From: Ruminococcus sp.
Lineage (GTDB): Bacteria; Bacillota; Clostridia; Oscillospirales; Ruminococcaceae
Assembly: GCA_021199375.1 (NCBI GenBank)
Contig: JAJQIB010000024.1
Location: 5,654-69,653, forward strand
Direction: 5' to 3'
DNA: 64,000 nucleotides
The position numbers and the translations under genes were made by a program. Positions 1-64,000 of this stretch are shown piece after piece. The notes below the pieces were generated by a model, which was given only the letters and a program-made list of their open reading frames with translations, did no database searches and was not told the origin of the DNA. Numbering within the stretch: position 1 is the first letter of the stretch; each line of letters starts with the position of its first letter.

Positions 1-1550
1 CAACAAAGGTCAAGATAACCAAGTACGACATCACAAACGGTGAAGAGCTTGAAGGTGCAAGCCTACAGGTTATTGACAGCAACGGAAACGTTGTTGACGA
101 GTGGGTAAGTACGACTGAGGCTCACTATATTGAAGCAGTCCTCACAGCAGGCGAAAGCTACACCTTGCACGAGGAAGTAGCTCCTGACGGATTTGTAATT
201 GCAAACGACATTACATTTACTGTATCTGATGACGGTAGCGTAGATGTTGTTGAAATGTATGATGACACAACAAAGGTCAAGATAACCAAGTACGACATCA
301 CAAACGGTGAAGAGCTTGAAGGAGCACAGCTACAGATAATTGACAGCAACGGAAACGTTGTTGACGAGTGGGTAAGTACAACTGAACCTCATTACATTGA
401 AGCAGTCCTTACAGCAGGTGAAAGCTACACCTTGCACGAGGAAGTAGCTCCTGACTGCTATGTTGTTGCAAACGACATCACATTTACTGTAACCGATGAG
501 GGTGAAGTAGATGTTGTCGAAATGTACGACGATGTAACAAGAGGAACGATTGAGATCCACAAGACAACAGAGGGTATGCTCAATGTTGAGGGTATTGACT
601 TTGTTGTAAGCGGAACAAGCGACACAGGACTTGACATTAATCTTACGGCTACAACTGATGCAGACGGTATTGCAACGTTTGAAGCAGTTCCGACAGGTAC
701 TTACACAGTAACAGAGAGCGAAAGCACAACTCCTTACGCTTATCTGACAGCAGATAGCGTTGAGGTAACTGTTTACTATGCTGAAACCACTACACAAGAG
801 GTTTACAACAATGAAAAGACAGGTACTCTTGAGGTTCACAAGACTACAGAGGGTATGCTTAACGTTGAAGGAATCGACTTTGTACTTAGTGGAACATCTG
901 ACAGTGGCAGAGCGATTGAAATCACTGCTACAACAGATGCAAACGGTGTTGCAACATTTGAAAACGTGCCGATTGGTACTTACACAGTAACAGAGAGCGA
1001 AAGCACAACTCCTTACGCTTATCTGACAGCAGATAGCGTTGAGGTAACTGTTTACTATGCTGAAACCACTACACAAGAGGTTTACAACAATGAAAAGACT
1101 GGTACTCTTGAGGTTCACAAGACTACAGAGGACATGACAAACATTGAAGGAATTACCTTTATTCTTAGTGGAACAAGCGACAGTGGAAGAGATATCTACA
1201 TTACGGCTACAACCGATGAAAACGGTATCGCTACATTCGAGAGCGTACCGATTGGTACTTACACAATTACAGAGGACGGAGATACAGTGCCTTATGGTTA
1301 CTTGACTGCGGACGATGTAAGTGTTGAGGTTTACTATGCTGAAACAACGGTTCAGGAAGTGTATAATGAGAAAGTTCCGGAGGAAACACCTCCTACTACA
1401 ACTACACCTCCTACTACAACCGAAACACCTCCTACAACAACTGATACGCCTAACCCTCCTACAGGTGAGAGCGCAATTCCTTACATTGTAGTAGGTCTTG
1501 GCTTGATAGGTGCAGCTTTCGTATCTTTCAGAAAGAAGAAGGACGAGTAA
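1..1550 (+). CDS. Surface adhesin, C-terminal part; SpaA/Cna_B-like tandem repeats, Thr-Pro linker and sortase-like NPPTGES-TM-KKKDE tail (5' truncated by window)
   Basis: Frame open from base 3; repeats of 267 bp and 279 bp; C-term NPPTGESAIPYIVVGLGLIGAAFVSFRKKKDE. Confidence 0.85.
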   Translation, partial: TKVKITKYDITNGEELEGASLQVIDSNGNVVDEWVSTTEAHYIEAVLTAGESYTLHEEVAPDGFVIANDITFTVSDDGSVDVVEMYDDTTKVKITKYDITNGEELEGAQLQIIDSNGNVVDEWVSTTEPHYIEAVLTAGESYTLHEEVAPDCYVVANDITFTVTDEGEVDVVEMYDDVTRGTIEIHKTTEGMLNVEGIDFVVSGTSDTGLDINLTATTDADGIATFEAVPTGTYTVTESESTTPYAYLTADSVEVTVYYAETTTQEVYNNEKTGTLEVHKTTEGMLNVEGIDFVLSGTSDSGRAIEITATTDANGVATFENVPIGTYTVTESESTTPYAYLTADSVEVTVYYAETTTQEVYNNEKTGTLEVHKTTEDMTNIEGITFILSGTSDSGRDIYITATTDENGIATFESVPIGTYTITEDGDTVPYGYLTADDVSVEVYYAETTVQEVYNEKVPEETPPTTTTPPTTTETPPTTTDTPNPPTGESAIPYIVVGLGLIGAAFVSFRKKKDE

Positions 1551-1680
1551 ACAAACCCTGAGTGTTTCACTTTTTGAGAGTGAAACACTCTCATGAGTAC
1601 CGAAGGATTGATTCTTTCGGTGCTGATGAGAGGAAGGTTGACAAGGGAGATGAAATGTGATATGATGGAGAGGTGGAATA

Positions 1681-2016
1681 ATGTTTAAAATGATAGAACA
1701 ATTGTTTTTAGTAACTTTTCTTTTTATAAATGTGCTAGGAACGGTTATCTTGTTGTTTCGCAAAAAAACAAGTGATATAAACGAAGATTTAAATTATGTT
1801 TCTATGTTTTTTGCTTTGTTCTTCTGTTTCTTTTGTCCTTTTCTATCTGAATATCAAATAATTTCATTCGTTTCTATTGTTATCTACGCTATTCACAATT
1901 TCCTGTATGCGTGGAGGGAACAAAAGAATAAGAAAGATCGAACAAACACAATTCTGCTTTATTCAGGTGCGATAATATCATCTTCAGCTATGTTGCTATT
2001 TTGGAGATTGGGATAG
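1681..2016 (+). CDS. Small hydrophobic membrane protein, unknown function
   Basis: ORF with several hydrophobic segments. Confidence 0.5.
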   Translation: MFKMIEQLFLVTFLFINVLGTVILLFRKKTSDINEDLNYVSMFFALFFCFFCPFLSEYQIISFVSIVIYAIHNFLYAWREQKNKKDRTNTILLYSGAIISSSAMLLFWRLG

Positions 2017-2754
2017 ATGTGTTTTTTTAATGAATTTTTTGAAAATCAGCTAATGTTTCATAGATTTTGTTATAAATATAAATATAAAATTAAGAAAATC
2101 GCCCGTACTTTGTTTTACATTACATTTGCACTCTGTATTTTTCTTTTTTTGATAAAAAGTGAAATACTTTATTATCTAGCTAACGCTGGCATTGTAATGT
2201 TCCTTATTGCGTATTTCGTTTCTAAAGTAAATGAGTTTGTAACCTCACTACGGTCTTTTTTATTTAACGGCTTATTTTCTTTGACTATATTATTCTATTT
2301 TAACAGTATGCTATTAGCGTGGCTTGCTGACAAATTAAATCTTCCCCTCAATTCTAATATACCTAGCATTGTGAATTGCTTACTTGTATTTTTCCTTTGG
2401 TCTTTTTTGAGTTGGATTGCAAACAACAAGGTTTCAACGTTAGCAAATCTGATATTGTCAACCATCTTAGGTTTAACGGTTTATATTAAAGAATTTGCAG
2501 TTGATTCTTTATCTGAATATACTTTAAAGTATGTTTCCGAGCAATTTGAATACAATGAGTATAGTATTATAAAAGAACTTATTTCTCAATGTTCAGATTA
2601 TTTTGACACTATATTCAATAGGTTCTTAAATCCGATTTTTATTATGGAAATACTAATAACATTGCTTTGTGCGGTTAAAGGCTATTGGATTGACAAATAT
2701 AACGATGGTAAGGACATAACGGTTGAATTAATAGAAAATAACGAAACGCTTTGA
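2017..2754 (+). CDS. Multi-pass membrane protein, unknown function
   Basis: 245-aa ORF with multiple TM-like stretches, followed by terminator-like hairpin. Confidence 0.5.
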   Translation: MCFFNEFFENQLMFHRFCYKYKYKIKKIARTLFYITFALCIFLFLIKSEILYYLANAGIVMFLIAYFVSKVNEFVTSLRSFLFNGLFSLTILFYFNSMLLAWLADKLNLPLNSNIPSIVNCLLVFFLWSFLSWIANNKVSTLANLILSTILGLTVYIKEFAVDSLSEYTLKYVSEQFEYNEYSIIKELISQCSDYFDTIFNRFLNPIFIMEILITLLCAVKGYWIDKYNDGKDITVELIENNETL

Positions 2755-2796
2755 AGAAAATTCAAGGCGTTTTTTCTTTGAAAGGAAGTAATTTTT

Positions 2797-2943
2797 ATGA
2801 TGGTTTTGCTTATAATTGCGGTCGCTATTGGTGCAATTGATGTTGTGACGTTTGCTCTCTTAGCTAGAGCAAGCAAGGAAAAGAATACGTGCATAACCGT
2901 TTGCGATTCAAACGGTTCGGTGGTAGGAGTTATTGAAAAATGA
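2797..2943 (+). CDS. Small (48 aa) single-TM protein
   Basis: ATG at 2797 after AAAGGAAG RBS; MMVLLIIAVAIGAIDVVTFALLARASKEKN...; below ORF-track cutoff. Confidence 0.5.
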   Translation: MMVLLIIAVAIGAIDVVTFALLARASKEKNTCITVCDSNGSVVGVIEK

Positions 2944-2961
2944 AATTTGTATATTAAATAC

Positions 2962-2990
2962 TTGAAAATGCAGATGCGTCGTGGTATAAT
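2962..2990 (+). promoter_or_regulatory. Sigma-A type promoter upstream of RelB-like gene
   Basis: TTGAAA-17 bp-TATAAT. Confidence 0.6.
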
Positions 2991-3009
2991 TATTTAAGAG
3001 GTGATTTGC

Positions 3010-3252
3010 ATGACAGAAATAACTATTTGCATTGATAAGGATCTAAAAGAAAAAGCCGAGGATGTATTAAAATCTATGGGAATGGATTTGCCAACTGCGA
3101 TAACAATGTTTTTAACAAAGGTTGCAGCTGAAAAAAGAATCCCCTTTGAGTTTAGCTATACCGATTCGCTTACCGGCATCCTACATGATGATTTGGATGA
3201 AAATGCAATTAGAGAAGAACGACTAAAACGTTATTGTGATGATGAAAAATAA
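3010..3252 (+). CDS. RelB/DinJ-family antitoxin-like protein
   Basis: MTEITICIDKDLKEKAEDVLKSMGMDLPTAITMFLTKVAAEKRIPFEF. Confidence 0.75.
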   Translation: MTEITICIDKDLKEKAEDVLKSMGMDLPTAITMFLTKVAAEKRIPFEFSYTDSLTGILHDDLDENAIREERLKRYCDDEK

Positions 3253-3305
3253 GGAATTCTCCCTCGGCTTATGAGGGAGAATTTTGTTGGAAAGGAAAAA
3301 GAAAA

Positions 3306-3494
3306 ATGGCTAACAAATGCTACACTCACATTTGCGAGAAGTGCATACACCGTAAGCTTACGGTCAAAGGACTGTTAGGTAATAAGTACGTTTGTGCTCT
3401 TGGAAAGAAACCAAAAGGCGGTAAGAATTGCTTTTACTTCAAGTGTGAGGGCAAGGACAGTCCGAGATGTGAGAATTGCTCTAAGAAAGGATGA
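3306..3494 (+). CDS. Cysteine-rich small protein (8 Cys in 62 aa), unknown
   Basis: CxxC pairs (CEKC, CENC). Confidence 0.5.
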   Translation: MANKCYTHICEKCIHRKLTVKGLLGNKYVCALGKKPKGGKNCFYFKCEGKDSPRCENCSKKG

Positions 3495-3502
3495 AATAAT
3501 CA

Positions 3503-3931
3503 ATGGAAAAGGTAAATATTTTACACATTCATAGTCATTATCTTGAAGGTGAGAGTTTAGTAGAGTTTAATGACTTTCAGTTGGATCTTGACAATGCTTT
3601 TAGAATCAGCTTTGACCCTTTTTACTGTTTGAGTTACATAGATTATGAAGATGCTGACAATTCGCTTAGAACAGTATTGAATTGCATTGATGAAAGTGAT
3701 TGTGTGATACTCTATGTGAGCAGTGCTGTGCTCCGCATGAGACAGCGAGAATCCTACAAATTACGATTTGCAATTGAAGAGATTATAAAGGAAAATAAGC
3801 CGCTGTACGTTGTAAAGCAGGATGATGTTGATGTGAACGAAATTTGTTCTCTTCTGAAAGACTGTAAATGTTATGATTTTGAATCAGCTTACGAGATAGC
3901 AAACGACTTTGTAAAACAGACAAATGTTTAG
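3503..3931 (+). CDS. Hypothetical protein (weakly TIR/nucleotide-binding-like)
   Basis: ORF with RBS; CIDESDCVILYVSSAVLRMRQRESYKLRFAIEEIIKENKPLYVV. Confidence 0.4.
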   Translation: MEKVNILHIHSHYLEGESLVEFNDFQLDLDNAFRISFDPFYCLSYIDYEDADNSLRTVLNCIDESDCVILYVSSAVLRMRQRESYKLRFAIEEIIKENKPLYVVKQDDVDVNEICSLLKDCKCYDFESAYEIANDFVKQTNV

Positions 3932-4000
3932 TTACAAACAAATATATTAGTCAAACGCTTTGAATAGTTTCAAGGCGTTTTTTCTTTGAAAGGACGGTCT

Positions 4001-4795
4001 ATGAAAAGAAGAACGAAGAAGCGCATTATAAGCTGTGTGCTGCTTGTGGCGTTAGCAGCAAGTGCAGTCGTTAAGAGTGGCAAGCTTGACGGTTTTCTGT
4101 CTAGCATTGACATAGACATTCCTCAGTTTGAGATTGAGTCCACAAGCAAGTCGGATAAAACGACAAACAGTAAATCGAATATAGAGTCGGTGATTAGTAT
4201 AGACGAAATCCCCGACTACAGCGGAGAGGCTTATGTTGTGGTAAACAACAATGAGCCTCTTTTCTTATCCGACGGAGCGGAATACGACACTTCAACCGCT
4301 TGGGAAACCTACTCTGACCTTGACGAATTGGGAAGATGTACGGAAGCTTTTGCTAACGTGTGTCAAGAGCTTATGCCGACTGAATCGAGAGATGACATAT
4401 CCTCGGTTACACCGACAGGATGGCATAACGCACAGTACGATTTCATTGACAATGGCGGTTGGGTGTATAACCGTTGTCACCTGATAGGCTTTCAGCTTAC
4501 AGGTGAGAATGATAACGAGTGTAACCTCATTACAGGCACACGGCAAATGAACATTGACGGTATGCTTGACTGGGAAAACCTTGTTGCAGACTACATCGAG
4601 GAAAATGAAGAAAATCACGTGCTTTATCGGGTGACACCGATATTTGACGGTGACAATCTGCTCGCTGATGGCGTACTCATGGAAGGTTACAGCGTTGAAG
4701 ACAAAGGACAAGGCGTTGAGTTTTGTGTGTTCGCTTATAACGCACAGGACGGTGTGGAGATTGATTATACGACTGGAGAGACGGAGGCAGAATGA
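4001..4795 (+). CDS. DNA/RNA non-specific endonuclease (EndA/NucA-like), secreted
   Basis: N-terminal signal/TM segment; WVYNRCHLIGFQLTGENDNECNLITGTRQMN nuclease motif; RBS before ATG 4001. Confidence 0.8.
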   Translation: MKRRTKKRIISCVLLVALAASAVVKSGKLDGFLSSIDIDIPQFEIESTSKSDKTTNSKSNIESVISIDEIPDYSGEAYVVVNNNEPLFLSDGAEYDTSTAWETYSDLDELGRCTEAFANVCQELMPTESRDDISSVTPTGWHNAQYDFIDNGGWVYNRCHLIGFQLTGENDNECNLITGTRQMNIDGMLDWENLVADYIEENEENHVLYRVTPIFDGDNLLADGVLMEGYSVEDKGQGVEFCVFAYNAQDGVEIDYTTGETEAE

Positions 4796-4810
4796 AAAGA
4801 GGTGTTTGAA

Positions 4811-5209
4811 ATGAATCTGCTAGAAAAAACGGCAGAAATATTACGTGAAAACGGCAAAAGCTTGAAAGATATTGAATGGATAGGTTGTTGTGAATTTACT
4901 GTATCAATTCAAGGTTTTCTCAATAAAGTTTCTGAACTAGAAAACTGTCGAAATGTGCTTGAAACATTTCCAGAGGATATAGTTGTTGTCGGAAATGATT
5001 TTTGGCTTGAACGTGATCCGTCTTTTTGGGGCGAATTTGAGGGCAGAACCGATCAATGCTGGATTTTTAGAAGCAAACCAATTAAGCCAAATATCCAAAA
5101 AGAGCTGCGAACTCTATCATTCGATGACTTGGCATCAAGTAAAAAAAGAAAATGTGGAGATATTCAAAGTGGATATTTTGAGATTAGGCTGGAGCATTTG
5201 ACAAAATAA
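4811..5209 (+). CDS. Hypothetical protein
   Basis: ORF with RBS GAGGTG. Confidence 0.45.
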   Translation: MNLLEKTAEILRENGKSLKDIEWIGCCEFTVSIQGFLNKVSELENCRNVLETFPEDIVVVGNDFWLERDPSFWGEFEGRTDQCWIFRSKPIKPNIQKELRTLSFDDLASSKKRKCGDIQSGYFEIRLEHLTK

Positions 5210-5372
5210 AGTAATAATAACATTATATCAAACAAAATGATAATTGTCAACATTTAGAAACACAATATTTAAGGAAGGTGAACAATGACAAATGTGTGGA
5301 TTGATTATACGACTGGGGAGACGGAGGCAGAATGAAAAATCCCCCTGCTTGTGGCAGAGGGATTGATAAGGT

Positions 5373-5681
5373 TTACTGTTCATCCTTTGAAACAATTGAT
5401 ATTGTATATCCCAAAGGGCTTAAAACTTTGAAAAGCGTATCGATTTGAGGGGTTGAACGCATACTCTCAATTCTTGCAATTGCTGGTTGTTTAACGCCAC
5501 TTAATTCAGCAAGATCTCGTTGAGACAAACCTTTCTTCTCTCTTGCTTCAATAAGTTTGCCAATGAGAACAGTTTCAAATTCAATTTGCTCTCTTTCGGC
5601 ATCACTCACCTTTGTACTATCGTTGATATAGTCATTAAAAGTGGTGTATTCTTCACCATTAATTTTGATACTCATACTCAT
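5373..5681 (-). CDS. XRE-family (HigA-like) antitoxin
   Basis: HTH: IEAREKKGLSQRDLAELSGVKQPAIARIES. Confidence 0.8.
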   Translation of the reverse strand: MSMSIKINGEEYTTFNDYINDSTKVSDAEREQIEFETVLIGKLIEAREKKGLSQRDLAELSGVKQPAIARIESMRSTPQIDTLFKVLSPLGYTISIVSKDEQ

Positions 5682-6040
5682 TCCTCTCTTTCTAAAAAAT
5701 CTTTGAGTTTAAGTCTCGCTTGTTCTAATTCTTTTGGTGGTGTCTTTTGTGACTTCTTGATAAAGTGATGAAGTAACACAAACTTATTATCCTTCCAATA
5801 GAAGAAAAATATACGGTTTCTCAAAGGGCGTAGCTCCCATATGTTACCTTCAATGTGCTTAACCATTGGTTGTCCCACCCTTGTTCCGTACTCAGAAAGT
5901 GCAGATAAATACGTAAGTATTTTTGTTCGATTTATTCGGTCGGTTTTACTCGTTTTAGCTTTCTCTGCTAATTCATCAAGGTAATCTTCAATATCCGACT
6001 TACCATTTCGATTATGATAGAAAATTATTTCGTACATCAT
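5678..6040 (-). CDS. HigB/RelE-superfamily (Gp49-like) toxin
   Basis: MYEIIFYHNRNGKSDIEDYLDELAEKAKTSK...IWELRPLRNRIFFFYWKDNKFVLLHHFIKKSQKTP; 4-bp overlap with antitoxin. Confidence 0.8.
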   Translation of the reverse strand: MMYEIIFYHNRNGKSDIEDYLDELAEKAKTSKTDRINRTKILTYLSALSEYGTRVGQPMVKHIEGNIWELRPLRNRIFFFYWKDNKFVLLHHFIKKSQKTPPKELEQARLKLKDFLEREE

Positions 6041-6071
6041 TTGCCTCCACCGCTTTTCTTTTCTATATATA

Positions 6072-6091
6072 TGATAACATATTTGTTATCA
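6072..6091. promoter_or_regulatory. Palindromic operator candidate for HigBA
   Basis: TGATAACA-TATT-TGTTATCA upstream of toxin start. Confidence 0.55.
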
Positions 6092-6153
6092 AAAGTCAAG
6101 GCTTTTATGAGGATTTTTTGCAAATGTTTTATTAACGAGTAGGAGAACACGCA

Positions 6154-6540
6154 ATGACAAAAGAAATGCAAATCATATATAATCTCTTAAAAGAGAAATA
6201 CAACGTGACTTACAAAGAGATAAACGAAGCAGACGTGGTTATATGTTGGGAAAAAAACTTAAAAGAAGGCTGTGTACACGCCTTTGCACAAGATAATGAA
6301 TCTGTTCACTTTTTTCAAGACGATAAAGAATATATGAATTATGGCATACTCACCGAAAATTATGGACTGGTTTTGGGTATGGGAATTGACATTTCCATCT
6401 TCTCGCAAGCAGAAGCAAACGAGCTTATACAAGAAATGGAGTCAAATTGTGGGTCTGACTTTCATTGCAATATCAAAAATATTGTAAATGATTTTTTAAA
6501 CTCTCCCAATATTAAAATCTTTGGAAAGGAACAAAATTAA
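6154..6540 (+). CDS. Hypothetical protein
   Basis: ORF. Confidence 0.4.
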   Translation: MTKEMQIIYNLLKEKYNVTYKEINEADVVICWEKNLKEGCVHAFAQDNESVHFFQDDKEYMNYGILTENYGLVLGMGIDISIFSQAEANELIQEMESNCGSDFHCNIKNIVNDFLNSPNIKIFGKEQN

Positions 6541-6631
6541 AAACAGCATATCACGAAAAGAAAAATATGTCAACAACTTGACAGCTAGTATGCTGTCAGA
6601 TGAATAAAAATATACGAAAGGAAGAATAGCT

Positions 6632-7141
6632 ATGCTAAACAAAGTAATTCTAATGGGAAGAATCTCAAATGAATTGGAGGTGAAGTATACTCCGACAGGG
6701 CGAGAAGTTTTAAGCTTTAATCTTGCGGTTGAGAGGTCATATGCCGCAAAGAATGAGGAGCGACAAACTGATTTTTTGAGGTGTGTCGCTTGGGGACAAA
6801 CTGCAAGCTTTGTTGACAAGTATTTTGGCAAGGGCAAGATGATAGCTGTTGTGGGAAATTTACGCAGCCGTAGCTACACTGACAAAAACGGTGTAAATCA
6901 ATATATAACTGAGGTTTACGTGGATGAGGTATCATTCACCGGTGAAAAAACGCAGCAGCTTCAAAAGTCAAAGGCGCAGCCACAACAAGCAGTGCCCACT
7001 ACATCAAGCACTAAACAACCAAAATCAGTTGGCAGAAATTCATATGACAAGGATTATGAACAAGATACGCTTCCATTGATTGATATGGCTGAAAACGCAG
7101 AAAATTACGAAGTATTTAATGACGACGGAGTGCCGTTTTAA
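6632..7141 (+). CDS. ssb: Single-stranded DNA-binding protein
   Basis: MLNKVILMGRISNELEVKYTPTGREVLSFNLAVERSY...TDFLRCVAWGQTASFV; acidic DDGVPF tail. Confidence 0.93.
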   Translation: MLNKVILMGRISNELEVKYTPTGREVLSFNLAVERSYAAKNEERQTDFLRCVAWGQTASFVDKYFGKGKMIAVVGNLRSRSYTDKNGVNQYITEVYVDEVSFTGEKTQQLQKSKAQPQQAVPTTSSTKQPKSVGRNSYDKDYEQDTLPLIDMAENAENYEVFNDDGVPF

Positions 7142-7161
7142 AATTTGAAAGGATGGTTAAA

Positions 7162-7515
7162 ATGAAAAGCACAGGATTAATAAGACAGATAGACCCACTT
7201 GGAAGAGTTGTACTTCCGACTGCATGGAGAAGAGCTTTAGGATATGAACCGGGGATGTACGTTGAGCTTTTTGCACAGGGTGAGGACATCATAATCAAAA
7301 AACGTAGAGATGCTTGCTTCTTTTGTAATTCGGAGGAAGACGTGCAGATGGTGCTTGGTAAACCAATATGCGGTGAGTGTTTAAACCAAATCAGAAATCA
7401 AAAAGAGAGCAGCAAAGATGAAATGATAGATAAGCTGGGAATCACTCAAACTAAAGATGAATTGAATGAAGAACCGGACGAGGTTATTGTATACTCTGAG
7501 GAGGATCTGAAATGA
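7162..7515 (+). CDS. AbrB/SpoVT-like transcriptional regulator
   Basis: MKSTGLIRQIDPLGRVVLPTAWRRALGYEPGMYVELFAQGEDIIIKKR. Confidence 0.85.
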   Translation: MKSTGLIRQIDPLGRVVLPTAWRRALGYEPGMYVELFAQGEDIIIKKRRDACFFCNSEEDVQMVLGKPICGECLNQIRNQKESSKDEMIDKLGITQTKDELNEEPDEVIVYSEEDLK

Positions 7516-9779
7516 AGCAAAACAAAATGCGCGAGGAAATGGCTGCTGAGTTTGTAAGCTGTCTGAAAGAGAACAAAATACCTTGGCAATGTGAATGGAA
7601 TGTAATAAAAAACATCAACGGGGTTACTAAATCCGAATACAAGGGAATTAATATGATTTGGCTTAACTATGCTGCTGAAAAAAATGGCTGGAAAGATCCT
7701 CGATGGGTTACTTTTAATCAGGCAAGGGAAAAGGGCTGGTCTGTGAAAAAAGGCTCACGTGGAACACATATTGAATTTTGGAGCGTATACGACATTGAGC
7801 AAAAGAAAACCATTTCGTTTAATGACAGAGACAAGATATTAAAAAACAATCCTAACGTACCTAAAGAACGCTTTAGTCTAATTTCTCGAAATTACACAGT
7901 CTTTAACGGAGATCAGATTGATGGTATTCCTCCGCTCGAAAGCCTTGAGAATTTTAAGCTGAAATCGAGTGATTTTATTTCTTTGAGAGATAATCTTTTG
8001 AAAAATATGAAGGTCGGCTTTTCTGAAGGCGGAAACGAGTCTTTTTACACGCCAAATCTTGATTCAATACAAATGCCTAAAATTGAAAGCTTTAAGGATG
8101 AATACGGCTACATAGCGACATTCCTTCATGAAGCAGGACACGCAACCGGACATCCTACCCGATTGAATCGTGATTTAAGCGGAACGTTTGGCAGCGAAAG
8201 CTATGCTAAGGAGGAACTAAGAGCAGAAATTTCATCAGCCTTTACAGCCGCTCAAACAGGTATAGCCCCGGCAAATCTTGACAATCATAAAGCCTACATA
8301 CAAAGCTGGGCAGATGTTATTGAAAACGATCCAAACGAGCTTTTCAGAGCAATTAAGGATGCTGAAAAAATATCGGATTATCTTCTTGAAAAGGGCGAAT
8401 TTGAAGCTCTGAAAAAGGAGCTTGCAGAAAATATTCAAGAGGCTGACACGAATGTTGCGGGTTTGCATAATTTGGAAAACAGCGAAAGCTATAAAGCCAC
8501 AATAACCGTAAGTGAAGACGAGCTGTTAAAGATAGCAAGCAAGATTGAGCAGAACAAGAAAGAGGAGAAGGCTTTTAAAGAGCAGCTTCACCGATTGATT
8601 GAGGGCGACAAAAAGCTTGCAAGTAGACCGTTGATAATTGGACAAACACCTAATTCCCTTGTGATATGCGGAGCTGATGAAAGCTACGATTTACAAATTC
8701 TCAAAAGTGTTGTAGACAAAGCTTTAAGACCAGAAATAAGAGATGAAAATGGGAAACTCATAGGAAAAACAGGTCACGGTTTGACAGAGAAACAGCTTAT
8801 AAATGCAATTGAAAATATAAAAAATCCCGTAATGATTTTACGGGGTTCTAAGGATGATTCACTTGTAGCTGTGACAGAAATTAAGGACAACAATAACAGA
8901 TATGTTTTTGTTACTATAGACTTAAACAAAAAAACTAGATATGGGGAAGTGAACAATATAACTTCGTCATATGGAAGAAATGATATAGGAGCATATTTTG
9001 AAAGAGAATTTTCTAAAGGTAATTTGTTGTCTGTAAATATAGAAAAAGCCGACAAAGTGCTTCATGCCATAGGGAAATGGTATCCCGAGGGGAACACACT
9101 TATCAGCTTCGATAATAGTATAGCATATTCCACAGCAAATGTCAAGGGTTTTTTGCAAAAAAATTTTCAGAAAAGCAAAAAATTAAAAGGTGACATGAAA
9201 ATACCTTCTCAGAATCAAGTAAAATCAATGACAGCAGACGATAAGCTATTTGATGAAATCATGTCAAAATATGATGCTTACTATTCGTTTTTTGTTGAGC
9301 ATAAAGATTTCGAGTCATCAAAAAGCTATCACGATGCACAGGACGCTTGCAGTGCTTTTATTAAAGACAGAGAGCTTTCTGATTCAATTATGAAAAAATA
9401 TTTTGAGCGTACCGGAGATTTTCTATCATCTGACAGAGAATATGCATCCTTTGCATTTGCACTAGCTGATGCTGGCGTGATCGATAATTTTAGCAATTTT
9501 AGCATTTCTTCTAGCACTCCTTCCGTGGCTTTGCCTGAATTTCACAAAAATGAATCAGGCTATTATCAAGCTAAGGCTGTATATAACGGCAAGAGTGAAT
9601 GGAAAAATGTTCTTAATGACAAAGACAAATGGTATGTCAGACTTGATGACGGTAAAAGGTATTTTTTTAATGAAAGACAAGCGGAAAAGTTTAAGGAGTT
9701 TTCTATTAGCTCCTTAAAAAAAGAATCTAAAGCAAAGGCAGTGGCTGTTCCAGTTGTGGGTAAAAAGCTGAAAATATGA
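7512..9779 (+). CDS. Large polyvalent protein: ArdC-like N-domain, zincin metallopeptidase (HEAGH), MuF-C-like region
   Basis: MREEMAAEFVSCLKENKIPWQCEWN; FLHEAGHATGHPTRLNR; TGHGLTEKQLINAIENIKNPVMILRGSKDDSLVAV. Confidence 0.75.
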   Translation: MKQNKMREEMAAEFVSCLKENKIPWQCEWNVIKNINGVTKSEYKGINMIWLNYAAEKNGWKDPRWVTFNQAREKGWSVKKGSRGTHIEFWSVYDIEQKKTISFNDRDKILKNNPNVPKERFSLISRNYTVFNGDQIDGIPPLESLENFKLKSSDFISLRDNLLKNMKVGFSEGGNESFYTPNLDSIQMPKIESFKDEYGYIATFLHEAGHATGHPTRLNRDLSGTFGSESYAKEELRAEISSAFTAAQTGIAPANLDNHKAYIQSWADVIENDPNELFRAIKDAEKISDYLLEKGEFEALKKELAENIQEADTNVAGLHNLENSESYKATITVSEDELLKIASKIEQNKKEEKAFKEQLHRLIEGDKKLASRPLIIGQTPNSLVICGADESYDLQILKSVVDKALRPEIRDENGKLIGKTGHGLTEKQLINAIENIKNPVMILRGSKDDSLVAVTEIKDNNNRYVFVTIDLNKKTRYGEVNNITSSYGRNDIGAYFEREFSKGNLLSVNIEKADKVLHAIGKWYPEGNTLISFDNSIAYSTANVKGFLQKNFQKSKKLKGDMKIPSQNQVKSMTADDKLFDEIMSKYDAYYSFFVEHKDFESSKSYHDAQDACSAFIKDRELSDSIMKKYFERTGDFLSSDREYASFAFALADAGVIDNFSNFSISSSTPSVALPEFHKNESGYYQAKAVYNGKSEWKNVLNDKDKWYVRLDDGKRYFFNERQAEKFKEFSISSLKKESKAKAVAVPVVGKKLKI

Positions 9780-9788
9780 GGAATAGTT

Positions 9789-11432
9789 ATGAGCAAATAT
9801 GTTATAGACGGTGATGAACCGCTTGATTTTGAAAGCTATGATGAAGCAATTACAAGAGCTGAGCAAACAAGTGTTGATGCTGTGAGAAAAAGCGACGACT
9901 TTGTTATGTATTCGCCTAACGATGATAAAGAGCTAATAACTTATGAAAAATATACGTACGAAGATTGGAAAACGGCTGTAAAAGGTCATCACAGTGCAAG
10001 GGACAGCCCTTCAGTGTACTTTGATATTGACGGTACTTTGGGCTATTGGTACAAGGATGGTCGGGGCTTGCCGCTTGAGGAAATACTCAATCCGAAAAAT
10101 CACTACTTTCGAGATATAGAGCCTCATCCGATGATGATTGAGCTTGCAAAAGCTTTACATAACAGTGGGACAGATGTTTGTATCATAAGTGCCGCCGACA
10201 GAGATACCTTTAGGGACAAATGGGAGTGGATAAACAAACATTTACCGTTTATTCCAAAGGAAAACATATGCTTTGCTCCGCTCGGTGTAGATAAATCAAA
10301 ATTTGTCAAAGGTAATGCCGCACATTCAATTTTGATTGACGATTACAACGTAAATCTTGATAAGTGGTGCGGCAAAGCAATCAAGGCTATTAATTTTGTC
10401 AATTCTCATCAGCTTAAATACCAAGAAATTGACTTTACAAAATCCGAACAGCTGCTTAGAGATAATCCGACATGGACTACAAAGGATTTTAAAAAAGAAA
10501 TCATAGCTGCAAGGGATTTTGTGCTTGAAGAGATTAAGGTGCAGCAAAATGCTATTAGGTTTGCTAAAGAGGTTGATGATGCTTTAGCAGGAAAAATGAA
10601 TCAATTTAATAATTTGAAAGTTTGTGAAACACCGCAAATCTTATTGAACGTAGGGTGTAGACAATTGCCGATGCTTTACACTCAACATCACTTAAAAGAT
10701 GCTTTGCATATGAAATCTGCATCAAATTCTCATTGGCACGGATTGACAACTGAACAGATGAAAAAGATACCTGAATTGTTGCAAGATCCCACCATGATTT
10801 TTGATACCTTATCAACCAAAAACTCAAATAGCATTGGAATAATATTGAATGCTATGGACAACGACAATGCACCTTTGTTGGTGTCAATTATGCCTAATGG
10901 TAATGGAATATACGAATTAGAAGCAGTTGAAAGTAATTTTATTACCAGCATATATGGGAAAGATAGTTCTTTTAGTCGCTTCGTTGAAAGAATTATTGAA
11001 AGTGACAAAATGCTTTTTTTTAATAAAGAAAAAAGCCAAGAATTATTTTCGTCTCTGCAGCTCCAATTGCCGCAGGCGTTAAACAATCTTGACTCTAATA
11101 TTATTATACACCAAAGTCGCAATATTGTCAAGGGTTTTCCACAAAAAATTTCAGAAATTTCAGTAGGCTTACCCGAATTTCGCAAGGAGAACGGCAAGTG
11201 GCAAGCTAAGGCTGTGTATAACGGCAAAAAGGAATGGACAAGCATTATAAATAGTGATGATAAGCTGTGTATCAGACTTGATGACGGCAAAAGGTATTTT
11301 TTTAATGAAAAACAAGCTAAAAAGTTTAAGGAGTTTTTTCTTTCTGAAAGCAAGAAAGCTAATAAGGACGTGGACGCTCAAAGGCTTTTAGGAGAAAGCT
11401 TTAGCTTTTTTAAAGGGCTTGGAAAAAAGTAA
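9789..11432 (+). CDS. Polyvalent-type protein: HAD-fold (5'-nucleotidase/NT5C-like) domain plus MuF-C-like region and shared C-terminal module
   Basis: SVYFDIDGTLGYWYKDG...CIISAADRDTF...HSILIDDYNVNLDKW; HGLTTEQMKKIPELLQDPTMIFDTLSTKNSNSIGIILN. Confidence 0.65.
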   Translation: MSKYVIDGDEPLDFESYDEAITRAEQTSVDAVRKSDDFVMYSPNDDKELITYEKYTYEDWKTAVKGHHSARDSPSVYFDIDGTLGYWYKDGRGLPLEEILNPKNHYFRDIEPHPMMIELAKALHNSGTDVCIISAADRDTFRDKWEWINKHLPFIPKENICFAPLGVDKSKFVKGNAAHSILIDDYNVNLDKWCGKAIKAINFVNSHQLKYQEIDFTKSEQLLRDNPTWTTKDFKKEIIAARDFVLEEIKVQQNAIRFAKEVDDALAGKMNQFNNLKVCETPQILLNVGCRQLPMLYTQHHLKDALHMKSASNSHWHGLTTEQMKKIPELLQDPTMIFDTLSTKNSNSIGIILNAMDNDNAPLLVSIMPNGNGIYELEAVESNFITSIYGKDSSFSRFVERIIESDKMLFFNKEKSQELFSSLQLQLPQALNNLDSNIIIHQSRNIVKGFPQKISEISVGLPEFRKENGKWQAKAVYNGKKEWTSIINSDDKLCIRLDDGKRYFFNEKQAKKFKEFFLSESKKANKDVDAQRLLGESFSFFKGLGKK

Positions 11433-11445
11433 TAGGAGGAAAAAT

Positions 11446-12525
11446 ATGTTTGAAAAGAATTATTCATCGGGCAAAAGCTTTACAATGTACTCAAACGAGG
11501 AAATCGCTAGGGCGAGAGATGTTGACATGACTGAATTTATTCCTCGATACAGTGATGAAGAATGTTTTGTGAGAACAGGCGGCACATATAAGGGAAAGGT
11601 GCATGACAGCCTTTGGATTGAATCAGACAACAGGAGCTGGCACTGGAGCTCAAAGGATCTTTACGGTATCGGAGCAATTGATTGGCTTGTTAAGGTAAAC
11701 GGCTACAGCTTTAAGGAAGCTTGCAGCTTGCTAATCGACAAAAGTCCGTCATATTACTCGAGAGACGCACCTAAACAGACTCAAACTCAGTTGCCTCATC
11801 CTGATCAGCCTGAAAGAGTGTTCGTCCCACCCAAAAAAACAAGCGGACAATGTAGAGAATTGTTTGCGTATTTGGGTAAGACAAGAGGTTTGCCAAACGA
11901 TATTATCGACTATTGTTTGAGAGATAAACTCATATATCAAGACGAAAAAAGACGAGTTGTCTTTTGTGGATATGACAAAAATGGTGACATGAAATTTGCC
12001 GAGGCAAAGATCACGAATACATACAAGAAGTATTATCCACAAAACATTTCAGGTTCTAAAAAAGAATATAGCTTTTTTATACCTGCTAACAGGACAGCAT
12101 ATGGTTATGATCCAACGCAAATATATGTGTTTGAAGCACCGATTGATTTGCTAAGTCATGCTGCTCTTATGCAGGAAGCAATGAAAAGACAGTGTGCATT
12201 AACAGGAGATATGAATCTTTTCAGAGCCGATTGCTGGCTTGCACACAATAGGCTTTCTCTTTCCGGACTTAGCGAGGCTGCACTGTTTAGACGACTTGAG
12301 GAAAATCCGAATATAAGCAAGATTGCATTGTGCCTTGATAATGACGAAAAAGGTCAGGAAGGTGCAAAAAGAATACAAAATCATTTGAAGGAAAAATATG
12401 GAGATAAATACCATGTGAAGGTCGTTATTCCGCCCAAAGGCAAGGACTGGAACGATACGCTTAAGGCGACAAATAACACAAATGTGGTAAAAGCATCCGT
12501 AAAGCCTACAATGAAAAAATTTTAA
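11446..12525 (+). CDS. CHC2/DUF3991-TOPRIM primase-like protein
   Basis: LWIESDNRSWHWSSKDLYGIGAIDWLVKVNGYSFKEAC; IALCLDNDEKGQEGAKRIQNHL TOPRIM motif. Confidence 0.75.
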   Translation: MFEKNYSSGKSFTMYSNEEIARARDVDMTEFIPRYSDEECFVRTGGTYKGKVHDSLWIESDNRSWHWSSKDLYGIGAIDWLVKVNGYSFKEACSLLIDKSPSYYSRDAPKQTQTQLPHPDQPERVFVPPKKTSGQCRELFAYLGKTRGLPNDIIDYCLRDKLIYQDEKRRVVFCGYDKNGDMKFAEAKITNTYKKYYPQNISGSKKEYSFFIPANRTAYGYDPTQIYVFEAPIDLLSHAALMQEAMKRQCALTGDMNLFRADCWLAHNRLSLSGLSEAALFRRLEENPNISKIALCLDNDEKGQEGAKRIQNHLKEKYGDKYHVKVVIPPKGKDWNDTLKATNNTNVVKASVKPTMKKF

Positions 12526-12539
12526 TCGGAGGGATTTTT

Positions 12540-12917
12540 TTGAAAAAAGTAAAAAAGAAGGCTCGCAGAGCATATTTAGCAGTGAGAAATCACGTTGATA
12601 AGCTTGCAGCAAAAGCTCTAGGAGCAATAACTGTTAGTATGGGAACAAGTATTGCAGCAAGTGCAAGCAGCTCTAATAGCAATACCACTACCGCATGGGA
12701 TTCAATTGTAACTTGGATCAATAATAATGCGTCAAACTTAAAAACCGTAGCATATGCTCTTATTGGTCTGTGCCTTGTAGCAGCGGCAATATGCATGGCT
12801 ATAGGCGGAACACAGGGCATGGGCAAGGTGAAAAACTGGCTTATTGGATTATGCGTAGCAGTACTAATACTCGTATTTGGCGCATCGCTTCTTAGCAGCC
12901 TTTACACAACCTCGTAA
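12540..12917 (+). CDS. VirB2/TrbC-like pilin (TTG start)
   Basis: Two TM helices; position upstream of VirB6/B3/B4-like genes; RBS GGAGGG. Confidence 0.55.
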   Translation: MKKVKKKARRAYLAVRNHVDKLAAKALGAITVSMGTSIAASASSSNSNTTTAWDSIVTWINNNASNLKTVAYALIGLCLVAAAICMAIGGTQGMGKVKNWLIGLCVAVLILVFGASLLSSLYTTS

Positions 12918-12923
12918 AAAAAT

Positions 12924-12946
12924 GAACGCACAAATCATGTGCGTTC
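12924..12946 (+). terminator. Hairpin between pilin-like and VirB6-like genes (attenuator candidate)
   Basis: GAACGCACA-AATCA-TGTGCGTTC. Confidence 0.45.
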
Positions 12947-13007
12947 GCAAGAGCAAATCCTCATTTGCCTTTGCAAGCGTACATGATTAAAAAGGAAAGG
13001 AATTTTT

Positions 13008-15341
13008 ATGAAAATATCTAAGGTAAAAGCTTTTGGTTTTTGGATTTTTTGCTTTTTGACAGCTCTTAGTCTGATGTTCGGCAGCATTGCCGCTTGTGCT
13101 GCTGATGCTTCAGGATATGATGGCTGTCCTAAAAATGTACTTGAAATGATTTCCAAAGCGACATGGTGGAAAAACATATTTAGAACAATGGGCTTCAGCA
13201 TACTAAAATTCATTGCAACCGTAGTAGACTATTTTCAAGAGGCAGTAGATGCCGTTTTGGATTTGAATTTGTATAGCTATGTTTCAAGCTCATATAAATT
13301 TAGTGGCACACAAACTCTTGTAATAGCAATTGCCGGTCTTGCACTAATTATCGGTGCTTGTGCAATGGTCTTGTTTCACGAAAAAATCAAAGCATCAGAT
13401 TTTTTGATCAATGTACTTGTATCTATGATGCTGCTAGTCGCATTTCCTACCTTTATGTCAGCTTGTAAGCAGCTGCAAAGTAAGGGAGTTGATGCAGTAC
13501 AAGAAGTATCTGAAACCGACAATAGCAGTGTTATCGTAAATGAGGATGGTACTGTTTCATATGCTTCTCTTGGAAGCAATATCTTAGGAAATGTAATTTA
13601 TCCAGTCAGAGAGAGTGTAAACGATAAAGAAAAAACCTCGTACAATGATTATTACGGAAATGGTTCAGGTGTGGAAGATATAAGCATAAACAAAATTCTG
13701 ACTCACGATGGCACTTGGCGATCTTATTACATAGAAGACATTTCAACGAATTTGCCAACTCAGAAAAAGTTTGATGAGCTTACAACTGAGAATATGATGG
13801 AGCTTTTAGGACTTGGCGATATATACGATTTTTACGAGCGTATGCTAGAGCAAGCTGCATCCGATTTTGACAACAATAAATTTATCATTTACGGACACTC
13901 AGTTGGAAATGGGTATACATACAATGTGTATTCTACATTAAGCACAGGTGAAACGCAGAGCAAATTTAACGTATTTACTGATGATGATTTGTATGTTTAC
14001 GAGAAAGACGAAAATGGAAATGAGGTTAAAACCGAAAGAATATGGACGGTAAATTACGGTTTTGGAGTAGGAACAACCGTTGCACTTGCCAATTGCTATT
14101 ATGGAAACACGCTTGCTTATCCTGTTGGTACTAGTGTCGGCAGCTTTGAAACATATATAAAGGATCAGATAGCTAATTGTGACGCAGTACGTGAAGCAGG
14201 AGTGCAATCCTCCTATGTGGGTTCAAACTCAAGAACAATAGAGGAAGCTTTAGACCTCATCAAGGACACGGTGATTTATGATCTGAACGTTGAAGAAAAT
14301 ACAGAAATTGCAAAAGAGATTGAGGGTGAAACAGAATATATAGCAGCAGCCCTTTTGACACAAAGTGGATATGATAACCTATCAGATTCTGAAAAATTGT
14401 GGCAAAATATAAGCGTAGGGTACGGAGAGGAAGATCTCTATTGGTGGCACATGGACTTTTTAGAAGGACTCACATTGCTTTTAGCAGTTTGCATTTGTCT
14501 TTTGGCAGCTGGATTTAAGATAGTTACCACACTTTTTGAAATCATGTTCAATCAGGTAATAACACCATTTATCATAGCAACAGACCTTAATGGTGCAGGA
14601 AGAAGCAAAAAGGCAATACAAAATATGCTGTTGTCAACAGTCGTTTTGATGATTATCGTAATGCTGCTTGATCTGTATATATCAGTAGTTTTGGGAGTGA
14701 TGGACAGCAAATACGGTGACAACATTGCGGTTATGCTGCTTGTAATAGTTGGAGGAGCTAAATTTGTAATTGATGGTCCGGATTTGCTGACAAAGATTTT
14801 CGGAATAGATGCCGGAGCAAAGTCAGGTATGGGTATGATTATGGGAGCAACGCAAAGTGCATCCATGGTTTCAATGAATGCTGGTCAGGCTGTCGGTGCT
14901 GCTGGAAAAGCTGCTTCAGGTGCTGTAAGTACAGTCGCAGGTGCAGGAAAAAGAGTTGGCGGCTCTATAGCCGGTACTGCAAAAGGTGTTGTTGGAGGAG
15001 TTGCAGGCGGAATAAAAGGTGGCGACACATTGCCTGGAAAGGTCAAAGGTGCAATCGAAGGAGGAGCAGTTGGCGGAGTCACAGGAGCAGTAGGCGGAGC
15101 ATTTGGACATACTGATGCCGGCAAAAACATAGGAGGAGCAGTCGGGGAAAAGGGAGTAGTTGGAGCTTCAAAGGATGCACTTAATAATAAATTTGGCAGA
15201 TCGGATTCACTTCAAGGAAATGATTCTTCAGCAGGTGCAGCTGCTTCCGAGGGCAATTCAAAGTCAGAGGGCTCTTCGTCCTCCGGTGAAGGCAAGGGCT
15301 TTGATGGAGCATCATCTTCCGGAGGAGCTTCATCAGAATAA
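13008..15341 (+). CDS. VirB6/TrbL-like conjugal transfer membrane protein with Gly/Ala-rich C-terminus
   Basis: Signal, multiple TM helices, Gly/Ala-rich tail. Confidence 0.65.
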   Translation: MKISKVKAFGFWIFCFLTALSLMFGSIAACAADASGYDGCPKNVLEMISKATWWKNIFRTMGFSILKFIATVVDYFQEAVDAVLDLNLYSYVSSSYKFSGTQTLVIAIAGLALIIGACAMVLFHEKIKASDFLINVLVSMMLLVAFPTFMSACKQLQSKGVDAVQEVSETDNSSVIVNEDGTVSYASLGSNILGNVIYPVRESVNDKEKTSYNDYYGNGSGVEDISINKILTHDGTWRSYYIEDISTNLPTQKKFDELTTENMMELLGLGDIYDFYERMLEQAASDFDNNKFIIYGHSVGNGYTYNVYSTLSTGETQSKFNVFTDDDLYVYEKDENGNEVKTERIWTVNYGFGVGTTVALANCYYGNTLAYPVGTSVGSFETYIKDQIANCDAVREAGVQSSYVGSNSRTIEEALDLIKDTVIYDLNVEENTEIAKEIEGETEYIAAALLTQSGYDNLSDSEKLWQNISVGYGEEDLYWWHMDFLEGLTLLLAVCICLLAAGFKIVTTLFEIMFNQVITPFIIATDLNGAGRSKKAIQNMLLSTVVLMIIVMLLDLYISVVLGVMDSKYGDNIAVMLLVIVGGAKFVIDGPDLLTKIFGIDAGAKSGMGMIMGATQSASMVSMNAGQAVGAAGKAASGAVSTVAGAGKRVGGSIAGTAKGVVGGVAGGIKGGDTLPGKVKGAIEGGAVGGVTGAVGGAFGHTDAGKNIGGAVGEKGVVGASKDALNNKFGRSDSLQGNDSSAGAAASEGNSKSEGSSSSGEGKGFDGASSSGGASSE

Positions 15342-15361
15342 TAAAGAAGGGAAAAATAATC

Positions 15362-15679
15362 ATGGGACTTGTACCAAAGAAAACAAAGGCTGAATTTCGC
15401 ATTTGGCGAAGCATAACGCTTACAAGAGTAGTAGGCGGTATACTTACTCTTGCTATATCATCTCAAATATCAGATATGCTTGTATATTCAAAGCTTAATA
15501 TGGTATTTATCATTTTTTGCTGTATAATATACATAATCCTATCAGGTTCATCGCCCTCAGATCCCACAAAGAAGTTTGCGGCGGCATACCTTGATTGGAT
15601 TAGATTTTTGTTTAGCCGCAAGAAAATCTATAGAGAGGACAAAAAAGATGCTAAAGAAAACAAGAAAATCAAGCACTGA
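15362..15679 (+). CDS. VirB3/PrgI-like small membrane protein
   Basis: Two TM segments, immediately upstream of VirB4-like ATPase. Confidence 0.55.
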   Translation: MGLVPKKTKAEFRIWRSITLTRVVGGILTLAISSQISDMLVYSKLNMVFIIFCCIIYIILSGSSPSDPTKKFAAAYLDWIRFLFSRKKIYREDKKDAKENKKIKH

Positions 15680-18245
15680 ATCAAAAATGTCGTTTGACAG
15701 AATATCAAACGGATTGATTTACATGAAGCAAAAAAGCAAGTCCATTCTTGCGGGTGTACTTGCAATTACAGGCTGTGACATTGATAACATGGATGAGTAT
15801 GAGCGTGATAACGCCTATTCAGAATTTGCTCATGCAACAATGTCACTGCGCTGTAATCACAAATACATATTCACATCAAAAACACCATATCTGAACGTGC
15901 AAAAATCGTATTTGAGATATAAAGCTCAAAAGAGCAATAGCAGCTACTGCAAAGCTTTGCTAAACGAACAGATTAATATATTTGAAAGCTTTGAGCAAAG
16001 CCATTATGACCGCACCGCTTATCTTTTGATTTATGGTAAAAATGAAAAAGAAATAAGGGATGCTGCAAACAGATATATGAACCGCATGAATTATGTAAAT
16101 GCGCAGTGGTGTGGTGATGAAGAGATAGCGGTCATGATAAACAAGCTGCTATGTCTGGGAGCAGATACGGGAGAGATGATGACAAAAACGTCATTAAACG
16201 ACAAGCTGCTTCCCGAAAATGTTACAATACACTCTAATTTTTATTGCGCCAAGGACAAGCTTGCACAAACAGTAGTCGTTTACAGTTATCCTGCTCAGCT
16301 TAGAGATTTAGAGATAATGTCGCTTGTTTCCGGCTTTGACGATACAGCTATGCTTGACATAGGAGAATGCGACAAGCAACAGGTTTTAAATGAAATTCAA
16401 ATCTCTTTGCGTGAGCTTGAATCAAGAATAAGCATTGTTCAGGATGCGGCAGAAAAGCAGGATACGCAAACGGAATTTGAAAAGCTTTCTGTAATATATG
16501 ACAGCTTGAAAAACGGAGCAGAACAGCTTTACTATGTTACCCTTCGTTTTTTGCTTTACGATGATAATTTGAAGAGATTGCAGGAGCGTTCGTTAGATGT
16601 TGTAAAGGAGCTTGAGCAACGAGGTCTTTTAGCATATGTACCTACAAACACCATGCTAAAGGAGTTTTCTTCTCTTGTTTTTGAGTCAAATACAATAGAA
16701 AATCCATTCCCCGTTTATGACACTCTTAGCCGCCAATATCCCTTTTACTATCAGTCACATATAGACGACACGGGATTGTTTTTCGGGTATACCGAAACCG
16801 GAGGACTCACAATACTTGATACATTTACACGTAATCAGGATCGTAATTCCTATGATTTACTTGCAGTAGGAGTAAAGGGTGGCGGAAAATCTGTAACGCT
16901 AAAAAGCATGGTTGAACAGCAGCTGATGATTGGAAACAAGGTAATGGTGCTTGATATTGAGTCAGAGTATTCAGAAATGGCAAGGGTATTTGACGGACAG
17001 GTCATAAAGATGAATCAAAATTCAAGGATAAACCCATTGCAAATTACTAAATCGGTAGAAGCATCAGTTGAGGACGATATATCTAAGTCAGATGAATTTA
17101 GTGCAAACTATGCCTCAGAAATGTCAAGAATACGCACATTTATGTCAATGTATATACAGGACATAGATATGTTTACTCTTGAAGCATTCATGGAGATTGT
17201 AAGCGAGTGTCTTAACGAACGAGAGATATATCCAACAACAGATATATCAAAGATACCAAATGACCGCTTTCCTACCTTTTCAGACGTACTAAAAAAGCTC
17301 AAAAATAAGCTCAAAAACACAGAAAGGCTAACAGAAAAACTAACATCAGCCTACAGCGTTTTAGAGGTTTATCTTAAACCATTGACAGGTGACGGAGCGT
17401 ACGCTAGTATGTTTGATGGTGCGACAAATGTTGATGTAAAGGAAAATTCTCTTGTAGTTTTTGATGTAAAAAACCTAAGCGAGATGTCAGAAAACGTGTA
17501 TAACGCACAGCTTTTCAATATTCTCACTATGATGTGGGCGCAAATATGTAAAAATACTCTTGCAAATCAGAAGCTAACTAATCCATGGGATAAGCACTCT
17601 GTTGTCTGTTTAATTGATGAGGCTCACAGGTTTATCTCGGTAAAATATCCTCAAGTGACGGAATTTATCGAAAAGCTGGTGCGTCGAACAAGAAAATATA
17701 TAGCGGCTTTGTGGTTTGCAACGCAGTCAATTTTGGACTTCTTTCCTAGCGGTGATACACAAGCAGCTGAGAAAATCAAAGTTATCTTTTCGCTTGTACA
17801 ATACAAGGTAATACTCAAACAGTCGCCAGATTCTTTAGTGGCACTGCACAAAATTCTGCCGCAGTTTACTGAAAGCGAGCTTGCTCAGTCCGTTTCATTT
17901 TACCCAGGACAAATGCTTTTGTCGCTCGGATCTGGCAGACTCAAGCTTCATTGCAGCCGTATTGTTACTGATCGACAGATGCTCTACATGGGTAACGCTC
18001 AAGACAGAAGTGAGATTATCCACAACTGCTTTTCGCATTATTACAACGAGTACAGTAATGCTGAGTATGGCGCAATGCTTAAGACTAATGAGGATATATC
18101 GTATTTTAAGAACTGCTTTTTGGAGGAAACATACACATACCTACAGCTTGAGAAAGGCAGCAGCGAGGTGCTTGATGAGATTGTTGTTATGCTTGTAGAT
18201 AGCCTAACAAACGAGCTTTTAAATGGGAGGGTAAGACAGAAATGA
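15648..18245 (+). CDS. virB4: VirB4/TrbE-like conjugal transfer ATPase
   Basis: Walker A GVKGGGKSVTL; Walker B VVCLIDEAHRF; overlaps preceding ORF. Confidence 0.9.
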   Translation: MLKKTRKSSTESKMSFDRISNGLIYMKQKSKSILAGVLAITGCDIDNMDEYERDNAYSEFAHATMSLRCNHKYIFTSKTPYLNVQKSYLRYKAQKSNSSYCKALLNEQINIFESFEQSHYDRTAYLLIYGKNEKEIRDAANRYMNRMNYVNAQWCGDEEIAVMINKLLCLGADTGEMMTKTSLNDKLLPENVTIHSNFYCAKDKLAQTVVVYSYPAQLRDLEIMSLVSGFDDTAMLDIGECDKQQVLNEIQISLRELESRISIVQDAAEKQDTQTEFEKLSVIYDSLKNGAEQLYYVTLRFLLYDDNLKRLQERSLDVVKELEQRGLLAYVPTNTMLKEFSSLVFESNTIENPFPVYDTLSRQYPFYYQSHIDDTGLFFGYTETGGLTILDTFTRNQDRNSYDLLAVGVKGGGKSVTLKSMVEQQLMIGNKVMVLDIESEYSEMARVFDGQVIKMNQNSRINPLQITKSVEASVEDDISKSDEFSANYASEMSRIRTFMSMYIQDIDMFTLEAFMEIVSECLNEREIYPTTDISKIPNDRFPTFSDVLKKLKNKLKNTERLTEKLTSAYSVLEVYLKPLTGDGAYASMFDGATNVDVKENSLVVFDVKNLSEMSENVYNAQLFNILTMMWAQICKNTLANQKLTNPWDKHSVVCLIDEAHRFISVKYPQVTEFIEKLVRRTRKYIAALWFATQSILDFFPSGDTQAAEKIKVIFSLVQYKVILKQSPDSLVALHKILPQFTESELAQSVSFYPGQMLLSLGSGRLKLHCSRIVTDRQMLYMGNAQDRSEIIHNCFSHYYNEYSNAEYGAMLKTNEDISYFKNCFLEETYTYLQLEKGSSEVLDEIVVMLVDSLTNELLNGRVRQK

Positions 18246-19429
18246 AGATATTATCTCCTAAAAAAAGCAGTAGAATATATGCAGCCTTTACGCTATTAAG
18301 CATAAGTATTATGGCTTTTTTTCTATGCTCAAACATGATTTTTTCTTCCGAAAGCGTATCAAGCAGCGTCAATTACGACACGCAGCTTACTCAAAACTGC
18401 TACACTATTAAGATTACCGATGCTTCTTTTCACGATGGAATAATTGAGTTTACACTAAAATGTAAGCTTACACAAACAGCGAGCACACAGTCTTATCCGG
18501 AGGTTTCAAGTGTTACCTTTGATTCATCATTAGTAGAATATGAATTTGAAACAGGTGAAAAATACGATGATTATTCGCAAATAGTTACTGTTTTATCGCC
18601 TCCGAACGAATTTGAACTAATGAAAATAACTGTAACAAGTAAGCTTGCTGATACCGTATATGAAGACAGCTACAACGATTTTGGAGAGCTTGTTGAAGGA
18701 TATACACAGGAAGGTGAAAGCTTCTCCGAAGTAGTCACGGTCGATAAAAAGGATATGTCCGACAAACATATAGAGGCTGTTCCCGGCTATAGCGACAGCG
18801 TAGAGGAGAACGGTAATGACACTTTTGATGACCCGAATTTATCAAACGAAGAGGCATCAATCGTTGCTTCAGAAAGCGAAACCACATCGTCTAAAGCCAC
18901 AGAAAAACCAGCGGAAACATCTGAAAGCAGCACACAAAGCTCCGCCATGTCTTCTGCTGAAACAACAGTAGAAACAACTTTGGTAACGCAGCAAACACAG
19001 TCAGATGAGATTCAAACAACTCAACCACAGACTGTTACACAGACAACCACTAGTCAAATCCAAACTACAACAGATGTGCCGCAAACAACAGCTGCATCAG
19101 CAACAAAAGCGAGTACAACTACAGCAAAAAGTAAGACTACTACAACGAAAAAAACGACAACAGCAACTACAAAAAGCACTTCGTCAGTACCAACTAAAAT
19201 AAGCATTTCAAACGGTGACGTAACGATTGGTATAGGTCAAAGTATCACGCTTTCTGCATTTATTGAGCCGTCAAATGCTGAAACAAGCATAACATGGAGC
19301 GTCAACAGAAATGACCTTGCAAGCGTAAATTCAAAGGGAGAAGTTAGCGCTTTAGCTGCCGGAAAAGTAATTGTAACGGCTACAACTTCAAACGGACTTA
19401 GTGCAAGTACAATGATTACAATTGAATAA
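18242..19429 (+). CDS. Secreted/surface protein with Ser/Thr-rich linker and C-terminal BIG2-like domain
   Basis: N-terminal hydrophobic segment; TKISISNGDVTIGIGQSITLSAFIEPSNAETSITWSVNRNDLASVNSKGEVSALAAGKVIVTATTSNG. Confidence 0.75.
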   Translation: MKILSPKKSSRIYAAFTLLSISIMAFFLCSNMIFSSESVSSSVNYDTQLTQNCYTIKITDASFHDGIIEFTLKCKLTQTASTQSYPEVSSVTFDSSLVEYEFETGEKYDDYSQIVTVLSPPNEFELMKITVTSKLADTVYEDSYNDFGELVEGYTQEGESFSEVVTVDKKDMSDKHIEAVPGYSDSVEENGNDTFDDPNLSNEEASIVASESETTSSKATEKPAETSESSTQSSAMSSAETTVETTLVTQQTQSDEIQTTQPQTVTQTTTSQIQTTTDVPQTTAASATKASTTTAKSKTTTTKKTTTATTKSTSSVPTKISISNGDVTIGIGQSITLSAFIEPSNAETSITWSVNRNDLASVNSKGEVSALAAGKVIVTATTSNGLSASTMITIE

Positions 19430-19443
19430 TTGGAGGTAAAAAA

Positions 19444-19743
19444 ATGAAATTTGCAAATCAAAACAACAAGGTGAGAATTAACGGATATGTAGCAAGTGAG
19501 ATCACAAAAAACTGCTACAACACTGAATTTACGATAGGTGTGGCACGAAAAACAAGCGGTGGAGAACGAGGATATAGCGACTATTTCAGTGTCTACATTA
19601 ATGATCCTGCTACCATGAATTTTGTAGTTACACACTTAAAAAAAGGATCTTCAATCATAATCAAAGGTGAGCTGCGTAATTTCAAGGATGGCTCGATTAA
19701 GATCTGTTCGAGTGACATAACGCTGCCAAGCACTAAAAAATGA
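19444..19743 (+). CDS. SSB-like OB-fold protein
   Basis: NNKVRINGYVASEITKNCYNTEFTIGVARKTSGGERGYSDYFSVYI...KGSSIIIKGELRNFKDGS. Confidence 0.65.
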   Translation: MKFANQNNKVRINGYVASEITKNCYNTEFTIGVARKTSGGERGYSDYFSVYINDPATMNFVVTHLKKGSSIIIKGELRNFKDGSIKICSSDITLPSTKK

Positions 19744-19757
19744 GAAGGAAAGATATT

Positions 19758-20321
19758 ATGAATGATGCTCAAATCATGTTTGAATATCCGGTTGAGGATA
19801 TGCAAATAATCATCGAGGAAGAGATAACCGAGATACAAAATCGACTCAAAAAAGTGAAGATAACTGCTTTTTCTATTCTTTCGTTTTCTCTGATTTTGTT
19901 TCTGATTTACTCGATTTTTTCGGTTAAAATAATCACAATCATAGCCGTGATTTCGCTTTTGTTTTCATCATTTTTGTTTTCCTTATGTATAAAAAATGAG
20001 CGACATTTTCTTCATATAAGGGCAAATGAAAACGAAATGACGCTAAAATATTTTACATCAAAGGGACTAAAAGAAATGCAAATATGGTACGAGGATATAT
20101 CGAAAATAACCTTTTCAAAAGATTATACCTCTGTGAGAATTGAGGGGAAATCAAAAAACACGCGCTTTAAGCATGAGATCCTTCTTAATAATGCTACTCC
20201 GGAGCAGGGATTTTTCCTTTATACGTTACCAAGACTGACCGATAAAGCTAGGATAAACAGCAAGAAAATTGAGCGAATTTTTGGTACGCAAGAGGAATTT
20301 TACGAGAGAATGGGGGCTTAA
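19758..20321 (+). CDS. Hypothetical membrane protein
   Basis: Two TM helices near N-terminus. Confidence 0.45.
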   Translation: MNDAQIMFEYPVEDMQIIIEEEITEIQNRLKKVKITAFSILSFSLILFLIYSIFSVKIITIIAVISLLFSSFLFSLCIKNERHFLHIRANENEMTLKYFTSKGLKEMQIWYEDISKITFSKDYTSVRIEGKSKNTRFKHEILLNNATPEQGFFLYTLPRLTDKARINSKKIERIFGTQEEFYERMGA

Positions 20322-20323
20322 AA

Positions 20324-20638
20324 ATGGAGGTAAAAATCCGAGGAATTGACGAGAAAATCATCAAAGAAATTGATAAAATTGCAGACCGTGACAAGCTTTC
20401 ACGCAACGCTTTAATCGTCAAAATTTTGTCCGATTATGTAGCTTGCAAGGATGAATTTTTGTCAAATTCGCTGCCGAAAATAACGAAAAGCTTGGTCGAA
20501 AATGAGTTAAAAAGGCTTACATTAACCGCCGATTGTGTGACCGAAAATGTGTATATTGCGACACTAAAAATGATGAAATCTGCTGAAAAAATTGAGATTT
20601 TTTTCACTTCCGACAGCGATTTTTCGCAAAAAAAATGA
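20324..20638 (+). CDS. Ribbon-helix-helix-like protein
   Basis: IRGIDEKIIKEIDKIADRDKLSRNALIVKILSDY. Confidence 0.6.
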   Translation: MEVKIRGIDEKIIKEIDKIADRDKLSRNALIVKILSDYVACKDEFLSNSLPKITKSLVENELKRLTLTADCVTENVYIATLKMMKSAEKIEIFFTSDSDFSQKK

Positions 20639-20741
20639 TAAAAAAATCGACTGACGATGACGATTTTTGAGTGTCATTTACAAAAAGTATTTATTTCAAA
20701 TACAAAAATAACATCACAGGTTCATAAAGCCGAAACACCTA

Positions 20742-20884
20742 TATTTACGACATAAATAAGCTTACAGATTTTAGGAAAAAGTTTATTTACGGCATAAATA
20801 AGAATCCATAATTTAGGAGAAAATATATTTACGACATAAATATGTTTACATATTTTAGGAGATTTCATATTTACCACATAAATA
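20742..20884. repeat. Four quasi-palindromic 17-nt sites TATTTAC[GC][AG]CATAAATA-like on an exact 42-bp period
   Basis: Sites at 20742-20758, 20784-20800, 20826-20842, 20868-20884; spacers share TTTAGGA. Confidence 0.95.
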
Positions 20885-20888
20885 TGAA

Positions 20889-20964
20889 AAAGTGGGATGA
20901 CCCCACTTTGTGGGTTAAAAAAACACGGTTCTACCGTGTTTTCCGAGCGGCGTGACCCCACGCC
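20889..20964. promoter_or_regulatory. Three consecutive hairpins; candidate oriT/terminator region
   Basis: AAAGTGGG/CCCACTTT, AAAACACGGT/ACCGTGTTTT, GGCGTG/CACGCC. Confidence 0.55.
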
Positions 20965-21012
20965 TTTATGCTCATGTAGAGCCTTCTTAACAAAAAAATT
21001 GAAAGGAGAATT

Positions 21013-21432
21013 TTGATGGGTGATAAAAAAATACGGACATACAGCTTTGATGAAAGTGTCCTCGAAAAATTTGATACGCTGTTTGAGTACAGCGATGCAA
21101 GAACAAAGAGCGACTTGCTAAGCGAACTGATCTGTGAAGCATACGACAAGAGCATTGACGATGAAGCAATTAGATTGATGAGGATTGAAGAAAAGCTAGA
21201 TCGAATTTTGAAAATCTCAAATGAGAATAATCTATACGACTATGAAATTCGTGACGCTCTAAATTCTTTGATTACCTATTACGAACCGACAACTAGTTTT
21301 GTTTCGGCAGATGAGCAATTTAGCAACTCAGCCCTCCATGATTACATCCTACGGTCAAAGGAAAATTACCTTGCTAAGCTACACGCAAGGTCGATTGAGA
21401 GCAAGGGAATAAAAAAGGGTGAGGACAAATGA
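21013..21432 (+). CDS. RHH/MobC-like relaxosome accessory protein
   Basis: KKIRTYSFDESVLEKFDTLFEYSDARTKSDLLSELICEAY; 4-bp overlap with relaxase gene. Confidence 0.6.
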   Translation: MMGDKKIRTYSFDESVLEKFDTLFEYSDARTKSDLLSELICEAYDKSIDDEAIRLMRIEEKLDRILKISNENNLYDYEIRDALNSLITYYEPTTSFVSADEQFSNSALHDYILRSKENYLAKLHARSIESKGIKKGEDK

Positions 21433-23936
21433 ACAAGCCTGTAATCAATGCAGCAGTGATTTTAAAAACAAAATTTTTAAATCCGGATGATTCAAGCTGG
21501 AACATTGGCGGCAGTGATTTTTGCGACTATCTTGACAAATGCGATTTTGCATTTGATAACGAAAAGGATTCGTTAGATGAAAATGATTTTAACGATTTTC
21601 GGGAACACGAGCAAATAAGCAAGAGTGAGGGCTGTCCTAAGTACCTTGGAGTTATATCCTTTAACAACGATGTGCTGATTGACAACGGACTTATGATTAA
21701 TGGAGAGGTTGACGCTAAGGCTTTGATGGATGTTGGTAGAAAAAGCATTAACGCTTTAGTTGCTAATTCCGACAAGCTTGTAAACTCAAACTGTTACTGG
21801 ATGGCAGGGATTCATACGGACACCGATAATGTTCACTTACAGTTTCAGTTACTCGAATATCATAGGCTGGAGGACAGAAAGAAAATCTATCGTGACGAAG
21901 ATGCACTTGAACAAAAAGCCTTGGATGCTTGCAAGTCAGCGGCGGCTCACTCAGTAATACGATCCGAATTGTCAAAAGAGCTTACAGACTACGAGAGGAA
22001 TGTACTGCTTAAAAAGCTTAGTGCAAGCCTCGAAACAAGCGATAAAAAAATCGAGGATTTAATTAAATCCTTGCCGCAAAACAGAGCATGGCAGTACAAC
22101 AGACTAAACAAGGATATGCAAAATATGATTAACAGCTGTGTAAGATCTATTATTAACGATAACGCAGAGCTTAAAGCTGATTATCAAGCTTACATAGAAA
22201 AAATTGAAGACCTGCAAAATAGCTACAAGGACATCTATGGCAAAAAATCAAGATACCATAATTACAAGGAAAGCCGCTTGTATGGTCGTGACGGTTTTTA
22301 CAGCCGTGCTGGAAACGCTTTGCTTAATGCTTGCAAGGCAGAAGTAAGCAATCGTGCAAATCTGTCTGAAAAGAAACCGGAGGTAGACAATTCTCATAAC
22401 GATGATTATATACCGAATGTCAGCGATGATTACAGCTATGATGACGAAGCGTATCTTTCTGAAAATGAAATCGAAGCTGATATCTGCTGTTCAGATGAGA
22501 TAGACTGTTCCAATGATGGCGACTATGTACTAGATGCCAATGGTGATTACGATAATGATGATGAAGAGTATCTGTCTGAAACAAAAACTGTACCTATTAT
22601 GCAATGGAGCGGACAATATCGTGAAGCCTGTAAGCTGCTGTTCGGCGAAAATGAAGACTACAAAAAAAGCGAGGCACTTCTGCTTAGAGAAAGTGAAAGA
22701 GGAAATGTGCTTGCGGATTACACTTTAGGTCAGATGTATTCAGCGGACAAATACGGAGTAAGGGACGATGACAAATCCTTTGCTCACTATGCTAAGGCTT
22801 TATCGGGATTTTTAGCACTTGAACCGCTTAATGATAAAATGAAGCCGTACATACAATACCGTATAGGTAAGATGTATTGTTATGGATTAGGTACACAAAA
22901 AGACGAAAAAGAAGCATTTGACTGGTTTCAAAAATCAGCAAAAGCAGGTAATAAATTTGCTCAATTTAGTTTAGCTAATATGTATTATTACGGAAGCGGA
23001 GTTGACAAGAACCTTTCGGAAGCTTTTAATTGGTATTCTAAGGCGGCTAAGCAGGATCAGCCATATGCAGATTTTGCACTCGGCAAAATGTATCAAAACG
23101 GAGAATTTGTAGAGCAAAGCGATGCTAAGGCTTATGAGTGCTACGCAAAAGCCTTATCGGGGTTTTTACAGCTAGAAGGTCAAGCAACTCAGCCGGACGG
23201 AGATTTGCTGTACAAAATCGGATGCATGTACAACAAGGGACTAGGCACAGAGCTTGACACAGAAAAAGCAATCTCATACTTTACACGCTCCTCAGAGCTT
23301 GGCAACGCAAACGCTCAGTACATGATGGGAAAGCATTTTTTATCCTCCGACAGCAAAAAAGCTTATGGGTATTTTCGAGCAGCGTCTGACAAGCTGCCAT
23401 TAGCAGCATACTATGCCGGAAAGCTTCTAATAGAAAATGGTGCGTCATCTGATATGCCGGAAGGGCTTCGTCTATTAAGGCAAGCTGCGGACAATGATGT
23501 AGATCCCGCTTGCTATTACTTAGGCAAATATCTTTTCTCACAGGAATCAAGACAAATGAAATCGGAAGGTTTTACTTATCTGCTCAAATCCGCTGATGAG
23601 TTTAACAACGCTTACGCTCAGTACATGATAGGAAAAATCTATCTGTCTGAAAATAAAATAGATAAGGCAAGAGAATATCTTAACAGATCCTATGAAAATG
23701 GAAATGAGTATGCTAAAAATCTGCTCAATAAGCATCTCTCGAAATCCACGATTTCTGTACATAGCCAATCGGCTGTATCTGCTGTAAAGAGTTTTGCCAT
23801 GTCTCATACTAAGCTGATTGGACGCAGTGCAGCAGCCATAAACAGAGAGCTTGCACGAGAGAAGGCAAAAACCATGCAGCTTATGCGTGAATTTGAACGT
23901 GATGAGCAGATTAGACAAAGCGGTAAGAGCGTGTGA
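21429..23936 (+). CDS. MobP-like relaxase with C-terminal Sel1-like repeats
   Basis: AGIHTDTDNVHLQFQLLEYHR; multiple A..LG.MY..G.G...D...A..WY.KAA repeats. Confidence 0.8.
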   Translation: MNKPVINAAVILKTKFLNPDDSSWNIGGSDFCDYLDKCDFAFDNEKDSLDENDFNDFREHEQISKSEGCPKYLGVISFNNDVLIDNGLMINGEVDAKALMDVGRKSINALVANSDKLVNSNCYWMAGIHTDTDNVHLQFQLLEYHRLEDRKKIYRDEDALEQKALDACKSAAAHSVIRSELSKELTDYERNVLLKKLSASLETSDKKIEDLIKSLPQNRAWQYNRLNKDMQNMINSCVRSIINDNAELKADYQAYIEKIEDLQNSYKDIYGKKSRYHNYKESRLYGRDGFYSRAGNALLNACKAEVSNRANLSEKKPEVDNSHNDDYIPNVSDDYSYDDEAYLSENEIEADICCSDEIDCSNDGDYVLDANGDYDNDDEEYLSETKTVPIMQWSGQYREACKLLFGENEDYKKSEALLLRESERGNVLADYTLGQMYSADKYGVRDDDKSFAHYAKALSGFLALEPLNDKMKPYIQYRIGKMYCYGLGTQKDEKEAFDWFQKSAKAGNKFAQFSLANMYYYGSGVDKNLSEAFNWYSKAAKQDQPYADFALGKMYQNGEFVEQSDAKAYECYAKALSGFLQLEGQATQPDGDLLYKIGCMYNKGLGTELDTEKAISYFTRSSELGNANAQYMMGKHFLSSDSKKAYGYFRAASDKLPLAAYYAGKLLIENGASSDMPEGLRLLRQAADNDVDPACYYLGKYLFSQESRQMKSEGFTYLLKSADEFNNAYAQYMIGKIYLSENKIDKAREYLNRSYENGNEYAKNLLNKHLSKSTISVHSQSAVSAVKSFAMSHTKLIGRSAAAINRELAREKAKTMQLMREFERDEQIRQSGKSV

Positions 23937-23943
23937 AAAACGC

Positions 23944-23973
23944 TTGACAAACACTAAAAAGGCGTGGTATAAT
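23944..23973 (+). promoter_or_regulatory. Promoter of rhuM-like gene
   Basis: TTGACA-18 bp-TATAAT. Confidence 0.7.
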
Positions 23974-24002
23974 AAAGAGGAAAAAGATAAGGAGATTGTA
24001 TC

Positions 24003-25046
24003 ATGAGTACAAAAGATGAAATAACCATTCGCTCAAGTGCAGCGGAATATCTGACTTATGTTGCTTCTGTCGGCGAACAGCAGGATAGCATTGAGATGCG
24101 ATATGAGGACGAAAATATCTGGCTGACACAAAAAATGATGGCGACTCTCTACGATGTGAGCTTGCCAACGATTAACGAACATATCAAAAAAATATATGCG
24201 GATAATGAGCTATCAGAATCATCAACTATTCGGAATTTTCGAATAGTTCAAACTGAAGGAAGTAGAGAGGTATCACGCAATGTGAAGCACTATAATCTTC
24301 AAATGATTATTGCAGTAGGCTTCAAGGTAAACAATGAGCGAGCGGTTCAGTTTCGTAAATGGGCAAACGCTATCGTTAAAGATTACACGGTTCAAGGCTG
24401 GGCAATGGATGACGAACGTCTGAAAAACAGTGGCACGATTTTGACAAAAGACTATTTTGAAAAGCAACTTGAAAAAATCCGTGAAATTCGTATGTCTGAA
24501 CGTCGATTTTATCAAAAAATAACGGACATATATGCAACTGCGTTAGATTATGACCCTTCTGCAAAAGCGACAAAACGATTTTTTGCCGCTGTACAGAATA
24601 AATTGCACTATGCTGTTCATGGACAAACAGCAGCAGAGGTAATATATGATAGAGCTGACAGCAGCAAGGAACATATGGGACTTACCACGTGGGACGGTGC
24701 GCCAAAAAGCAAAATACATTCATACGATGTTGTTGTTGCAAAAAATTATCTGTCGGAATTTGAACTCGGACAGATGCAAAGAATCGTATCGGCGTATTTG
24801 GACATGGCAGAGGATATGGCAAACAGACATATTCCAATGACCATGGAGGACTGGGAAAAACGCTTGAACGGATTTTTGAAGATGTGGGATAGAGAGGTTT
24901 TACAAGATGCCGGAAAGGTTTCAGCAGAGCTTGCTAAACAACACGCATTAAGTGAGTTTGAAAAATACAGAATCGTTCAAGACAGATTATTTAAGTCGGA
25001 TTTTGATGAGTATCTCTTGGAATCAGAAGAAAATCCACAAAAATAA
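24003..25046 (+). CDS. RhuM family protein
   Basis: IEMRYEDENIWLTQKMMATLYDVSLPTINEHIKKIYADNEL...VGFKVNNERAVQFRKWANAIVKDYTVQGWAMDDERLK. Confidence 0.9.
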   Translation: MSTKDEITIRSSAAEYLTYVASVGEQQDSIEMRYEDENIWLTQKMMATLYDVSLPTINEHIKKIYADNELSESSTIRNFRIVQTEGSREVSRNVKHYNLQMIIAVGFKVNNERAVQFRKWANAIVKDYTVQGWAMDDERLKNSGTILTKDYFEKQLEKIREIRMSERRFYQKITDIYATALDYDPSAKATKRFFAAVQNKLHYAVHGQTAAEVIYDRADSSKEHMGLTTWDGAPKSKIHSYDVVVAKNYLSEFELGQMQRIVSAYLDMAEDMANRHIPMTMEDWEKRLNGFLKMWDREVLQDAGKVSAELAKQHALSEFEKYRIVQDRLFKSDFDEYLLESEENPQK

Positions 25047-25111
25047 AATTCATGAATCAATTTTCACCAGAAGGGCTTATTCACAGCCCTTCTTTTTGTT
25101 TGGAGGTTAAA

Positions 25112-27562
25112 ATGAAAAAACTAGGAAAAATATTATCATTGGTATCTGCAAAGGTGCTGTTTGTATTTGGATGGATATATGATTTTTCGATGAGAATACT
25201 CAATGCTGTTAATAAGACACCAATTGAGGACGATGAGAGACGCAATGTGCGAGTCAATCAATTTGCCATTGCCTCTCTAATTTTTTACGCACTTTGCAAC
25301 TCTGCTATTAATTTTTTGATTAAGACTCTTTACCGTGCATCGGGAGGAGATGGATTTATAGCTTGCCATTTTATGATTTGGGACATAATAATCCCAAGAA
25401 GCTTCGCCGTCTTTATCCTTGAAATTATTCTTTCTTTGATAGTAGGTCTTGCAGTCGCTATCAAGCTGCACACATTCTATCGCATGAAAACGGATGCCAA
25501 GGATGTAAAAGGTGACAGCAAATTCATGACTTCGGATGAGCTTGAAAAGAATTTTTTTGCCGTTGAAAAAGAAGACATTGACGATTATGAACAAAGACAT
25601 CTGACGCAAATTGAATCGTTGACAGCAGCAGGACTTATTGTGGGTGAAACAAAGGATAAGTATTACATTGAGCCTGACACCTATAATTCGCTTATTGTCG
25701 GAGCAACACGATCCGGTAAGGGCGAATGCTTTGTATTGCCGTCGCTCAGGCTTATGGCGATGGCTAATCAAAAAAGCAAGCCGCACATTATTGTCAACGA
25801 CATGAAGGGCGAACTGCTTGAGAAGACCTATCATCACTTTGTGCGAAACGGGTATAACATGATGGTGCTGGATCTAATTGACGTAAGTCATTCTATGCAT
25901 TGGAATCCTTTGCAGGAGATCATCAATGAATATCTTAAAGCACGCCATGCAGGAAGTGATGACCTGTCACAGGTATCATCCCTTGTAAGCTCATTTGCGC
26001 ACTGCTTAACCGACGACAGCAAATCGGAAGCTGTTTGGACAAATTCAGCTCACTCACTTTTGTGCGCTCTTGTTTACTACTTTTTAGATCGTGGCTATGA
26101 AAAGGGAGATATGAGTGAGGTTAATATGCCTAATATTTATAGCTTTTACTCTGAATTTGGTACATATGACACCTATGTTGAGGATAACGGTGTTACTAAA
26201 TCGGTTAATGCTCTTGATGAGGTCTTTACACGTTTGCCGGCTGGAACGCTTGCAAAGCTTGCATACACTACATCTAATTTTTCAAAGGAAGAAACACGCT
26301 CATCTATAAGGACTGTTCTATCTTCTGACCTGAATATATTTGCAACAGACACAGGAGTGCAAAAGCTTACCGCCGCAAATGATATTAATTATGCTGATTT
26401 TTGCCGCTCTGATAAGCCATCAATTTTGTTTATGGTTATTCCATATGAGGAAAAATCACGTCATGTAATTGCATCTATGTTTATAGATCAATGCTTTTTG
26501 TATCTAGCACAGCAAGCTCGGTTACAGCCTAACGGATGCTTTGAGCGTAAGGTCGAATTTATGATCGATGAGTTTGGACAGCTGCCGATTATTCCTGAAA
26601 TGGGAACAAAGCTAAACGTTTCAGCTGGTGCGAATATTTTATTTAATCTTTTTTTGCAGGATTTAAATCAGCTAAAGAGATACAAGGACGAGGCGGATTC
26701 AGTTCGAGCAGGATGTAATTTACAGGTATACATTAACTCGCTTAATCCAAAGACGAACAAAGAGTTTTCGAGCGAAATTGGCAATGAAACAGTTAATTAT
26801 CTCACATTTAGTGGCAACATACATGGTTTCCTCGACAGCCAAAGAGAAACGGTAGACCGAAAGGCTCTGCTTGATGAAAACCAGTTATCCAGACTTGAAA
26901 TCGGTGAAGCAATAATACTAAAGCAAAGATGTAGTCCAGTGAGAACAAAAATAACGCCATATCATTTGTTGCCCTACATTCCTAGCCGTATACCTCGCCT
27001 CGAAATACCGATCGAGACTACAGATATTAGACTAAGCGATGTGATATATCCTCTTGATGACGTTTGGGACAGCTTAGGCGAGATTGGTATGCGTTATCGT
27101 ATGGATGCCTTGCAAACTCGTGCTAACGGGCTTTTTGACAAGCTGTATCGCATTGAAAAACAAATAGCATCTATTACAGGGCAAATACCTGATGATCTAA
27201 TCAAACAGCGTGATGATTGCAAGACAGAAGCTAAAAAGGCACAAAAGGAAGCAGATGATTACAAAGCCGAAATAAACAGAATAAACGAATTTAGAAGCTC
27301 TAATATGATAATGTCCGGTATTGGCAACGATGAAAGTGGTTATTATGATTATGATTCATATTCTGAAGGTGCTGATTTATCATTTGATGCGATCTACAAG
27401 CTTAACGAGCTTGATGGCTATAGATTTGACGAGGAGCTTTCTAAAGGCGTGGACTATGCAAAAGCATACGTCAAGAAAATGCAAGCATCACCGTCCTTAC
27501 GCAGCGAATTTTCTAAAGCTGATTGGATAGAGATTGAGGAGGCTTTGACAAGGGTAGAATAG
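25112..27562 (+). CDS. VirD4/TraG-like type IV coupling protein
   Basis: NSLIVGATRSGKGECFVLPSLR; MIDEFGQLPIIPEMGTKLNVSAGANILFNLFLQDLNQL. Confidence 0.92.
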   Translation: MKKLGKILSLVSAKVLFVFGWIYDFSMRILNAVNKTPIEDDERRNVRVNQFAIASLIFYALCNSAINFLIKTLYRASGGDGFIACHFMIWDIIIPRSFAVFILEIILSLIVGLAVAIKLHTFYRMKTDAKDVKGDSKFMTSDELEKNFFAVEKEDIDDYEQRHLTQIESLTAAGLIVGETKDKYYIEPDTYNSLIVGATRSGKGECFVLPSLRLMAMANQKSKPHIIVNDMKGELLEKTYHHFVRNGYNMMVLDLIDVSHSMHWNPLQEIINEYLKARHAGSDDLSQVSSLVSSFAHCLTDDSKSEAVWTNSAHSLLCALVYYFLDRGYEKGDMSEVNMPNIYSFYSEFGTYDTYVEDNGVTKSVNALDEVFTRLPAGTLAKLAYTTSNFSKEETRSSIRTVLSSDLNIFATDTGVQKLTAANDINYADFCRSDKPSILFMVIPYEEKSRHVIASMFIDQCFLYLAQQARLQPNGCFERKVEFMIDEFGQLPIIPEMGTKLNVSAGANILFNLFLQDLNQLKRYKDEADSVRAGCNLQVYINSLNPKTNKEFSSEIGNETVNYLTFSGNIHGFLDSQRETVDRKALLDENQLSRLEIGEAIILKQRCSPVRTKITPYHLLPYIPSRIPRLEIPIETTDIRLSDVIYPLDDVWDSLGEIGMRYRMDALQTRANGLFDKLYRIEKQIASITGQIPDDLIKQRDDCKTEAKKAQKEADDYKAEINRINEFRSSNMIMSGIGNDESGYYDYDSYSEGADLSFDAIYKLNELDGYRFDEELSKGVDYAKAYVKKMQASPSLRSEFSKADWIEIEEALTRVE

Positions 27563-27696
27563 AAACACACAGCTACAAGTACAGGAACGATAGAAAGACT
27601 GATGATTTCACACAATGTTTACAATCTTCCTTGTGAAAACTCTTGACAAACGATAAAAAATGTGATACACTGTATTACAGAAAGGGGCTGTTAATC

Positions 27697-27915
27697 ATGG
27701 CTATATCATTAAGACTAAGCGAAGACGATAGCATGCTATTTAAAGATTATGCACAAATGCATAATATGACTGTTTCGGAGCTTATCCGACAATCTGTTCT
27801 TGAACGGATCGAAAATGAATATGATCTGGCATCATATGAAAAAGCCATTGCCGAATTCAAAGAAAATCCTGTAACCTATTCCCTTGATGAGGTTAAAAAG
27901 GAGTTGGGATTGTGA
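27697..27915 (+). CDS. RHH antitoxin of RelBE-like system
   Basis: MAISLRLSEDDSMLFKDYAQMHNMTVSELIRQSVLERIENEYDLASYEKA. Confidence 0.8.
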   Translation: MAISLRLSEDDSMLFKDYAQMHNMTVSELIRQSVLERIENEYDLASYEKAIAEFKENPVTYSLDEVKKELGL

Positions 27916-28193
27916 AATATACGGTGGTATTCACTGAATCTGCAAAAAAGGAACTAAAAAAGCTCGATAGGCACGTAGCTTCACTCATCATTGGTTGGAT
28001 AGAAAAGAATCTGCAAGGTTGCGAGGATCCTCGTTCCAAAGGAAAAGCACTTACCGCAAATCATAGTGGTGAATGGCGTTACAGAATAGGCGATTATAGA
28101 CTTATCTGTCTTATAGATGACGACAAGCTTGTTATCCTTGCATTAAGTGTAGGACATAGACGAGACATTTATGGAGGGAAAAGAAATGCCTGA
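27912..28193 (+). CDS. RelE/ParE-family toxin
   Basis: MKYTVVFTESAKKELKKLDRHVASLIIGWIEKNLQGCEDPRSKGKALTANHSGEWRYRIGDYRLICLI. Confidence 0.88.
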   Translation: MKYTVVFTESAKKELKKLDRHVASLIIGWIEKNLQGCEDPRSKGKALTANHSGEWRYRIGDYRLICLIDDDKLVILALSVGHRRDIYGGKRNA

Positions 28194-28437
28194 GATTACA
28201 AGGTTTTATGGAATCATTATCAAAATTTTTCTGACACGAGAACACAATCCACCGCATTTTCATGCAGTATATGGCGAGTATAACGGTAGTTTTGATATTC
28301 AAACTTTAGAAATGATTGAGGGAGATTTACCAAACAAAGCTCAATCCCTTGTTAGGGAATGGGCAGAAACCTATAAAGATGATATTTTGAAAATGTGGAA
28401 CACCAAAACTATTAAGAAACTTCCTCCGCTTGAATAA
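28186..28437 (+). CDS. DUF4160-like protein
   Basis: MPEITRFYGIIIKIFLTREHNPPHFHAVYGEY. Confidence 0.85.
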   Translation: MPEITRFYGIIIKIFLTREHNPPHFHAVYGEYNGSFDIQTLEMIEGDLPNKAQSLVREWAETYKDDILKMWNTKTIKKLPPLE

Positions 28438-28473
28438 AGCAAGGGAATATGACTAAAAAGGAGGTCTGACTAA

Positions 28474-28731
28474 ATGGCTCTATCTATCAGAGTAAAAGAG
28501 GTCACAGCTCTTGATGATCTCACATTATCCGTTCTTTTTGTGAATGGCGTAAAAAAGCTGTATGATGTAAAACAGCTTATCCCAAAATTTCCACAAATGT
28601 TTACACCTCTTAAAGACAACCCTGCACTCTTTAATAATGTCATGGTAGACTGTGGAGGCTGTGGCATATCATGGGATGAGGATATAGACATATCCGAATG
28701 CGAATTATGGGAAAACGGAACGCTAGAATAG
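28474..28731 (+). CDS. DUF2442-like protein
   Basis: VTALDDLTLSVLFVNGVKKLYDVKQLI...VDCGGCGISWDEDIDISECELW. Confidence 0.82.
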   Translation: MALSIRVKEVTALDDLTLSVLFVNGVKKLYDVKQLIPKFPQMFTPLKDNPALFNNVMVDCGGCGISWDEDIDISECELWENGTLE

Positions 28732-28818
28732 CTGAAAAGGCTTGATATTCTAATAATATTTTCATCCGCATACCGCAAGATATGCGGATTTTTTATGCCT
28801 AAAAAAGGAGTTATACAA

Positions 28819-29562
28819 ATGCTGATACCGAATTTTTTCTTAGAGAGATATAAAAATCCAGTGGATTTGATGATCGCTTGCAAGCTGCAAAGCATGATAG
28901 GCAGCTTTACAAAGCGTAATTCAAAGGGCTACGAGCTTTCGATAAAGGAGCAAACGCTTGCTAAAATTTGCGGATGCTCTATAGCAACAGTGCGCCGCAG
29001 TGTGAGTCGTTTACATGAAGAAGGATTAATAATCTCAATGCATCGCAGACATCGCTCAGATGGCTTGCTGGGGGCATACATTTACACGATTAAGGACTTC
29101 AACTGCACAAATGGATTCTTTGCATTAAATAAAAGGGCTTTTGCGGATCTAACTGCAAAAGCCTTTTATCTTTACGCATGGTTTTGCCGCCTAAAAGGAG
29201 GCAAGTATAACAGCTTCTATCAAAGCCTAAACGATCTTTCTCGTCTTACCGGATGGAGTAAAAGCAAAATATGCAGCATGGTAAATGAGCTTATTAGCAA
29301 AGGACTAATTCTGAAGCAAAGAAAACGCACTAAAAGCGGTGACTACACAGACAATACATATTTTGTAGTTGTATATATTCCTAACAAGAAAATATACAAA
29401 AAGAGTCACCGCCTAGCGAAAACGGTGACTCAAATGAATAGGTCAGAGACTCATCCAAAAGTCTCTGCTTATAACAACATATATAATAATAACACAAAAC
29501 GAGGCGAATGTCTTTGCGATAATGTTAATTATATGTGTATTTTTTCAAAACATCTTGAATAG
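28819..29562 (+). CDS. Winged-HTH protein, possible ICE replication/regulatory protein
   Basis: KEQTLAKICGCSIATVRRSVSRLHEEGLI; second wHTH-like segment LSRLTGWSKSKICSMVNELISKGLIL. Confidence 0.6.
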   Translation: MLIPNFFLERYKNPVDLMIACKLQSMIGSFTKRNSKGYELSIKEQTLAKICGCSIATVRRSVSRLHEEGLIISMHRRHRSDGLLGAYIYTIKDFNCTNGFFALNKRAFADLTAKAFYLYAWFCRLKGGKYNSFYQSLNDLSRLTGWSKSKICSMVNELISKGLILKQRKRTKSGDYTDNTYFVVVYIPNKKIYKKSHRLAKTVTQMNRSETHPKVSAYNNIYNNNTKRGECLCDNVNYMCIFSKHLE

Positions 29563-29828
29563 ATTTTTTCAAAAGGGGTAGTGTTCAATTTGTCACCTCT
29601 ATTTGTAACCCACTCTTAGTATTATCTTTCTGAAAAAGAAATATATATCTTGCTATTATATATTAGATTAGATATTATTAGTTAGTTAGACTTTTTGTTC
29701 TCACAAAACGAAATCGCCTTTTTCTTTCAGACAGCTATTCATTGTTGAAAAATGTTATGATTTGAAATATAATGTTTTATTGAGCATTGCTTGACATTGT
29801 TCAAAATAATATTTTGGAGTGTGAAAAA

Positions 29829-30995
29829 ATGTATTTTCAACAAAACATTACTCTCAAATCTTACATTGAAGACGTATGGCTGCCGAGAAAGAAAAATGAA
29901 GTCAAAATATCTACATATGCAAGATACGAGGGCTTGACAAGGCGCATAATAGAATACCTTGGCAATGAAGAAATCGCAAAAATGAAACCAGCAGACATCT
30001 ATTACTTCTATGATGAACTGCGAGAATGTTGCTCAGAACACTGTGTTTATATTCCTACAGAGCTATGTGTGAATCTGTTGAAGAAAAACTACACCAGACC
30101 ACAAACAGTTAAACTCGCCAACATTGGTTTAGGAACAGTTGATGCCTTACGTGCGGGTAAAGCAGTAAAGATAACGACTGCTGAAAGAATTTCTAAATTG
30201 CTTAAATTGCCGAAAAACGAGCTATTTACGATGAGGTCGTCTCCCCTTTCAACTCGAACCATTCATCATTATCACGCTTTGCTCTTTCAAATATGCAAAG
30301 AAGCATCTTATGATGAGGTGATTGCAAACAATTTTATGAATCGTGTCAGACCGCCTAAAGTGGTTCAGTCACAAGCTGATTATCTCGATGTAGATCAGAC
30401 AAAGCAATTGTTCAAAGCACTCGAAGAACATGGCGAATACCCATACGTGACCCTCTTGAAATTAATAACATTTACAGGTATGCGGCGTGGAGAAGCTTGC
30501 GGATTGGAATGGCAAGATATTGACTTTACAGAAAAGACGTTATCAATTAGTCGCACCTGTAACTATGTGCCATCTGTAGGCATTTACACCGATACGCCTA
30601 AAACTCCTCAAAGTAAGCGTTCAATCGCCTTTGACGAAACGGTAAAACAACTTTTGATGAAGCATTATAATCGACAATTAGAGCAAAAAAAGCGTTTTGA
30701 TTGGCACGAAACTGACAGACTGTTCACAAAGCCTAATGGTGATGATATAAATCCATCGTCGGTCACAAAATATTTTCACAAGTTTGTAGAAAAATATAAT
30801 TTGCCCGAATGTCACGTCCACTCGTTAAGACACACAAATGCTTCGCTGCTAATTGCCGCCAATACTCCAATAACCACGGTAGCAGGAAGACTTGGACATT
30901 CCGATCCATCGACGACGCTGCGGATTTATTCGCATCAATTAAGTGCAGAAAACAAAAAGGCTGGAAATGCAATTGAACAACTTCTCTGCGTTTAA
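29829..30995 (+). CDS. int: Tyrosine recombinase/integrase with internal HTH-like insertion
   Basis: FTGMRRGEACGLEWQDI...HSLRHTNASLLIAANTPITTVAGRLGHSDPSTTLRIYSH. Confidence 0.93.
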   Translation: MYFQQNITLKSYIEDVWLPRKKNEVKISTYARYEGLTRRIIEYLGNEEIAKMKPADIYYFYDELRECCSEHCVYIPTELCVNLLKKNYTRPQTVKLANIGLGTVDALRAGKAVKITTAERISKLLKLPKNELFTMRSSPLSTRTIHHYHALLFQICKEASYDEVIANNFMNRVRPPKVVQSQADYLDVDQTKQLFKALEEHGEYPYVTLLKLITFTGMRRGEACGLEWQDIDFTEKTLSISRTCNYVPSVGIYTDTPKTPQSKRSIAFDETVKQLLMKHYNRQLEQKKRFDWHETDRLFTKPNGDDINPSSVTKYFHKFVEKYNLPECHVHSLRHTNASLLIAANTPITTVAGRLGHSDPSTTLRIYSHQLSAENKKAGNAIEQLLCV

Positions 30996-31045
30996 TAAAT
31001 TTGATAATTTAAGCAGCTACTTTAAATTTACTTTCTGTGTTAGCG

Positions 31046-31057
31046 GAACTCGAGTTC
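31046..31057. repeat. Copy 1 of palindrome-bearing direct repeat (TTTAAATTTACTTTCTGTGTTAGCGGAACTCGAGTTC)
   Basis: GAACTCGAGTTC perfect 12-nt palindrome; flank also repeated. Confidence 0.8.
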
Positions 31058-31066
31058 ACAAATGGT

Positions 31067-31095
31067 TTGACAAGTAGGACAAAATGTGATATAAT
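31067..31095 (+). promoter_or_regulatory. Promoter of type I toxin-like mRNA, module A
   Basis: TTGACA-17 bp-TATAAT. Confidence 0.85.
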
Positions 31096-31164
31096 AAGAT
31101 ATAAGGGTTCTGTGCAAACAGCGGACGAGCGGTTCAATCTTTCCCTCGCAAGGGGGTGAGCTGT

Positions 31165-31242
31165 ATGACGATAATCGAAATACTTACGCTACTTCTGGTA
31201 GTGATTGAGATAATCAAACTCAGCAACAACAGAAAAAAGTAA
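31165..31242 (+). CDS. 25-aa hydrophobic holin-like/type I toxin-like peptide, module A
   Basis: AAGGGGGTG RBS; MTIIEILTLLLVVIEIIKLSNNRKK. Confidence 0.65.
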   Translation: MTIIEILTLLLVVIEIIKLSNNRKK

Positions 31243-31272
31243 CCGCCCTACCCCAAATAGGACGGTTGTTTT
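31241..31272. terminator. Terminator hairpin of module A
   Basis: AACCGCCCTA-CCCCAAA-TAGGACGGTT-GTTTT. Confidence 0.7.
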
Positions 31273-31340
31273 GAATAAAATACCGTTTTGAGGGAGAACC
31301 GCTTAGCCGTAAGGCTGTGCAGTACCCTTTTTCTATTTAT

Positions 31341-31369
31341 ATTATACCATGTGACATTCGTTTTGTCAA
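31341..31369 (-). promoter_or_regulatory. Convergent antisense promoter, module A (antitoxin RNA candidate)
   Basis: Minus strand TTGACA-17 bp-TATAAT. Confidence 0.85.
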
Positions 31370-31449
31370 GCGTAAATTTCATAAATCAAGTGCTTACTTT
31401 AAATTTACTTGCGTGGTTTGTGCAGACGTCTGCACAAAAGTAGACTAGA

Positions 31450-31641
31450 TTAGCGCTGTTCTTTAGGTTCGTCAACAGAGAACGTTTTTGATGATCTTGT
31501 GAACCCTGATAACTGCTCCGGTGTTAGTTCGGGACAATCCTCGTCAAATGTAATCGGCATTCTATCTGCTCTTTTTAGTTCTTCTTTTTGCTCATCAGTT
31601 AGAGGAGCATAAATATCAATGTTTTTAGATACAGTTCCCAT
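31450..31641 (-). CDS. Small antitoxin-like hypothetical protein
   Basis: MGTVSKNIDIYAPLTDEQKEELKRADRMPITFDEDCPELTPEQLSGF. Confidence 0.5.
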   Translation of the reverse strand: MGTVSKNIDIYAPLTDEQKEELKRADRMPITFDEDCPELTPEQLSGFTRSSKTFSVDEPKEQR

Positions 31642-31664
31642 AACAATTCTTCTCCTCCAGAATG

Positions 31665-31883
31665 TCAAGTCCATGAGATGTTCAAGTGCTTTTGATTATT
31701 TGTGCAATCAAGTAAATAGAGATTTATAAGTGTCTGATAAGGAATACCATTTTCTACTGATAACTGCTTGAAATAATCGACAACAGCGGTGTCAAGATTT
31801 ATTGTAATTTGCTTTTTCTTTAGTTTTTCAGCATATGGGTTTCTTCTTGGGTTCAGATTTTCGATGTCATATTCTTCTCTCAT
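31665..31883 (-). CDS. BrnA-like antitoxin
   Basis: NPYAEKLKKKQITINLDTAVVDYFKQLSVENGIPYQTLINLYL; directly downstream of BrnT. Confidence 0.75.
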   Translation of the reverse strand: MREEYDIENLNPRRNPYAEKLKKKQITINLDTAVVDYFKQLSVENGIPYQTLINLYLLDCTNNQKHLNISWT

Positions 31884-31887
31884 AATT

Positions 31888-32175
31888 TCACCTCCATTCT
31901 TGATATTCTTTGGTTTCATTTTTGGTAGCTTTTCGTGCAGATATAAGTCGAATAACCTCATCTGATTGACGATAACAATGACACACTACGAGCAAATTTG
32001 CTTTATTACTAAAACCTATCAATATAAACCTATCCTCACTTTCTGAATGCTCTGGGTCATCAAATAAAATTGCGTTATCATCATAGAATGCAGTCTTGGC
32101 TTCTTCAAACGATACTTTGTGTTTTCGTTTATTTATATCGTTCTTGTTTTCATCCCATTCAAATATTATTTCCAT
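31888..32175 (-). CDS. brnT: BrnT family toxin
   Basis: MEIIFEWDENKNDINKRKHKVSFEEAKTAFYDDNAILFDDPEHSESEDRFILIGFS. Confidence 0.92.
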   Translation of the reverse strand: MEIIFEWDENKNDINKRKHKVSFEEAKTAFYDDNAILFDDPEHSESEDRFILIGFSNKANLLVVCHCYRQSDEVIRLISARKATKNETKEYQEWR

Positions 32176-32192
32176 AATTATATTATAATTAT
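32174..32192. promoter_or_regulatory. Palindrome at brnT start (operator candidate)
   Basis: ATAATTATA-T-TATAATTAT. Confidence 0.45.
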
Positions 32193-32316
32193 AAAATAAT
32201 CATTTGTCAAGTGCTTTTGAAAATTAAGATGTAAACAATTTATAAATCTCTATTTACTTGATTGCACAAATTTCATAAATCGAGTGCTTACTTTAAATTT
32301 ACTTTCTACGTTAGCG

Positions 32317-32328
32317 GAACTCGAGTTC
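32317..32328. repeat. Copy 2 of GAACTCGAGTTC direct repeat
   Basis: TTTAAATTTACTTTCTACGTTAGCGGAACTCGAGTTC. Confidence 0.8.
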
Positions 32329-32337
32329 ACAAATGGT

Positions 32338-32366
32338 TTGACAAGTAGGACAAATTGTGATATAAT
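32338..32366 (+). promoter_or_regulatory. Promoter of type I toxin-like mRNA, module B
   Basis: TTGACA-17 bp-TATAAT. Confidence 0.85.
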
Positions 32367-32437
32367 AAAATATAAGGGTACTGTGCAAACAGCGGCATCG
32401 GCGGTTCAATCTTTCCCTCGCAAGGGGGGTGAGCTGT

Positions 32438-32530
32438 ATGAGCGTGATAGAAGTAATAGCATTACTAAACTTAATCGCAAACATAGTCGGTTTAATTATC
32501 GGCAACAGCAATAATAATAAAAAGAAATAA
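32438..32530 (+). CDS. 30-aa hydrophobic holin-like/type I toxin-like peptide, module B
   Basis: CAAGGGGGGTGAG RBS; MSVIEVIALLNLIANIVGLIIGNSNNNKKK. Confidence 0.65.
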   Translation: MSVIEVIALLNLIANIVGLIIGNSNNNKKK

Positions 32531-32558
32531 CCGCCCTGCTCTCCATAGGACGGTTATT
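32528..32558. terminator. Terminator hairpin of module B
   Basis: AACCGCCCTGCTCTCCATAGGACGGTT. Confidence 0.65.
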
Positions 32559-32624
32559 CAAAAACCACAAATATGAGGGAGAACCGCTTAGCCGTAAGGC
32601 TGTGCAGTACCCTTTTCTATTTAT

Positions 32625-32653
32625 ATTATACCACGTGATATTCGTTTTGTCAA
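32625..32653 (-). promoter_or_regulatory. Convergent antisense promoter, module B
   Basis: Minus strand TTGACA-17 bp-TATAAT. Confidence 0.85.
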
Positions 32654-32732
32654 GCATAAATTTTGTAAAACAGCTTAGTCGCTAAAATCGGTAATTTAAA
32701 CAGCTACTTTAAATTTACTTTCTGCGTTAGCG

Positions 32733-32744
32733 GAACTCGAGTTC
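32733..32744. repeat. Copy 3 of GAACTCGAGTTC direct repeat
   Basis: TTTAAATTTACTTTCTGCGTTAGCGGAACTCGAGTTCC. Confidence 0.8.
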
Positions 32745-32823
32745 CCGTCATTTTGCACAAAAAAGCCAGAAAAAAATCGTCAAAAAAGTAACAAAATAGC
32801 TTTACTTTTTTTGACGAGATTGC

Positions 32824-32852
32824 TTGACAAAATGAAAATTATGTGTTATAAT
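32824..32852 (+). promoter_or_regulatory. Consensus promoter, module C
   Basis: TTGACA-17 bp-TATAAT. Confidence 0.85.
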
Positions 32853-32876
32853 ATAAGTGTAATGAAAAACAAAACA

Positions 32877-32906
32877 GGCTTGTGTGTGTGTACACACACA
32901 CAAGCC
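32877..32906 (-). terminator. Perfect 30-nt palindrome; on minus strand followed by TGTTTTGTTTTT (terminator-like)
   Basis: GGCTTGTGTGTGTGT/ACACACACACAAGCC. Confidence 0.65.
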
Positions 32907-32966
32907 CATAACCGCAAAAGATATTGACAGTATCTTTCGGACTTAGTTTTGATGTTCATCGCTACT

Positions 32967-32995
32967 ATTATAGCATGAAATAGATTCTTTGTCAA
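32967..32995 (-). promoter_or_regulatory. Convergent consensus promoter, module C
   Basis: Minus strand TTGACA-17 bp-TATAAT. Confidence 0.85.
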
Positions 32996-33136
32996 GACCC
33001 TTCGTCAAGTAAATTTTGCGGAGGGTTTTGATTTTCGTTATTGAAACTTGAACAATGTCTATAAAGACATCCTGTATTAAACGGCACATTATCAAGACCT
33101 ATTGCTTAATTCTTGACAAGTCCGTGTAATCAGCGG

Positions 33137-33670
33137 AAATGAATAAGCCTCACTAGGGACGTGAACTTGCTTAGACACGGCAAGACCCGAACGTTCCCTC
33201 CGTAATCCGAAAGTCCTTAAACCGAGAGGAGCTTCCTGTAACAAGGAGTGACAAGTACGAGGAGGATGCAAGAGTGAGAACTTACAAAGTGTAAAGTACG
33301 CCATGACCGTTTGAAAAGAGGTCAAAAAACTGAAGTTGACACCGATTAGGTGTAAATCAAATAAGATCAGTTTCCTTGACAGCTTGCCTCAGACCGAGCG
33401 TGCTATGCTGCAAAAAATCCCATCGCAATTGCGTTTGATAATAACGCAAGGGTAATAATGCAGCGAAAAGCCCAATGGCACGGACTAAACTGTAAGTACC
33501 GGACATCGCCTTTCTTAGCGAAAAAGGCACAAAAGATGATCCGTGGCGTAGAAAATTCAATTAAATTAACAATGCTCGGATGAGCTTAATTGAATATATT
33601 CAGTCGGTAGTTTGCCGACTGAAATAAGTCCACCTTTTTCTTTCTGAGAGAAAATGTAGGCTTATTTCAG
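33137..33670. ncRNA. Large structured noncoding RNA candidate, ROOL-like (orientation probably +)
   Basis: ~530 nt without credible ORF, many hairpins, long-range AATAAGCCT/AGGCTTATT pairing (33142-33150 with 33658-33666), adjacent to tRNA genes. Confidence 0.5.
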
Positions 33671-33691
33671 CTGGCAATCACCAACCGTGAG

Positions 33692-33764
33692 CAGGGGCAG
33701 AAGGGATCGAACCCTCGGCACGCGGTTTTGGAGACCGCTGCTCTACCATCTGAGCTATACCCCT
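33692..33764 (-). tRNA. tRNA-Trp (CCA)
   Basis: Cloverleaf; anticodon loop CTCCAAA; 7-bp acceptor AGGGGTA/TGCCCCT. Confidence 0.93.
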
Positions 33765-33838
33765 GTATAGTAAAACAGTTTTCATTCGGCGGGCATTTGA
33801 AAAAGTAATAGCTTGCCGCCCGACCGAAGAAACTAAAG

Positions 33839-33911
33839 TCGGAGTGACGGGACTTGAACCCACGGCCTCTACCACCCCAAGGTAGCGCGCTACCACCTGC
33901 GCCACACCCCG
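33839..33911 (-). tRNA. tRNA-Pro (GGG)
   Basis: Cloverleaf; anticodon loop TTGGGGT; acceptor CGGGGTG/CACTCCG. Confidence 0.92.
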
Positions 33912-33924
33912 AACAACGTATTAT

Positions 33925-33953
33925 ATTATACCACACAATCTCAGGTTTGTCAA
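33925..33953 (-). promoter_or_regulatory. Promoter of the two tRNA genes
   Basis: Minus strand TTGACA-17 bp-TATAAT. Confidence 0.85.
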
Positions 33954-34146
33954 GTACTTTGAAGATTTTTTTATGAATATATTGTAAATAAACCGTCACA
34001 ATCGCTTGCAGAGCCTTCAGCAGAATCCGACATTATTTTCTCAAGAGTTTTACAAAGTATATACATAAATTCTTGACAGATACAAAATCAAATGGTATAA
34101 TTAAACTGTAAGAAAACGCATCAAATTAAGCTACGGAGGCATTTTT

Positions 34147-36234
34147 ATGAGCAATGCGGGTAATGACAGTAAAAAGGATTATACATGCTATGTCAATCGT
34201 GAAATTTCATGGCTAAAGTTTAATGAGCGTGTGCTTGAGGAGGCGGAGGATTCGGATGTTCCTCTGCTTGAGCGACTCAACTTTATATCCATCTTTCAAA
34301 GCAACCTAGATGAATTCTTTATGGTAAGGGTCGGAGCTCTTCATGACGCTATGCTAGTCTCAAACAGCTCTCGTGACAACAAGAGTGGAATGACACCTAA
34401 AGAGCAGCTTGATGCCGTTATGGTCAGAGTTAAAAAGCTGTTAAAGCGTAAGGACGCAGCATATGCTGAGATAATGTCTGAGGTCGAGCAAAATGGAATT
34501 CGCTTTGCAAGCTTTTCACAGCTTAGCGATGTCGAACAGGATTTTGTGCGACTTAAATTTGAAGCGGATATCAAGCCGCTGCTTTTTCCGGCTGTATTGG
34601 GTAAAAAGCAGCCCTTTCCATTTCTCAAAAATAACGAGGTCTACGGCTTTGCTGTACTTGAAACTAAAAGTGGCAAGCGCAAAATTGCAATTGTACCTTC
34701 TCTTTCTCCTATGTTGCCGAGAATTGTGAAAATTCCTGAGATGAATGGAAGCGGAATGGTATCATGTATGTCAGTTGACGAGCTTATTCTGCACTTTTTT
34801 GAGGATATCTTCGTTGGATACAGAATTGTCGAAAAGTCGCTGGTAAAAATCGTACGCAATGCCGATATTGATGAAGCAAGAGTCTATGATGAAGACCTCG
34901 ATTACCGTGAGCATATGGAAGAGGTTATAAAGATGCGCAAAAAGCTCTGCCCTGTACGTCTGGATCTTTCTCGCAAAATCAGCGATGAGGTTTTAAATGA
35001 GCTTTGCGGCTATCTACAGCTTGACAAAAAATGTGTCTTCCTATCAAATGCTCCGCTTTCAACCGATTATGTCAAGGCAATAAGAAGTGAGCTTTCGGAT
35101 GATTCATCACTTAGCTACAAGCCTCGCACGCCACAGAAGACCATTTCACTAACAGATGCTCCCATTATTCCTCAGGTATTAAAAAAAGATGTACTGCTTC
35201 ACTATCCCTACGAGAGCATATCACCATTTTTCCGCCTTTTGCAGGAGGCATCTAATGATAAAAATGTCATATCAATTCAAATGACGCTTTATCGTCTTGC
35301 AAGTCACAGCAAGGTTATTGAAGCGCTTATCGACGCTGCTGAAAACGGCAAGGAGGTAAATGTGCTTGTAGAGCTTAAGGCTCGCTTTGATGAGGAAAAC
35401 AACATAAACTGGTCTAAAAGCCTTGAGAGAGCAGGCTGTCGTGTGGTTTATGGCATCGACGGGCTTAAGGTGCACTCGAAAATTTGCTTAATCACCCGTC
35501 GTGATGGAGATAATATCCAGTATATCACGCAAATCGGCACAGGAAACTATAATGAATCGACTGCACGCCTTTACACAGATCTATCGCTTATAACATCAAA
35601 CAAAGAAATAGGTATCGAAACAGGCGAGGTTTTCCGCAAGCTTTTAATGGGTGAAACGGTCACTCAAACGAACAACCTTCTTGTTGCTCCTAACTGCCTG
35701 CAAAATAATATTTTAGACAAAATAGATATCGAAATCGATAAGGCGAAGAGCGGCAAGCCTGCATATATCGGATTAAAGCTCAACTCTCTTACAGATATAA
35801 GAATTATAAAAAAGCTCATCGAGGCATCTCAGGCAGGTGTCAGGATTGAGATGGTCGTGCGTGGAATTTGCTGCCTGAAGCCGGGAATCAAAGGCTACAC
35901 CGACAACATTCGTGTGATAAGCATTGTTGGTAGACTGCTTGAGCATTCACGAATCTATATTTTTGGAGCCTCTCCCGATAATGAAATATACATCAGCTCG
36001 GCAGATTTCATGACACGAAACACCTTAAAGCGTGTTGAAGTCGCCGCACCCATACTCGACAAGAGCTTAAAACAGCGTATCGAAAAAATATTCATCACAC
36101 TAATGAGTGACAACACTAACGCAAGAATCATGCAGTCAGATGGCTCATATAAGCGTGAAAAAAATTCCGATGCTCCCTACTCAGCGCAAGAGGTACTATA
36201 TGACATAGCTTATCAAAACGCTTCAAACAGGTAG
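34147..36234 (+). CDS. ppk1: Polyphosphate kinase 1
   Basis: YVNREISWLKFNERVLEEAEDSDVPLLERLNFISIFQSNLDEFFMVRVG; HSKICLITRR. Confidence 0.96.
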   Translation: MSNAGNDSKKDYTCYVNREISWLKFNERVLEEAEDSDVPLLERLNFISIFQSNLDEFFMVRVGALHDAMLVSNSSRDNKSGMTPKEQLDAVMVRVKKLLKRKDAAYAEIMSEVEQNGIRFASFSQLSDVEQDFVRLKFEADIKPLLFPAVLGKKQPFPFLKNNEVYGFAVLETKSGKRKIAIVPSLSPMLPRIVKIPEMNGSGMVSCMSVDELILHFFEDIFVGYRIVEKSLVKIVRNADIDEARVYDEDLDYREHMEEVIKMRKKLCPVRLDLSRKISDEVLNELCGYLQLDKKCVFLSNAPLSTDYVKAIRSELSDDSSLSYKPRTPQKTISLTDAPIIPQVLKKDVLLHYPYESISPFFRLLQEASNDKNVISIQMTLYRLASHSKVIEALIDAAENGKEVNVLVELKARFDEENNINWSKSLERAGCRVVYGIDGLKVHSKICLITRRDGDNIQYITQIGTGNYNESTARLYTDLSLITSNKEIGIETGEVFRKLLMGETVTQTNNLLVAPNCLQNNILDKIDIEIDKAKSGKPAYIGLKLNSLTDIRIIKKLIEASQAGVRIEMVVRGICCLKPGIKGYTDNIRVISIVGRLLEHSRIYIFGASPDNEIYISSADFMTRNTLKRVEVAAPILDKSLKQRIEKIFITLMSDNTNARIMQSDGSYKREKNSDAPYSAQEVLYDIAYQNASNR

Positions 36235-36319
36235 AAATGCTAACACGAATAAAATATCCCTTGCGCATTAAAAGCTGCATCGTTAAAAATTGATTCTTGC
36301 CAAATTCATAAAATTTACA

Positions 36320-36348
36320 TTGACATACGTCCTGATATGTGGTATAAT
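36320..36348 (+). promoter_or_regulatory. Consensus promoter upstream of structured leader/sRNA
   Basis: TTGACA-17 bp-TATAAT. Confidence 0.85.
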
Positions 36349-36354
36349 AGATGC

Positions 36355-36465
36355 ATGATGTCCCCCACCTTTTAGGTGGGATCCATCTTGTCTTTCAGCG
36401 GGGTTAAAACTAATCCCCACTGAAATCCAACGGAGCCTGGCGGCTCCTTGCATCTATTGCAAGCG
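36355..36465 (+). ncRNA. Unassigned structured transcript with four hairpins
   Basis: CCCACC/GGTGGG, TTTCAG-GGGG/CCCC-CTGAAA, GGAGCC/GGCTCC, CTTGCA/TGCAAG just after consensus promoter. Confidence 0.45.
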
Positions 36466-36524
36466 TCGCTCACAAGCTTATGCAAGCATATCTCGCTTCG
36501 CTCCGCTTTAAATTAAAAAGCTAT

Positions 36525-36598
36525 CGGGATGTAACTCAGTTTGGTAGAGTGCTTGCTTTGGGAGCAAGACGCCGCAGGTTCGAGTCCTGTCATCCCGA
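36525..36598 (+). tRNA. tRNA-Pro (TGG)
   Basis: Cloverleaf; anticodon loop TTTGGGA; acceptor CGGGATG/CATCCCG. Confidence 0.95.
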
Positions 36599-36608
36599 TT
36601 ACTAATTT

Positions 36609-36654
36609 TACCCGCAAATCGTTGATTTTACAATGGTTTGCGGGTTTTTTATTT
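36609..36654 (+). terminator. Terminator after tRNA-Pro
   Basis: ACCCGCAAATC...GGTTTGCGGGT-TTTTTATTTT. Confidence 0.75.
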
Positions 36655-36811
36655 TGCTGCCGATTGCTACCGTTTAACCTAAAAGCATTCTTTTTAAGCT
36701 TTTAAGAGCAAAAAAACAAGCTCCTAATCTCAACGTAGATCAGGAACCGTTTAGCATATTAACCTGTCACAGCTCTGGTGCGACATCCTTTAATCAAAGC
36801 ACTAATAATGC

Positions 36812-37555
36812 TTAGTCCTCTTCTTCCTCTTCTGGCATATTCCAGTTGTGATATACATTTTGTACATCGTCATTTTCCTCAAGTGCATCAAGAAGCAGAC
36901 CCATCATTTTAAGCTGTTTTTCGTCCATAAGAGTGGTATATGTCGAAGGAACCATTTCGCTTTCTGCCGAGATAATGGTGTAGCCTAGCTCTGTTAGCTT
37001 TTGGCTTACCGCAGTAACATCATTCGGCTGACAGCTAACCTCAATTACCTCATCCTCAATGTCGAAATCATCCGCTCCTGCCTCAAAGCAGTCCTCCATA
37101 ACCTTGTCCTCGTCTGCGCCGTTGTTTTCAAGTACAACTGTACCCTTCTTTGTAAACATAAAGGACACGCAGCCCGTAGTGCCTAGATTGCCGCCAAACT
37201 TATCGAAATAATGACGAACATCGCCCGCTGTACGGTTCTTGTTATCGGTTAAACACTCAACTATAACGGCAACTCCGCCTGCTCCATAGCCTTCGTAAAC
37301 CATTTCCTCATAATTGTTCTTGTCGCCTTCGCCAGCGGCTTTCTTTATTATTCTGTCAATGTTGTCATTAGGAATATTGTTAGCCTTAGCTTTAGCGATA
37401 AGGTTTGCAAGCTTAGCATTGTTAGCGGGATCTGGACCGCCCTGCTTTACTACTACTGAAATCTCACGTCCGATTTTTGTAAAGATCTTACCCTTTACAG
37501 CATCGTTTGCCTCTTTCTTTCTTTTGATATTTGCCCATTTTGAATGTCCGGACAT
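36812..37555 (-). CDS. yebC: YebC/PmpR family regulator
   Basis: MSGHSKWANIKRKKEANDAVKGKIFTKIGREI. Confidence 0.95.
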   Translation of the reverse strand: MSGHSKWANIKRKKEANDAVKGKIFTKIGREISVVVKQGGPDPANNAKLANLIAKAKANNIPNDNIDRIIKKAAGEGDKNNYEEMVYEGYGAGGVAVIVECLTDNKNRTAGDVRHYFDKFGGNLGTTGCVSFMFTKKGTVVLENNGADEDKVMEDCFEAGADDFDIEDEVIEVSCQPNDVTAVSQKLTELGYTIISAESEMVPSTYTTLMDEKQLKMMGLLLDALEENDDVQNVYHNWNMPEEEEED

Positions 37556-37560
37556 TTCAC

Positions 37561-37968
37561 TCACTCCTTAATATTAGTTACAATTATCTCAAAAAGCTGT
37601 TCACAGCGCTCACTCTTTCCAATAAGCGTCAAATAGCCAAACACAGTTTCAAGTCCCGTAGCAGCTCGGTAATCAGAATTTTTCGCACTTTTTGGTGCAT
37701 TTATTCCGTTTGCATTTCTGCCGCGCTTAAATATATATAGCTCCTGCTCGTCAAAACCATTTTCACAGAGAAAATGTGCTGCCCTTGCCTGATATGGTGC
37801 ACAAACCTTTTTAACTGCAAGCTCGTGAAGCTTGCCTACCGCCATATTAGCCTCAAGCACGAGCGAAGCTCTAACCAGCTGTTCATAAACGCTATCGCCC
37901 AAAAAAGCAAGTGTGAGCGGCGAGTATTGCATAGCCTCCTGCGGCGTAAGAATGGTTTTCTTATCCAT
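37561..37968 (-). CDS. mrnC: Mini-ribonuclease III
   Basis: LTLAFLGDSVYEQLVR...FKRGRNANGINAPKSAKNSDYRAATGLETVFGYL. Confidence 0.93.
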   Translation of the reverse strand: MDKKTILTPQEAMQYSPLTLAFLGDSVYEQLVRASLVLEANMAVGKLHELAVKKVCAPYQARAAHFLCENGFDEQELYIFKRGRNANGINAPKSAKNSDYRAATGLETVFGYLTLIGKSERCEQLFEIIVTNIKE

Positions 37969-37982
37969 AATACACCTCACGC

Positions 37983-39667
<1,685 letters not shown>

Positions 39668-39751
39668 TTTAATGTCTTCCTTCGAAACAAATTCAAGCCT
39701 TTATTATACAAAAACCCCAAGCCTTTTATGCTCGGGGTAAATTTGTGTGAA

Positions 39752-40033
39752 TTACGCCTGAGGATAAACTGAAACCTGCTTGCGATCTCTGCCTACTCTC
39801 TCAAACTTTACAACGCCATCCGTCTTTGCGAAAAGCGTATCATCCGAGCCTCTGCCTACGTTTTCACCCGGGTGAATGTGTGTTCCTCTCTGGCGAACCA
39901 AAATGTTGCCTGCGAGTACGAACTGACCGTCTGCTCTCTTTACTCCAAGACGCTTAGACTCTGAATCACGTCCGTTCTTTGTAGAACCCATACCTTTCTT
40001 ATGAGCGAAAAACTGCATAGAAATCTTAATCAT
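39752..40033 (-). CDS. rpmA: 50S ribosomal protein L27 (with N-terminal extension)
   Basis: [39 protein letters not shown]. Confidence 0.97.
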
Positions 40034-40063
40034 GAATTACACCTCCAAAAAATGTAATTGCCG

Positions 40064-40384
40064 TCATCTTTCAATGACCTCAACTTTAATCGACTGCCCG
40101 TACTCTCCCTCAATTAGATACAGATGCGTGAGCAAGCCCAAAAGCAGCTTGTCACCATCCCCATCGGGATCGTCCCTGAGCTTTAGTAAAATGTCGTCCT
40201 CCAGTACCTCAACCTTAGCATTAAGCTTATAGATGTCGGTAATAGTGTTGCTCGTAAGCATTACTGCCGAGGATACACTTGCACAAACAATGTCAAGTCC
40301 CTCTTCGTCGTATTCAGCGTGTCCCGAAAGGTGAAATCCGAGAAGCTTATTTTGCTTAGAGCGATAGAATCTAGCTAAAAGCAT
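40064..40384 (-). CDS. prp: Ribosomal-processing cysteine protease Prp
   Basis: GFHLSGHAEYDEEGLDIVCASVSSAV, between L27 and L21. Confidence 0.93.
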   Translation of the reverse strand: MLLARFYRSKQNKLLGFHLSGHAEYDEEGLDIVCASVSSAVMLTSNTITDIYKLNAKVEVLEDDILLKLRDDPDGDGDKLLLGLLTHLYLIEGEYGQSIKVEVIER

Positions 40385-40695
40385 TACGCATTGATAGCTT
40401 CGATAGCAACCTTAGTGTAAGGCTGTCTGTGTCCGAGCTTTCTCTTGCTGCTCTTCTTGGGCTTGTAGGTAAATACCGTAATCTTCTTGCCCTTGCCGCT
40501 CTTGATAACCTTTGCGGTAACGCTTGCACCCTCAACATAAGGAGCGCCAGTCTTAACAGAACCATCTCCGCCTACGCAAAGAACCTTATCAAAGGTAACC
40601 TTTTCATCAGCGTTTACGCCTAGCTTCTCGATGTAAATCTCATCGCCGACATTAACCTGATACTGCTTTCCACCTGTTTCAATTACTGCGTACAT
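40384..40695 (-). CDS. rplU: 50S ribosomal protein L21
   Basis: [25 protein letters not shown]...[24 protein letters not shown]. Confidence 0.97.
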
Positions 40696-40871
40696 CTTTA
40701 GTACACCTGCCTTTTTTCAAAACTCGCTGCGTTCGGTGTATACCTCAAAAGGGCATAGCTTGACCGTTACCGAAAGCAAGCGGCTTTATTATCATAACAC
40801 AAACGGCTCAAAAAGTCAAGTCCAAGCGAGATTCATTGAAAAATTTAACACTTTTTTTACATTTATCGTAC

Positions 40872-41579
40872 CTAGCAGTAGGTCTCAAGCTTGCTCTTTA
40901 TGCTTTTTATAATCTTCTTCTCAAGCCTTGATATATATGACTGCGATATTCCGATGATGTCCGCAACCTCCTTTTGTGTAAGCTCCTTTCCGTCAACAAG
41001 TCCGAACCTAAGCTCCATAATCTGGCGTTCACGTGGACTGAGCTTTGAAATCTCCTCCATAAGCGATTTTCGCTGACAGCTGCGTTCAAGCTTTTCGTCA
41101 ATCGACTCATCATCCGAGCTTATTATGTCAGATAAAAGCAGCTCGTTACCGTCACGATCTGTATTAAGAGGCTCGTCTATCGAAATCTCCGCCCGCTGCT
41201 GAGATGCCTTTCTTAAATACATAAGTATCTCGTTTTCAATACACCTAGAAGCGTAGGTCGCAAGCTTTATGTTCTTAGATGGATCGAACGAACGCACCGC
41301 CTTAATCAGTCCGATTGTGCCTATTGATATTAGATCCTCGCTGCTGCAGGTAGGAGATTCAAACTTCTTTGAAATATACACCACTAGGCGCAGATTATGT
41401 ACAATAAGAGTGTCCCATGCTGTCTTTTTATCCGTCTCTAAAAGCTCAAAGGCGCTCTGCTCCTCCTCCCTTGTGAGCGGTGCCGGCAAACTTTCCGCCG
41501 AGTTTATATAATTTACCACATCCGGCACAGTCAACTGATAAATTAACTGCTCGATAAATTTTTTAAGTCCCTTCATCAC
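40872..41579 (-). CDS. sigE: Sporulation sigma factor SigE
   Basis: Sigma-70 regions 2 and 4; adjacent to spoIIGA; N-terminal pro-region. Confidence 0.9.
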   Translation of the reverse strand: MMKGLKKFIEQLIYQLTVPDVVNYINSAESLPAPLTREEEQSAFELLETDKKTAWDTLIVHNLRLVVYISKKFESPTCSSEDLISIGTIGLIKAVRSFDPSKNIKLATYASRCIENEILMYLRKASQQRAEISIDEPLNTDRDGNELLLSDIISSDDESIDEKLERSCQRKSLMEEISKLSPRERQIMELRFGLVDGKELTQKEVADIIGISQSYISRLEKKIIKSIKSKLETYC

Positions 41580-41594
41580 ATAGCACCTACCTAT

Positions 41595-42422
41595 TCATAC
41601 CAAAATCTCAGGATTAAATATTGCATATTCCGAGCCGCCGTTTCTAGGCATCACACCTGTGCAGCAGGCAACGATTTTTTCACAATCCCTTCCGCTTATA
41701 GTTACACTGCCCTTAGAGGTGACGTACAAAAGTCCCGTGCCATTTATTGTTTCATACGGTATAGGATGAAATCCGTATAAGCCAAGCCTCTCTGGTCGAT
41801 CTAGGTCGTATCTTGAAAAAAGCTCGTCCGAACGAAAAATGACCACAGGTGCGCCTGTAAAGCTATCACAAAGACCGTTACCCGTATCAGCTATTGCGGG
41901 AACACTTAGCTCAAAGCCTCCAAGCTTAAACCTTGCACGGTATCGCTTAATAGGCTCACCGCCACGTCTTGAAATAGTTTCACTTAAAATCACAACAAGA
42001 TAAACGGTCGCACAGCATACTGCCAGCTGTAAAAGTGATATATCGAAATATACGACATAATTTTTCACGCAAAGCACAGCACTATGTGTAAGGGTGACAA
42101 GTGCAAAGCATGCTCCGCCCATAAGCAGCTCACAAAGCAAATAGAGCACACCCCTCTTAACAAAAGCTCTAAAGCTCCTCGGTCTGAAGCTAACTATAAT
42201 GACAAGAGAAATCACTAAAAGCTTGCCAAGGGTTATAGCAAGCGCTCCCAAAAAGCTTTCGCTGTGAGCCATTGCCAGAAGAGATCCCAGACCAGAGAAT
42301 ACCGCTCCCATAATCTCCTGTCTTGGCGTCAGCTTATCATGAGTAATTCTACTTATGCACCATAAATACACTAATGCTATCATCATGTTCGTAATCACAA
42401 GCACATCAAGATAAATTTTCAC
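41595..42422 (-). CDS. spoIIGA: Sigma-E processing peptidase SpoIIGA
   Basis: Multi-TM N-terminus; aspartic-protease-like AIADTGNGLCDSFTGAPV; next to sigE. Confidence 0.88.
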   Translation of the reverse strand: MKIYLDVLVITNMMIALVYLWCISRITHDKLTPRQEIMGAVFSGLGSLLAMAHSESFLGALAITLGKLLVISLVIIVSFRPRSFRAFVKRGVLYLLCELLMGGACFALVTLTHSAVLCVKNYVVYFDISLLQLAVCCATVYLVVILSETISRRGGEPIKRYRARFKLGGFELSVPAIADTGNGLCDSFTGAPVVIFRSDELFSRYDLDRPERLGLYGFHPIPYETINGTGLLYVTSKGSVTISGRDCEKIVACCTGVMPRNGGSEYAIFNPEILV

Positions 42423-42739
42423 GTTCCTTCACCTCGATATTATCATAACACCTATCATTAGCGCATGCTGTCGAACAAGCGTCATGCGAAAAAAATTCAC
42501 ATATGACTCAAGCATGATGCCTGCATCTCATAATGCCTACATCTTAGTATGTGAGATCCTCTTTATTTTTTCAGTATGTTATCATGAGTTCATCACATTA
42601 TTGAAGTATCATATAGACATAAGGTTACAGGGCACCTGATCCAGACGGCTTAAGAGCATAAAAAGCTCGTACGCGTTTAGGGATGGGCGAAAGCCTGAAG
42701 TCCCCACCACATATTATTTTTCTCCATCATATTTACTGT

Positions 42740-42790
42740 AAAGCAAAACGGACGCTTGTAATTTTAGCGCCCGTTTTACTTTTTTATTCT
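42740..42790. terminator. Bidirectional terminator
   Basis: AAAACGGACGCT...AGCGCCCGTTTT-ACTTTTTT. Confidence 0.7.
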
Positions 42791-42799
42791 TATGCTTTT

Positions 42800-43342
42800 T
42801 TAAGACTTTGCAGCAGCAAGCTCCTTTTGATCATGCGTAGCCTTTTTTCTTCTGAAAATAAGTCTAAAGCTTAGCCTTGTAAGCGGTGCTGCGGCAAAAA
42901 TGTTCCACAAAAGTGCCATAGGGAAATTCTTCATAAGCGTACCTGCCCAAAGTGCAGGAAGCTGTGATATCGGCGCTCCTCCTAAAATTACGCTAAACAA
43001 AATCGCAGCGACAAGACTCATAGATGGGCACATTATAAGAACGGTACATCCACCTGTAAACAGCGTCTTAACAAACCTGCTGTCCTTTTCATCGTCGGTA
43101 ATTCTGGCGGCAAGAGCATGACCTATTCGGTTTCCAAAGGCTTCTGATAGCACAAAGACGAAAATAGCCATGTACATTTCTTTTAGTGCGCCAAGAAAAA
43201 CCTTATTTTCCATGTTAGCAAAGCCTCCGCTCATTGCGGCGTATCCGTATTGCCATGCTTTGTTGTAAACCTCCATTCCGAATGCCATGAGTATTGACAT
43301 TATAATTCCGAAACAGATTCCCTCTTTTTTTGTTTGTGGCAT
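42800..43342 (-). CDS. DUF2798-like membrane protein
   Basis: GIIMSILMAFGMEVYNKAWQYG repeated-type motif. Confidence 0.7.
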   Translation of the reverse strand: MPQTKKEGICFGIIMSILMAFGMEVYNKAWQYGYAAMSGGFANMENKVFLGALKEMYMAIFVFVLSEAFGNRIGHALAARITDDEKDSRFVKTLFTGGCTVLIMCPSMSLVAAILFSVILGGAPISQLPALWAGTLMKNFPMALLWNIFAAAPLTRLSFRLIFRRKKATHDQKELAAAKS

Positions 43343-43545
43343 AAATCCTCCATTTTTCAGACAGTGCAGGCATTGCCGTAGCCTCACTGCCGGTGTTGAA
43401 TATCCTCAGTGATATACTATTATAGAACACCGATTTTTCACCTGTATTAACGAATTGTTAAAATTTCGAGCAAGGTTTGAGCTTGTAATTGCATTTGATT
43501 AGGTGTATAATAATAGCAACAGCAAATATTGATCGGAGGGATTAT

Positions 43546-44448
43546 ATGCCCGAAAAATCCTTTTTAGCCGGAGCGGCTGAGCCTGTTATTAGGCTTTACG
43601 ACGGCAAGCGCAAGTTTATCGACCGAGATGCGTGTACTGCCTACATTGCCGCCATGGAAAAGCACAATCAAAAGCCATACCACCTGCCCAAGGCTGCCGG
43701 AAATAAAATTGCCGAGCATCAGTTTAATGGAATGACCTACTACGAAATCTCTCCTGACAAGTCCACAAATATTCGTGTGCTTTATCTTCACGGAGGCTCT
43801 TACTTTTCACCTCCTCACCTCTTTCATTGGGATATGCTCACCCGCATCGCTGAGCAAAGTGGTGCTAATATTCTGGTGCCTATATATCCTCGTGCGCCAA
43901 TACACACCTGTAGCGCGGCTTACTCTATACTTTGTGACTTCTGTGCAGAGCTTTTTTCACCACGTAAGGACGTAACAGACGTCTTTATGGGAGATTCAGC
44001 AGGCGGCGGACTTGCTATGGGGCTTGCGCTATCTATGGCTAATGACGGTATTACGCTGCCAAAAAAGCTTGTGCTGCTGTCTCCGTGGCTCGATATATCA
44101 ATGGAAAATGCCGAGATGACCGAATATGAAGATAAAGATCCCACTCTTGGCATTTATGGACTTAAAAGAATGGGAAAAATTTGGGCAGGAAGTATTAGCG
44201 ATCACGATCCAAGAGTAAGCCCGATTTACGGTGACTTAAGCCTGCTAAATAGCGTTGAAATCTCCGCCTTTGTCGGCACGCACGAGATTTTTTATCCTGA
44301 GGTTTTAAGACTTGAACGCAAGCTCAATGAAGTTAGCATTCCCTGTCAGGTTGTTGTAGGAAATAAAATGCCTCATGTTTGGGTATGCTATCCGATGCGT
44401 GAGGGACGTGAGGCAGTCGAAAAAATCTCAGAAATTATATCAAAATAA
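43546..44448 (+). CDS. Alpha/beta hydrolase (HSL-type esterase)
   Basis: YLHGGSYFSPP; MGDSAGGGLAMGLAL. Confidence 0.88.
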   Translation: MPEKSFLAGAAEPVIRLYDGKRKFIDRDACTAYIAAMEKHNQKPYHLPKAAGNKIAEHQFNGMTYYEISPDKSTNIRVLYLHGGSYFSPPHLFHWDMLTRIAEQSGANILVPIYPRAPIHTCSAAYSILCDFCAELFSPRKDVTDVFMGDSAGGGLAMGLALSMANDGITLPKKLVLLSPWLDISMENAEMTEYEDKDPTLGIYGLKRMGKIWAGSISDHDPRVSPIYGDLSLLNSVEISAFVGTHEIFYPEVLRLERKLNEVSIPCQVVVGNKMPHVWVCYPMREGREAVEKISEIISK

Positions 44449-44481
44449 AGCTTCGCATAATTGGTGGTTATGCGAAGCTTT
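44447..44481. terminator. Bidirectional terminator
   Basis: AAAGCTTCGCATAA...TTATGCGAAGCTTT. Confidence 0.85.
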
Positions 44482-44492
44482 ATTATTTAGGA

Positions 44493-45551
44493 TTAAGCGT
44501 TTTCTGATAAGCTATATTTAGCGATAACGTTACCCGAAATGTCAGTTATTATCACTGTCGTGTAATCGTCAGGCTCGATAACACTCTCCATTTTCACTAC
44601 ATATGTGTAGCTCTCTCCATCGTAATCTACGCTTATAATATTCGTAAGAAGCTCCTCCTCGGTTACGCTGCCATCACTTTTTTCATAGCTTACACGCAGC
44701 GATTCAGATTCAGGGTGATCGATTTGAACATCCTGCTTATCAAGTGAAAAGCTCATGGTGACGGGTGTAAGCTTAAGCAGACTGCCGTCCTCCGACTCAA
44801 AAACCGCCTCCTGTAGACTCTCATTCAAGTTAAATTCAATCTCAATACCATCCATCAGCTCCTCATCGTCAAGCATTGCACTCAGACAAAGCTTGAGCTT
44901 TCTTGACGAATCCACCTCATCAAGCGGAATATCTGCTCTTAGTACAATCGGAGTGCCAATCTCAATCGTTTCGTTATAATTTTGCAAATTCGCTCCGCCA
45001 CCTATTGGTATCGGCTGTGAATCCTCATCATCAGCATAGCATACGCTTAGGTCAGGCATTCCGCCAAGCAGATCTCCACTTTCGTTCGTTATATAAGATA
45101 CTGCCTTTTCATCAAGTGGTATCAGAGTACAAAACAGCTCGCTCTGAACACCATCAGAAGTAATCATATCCGCTGTCACACGAAAATGCTCATTTTCCGA
45201 CATGATATTTGCTACTGCACCCTTTTCCTCAAGCACCTGTGCCGCACCATCGCCAAACTCGGTATCTATGCTTTCACGGTTTGTGAATATAATCCCCGCT
45301 GCAGCTGCACCGCCTCCGCCAACTATAAGCAGTGCCGCTGCTGCTACTGTCGCCACAAGACGCCTGCTATGAGCCTTAGCATACCGATTATTCGTATGAA
45401 TCCCCGCCTTCTTCATCGTAAGCTGTCTAATCCTTGACCTTGTGCTATGGCTTGCTTTAGAACCGTCCGCTATTCCTTCAAGCGTTTGATTAAGCTGTTC
45501 AGCTTCTCTTTCCGACATTTGCTCAAATGCCTCGTATAATTTTTCTTCCAT
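44493..45551 (-). CDS. DUF4179-like single-TM protein (putative anti-sigma partner)
   Basis: One TM; overlapping stop/start with ECF sigma gene. Confidence 0.65.
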   Translation of the reverse strand: MEEKLYEAFEQMSEREAEQLNQTLEGIADGSKASHSTRSRIRQLTMKKAGIHTNNRYAKAHSRRLVATVAAAALLIVGGGGAAAAGIIFTNRESIDTEFGDGAAQVLEEKGAVANIMSENEHFRVTADMITSDGVQSELFCTLIPLDEKAVSYITNESGDLLGGMPDLSVCYADDEDSQPIPIGGGANLQNYNETIEIGTPIVLRADIPLDEVDSSRKLKLCLSAMLDDEELMDGIEIEFNLNESLQEAVFESEDGSLLKLTPVTMSFSLDKQDVQIDHPESESLRVSYEKSDGSVTEEELLTNIISVDYDGESYTYVVKMESVIEPDDYTTVIITDISGNVIAKYSLSENA

Positions 45552-46084
45552 TATAAATCCTCCTCCAGCATCGTTTTAAGCTTTTTAAGTCCTCTTGAAA
45601 TCCTCTTGTCTACGGTATTTGTTTTGAGTCCCATATCCTTTGCAATTTCTCGGCTTTTCTGTCCGAGATAATATTTCCTGACAAATATCTCCTCATCCGT
45701 TTCGCCAAGCTGTTTTATTGCGTTAAGAAGCCTCATACGCTCGAAATCTATCTGTTCTGCATCTGATACGACATTTTCAACCTCATCGTATGAAACAGTT
45801 TGTTCATGCGATATGGATTTTCTGAAAGCATTCACACATTGTCTCTTGGCAATTACCGATATAAAGGCGCTGATAGATTTAATTTCATAATTTCTTATGC
45901 GTGCGCTCTTTAAAAACAACAAAAATATGTCACTTGCCGTCTCCTCCATATCCTCCCTAGAGCAGCAATCTCCAAGCTTTGAATATATGATTTTCATAAC
46001 AAAGGCTGAATAACGATCTATGATCGCCTCAAGTCCGTTCTCCTCATCCTTCGCAAGCAGTCGCATTAAATCCTCGTCCTGCAT
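45551..46084 (-). CDS. ECF-type sigma-70 family factor
   Basis: LLAKDEENGLEAIIDRYSAFVMKIIYSKLGD...KQLGETDEEIFVRKYYLGQKSREIAKDMGLKTNTVDKRISRGLKKLK. Confidence 0.9.
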   Translation of the reverse strand: MQDEDLMRLLAKDEENGLEAIIDRYSAFVMKIIYSKLGDCCSREDMEETASDIFLLFLKSARIRNYEIKSISAFISVIAKRQCVNAFRKSISHEQTVSYDEVENVVSDAEQIDFERMRLLNAIKQLGETDEEIFVRKYYLGQKSREIAKDMGLKTNTVDKRISRGLKKLKTMLEEDL

Positions 46085-46149
46085 ATTTCGACTCCCTTCT
46101 TACTTCTTGTGAAACGTCTCACTGTCTATATAGTCGCAAGAAAAATCAA

Positions 46150-46178
46150 AAAACTGACGCCGCATAAAATACGACGTC
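46150..46178. terminator. Terminator hairpin
   Basis: AAAACTGACGCCG-N9-CGACGTCAGTTTTT. Confidence 0.75.
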
Positions 46179-46183
46179 AGTTT

Positions 46184-47326
46184 TTAACCTCTATCAATTC
46201 TTTTTGTATATTCGTTTTCAAGCTCTCCTGTAGAAAGCTGCATAAGCCTTACCGCACGATTTTCAATTTCGACAATTCTTTTTGACCTATCACTTGACTG
46301 CTCAAGCCGCTTTAGTGACGTAAGCATAGGAATTTTCGGCTTTGCGGCACTCATAATCTCAGCTCCACGCTGATTGAATGCAAGCACCCTTAAATGAGGT
46401 AGCGGTACAATATCAGCCTTTGTAGCTCCAATAGTTAATTGAAGCGCACAACGGCGGATTCTTGCCATTGTGACATTTTTGCTCTTTATCTCTTCAAGAA
46501 GCCTACTGTATCCGTATGGCGGATTTTTTGCGACATTTAAAATTCTATCGGCAAGTGTCTCGTTCATCTCAGGAAGGCTCATTAGCGTATCGCGGTTTGC
46601 TGTTATCAAATTATAATACAAAATATTTTCGTAAGCCTTAGGATATAAGGGCAATATAGGCATTAAGCCATCGGGAACAAATTCCTCAATAGCTGACGCA
46701 TTTTCAAATGATTCTCTTAAATAAGCAGCACTTGCAAAGCAGCCGATAGGCTTGCCATTATGTGCTGCTCCGTTGCGCTTAATCGGAATAATATCAGCAT
46801 CAGGAGCGTATTTTTTCAATGCTGAAATATACATAACAGCAAGTGTACTGTTTGGTGAGGAAATTAAATCAGCAACTGCTTGACCATATCGCTCAGTAGC
46901 GGCCTTGCAGATCGCCGCAGGATAAGATAGCCCCTCAGCACAAAATGAGGTAACAAGCAAATCCTGTGAAAGCTTATCTATTGCGTCTGCAGCTTGTATT
47001 AACGCTTCTTTATCGTCATTTTCTGTGCCAAAGCAAATGGCATCAATGCCCAGCTCAGAGAGTGCGTAAACCGCACTGTCGGCAAAAACCTCAGCAGATG
47101 AGCAGGAATAGGGAGCCGGCAGCTCAACTACAAGATCTGCTCCACACTTAACGGCTGCCCTTGCACGCTCATGCTTTGAACAAATTGCCGGCTCACCACG
47201 CTGTACGGCAGCACCACTCATTATAACAGCAATATGTGAAGCTCCGTTCTCACGAGCCTTTTTTAGCAAATAAGCGTGACCATTATGAAAGGGATTAAAC
47301 TCAGCAACTATTCCGACTGTGGTCAT
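46184..47326 (-). CDS. tmcAL: tRNA(Met) cytidine acetate ligase (TmcAL/YlbM)
   Basis: MTTVGIVAEFNPFHNGHAYLLKKAR. Confidence 0.92.
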   Translation of the reverse strand: MTTVGIVAEFNPFHNGHAYLLKKARENGASHIAVIMSGAAVQRGEPAICSKHERARAAVKCGADLVVELPAPYSCSSAEVFADSAVYALSELGIDAICFGTENDDKEALIQAADAIDKLSQDLLVTSFCAEGLSYPAAICKAATERYGQAVADLISSPNSTLAVMYISALKKYAPDADIIPIKRNGAAHNGKPIGCFASAAYLRESFENASAIEEFVPDGLMPILPLYPKAYENILYYNLITANRDTLMSLPEMNETLADRILNVAKNPPYGYSRLLEEIKSKNVTMARIRRCALQLTIGATKADIVPLPHLRVLAFNQRGAEIMSAAKPKIPMLTSLKRLEQSSDRSKRIVEIENRAVRLMQLSTGELENEYTKRIDRG

Positions 47327-47565
47327 TTTTGTGCACCTCCCGCTTAAAAACGTCAAAAAACATGTCTTTATTTTGTGCAAAACATAAAAAATTGATTTAC
47401 TTTGAATTTTTTTAACATATACACTTGAAAAAAGTTGATTTAATTGATATAATGATATTATATGGGATTTTTTCTGCTTTGTCAAGAATAATCCGAAAAA
47501 TATTAGACTATAGGTTTGGATTTGGAGAAAACAAATTTTTCCCAAACCGAGAAAGGGTTTTTGTT

Positions 47566-48765
47566 ATGAAGATATTAGTTGTAAATGCAGGCTCGTCATC
47601 GCTTAAGTATCAGCTGCTCGACATGACCGATGAGTCGGTTATCGCAAAAGGAAACTGCGACAGAATCGGTATCGGCGGTCATATCTCGCACAAGACAGGC
47701 GATGGAAGAGCAATCGAAGCGGATTGCGATTTTCCGACACACACCGAAGCTTTTGAGAAGCTTGTTGAAGTGCTGACATCAGGTGATGGCAAGGTTATCG
47801 ACTCAATGAGCGAAATTTCTGCGGTAGGTCACAGAGCAGTTCACGGCGGTGAATACTTTAAGGAAACCTGCATTGCTACAGATGAGGTAATCAACAAAAT
47901 CGACGAGCTAAGAGAGCTTGCTCCGGTACATAACCATGCACATGTGCTTGCAATTCGTGCCTGCAAAAAGGTACTTCCCGAAGGAGTGCCCCAAGTTGCG
48001 GTTTTCGACACAGCCTTCCATTCTACCATGCCTCGCAAGGCTTATCTATATGGCTTGCCCTATGAGTGCTATGAAGAGCTGCATGTAAGAAAATATGGCT
48101 TCCACGGAACATCACACAGATTTGTTTCGGCTAAGCTTGCAAAGCTTATGGGCAAAGACATCAAAGACCTAAAGATTGTTTCATGTCACCTAGGAAATGG
48201 CTCATCTATAACCGCTGTTGACGGCGGAAAGAGCGTTGATACAACAATGGGCTTTACTCCTCTTGACGGACTGATCATGGGAACACGCTGCGGCTCTGTT
48301 GACCCATCGGCTATCGATTACGTTGAAAAGAAGAAGGGATTTACTCCTGACGAAATGACCGAATATATGAACAAGAAGTCTGGATTCTTAGGAATTTCAG
48401 GCGTATCCTCAGACAATCGTGACATTAGTGCAGCGGCAGCTGAAGGAAATGAGCGCTGCAAGATGGTAAACGAAATGTTCGCTTATGAAATCAAGAAATA
48501 CATCGGAAGCTATGCTGCAGCAATGGGTGGAATTGATGCCGTGCTGTTCACAGGAGGAATCGGCGAGAACGATGCTCCGACAAGAGCTAACGCTTGTGAG
48601 GGACTTGAATTCCTAGGAATAAAAATTGATCCCGAAAGAAACAAGGTTCGCGGCAAGGATGCTAAAATTTCGACTGACGACAGCAAGGTTGAGGTTTGGG
48701 TAGTTCCCACGAACGAAGAGCTGCTTATTGCAAGAGATACTCTTGAGATTGTTAAGAATATGTAA
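47566..48765 (+). CDS. ackA: Acetate kinase
   Basis: MKILVVNAGSSSLKYQLLDM; VAVFDTAFHSTMP; HLGNGSS. Confidence 0.98.
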   Translation: MKILVVNAGSSSLKYQLLDMTDESVIAKGNCDRIGIGGHISHKTGDGRAIEADCDFPTHTEAFEKLVEVLTSGDGKVIDSMSEISAVGHRAVHGGEYFKETCIATDEVINKIDELRELAPVHNHAHVLAIRACKKVLPEGVPQVAVFDTAFHSTMPRKAYLYGLPYECYEELHVRKYGFHGTSHRFVSAKLAKLMGKDIKDLKIVSCHLGNGSSITAVDGGKSVDTTMGFTPLDGLIMGTRCGSVDPSAIDYVEKKKGFTPDEMTEYMNKKSGFLGISGVSSDNRDISAAAAEGNERCKMVNEMFAYEIKKYIGSYAAAMGGIDAVLFTGGIGENDAPTRANACEGLEFLGIKIDPERNKVRGKDAKISTDDSKVEVWVVPTNEELLIARDTLEIVKNM

Positions 48766-48779
48766 TTTAGTCAAAAGCT

Positions 48780-48816
48780 ACTCGTGCCATCAGACAAATG
48801 ATGGTACGAGTTTTTG
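48780..48816 (+). terminator. Terminator of ackA
   Basis: CTCGTGCCATCA-GACAAA-TGATGGTACGAG-TTTTT. Confidence 0.85.
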
Positions 48817-48955
48817 GTATAAGAAAAAATAAAAAAGTAAACGCTTAGTACTTGAATTATTCTCAAAAATGTTGTATAATATACACTATAGCCTAGTATG
48901 GTGAAAAAACGCAAGGAATTAAGAACAAAGAAAAAAAGGAAAGGATAGAACGACT

Positions 48956-51268
48956 ATGATTATGTGCTCAAAATGCGGCAAGCGACCTGCCGTTGTGTTC
49001 GTTTCTCAAACAGGAGGAAATAAAGACAATGACAACAGTAATCCACTCGGAAAAGGATTATGCTTAGTTTGCGCAAAGGATGCAGGAATACCACAGTTTG
49101 ATGAGTATTTAAAACGAATGGGAATTAACGAATCGAACATTGAGGAGCTTTCTAACATATCTCCTGAGCTTGTTGATGACGGAGATTCGTTTGAATTTGG
49201 AGGAAGCGGAACATTGCCTGAGGTGTTCAGTGATATAATGAACAGTGTTGAAAAGGCATTTAACAATGGCGGCTCACAGCCTCCCGCAAATGTTCCCCAA
49301 AAGAAAAAGCAGAATGAGGCTAAAAAAACACATCCCGGTAAAAACGGAGAGGATAAGCTTAAATATCTTAACACCTACTGTACTAACCTTTCAGCCAGAG
49401 CTGAAAATGGCGAGCTTGATGCCGTCATCGGAAGAGAGCGTGAGATCGACCGCGTTATTCAGATTCTATCACGCAGACAAAAGAACAATCCCTGCCTTAT
49501 CGGTGAACCAGGTGTAGGTAAAACAGCTATCGCAGAGGGAATAGCTCAGCGCATATGCAGCGGCGATGTACCGTTCGATTTACAAAACAAGCGAATTTTT
49601 CTTCTTGACATGGCGGCTCTAGTTGCAGGCACACAGTTTAGAGGGCAATTCGAAAGCCGCTGTAAGGGACTCATAAACGAGGTCAAAAAGCAAGGCAATG
49701 TTATACTATTTATAGATGAGCTGCACTCGATTGTCGGAGCGGGAGATTCTGAGGGCAACATGAACGCATCAAACATACTCAAGCCTTCGCTTTCAAGAGG
49801 TGAGATTCAGGTTATCGGTGCAACTACATTTAAAGAGTACAGAAAATACATCGAAAAAGATGCTGCTCTCGAAAGAAGATTTCAGCCTGTTACGGTAAAT
49901 GAGCCTACTATTGAGGATACGGTTCAGATGCTGTCAGGTATAAAAAAATACTACGAGGCGCACCACAAGATCAAGGTTTCTGATGCCATCACACGTGAAT
50001 GCGCAATATTGTCCGAACGTTACATCACCGACAGATTTTTACCCGATAAGGCAATAGATCTTCTCGATGAAGCCTGTGCCTATGCCTCAATAAGAAATGA
50101 ATCTATTGAAGGCTGTAAGCGTGTTAGTGCCGAGTTTGACACTGAGAGTAAAAGGCTTGATGAAATGGAAAGCAACAGTGAAAATCCCGACTATGAGCTT
50201 ATCGGCGAACAGAAAATGAAGTGCCTGGAGCTTGAAAAAAGACTGACGACACTGCGTACAGAGGCGGAAAACGCACAGGTCACCGAATCGGATTTAGCTC
50301 ACGTAATAGAGGTATGGACCGGTATTCCTGCTAACAAGATCGAGGAAAGCGAGTACGCAAAAATTCGTGCTTTACCCGAGGCTTTATCTAAGCGAGTTAT
50401 CGGTCAGCAGCAGGCAATTGATGCAGTATGTGCAGCTGTAAGAAGAAGCAGAGTGCATCTGTCAAATAGAATCAGACCCGCGTCCTTTATCTTTGTCGGA
50501 CCTACAGGTGTGGGAAAAACAGAGCTTGTAAAGGTACTTGGTGAAACGCTTTTTGATGAAACCGAGCCGCTTATTCGAGTTGATATGTCTGAATACATGG
50601 AAAGGCACTCGGTAAGCAAGCTCATAGGAGCGCCTCCCGGATATGTAGGATTTGACGATGCGGGACAGCTTACCGAAAAAATCAGACGCAAGCCATATTC
50701 GGTAGTGCTGTTTGATGAAATCGAAAAGGCTCATCCCGATGTAATGAACATCATGCTTCAGATTTTAGATGAAGGAGAAATTCACGATTCACAGGGAAGA
50801 CTTGTATCGTTTAAAAACACAGTAATAGTAATGACCTCAAATGCAGGCTCGACTGACAAGGATACCGGTGTGGGATTTAACAAAACCGATGCCGAAATCA
50901 CAAAGGAGCGTGCAATGAAGGCACTCGGCGAATTTTTAAGACCTGAGTTTTTAGGAAGAATAGACGAGGTTGTAGTGTTTAATCCGCTAACTAAGGAGGA
51001 TTACGCTAAAATAGCAGGACTGATGCTTAACGAAACGGTTGAAGCTCTTGAGGAGCGTGCTATTAAGCTCAAGTACACGCAAGAGGCACTTAAGGTGATT
51101 GCCGAAAGGTCATATGGTCACAAGCTTGGCGGACGTGACATTCGACGTGTTATCCGAGAAGAAATTGAGGATAAGCTTGCTCAAATAATCATCGATGAGG
51201 GTGAGGGAGCAATAGGAGTCGCACTCATCGATGGCAAGGATGGAGAAATTGTCATAACAACACAATAA
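48956..51268 (+). CDS. Clp protease ATP-binding subunit (ClpC/ClpE-like, N-terminal CxxC motifs)
   Basis: MCSKCGKRPAVVF; two AAA+ modules GEPGVGKTAIAEG, FVGPTGVGKTELVK. Confidence 0.95.
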   Translation: MIMCSKCGKRPAVVFVSQTGGNKDNDNSNPLGKGLCLVCAKDAGIPQFDEYLKRMGINESNIEELSNISPELVDDGDSFEFGGSGTLPEVFSDIMNSVEKAFNNGGSQPPANVPQKKKQNEAKKTHPGKNGEDKLKYLNTYCTNLSARAENGELDAVIGREREIDRVIQILSRRQKNNPCLIGEPGVGKTAIAEGIAQRICSGDVPFDLQNKRIFLLDMAALVAGTQFRGQFESRCKGLINEVKKQGNVILFIDELHSIVGAGDSEGNMNASNILKPSLSRGEIQVIGATTFKEYRKYIEKDAALERRFQPVTVNEPTIEDTVQMLSGIKKYYEAHHKIKVSDAITRECAILSERYITDRFLPDKAIDLLDEACAYASIRNESIEGCKRVSAEFDTESKRLDEMESNSENPDYELIGEQKMKCLELEKRLTTLRTEAENAQVTESDLAHVIEVWTGIPANKIEESEYAKIRALPEALSKRVIGQQQAIDAVCAAVRRSRVHLSNRIRPASFIFVGPTGVGKTELVKVLGETLFDETEPLIRVDMSEYMERHSVSKLIGAPPGYVGFDDAGQLTEKIRRKPYSVVLFDEIEKAHPDVMNIMLQILDEGEIHDSQGRLVSFKNTVIVMTSNAGSTDKDTGVGFNKTDAEITKERAMKALGEFLRPEFLGRIDEVVVFNPLTKEDYAKIAGLMLNETVEALEERAIKLKYTQEALKVIAERSYGHKLGGRDIRRVIREEIEDKLAQIIIDEGEGAIGVALIDGKDGEIVITTQ

Positions 51269-51280
51269 TCGCAACGAGGC

Positions 51281-51320
51281 GAGGATGCAGCTTTTACGGC
51301 TGCATCCCCTCATTTTTATT
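51281..51320 (+). terminator. Terminator of clp gene
   Basis: GGATGCAGC...GCTGCATCC-CCTCATTTTTATTT. Confidence 0.75.
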
Positions 51321-51572
51321 TGTAGCAAATGTAAAATTTCAGTGAGAAATTAGGCAAGGCTCTGTTTGATTTTAACAAACATTTTGTGATTTAGGCATTT
51401 TTTATAAATTTACACCTTGACATTTGTATAAAATAGACATATAATTATATAGTGGATGAGAAAAACAATCATAGTTGTTAAAATCAATTCATGATTTGTT
51501 GATGAAAATATCGGCAAAACGTGGTATGATAGTACTGGCGACTTAATATGATAGGAAACAGGAGGAAAAATT

Positions 51573-53996
51573 ATGGCAAAAACAGTTTCAGCCCCGAAAA
51601 AATCTAAGACAATATCAAAAGAGGATTTGAAAAAGCAGTTTGTAGATGTGCTACACAACGATTTTCAAACCACTCCCGATGAGGCGAGCGACCAGCAGGT
51701 CTTTGAGGTACTAACTAAAATTGTAGTTGGTATACTTAAAGCAAAGCGCCGTCACTTTACAGTTAAAAACAGATCTGAGGGCAAGAAAAAGGTTTACTAT
51801 CTTTCGATGGAGTTCCTTATGGGACGCAGCCTTAAGACAAGCATCTATAACCTCGAAATGGTTAATGAAACAACAAGCATGCTTAAGGACTTCGGCATTT
51901 CAATAAACAGCATCTATGAAATGGAGCCCGATGCAGGACTCGGAAACGGTGGACTCGGAAGACTTGCTGCCTGCTACCTTGATGGTTTAGCAGCAGATGG
52001 CTACCACGCTACAGGATATTCAATTCTTTATGAGTACGGCATCTTTAAGCAAAAGCTAGAGGACGGCTGGCAAACAGAGCTTCCTGACAACTGGCTGCCT
52101 GGCGGCTCAGCACTTTTAGTTCCGGTTCCTACTGCAGCAATTGAGGTAAGATTTGACGGAAATCTCAGAGAATATTGGGACAATAGCTTCCATTGCATAG
52201 AGCATGAAAACTATACATCAGTAATGGCAGTTCCGTACGATATGTTTGTTTCGGGCTACGGCAGCGAAGCAGTATCTAAGCTAAGACTTTGGAAGGCAGA
52301 GGTTCCCTCGTTCGATATGGCAATGTTTAACAAAGGCGACTATTCAAAGGCTCTTGGCAGAAACATCATGTCACAGGCTATCACTAAGGTTCTTTATCCT
52401 AACGATAACCATGCAGAGGGCAAATCACTTCGTTTGCGTCAGCAGTACTTTATGGTAGCGGCATCAGTAGGCGATATCGTAAACACGCACATGAACGTAT
52501 ACGGCACGCTTGATAACCTTGCGGACAAGGTTGCAATTCACATTAACGACACGCACCCGACCCTTGCTATTCCTGAGCTAATGAGAATAATGCTCGATGA
52601 CTGCGGATACGATTGGGATACTGCTTGGGATATTACAACAAAAACCTTCGCATATACAAACCACACCGTAATGCCTGAAGCACTTGAAAAGTGGGACTGC
52701 AATCTGCTCAAGAGCGTTACACCGAGAATTTTCTCAATTATAGTTGAGATTAATGAAAGATACTGTAAGCAGCTATGGGATCTTTATCATGATGAGGCAA
52801 AGGTTACTCATATGTCGATAATCGAAAACAACATGGTTAAAATGGCAACGCTTTGCGTTCACGCTTCTCACCATGTAAACGGAGTTGCAAAGATTCACTC
52901 TGAAATTATCAAGAAGGAAACCTTTAAGGATGAGTACGAGTACACTCCTGAAAAGTTTACAAATGTAACTAACGGAATTGCATACAGAAGATGGCTTTAT
53001 CAGTCAAATGAGGGACTAACCTCACTTCTCACCGACTGCATCGGCGACGGATTCCTAAGAGATGCCTCTGAGCTCAGTAAATTCAAGGCATTTTCAGATG
53101 ACAAGGCTGTTTTAGAAAAACTACTTGCTGTCAAGAAGCAAAACAAGGAGCGTTTTGCAAAGTACGTAAAGAACGAATGTGGTGTTGTACTAAACACAAA
53201 TTCTATCTTTGATGTACAGGTTAAGCGTCTGCACGAATACAAGCGTCAGCAGCTTAATGCGCTTAACATTATTGCTGAGTACAATTATCTAAAGGCTAAC
53301 CCCGATGCACCATTTGTGCCTAAGACCTACATCTTTGCGGCAAAGGCAGCTCCGGGTTATTACATGGCTAAGCAGATCATCAAGCTTATCTGGAACATCT
53401 CCGAGGAGCTAAAGAAGGATAAAAAGCTAAACGAGAAGCTCAATGTAGTTTTCATGGAGGACTATTGCGTATCACTTTCTGAAATCCTAATGCCCGCAGC
53501 AGACATTTCCGAGCAGATTTCACTTGCCGGAACAGAAGCATCAGGAACGGGTAATATGAAGCTTATGATAAACGGAGCGGTAACGCTAGGTACACTTGAC
53601 GGAGCAAATGTTGAGATTCATGAGCAGGTAGGAGATGAAAACATCCTGCTGTTCGGTATGAATGTAGACGAGGTTGAGGCTGCAAAGCCTAATTACAAGC
53701 CTATGGATTTCTACAACTCAAACAGTGTCCTTAAGGGTGCAGTTGACCTGCTCACAAGCGGCATCAACGGCGAGCAGTTCTTCGAGATTTCAAATTCGCT
53801 CAAGAATGTAGACCCCTACATGGCATTTGCTGACTTTGCATCATATCAGGATGCGCAGAAGCGTGCAAGCGACAGCTATAGCGACAGCATGAAGTGGGCT
53901 AAGATGAGCCTTGCAAACATTGCCGGAGCAGGAATCTTCTCTGCTGACAGATCTGTTGAGGAGTATGCTAAGAACATCTGGAATTTGACAAAGTGA
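51573..53996 (+). CDS. glgP: Glycogen/starch phosphorylase
   Basis: EPDAGLGNGGLGRLAACYLDG; SLAGTEASGTGNMKLMINGA. Confidence 0.98.
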   Translation: MAKTVSAPKKSKTISKEDLKKQFVDVLHNDFQTTPDEASDQQVFEVLTKIVVGILKAKRRHFTVKNRSEGKKKVYYLSMEFLMGRSLKTSIYNLEMVNETTSMLKDFGISINSIYEMEPDAGLGNGGLGRLAACYLDGLAADGYHATGYSILYEYGIFKQKLEDGWQTELPDNWLPGGSALLVPVPTAAIEVRFDGNLREYWDNSFHCIEHENYTSVMAVPYDMFVSGYGSEAVSKLRLWKAEVPSFDMAMFNKGDYSKALGRNIMSQAITKVLYPNDNHAEGKSLRLRQQYFMVAASVGDIVNTHMNVYGTLDNLADKVAIHINDTHPTLAIPELMRIMLDDCGYDWDTAWDITTKTFAYTNHTVMPEALEKWDCNLLKSVTPRIFSIIVEINERYCKQLWDLYHDEAKVTHMSIIENNMVKMATLCVHASHHVNGVAKIHSEIIKKETFKDEYEYTPEKFTNVTNGIAYRRWLYQSNEGLTSLLTDCIGDGFLRDASELSKFKAFSDDKAVLEKLLAVKKQNKERFAKYVKNECGVVLNTNSIFDVQVKRLHEYKRQQLNALNIIAEYNYLKANPDAPFVPKTYIFAAKAAPGYYMAKQIIKLIWNISEELKKDKKLNEKLNVVFMEDYCVSLSEILMPAADISEQISLAGTEASGTGNMKLMINGAVTLGTLDGANVEIHEQVGDENILLFGMNVDEVEAAKPNYKPMDFYNSNSVLKGAVDLLTSGINGEQFFEISNSLKNVDPYMAFADFASYQDAQKRASDSYSDSMKWAKMSLANIAGAGIFSADRSVEEYAKNIWNLTK

Positions 53997-54016
53997 TAAT
54001 AAGCTGAAATTTAAGG

Positions 54017-54048
54017 CGGCACTCTCGATTGGGAGTGCCGTTTTTTAT
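54017..54048 (+). terminator. Terminator of glgP
   Basis: CGGCACTC...GGAGTGCCG-TTTTTT. Confidence 0.85.
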
Positions 54049-54110
54049 GCTCTTTTGATCTCGTATCCAATTTAAAGCTACTGTATTGCTATTTTTTTTG
54101 AAATTTCCTC

Positions 54111-54139
54111 TTGACAAACCTCAAAAAAAGAGATATAAT
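54111..54139 (+). promoter_or_regulatory. Promoter of riboswitch-ATPase transcript
   Basis: TTGACA-17 bp-TATAAT. Confidence 0.85.
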
Positions 54140-54145
54140 AAATTT

Positions 54146-54287
54146 GGTAAAAGAGAGTAGTCGGCGAAGATCATATGGATTTTCGTATATGTGGCGTCAA
54201 TACACGACGAAGGCGAACGCTGTGAGCGGGGATTTTTGTCCGCTGCATATGATTGCATATACTAAGGGCAATTGGCGAGACTTTTAT
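54146..54287 (+). promoter_or_regulatory. yybP-ykoY (Mn2+) riboswitch
   Basis: P1 TAAAAG/CTTTTA; AGAGAGTAG, CGTCAATACA and GCGAGACTTTT conserved-like blocks, upstream of cation P-type ATPase; terminator-like hairpin 54354-54396. Confidence 0.78.
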
Positions 54288-54413
54288 TAAAGAGAAGAAT
54301 TAAGGCGGTATGCACTTATTGAGTCGTTTGTTCGGCTTTTATAGGCGTATTTTTGCTCTTAATCATCCTTTAATAAGAGCCTCGCATTTTTATCGAAAGG
54401 AATTGAAATTAAC

Positions 54414-57011
54414 ATGGCAGAGCGTTACAGACAAACAGCTGATGAGCTTTACTACGAGCTAAAATCGTCAGCCAACGGACTTTCCGCCGAACAGGCAAAG
54501 AAAAACATTGAAAGGTACGGCAAAAATGAAATCACTCAAGCAAAAAAGAAAAGCACAGTGGCGATCTTCTTCTCACAGTTTGCGGATTTCTTAGTTATAA
54601 TACTTATTATTGCAGCACTGATTTCGGCTATCACAGGAGATATTGAGAGCTTTATTGTTATTATCGCAGTAATCACCATGAATGCAATCTTGGGTACGGT
54701 ACAGACAGTTAATGCCGAAAAAAGCCTTGATAATCTAAAGAAGCTAAACTCGCCAAGTGCTAAGGTGCTGCGTGATGGCGAAAAGATAGTAATCCCATCA
54801 GAGGAGGTCGCTGTAGGCGATATTGTTCTCATTGAAGCAGGCGACTCTATTCCTGCGGACGGCAGACTTATTGAATGTGCGTCAATTCAGACAAACGAAT
54901 CGGCGCTTACAGGAGAATCACTAAATATCGATAAGTCAACCGATATTATAAACGCCGAGGCTCCGCTTGCCGAGCGCAAAAACATGGTATACTCAGGAAG
55001 CTTTGTCACATACGGACGCGGAAGCTTTATTGTAACCGATGTTGGAATGAAAACCGAGGTTGGTAAGATCGCATCCCTCATACAAAGTGCCGAGGAACGC
55101 AGCACTCCACTGCAGGTCACGCTTGATAAGTTTGGAAAAACACTGTCCATTGCAATATTGATTATATGCGTACTGGTGTTCGGCTTATCTCTTATCCGTG
55201 CAGACGAAATCGTCTTTGATACGGTAATGGACTCGCTGATGTTTGCTATTGCCCTTGCAGTAGCCGCTATCCCTGAAGCATTGAGCTCTATTGTAACTAT
55301 AGTACTTTCCTTTGGTACTCAAAAGATGTCTAAAGAAAATGCCATAGTACGCAAGCTTCAAGCAGTTGAAGGATTAGGCTCAGTATCGGTAATCTGCTCG
55401 GATAAAACAGGCACACTTACTCAAAATAAAATGACAGTTAGACGTATTGTCTGCGACGGACACATAATAACTGAAGATCACGCCGATATGCAAAACGTAA
55501 ACGAAAAGCAGCTCATCATAGCCTCAGTGCTTTGCAATGATTCAAGCTGTAAGGATGGAGTAGATATAGGAGATCCCACCGAAACTGCGCTTATACACTT
55601 TGCACATAAGGTTGGACTATCGGACGAGGAGATAAGAAACAGCTATGAGCGTATAAGTGAAATCCCCTTCGACTCCGAGCGCAAGCTTATGTCTACACTA
55701 AATGTTATGAACGGCAAGCACGTAATGCTCACCAAGGGTGCGGCAGATGTTCTTATTAATCTTATGAAATGTTCCGAATCAACTAAAAACCAAATTCGTG
55801 AGCAGGTCGACAAGCTTTCAAAGCAGGGTCTAAGAATTCTCTGCTTCGCAGGTAAGGAATTTAATGGCGATGTTATTACTATCGATGACGAAAAGGACCT
55901 TGAATACATGGGACTTATCGCAATGATGGATCCGCCAAGAATTGAATCAGCACAAGCCGTTGCTGAATGCAAGAGCGCCGGAATCAAGCCTGTTATGATA
56001 ACCGGTGACCATATCGTCACCGCTTCAGCCATAGCTAAGGAAATTGGAATACTTGAAAGCTTTGATGAGGCAGTAGAGGGCAGCACACTAGATAATTACA
56101 CAGATGATGAGCTTATTGACTTTGTCAAAGATAAATCGGTATACGCCAGGGTTACTCCGGAACACAAAATACGTATTGTAAAAGCATGGCAATCAAGAAA
56201 CAACATCGTAGCGATGACCGGTGACGGCGTAAATGATGCTCCGGCACTCAAGCAAGCTGATGTCGGAGTTGCCATGGGCATAACAGGCACAGAGGTTTCA
56301 AAGGATGCAGCATCAATGGTGCTTGCTGATGATAACTTCGCAACAATAGTCAAAGCAGTCAAGAACGGTCGAAATATTTACGACAATATCAAAAAGTCTA
56401 TTCTTTTCCTATTATCAGGAAATCTCGCCGGAATTATTGCAGTTCTGTTTAACTCAATAGCAGGACTTCCGGCTCCGTTTGCTCCTATTCATCTGCTGTT
56501 TATAAACCTTCTCACCGACTCACTTCCCGCAATTGCATTAGGACTTGAGCCGCACAACGACAGCGTAATGAAGCGCAAGCCACGCCCTGCAAACGAATCA
56601 CTAATGACCCGTCCATTCCTTATAGGTGTAGGCTATAGCGGTCTTATAATCTCAATCGCAACGGTAGCGGCTTATTTGATAGGCTATCGCACATCAGAAT
56701 CGCTTGGAATGACAATGGCTTTTGCTACACTTTGTATGTCAAGACTATTCCACGGTTTTTCAGCAAAAGCCGACGAGCCTGTAATGTTTAAAAAGCAAAT
56801 GTTTAATAATCGCTTTGGTATCATGGCATTTTTAGTAGGAATGGTGCTTATCAACGCTGTGCTGCTAATAACTCCACTTCACAGCCTTTTTGAAATTTCA
56901 TCTGACCTAGGAGGCATACAAATAGGAATAATCTACGCACTAAGCTTCGGTTCAATGTGTGTCGTACAGCTTGTTAAGGCTGTTGCAACGCTTGTAAAAG
57001 GAAAAGGATAA
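54414..57011 (+). CDS. P-type cation-transporting ATPase (Ca2+/Mn2+-type)
   Basis: VICSDKTGTLTQNKMTV; AMTGDGVNDAPALKQADVGVAMG. Confidence 0.95.
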   Translation: MAERYRQTADELYYELKSSANGLSAEQAKKNIERYGKNEITQAKKKSTVAIFFSQFADFLVIILIIAALISAITGDIESFIVIIAVITMNAILGTVQTVNAEKSLDNLKKLNSPSAKVLRDGEKIVIPSEEVAVGDIVLIEAGDSIPADGRLIECASIQTNESALTGESLNIDKSTDIINAEAPLAERKNMVYSGSFVTYGRGSFIVTDVGMKTEVGKIASLIQSAEERSTPLQVTLDKFGKTLSIAILIICVLVFGLSLIRADEIVFDTVMDSLMFAIALAVAAIPEALSSIVTIVLSFGTQKMSKENAIVRKLQAVEGLGSVSVICSDKTGTLTQNKMTVRRIVCDGHIITEDHADMQNVNEKQLIIASVLCNDSSCKDGVDIGDPTETALIHFAHKVGLSDEEIRNSYERISEIPFDSERKLMSTLNVMNGKHVMLTKGAADVLINLMKCSESTKNQIREQVDKLSKQGLRILCFAGKEFNGDVITIDDEKDLEYMGLIAMMDPPRIESAQAVAECKSAGIKPVMITGDHIVTASAIAKEIGILESFDEAVEGSTLDNYTDDELIDFVKDKSVYARVTPEHKIRIVKAWQSRNNIVAMTGDGVNDAPALKQADVGVAMGITGTEVSKDAASMVLADDNFATIVKAVKNGRNIYDNIKKSILFLLSGNLAGIIAVLFNSIAGLPAPFAPIHLLFINLLTDSLPAIALGLEPHNDSVMKRKPRPANESLMTRPFLIGVGYSGLIISIATVAAYLIGYRTSESLGMTMAFATLCMSRLFHGFSAKADEPVMFKKQMFNNRFGIMAFLVGMVLINAVLLITPLHSLFEISSDLGGIQIGIIYALSFGSMCVVQLVKAVATLVKGKG

Positions 57012-57032
57012 AAATCAAGTACAATAACGCTA

Positions 57033-57065
57033 AAAGGAGCAGCTTCACACCAAAGCTGCTCCTTT
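57033..57065. terminator. Bidirectional terminator between ATPase and dnaJ
   Basis: AAAGGAGCAGCTT...AAGCTGCTCCTTT. Confidence 0.85.
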
Positions 57066-57082
57066 AATTTACTCAAATAACC

Positions 57083-58240
57083 TTATTGCTTGAATCTATC
57101 CTTTATCTTATCGAAGAATCCCTGACGCTTTTTGTAATTCTTTTCATCAAGTGAATTCTCAAACTTCTGCAAAAGCTCCTTTTGCTCCTTGTTTAAGCCC
57201 TTGGGAACCTCTATGTTTATCTTGAAGTAGTGATCTCCACGCTCAGAGCTTGAGCCCTTTTGCACGCCCTTGCCCTTCATTCTAAATACTGTACCTGCCT
57301 GTGTGCCCTCAGGAACCTCATACTCAACCTCGCCATCGATTGTTGGTATGCTCACCTTTGCACCTAATGTAGCCTGCGTGTAGGTTAGCGGCAGCTCAAT
57401 CCAAATATCAAAGGTATCTCTGCGCTCAAACAACGGATCTGGCTTAACTCGCACATTGATGTATAGATCTCCAGCTGCACCGCCATTTATGCCCTGACTT
57501 CCCTCACCTCTTACACGAGTTTGAGCTCCATCATATACACCGGGCTGCATATTTACCTTCTTGGTTGTGGTCTTGCGGATTCTGCCACGTCCCGAACAGG
57601 TCGGACAGGGATTATCAATTATAGTTCCCTTGCCGTTACAACGTGAGCATCTCGAGCTCTGGGTAAAGCTTCCGAAGGGTGTATTCTGCGATACTCTAAC
57701 CTGACCGGTTCCATGACAATCGGGACAGGTTGTTCTGCTTCCGCCTCCTGCCGCTCCTGTGCCATGACAATCAGGACAGGTTTCCATTCGGGTTACCCTA
57801 ACTGAAGGCTGACATCCCTTGCAAGCATCCATAAAGCTTAAGGTTACACTTGCTTCGATATCCTCTCCACGTCTGGGCGCATTGGGATTAGCCTGACGTG
57901 ATGATGACATTCCACCGCCAAAGAATGCATTAAGAATATCGTCTACTCCGCCACCGAAGCCGCTGCTGAAGCCTCCGAAGCCTCCACCACCTGCTGAAAA
58001 ATTGGGATCTACTCCCGCAAAGCCAAACTGATCGTACTTAGCCTTTTTGTCAGCATCTGACAGCACCTCATATGCCTCATTAACTTCTTTAAATTTAGCC
58101 TCAGCCTCCTTATCATCAGGATGCAAATCGGGATGATAGAGTCTTGCCTGCTTTCTGAAAGCCTTTTTTATATCGTCTTGACTTGCGCTTTTGTCAACGC
58201 CCAAGACCTCATAATAATCTCTTTTGTTTTCGTTAGCCAT
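57083..58240 (-). CDS. dnaJ: Chaperone DnaJ
   Basis: [34 protein letters not shown]; CxxCxGxG repeats. Confidence 0.98.
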
Positions 58241-58341
58241 AACAAACCCTCCTATTTTCGGCTCTTAAATACCCACATAGGGGACGGCAGCTATCCTCGC
58301 CACCGTCCTCTTATGGAATTTATAAAATTATTACAGCCTAA

Positions 58342-60186
58342 TTAGTCGGTGAACTCGGCATCAATTACATCGTCATCGCCGCTGCTCTGGGTGCCACCCA
58401 TATTATTCGGATCAAAGCCCTCGGCTCCGCCTGCAGCCTGCTGCTGAGCTGCCGCCTGCTGATAAACGTTAGTTGCAACTCTCTGGAAGGACTCCTCAAG
58501 TGCCTTGCTGGCAGATTTAATAGCTTCAACATCAGTGCCCTTAAGAGCCTCCTTTACTGCTGCAATCTTAGACTCAACCTCGCTCTTGTCGCTTGCAGAA
58601 ACCTTATCACCAAAGTCATTTAGCGATTTCTCACACTGGAACGCCATCTGATCTGCGTTATTTCTTGCATCAACATCGTCCTTCTTTTTCTTATCCTCGT
58701 CTGCGAACGCTTCAGCTTCCTTAACAGCCTTATCTATATCCTCCTTAGACATATTTGTAGAGGAGGTGATGGTAATATCCTGCTCCTTGCCTGTTCCCAT
58801 ATCCTTTGCGGATACATGAACAATACCGTTTGCATCAATGTCAAAGGTTACCTCAATCTGCGGGATTCCACGGGGTGCAGGTGCAATACCGTCAAGACGG
58901 AACATTCCGAGCTGCTTGTTGTCCTTAGCAAACTCACGCTCACCCTGAAGAACGTTTATATCAACTGCAGTCTGATTATCTGCATAGGTCGAGAATACCT
59001 GTGTTTTCTTGGTTGGGATGGTGGTGTTTCTCTCAATCATCTTTGTAGCAATTCCGCCAGCGGTTTCAATTGAAAGTGAAAGCGGAGTTACATCCAAAAG
59101 CAGAAGTCCGTTTTCAACGTCACCGCCTAGGATTCCACCCTGATATGCCGCACCAAGTGCTACACATTCGTCAGGGTTAATTCCCTTAAACGGTTCCTTA
59201 CCGATAAGCTTCTTAACTGCGTCCTGTACAGCGGGAATTCTTGAAGATCCACCTACCATAAGCACCTTATTAAGGTCATTAACCGATAGTCCTGAATCGG
59301 AAAGTGCCTGACGAACAGGTCCCATTGTCTTTTCTACAAGGTCAGCTGTCATCTGATTAAACTTAGCCTGTGTAAGGGTCAGCTCCAAATGCTTAGGACC
59401 ATCTGCCGATACACTGATATAAGGTAGGCTGATTGTGGTTGAAGCAGTAGATGAAAGCTCAATCTTTCTAAGCTCCGCCTCAGTCTTTAGACGCTGCATA
59501 GCCATCGGGTCCTTTGTAAGGTCGATGCCCTCCTGTGCCTTGAATTCTTCTACCATCCAATCGATGATTCTCTGGTCAAAATCGTCACCGCCGAGTCTGT
59601 TATTTCCTGCTGTTGCCAAAACCTCGGTTACACCGTCACCCATTTCGATGATGGAAACATCAAAAGTACCACCACCTAGGTCGTAAACCATTACCTTCTG
59701 ATCCTCTTCCTTGTCAATACCATAGGAAAGAGCAGCTGCTGTAGGCTCGTTGATAATACGCTTTACATTAAGTCCTGCAATCTGTCCAGCATCCTTTGTT
59801 GCCTGACGCTGAGCATCGGTGAAGTATGCAGGAACGGTAATAACTGCCTCAGTTACCTTTTCGCCAAGGTAGCTTTCTGCATCAGTCTTTAGCTTCTGCA
59901 AAATCATTGCTGAGATTTCCTGGGGAGTGTATTCCTTTCCGCCCATCTTAGCCTTATAGTCACTACCCATATGACGCTTAATAGAAATTACTGTGTCATT
60001 AAAGTTTGTTACTGCCTGACGCTTTGCAACCTGACCGATAAGTCTGTCACCATTCTTTGAAACTCCTACAACAGAAGGAGTGGTTCTTGCTCCCTCGCTG
60101 TTTGGAATTACTACAGCCTCGCCGCCTTCTACAACGGCTACACATGAGTTTGTTGTACCTAAATCAATACCAATAATTTTCGACAT
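58342..60186 (-). CDS. dnaK: Chaperone DnaK
   Basis: [23 protein letters not shown]. Confidence 0.99.
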
Positions 60187-60247
60187 ATAAATCAACCTTT
60201 CATTATTTTTCTTTTAGCTTTTAATTTTACTTCTCTTACCATGAGCC

Positions 60248-60832
60248 TCAAGGATTTGCTACAACTACTGTGGGATAGCGAATCACCTTTTCACCTATCG
60301 TAACACCCTTTTCAAAGACCTGAGCGACTACATTTTCGCCTAGATTTTCATCTACAATCTGACTTACTGCATTCGCCTTTGCAGGATCAAACGGCTCGCC
60401 TGTGGGGTCTACAATCTTTACATTCATCTTATCAAGTGCTGCAGTAAACTGCTTGTAGATCATCTCGATGCCCTCTTTATACTTTGCATCCTGCGACTCG
60501 GTTTCAACCGCTCTTTCGAAGTTGTCGTACACAGTGATAACATTCAGTATTGTATCACCTACTCCTGACTCTCTTGCTTCAAGCAGCTGCTTTGAGGTTC
60601 GCTTACGGTAGTTATCATACTCCGCCATGAGCCTTAAGTACTTATCCTTTTGCTCACTCAGCTCTTTTTCAAGCTGTTCTATTCGTTTTAAATCATCCGT
60701 TTGCGTGTCCTTCGTCTGCTCCTGTGAGGCTTCTATATTTTCCTTTTCCTCATCATTTGCAGCCGTTTTCTTTTGTGTCTCTGCTTCTTTTTCTTTGTTA
60801 TTTTCCATTTCCTTTTCGAGTTCCATCTTCAT
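60248..60832 (-). CDS. grpE: Nucleotide exchange factor GrpE
   Basis: KYLRLMAEYDNYRKRTSKQ; FDPAKANAVSQI; position. Confidence 0.95.
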   Translation of the reverse strand: MKMELEKEMENNKEKEAETQKKTAANDEEKENIEASQEQTKDTQTDDLKRIEQLEKELSEQKDKYLRLMAEYDNYRKRTSKQLLEARESGVGDTILNVITVYDNFERAVETESQDAKYKEGIEMIYKQFTAALDKMNVKIVDPTGEPFDPAKANAVSQIVDENLGENVVAQVFEKGVTIGEKVIRYPTVVVANP

Positions 60833-60838
60833 CCTCCT

Positions 60839-61870
60839 CTATGTTACACCATCGTCCACTTCTTCTTCGTCATCATTTCTCGAAAGCAGATCGGTTACTC
60901 GCTGTGAGAAATATTCAAGATACGGAATGAATTTCGCATAATCAATTCTCATAGGTCCAATAAGTCCGATTGAGCCGACCTCCTTGCCGCCCTTTTTAAA
61001 TGGTGCGGTGATTATCGACGAATTATGAAGTACAAAGCTATCACTTTCGGGTGAAAAGCTCACATGCAAGCCTCCGAAGGTTTGATCAAAAAAGCTCTCG
61101 ATCTCACTTTTTCCGTCTAAAAATTCGATAATCTCATTTTGTTCAAATTCCTTACAGGTCAGCAGATTCTTTTCTCCCTGAAGCTTTACATCCTGTGCGG
61201 TCATTTCCTTTGCTAACGTCACAAGCTCGCTTAGAATCGGCGTGAGCGATACCATGTAGGTTCCCATTGCGGTACGTATCTTTTCAAATGTCTCATCCGA
61301 TATCTCATCAAGGGGTACTCCCTGAAGATTTTCCTCAAGATACTTGTCAAAAAATTCAAGCTGCTCGTGAGTCAAGTCAAATTCAAGCCTGCAAACCTTA
61401 TTTTTTATCTTTCCGTTCGAGGTTATCATTAGTATGACATACATCCGCTTGCCTGTTGGAATCACCTCAACCTTTGATATGAGTGAAAATCTAGGAGTTG
61501 AGTCTGCTACGACAGAAGCACATTTTGTGAGCTCTGAAAGTGCAAGAGTTGCAGAATTGACCATTTCGTCCTCACTCTTGGCATTTTCATCGAACATATC
61601 ATCGATTCTCTGCTTTTCCTCATCACTCAGCGGATTTTTCTCAACCAATGCATCGACATACAACCGATAGCCTGCGTAGGTGGGAACTCTTCCGGCTGAG
61701 GTGTGCGGCTGCTCAAGATAGCCCTGTTTTTCGAGCTCCGCCATCTCATTACGTATCGTTGCCGATGATGCATGAACATGACTCATGATAGCTTTTGATC
61801 CGACCGGCTCACCTGTTACGATGTACTCGTCTACAACCGCCTGAAGTATCTTAAGCTTTCGGCTATCCAT
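60839..61870 (-). CDS. hrcA: Heat-inducible repressor HrcA
   Basis: MDSRKLKILQAVVDEYIVTGEPVGSKAI. Confidence 0.97.
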   Translation of the reverse strand: MDSRKLKILQAVVDEYIVTGEPVGSKAIMSHVHASSATIRNEMAELEKQGYLEQPHTSAGRVPTYAGYRLYVDALVEKNPLSDEEKQRIDDMFDENAKSEDEMVNSATLALSELTKCASVVADSTPRFSLISKVEVIPTGKRMYVILMITSNGKIKNKVCRLEFDLTHEQLEFFDKYLEENLQGVPLDEISDETFEKIRTAMGTYMVSLTPILSELVTLAKEMTAQDVKLQGEKNLLTCKEFEQNEIIEFLDGKSEIESFFDQTFGGLHVSFSPESDSFVLHNSSIITAPFKKGGKEVGSIGLIGPMRIDYAKFIPYLEYFSQRVTDLLSRNDDEEEVDDGVT

Positions 61871-61895
61871 TTTTCCGCACGCTCCTTTCTTAAAG

Positions 61896-61945
61896 TTAGC
61901 ACTTTTATTGTTTGAGTGTTAGCACTCCATCTCTTCGAGTGCTAA
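61896..61945. promoter_or_regulatory. Two overlapping CIRCE operators (one perfect, one degenerate)
   Basis: 61919-61945 TTAGCACTC-N9-GAGTGCTAA; 61896-61922 TTAGCACTT-N9-GAGTGTTAG. Confidence 0.9.
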
Positions 61946-62190
61946 TTATAGTTTATACCTTTTTTGAAGGATTGTCAAGAGGGTTTTAAAAAAAATATTA
62001 TCAAACTTCGTAAATATTTTGCCCATTTTTTTGTGCAATATGTCTATAAGCGTATATGAATCGAACATTTTGCGAGTCTTTTTCATACTATATATTATAT
62101 TTCGACAAAAATCTAATGAGTCATCTGCGAATAGCACTTGAAAATATGGGGAAAATACCTTTAAAGCTCAATCTGAAAGGAGAAGCAAAA

Positions 62191-62535
62191 ATGAGTGTTC
62201 ACAGAGGAGAGATTTATTACGCAGATTTGAGTCCTGTGGTAGGTTCGGAGCAGGGCGGCATCAGACCGGTACTTATAGTTCAAAATGACGTAGGAAATCG
62301 TCATTCACCTACAGTAATCGCAGCGGCAATTACAAGTCGCCACGATAAGGCTAATCTGCCGACTCACATTTCGGTAGGCGGATCCGACTGCGGTCTTGCA
62401 AAGGACTCAATTATACTGCTTGAACAGATTCGCACACTTGACAAGCGTAGACTAAAGGAGCGAATGGGCGAGCTTGACAACGATTCAATGAACCGAGTTG
62501 ACAGCGCACTGTCTATATCCTTCGGACTACACTGA
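62191..62535 (+). CDS. mazF: MazF/PemK (NdoA) family toxin
   Basis: [50 protein letters not shown]. Confidence 0.95.
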
Positions 62536-62603
62536 CAGAAGACGGCTTTTATCACTTTTAACCAAAAAAATGAAAGTTCAATCGCCAAAACTTGCAAAAA
62601 TGA

Positions 62604-64000
<1,397 letters not shown>

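Follow-up and report, generated by a model that had tools for sequence, protein, structure and literature searches.

In the plasmid antisense pairs RNAI/RNAII and CopA/CopT, a short structured antisense RNA is transcribed opposite the 5′ part of a longer one, and the hairpin tops diverge between copies. Type I toxin–antitoxin modules of the TxpA/RatA kind are built from convergent promoters and an antisense overlap. Large structured noncoding RNAs form another group, in which ROOL is marked by an octameric nanocage built from RNA only. ROOL RNA (RF03087) has a length of 500–660 nt and an elaborate fold with pseudoknots, and is found in mobile DNA, often near tRNA genes (PMC12286853, PMC5643018). 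GOLLD RNA (RF02032), of ~800 nt, is likewise found in mobile DNA near tRNA genes (PMC12286853).

The locus analysed here combines features of these systems. The favoured reading, with a probability of about 0.55 based on sequence comparison, is that it represents an undescribed family of large (~0.7–0.8 kb) structured noncoding RNAs, located at the att end of integrative elements and probably controlled by an antisense RNA. It looks like a new RNA family of mobile DNA because five more tRNA-adjacent copies exist, none of which matches a catalogued RNA family; no description of such a family was found in the open-access literature.

Location at the attachment site of an integrative element

The window, i.e., the whole stretch of 64,000 nucleotides that was analysed, is part of contig 35 of a 2.3 Mb genome. 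Its left half is an integrative conjugative element (ICE) encoding a T4SS ATPase, a coupling protein, a MobL relaxase, a tyrosine integrase and the BrnT/BrnA pair (Table 1). The RNA is flanked by the integrase/BrnTA genes on one side and by the att core within tRNA-Trp on the other. A preliminary description had already placed it beside tRNA-Trp and tRNA-Pro at the ICE–chromosome junction, and both statements hold: the 43-bp att core recurs exactly at G000:C9:17142-17184, where a ParA-type gene, read from the sequence, starts ~180 bp beyond the core at the other ICE end. On its chromosomal side, this second copy has in front of it a hairpin resembling a terminator, which would suit the displaced tRNA terminator. 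The att repeat, the ParA-type gene and the displaced-terminator-like hairpin therefore place the RNA unit inside the ICE, at its tRNA end.

The nearest relatives of the ICE integrase among 398 family genomes are only 43% identical to it and share with it, according to the alignment, an additional HTH-like segment that separates the SAM-like from the catalytic domain. Just 5′ of the MobL relaxase gene, four spaced repeats of approximately TTTACGACATAAATAA, followed by two hairpins (20740–20960), constitute a candidate oriT or iteron region. A protein with MuF_C and 5′-nucleotidase (NT5C) domains (9789–11432) is common to the window and to the RNA-carrying element of genome G011 (see below), and the neighbouring ORF (7512–9779) contains ArdC and MuF_C domains.

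Extent and anatomy of the RNA unit

A structured noncoding RNA of ~530 nt had been proposed for positions 33050–33690. Structured RNA is indeed present there, and the stems listed at the time occur in the sequence, but the unit is larger and begins near 32824, with a convergent promoter pair and a predicted antisense sRNA that had been missed. Between the two promoters lies a three-way junction with the closing pairs CAAAAC/GTTTTG, which on the − strand corresponds to the sRNA, with a hairpin and a T-rich end. The promoter previously assigned to 33102–33130 matches at only 9 of 12 positions, has its second hexamer inside a conserved stem, and is displaced by the perfect promoter upstream. Such a partial match is doubtful because perfect TTGACA-17-TATAAT promoters are numerous in the window, and in many of them TG precedes the second hexamer. 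Both promoters, a structured part of ~520–580 nt and the GAUUA hairpin are present in all six copies, and the predicted whole + transcript has a length of ~720–820 nt across the family.

The 3′ hairpins at 33601–33621 and 33619–33670 are conserved in G011, and the place of the hairpin at 33555–33595 is taken there by a hairpin of different sequence. Two exclusive folds had been suggested, an end-to-end closure by AATAAGCCT/AGGCTTATT and a local 3′ hairpin. They are isoenergetic in the window (−156.3 vs. −155.5 kcal/mol), but only the local hairpin is conserved; it is kept in G011 with an A-U to G-C change, while the end-to-end closure is lost.

Table 1. Features of the RNA unit and its surroundings (positions refer to the window).
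Feature	Position	Strand	Remarks
ICE tyrosine integrase	29787–30995	+	PF00589, 5e-27
BrnA antitoxin	31665–31961	−	PF04365/PF14384 matches for BrnT/BrnA pair; cargo between integrase and RNA
BrnT toxin	31888–32175	−	PF04365/PF14384 matches for BrnT/BrnA pair; cargo between integrase and RNA
Long-RNA promoter, TTGACA-17-TATAAT, TG before second hexamer	32824–32852	+	12/12 match; kept in 6/6 copies
Long structured RNA, ~820 nt	32859–33680	+	predicted 5′ start, from promoter; 3′ end uncertain; conserved in G011 and as a unit in six loci; full-length fold z −7.1
Predicted antisense sRNA, ~90 nt	32870–32960	−	predicted ends; terminator-like hairpin; covariation 0/500 shuffles, six members
Parts of the sRNA	closing stem 32870–32875/32946–32951; hairpins 32912–32940, 32877–32906	−	then T-rich tail
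Antisense sRNA promoter, convergent	32967–32995	−	12/12 match; TTGACA-17-TGCTATA(A/C)T in 6/6 copies
Conserved stem 33077–33084/33122–33129	33077–33129	+	holds second hexamer of the previously proposed promoter
5′ domain	33149–33278	+	five two-sided compensatory changes, window vs. G011
Parts of the 5′ domain	closing helix 33149–33154/33273–33278; stem 33157–33162/33191–33196; hairpin 33166–33170/33180–33184	+	
Pseudoknot 33280–33286 (ACTTACA)/33491–33497 (TGTAAGT)	33280–33497	+	7/7 pairs kept in G011, one T-A to C-G
Central domain, closed by TACGCCA/TGGCGTA	33297–33550	+	model R2 match 45.5 bits in G011; fold z −4.6; pair counts
Parts of the central domain	long arm 33309–33394; helix 33406–33412/33459–33465	+	
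Hairpin with GAUUA loop, core CGATTAG	33339–33353	+	CGATTAG in 6/6 members, covarying stem
3′ hairpins 33555–33595, 33601–33621, 33619–33670	33555–33677	+	end just before tRNA
tRNA-Trp (cca)	33691–33764	−	3′ 43 bp (33691–33733) = att core

Homologous copies next to tRNA genes

Besides the copy in the window, searches with covariance models retrieved five others in four genomes of the same genus. A model of 33297–33552 (R2), used with lax filters, gave a full-length match in G011 (E 3e-10). This copy adjoins tRNA-Pro(cgg) and, like that of the window, is convergent with the tRNA gene; it is preceded by an integrase, a HepT/MNT pair and a MuF_C/NT5C gene, and resembles the window even better upstream of the interval first proposed. 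A model of this conserved upstream part (R3) retrieved four further copies, next to tRNA-Pro(ggg) in G007, tRNA-Ala(cgc) and tRNA-Pro(cgg) in G001, and tRNA-Pro(ggg) in G012. All six copies end against the 3′ end of a tRNA and are convergent with the tRNA gene (five tRNA loci besides the window's own), with a promoter-to-tRNA distance of 760–868 nt, and an integrase is located upstream in the three copies where the flank was read (window, G011 and G001a). The sample covers one genus and about four independent lineages; the long RNAs of the G001 and G012 copies share 84–96% identity. In G001, the integrase that neighbours the tRNA-Ala copy (L087:8821-9786) reads as two pieces, so this element may be decaying, while its RNA stays close to the other copies.

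BLAST of the RNA against 100 relatives and 392 class genomes returned only chance matches of 20–35 nt, and the phages and plasmids searched contained no homolog. The single-sequence models R1 and R2 with strict filters gave nothing over 249, 347 and 392 genomes, which is not evidence of absence, because R1 missed the G011 copy that R2 detected with lax filters. R1 also had no match at the loci of ICE integrase relatives (34–43% identity). A 17-mer scan of 85,462 genomes produced three chance matches, with a 17-mer that turned out to be unconserved in the family.

Folding, covariation and strand

The evidence for a structured RNA from single-sequence folding is moderate. All 200 dinucleotide shuffles fold less well than the + strand of 33137–33672 (z −5.25), and the same holds for the − strand, which is nearly equal to it in energy (z −4.75). 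The full transcripts reach z −5.1 to −7.3 in five members. The core (33141–33552) alone has a z of −3.2, a value undercut by 9 of 92 control windows; the loop adenine content was not above that of shuffles and was dropped as evidence. As the core is unremarkable by single-sequence energy, the case rests on the homologs and on covariation.

Covariation among the tRNA-adjacent loci is significant. When the 5′ hairpins of the six members are aligned by sequence only, 86.8% of the cells are paired and 12 pairs show two-sided changes; the covariation score of 0.366 (0.150 in shuffles) is reached by none of 500 shuffles, and only 27–39% of the cells are paired when the alignment is slid. A hand alignment of the window with its nearest homolog, G011, is favourable because it was guided by structure; its 101 pairs comprise 69 without change, 19 with changes on both sides, 7 with a change on one side and 6 that are broken. 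An unguided MAFFT alignment of the same two sequences gives 7 two-sided pairs and 88.4% paired cells (0/500 shuffles; 30–37% when slid). These compensatory changes indicate selection on RNA folding and, together with the six tRNA-adjacent copies, support the claim of a large structured noncoding RNA at the ICE–tRNA junction.

The pair list of the hand alignment contains eight G-T cells and one A-C cell for the G011 long RNA, which favours an RNA on the + strand. In the sRNA hairpins, A-C on the + strand (G-U on the − strand) exceeds G-T by 11 to 4, the pattern expected if the − strand is under selection there.

A putative antisense-controlled RNA and its alternatives

In the proposed mechanism, the strong + promoter would start the long RNA and the convergent promoter would start an sRNA of ~90 nt, fully complementary to the 5′ region of the long RNA. 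Plasmid and type I systems under antisense control serve as the analogy: the sRNA may pair with the long RNA during its synthesis and keep its level low, such that the long RNA would rise only when the balance shifts, e.g., upon excision, copy-number rise or transfer. As it encodes nothing, the released long RNA would act as a folded RNA, possibly in maintenance or regulation of the element. In all six copies, convergent promoters occur together with an sRNA sequence that is complementary to the long RNA at its 5′ end, which at the sequence level is the arrangement of an antisense pair. The likely antisense switch and the fixed position at the att site make expression and function directly testable by comparing the integrated with the excised state.

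Two different copies of the unit coexist in G001, and the sRNA hairpin tops differ, with compensating changes, among the otherwise 84–96% identical G001 and G012 copies. Such a pattern would be expected if antisense loops determine the specificity between co-resident elements. It is conceivable, at somewhat less than even odds, that the unit stands for a new class of large ornate RNAs restricted to integrative elements at tRNA att sites, in which each element has its own sRNA and the diversified tops allow co-resident elements to be regulated separately.

The main rival follows from the left end of the ICE, where no + promoter-like site was found in front of the ParA-type gene. The long RNA could be a structured, antisense-attenuated 5′ leader of the left-end operon, with ParA as its first gene, that is read across attP after excision and circularisation; in the integrated state, the transcript would run into the tRNA antisense. 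In favour of this, the promoter is directed towards the att site, the start of the ParA-type gene is close to the core at the other end, and no U-tract terminator was found on the + strand upstream of the att core. We nevertheless consider this rather unlikely, since a pseudoknotted leader of 800 nt would be unusually elaborate and the RNA of G001 is well preserved next to an integrase in two pieces.

A type I toxin–antitoxin system, with the long RNA as toxin mRNA and the antisense RNA as antitoxin, is improbable. Its strong convergent promoters and the presence of two type I-like modules next door would fit, but the structure spans the whole transcript and no short hydrophobic toxin ORF with a Shine–Dalgarno (SD) sequence was found on the sense RNA of the six members. 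SD-preceded ORFs of at least 8 codons are absent from five of the six + transcripts, the sixth contains one of 8 codons, and no member encodes a plausible peptide. The two adjoining modules (32338–32653 and 31067–31369) have SD-preceded hydrophobic peptides, MSVIEVIALLNLIANIVGLIIGNSNNNKKK at 32438, which has no Pfam match, and MTIIEILTLLLVVIEIIKLSNNRKK near 31165. Their + promoters are perfect, and convergent − promoters overlie the 3′ ends. The antisense part of these modules is found at several further sites of the genome, and G011 encodes a similar peptide upstream of the RNA.

Slightly less probable still is an element acting at the DNA level, e.g., integrase arm sites or a single-strand origin whose hairpins function as DNA. 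The location at the ICE end and the folding of both strands are compatible with it, but the 8 to 1 ratio of G-T to A-C pairs in the G011 long RNA favours a + RNA and no similarity to known plasmid origins was observed. Arm sites made of the TGAAATAAG repeats were rejected, because these repeats are absent near the other att copy.

The preliminary description had suggested the ROOL class for the RNA from its size, context and structure. Similar size, mobile DNA and tRNA adjacency speak for ROOL or GOLLD, but either identity is now very improbable. The Rfam ROOL model is silent over the region, even at E ≤ 10, and over the homologs, but detects the known ROOL of the L. salivarius plasmid pMP118 (PMC5643018), the control in the same search, at 130.4 bits. 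The GOLLD model was equally without a match, at a threshold of E ≤ 10 for the window and of E ≤ 0.5 for the homologs, with ROOL as the only positive control. Searches with other large noncoding RNA models gave no match in the window or, even at E ≤ 10, over the region, and no Rfam family other than tRNA was found at a meaningful level in the six members. Least credible is a degraded coding region or intron remnant: motifs like GACUAAA and AAGAU, reminiscent of the core of a group I intron, are lost in G011, where the candidate P7 strand is not conserved either, Rfam contains no group I or II match (none to RF00028 at E ≤ 10), and the six-frame translations match no Pfam family above the cut-off, which bears out the earlier remark that no convincing ORF is present and, with the compensatory changes, argues against a coding remnant.

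Comparison with known systems

If the RNA unit is an antisense-controlled family of integrative elements, its control region resembles plasmid antisense RNAs of the RNAI/RNAII and CopA/CopT type, in that the predicted sRNA opposes the 5′ region of the long RNA and the hairpin tops diverge. In contrast to these, no replication gene follows downstream in the integrated state, and the long RNA is large and noncoding. With TxpA/RatA-like modules, which it adjoins, the unit shares convergent promoters and antisense overlap, but no toxin peptide is encoded, the antisense overlap concerns the 5′ end, and the RNA is large and covarying.

Like ROOL, the RNA is tRNA-adjacent in mobile DNA (six of six copies at a tRNA, with an integrase upstream in three), but it matches ROOL neither in sequence nor in structure, is fixed at the tRNA attachment site of integrative elements and has a putative 5′ antisense sRNA. 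GOLLD was described from phages and prophages; the RNA of the window is without an Rfam match and has a putative antisense sRNA. Both ROOL and GOLLD occur in phages as elaborate RNAs close to tRNA genes. With a probable separate family in the corresponding position on conjugative elements, mobile DNA next to tRNA genes would seem to have recruited giant RNAs more than once.
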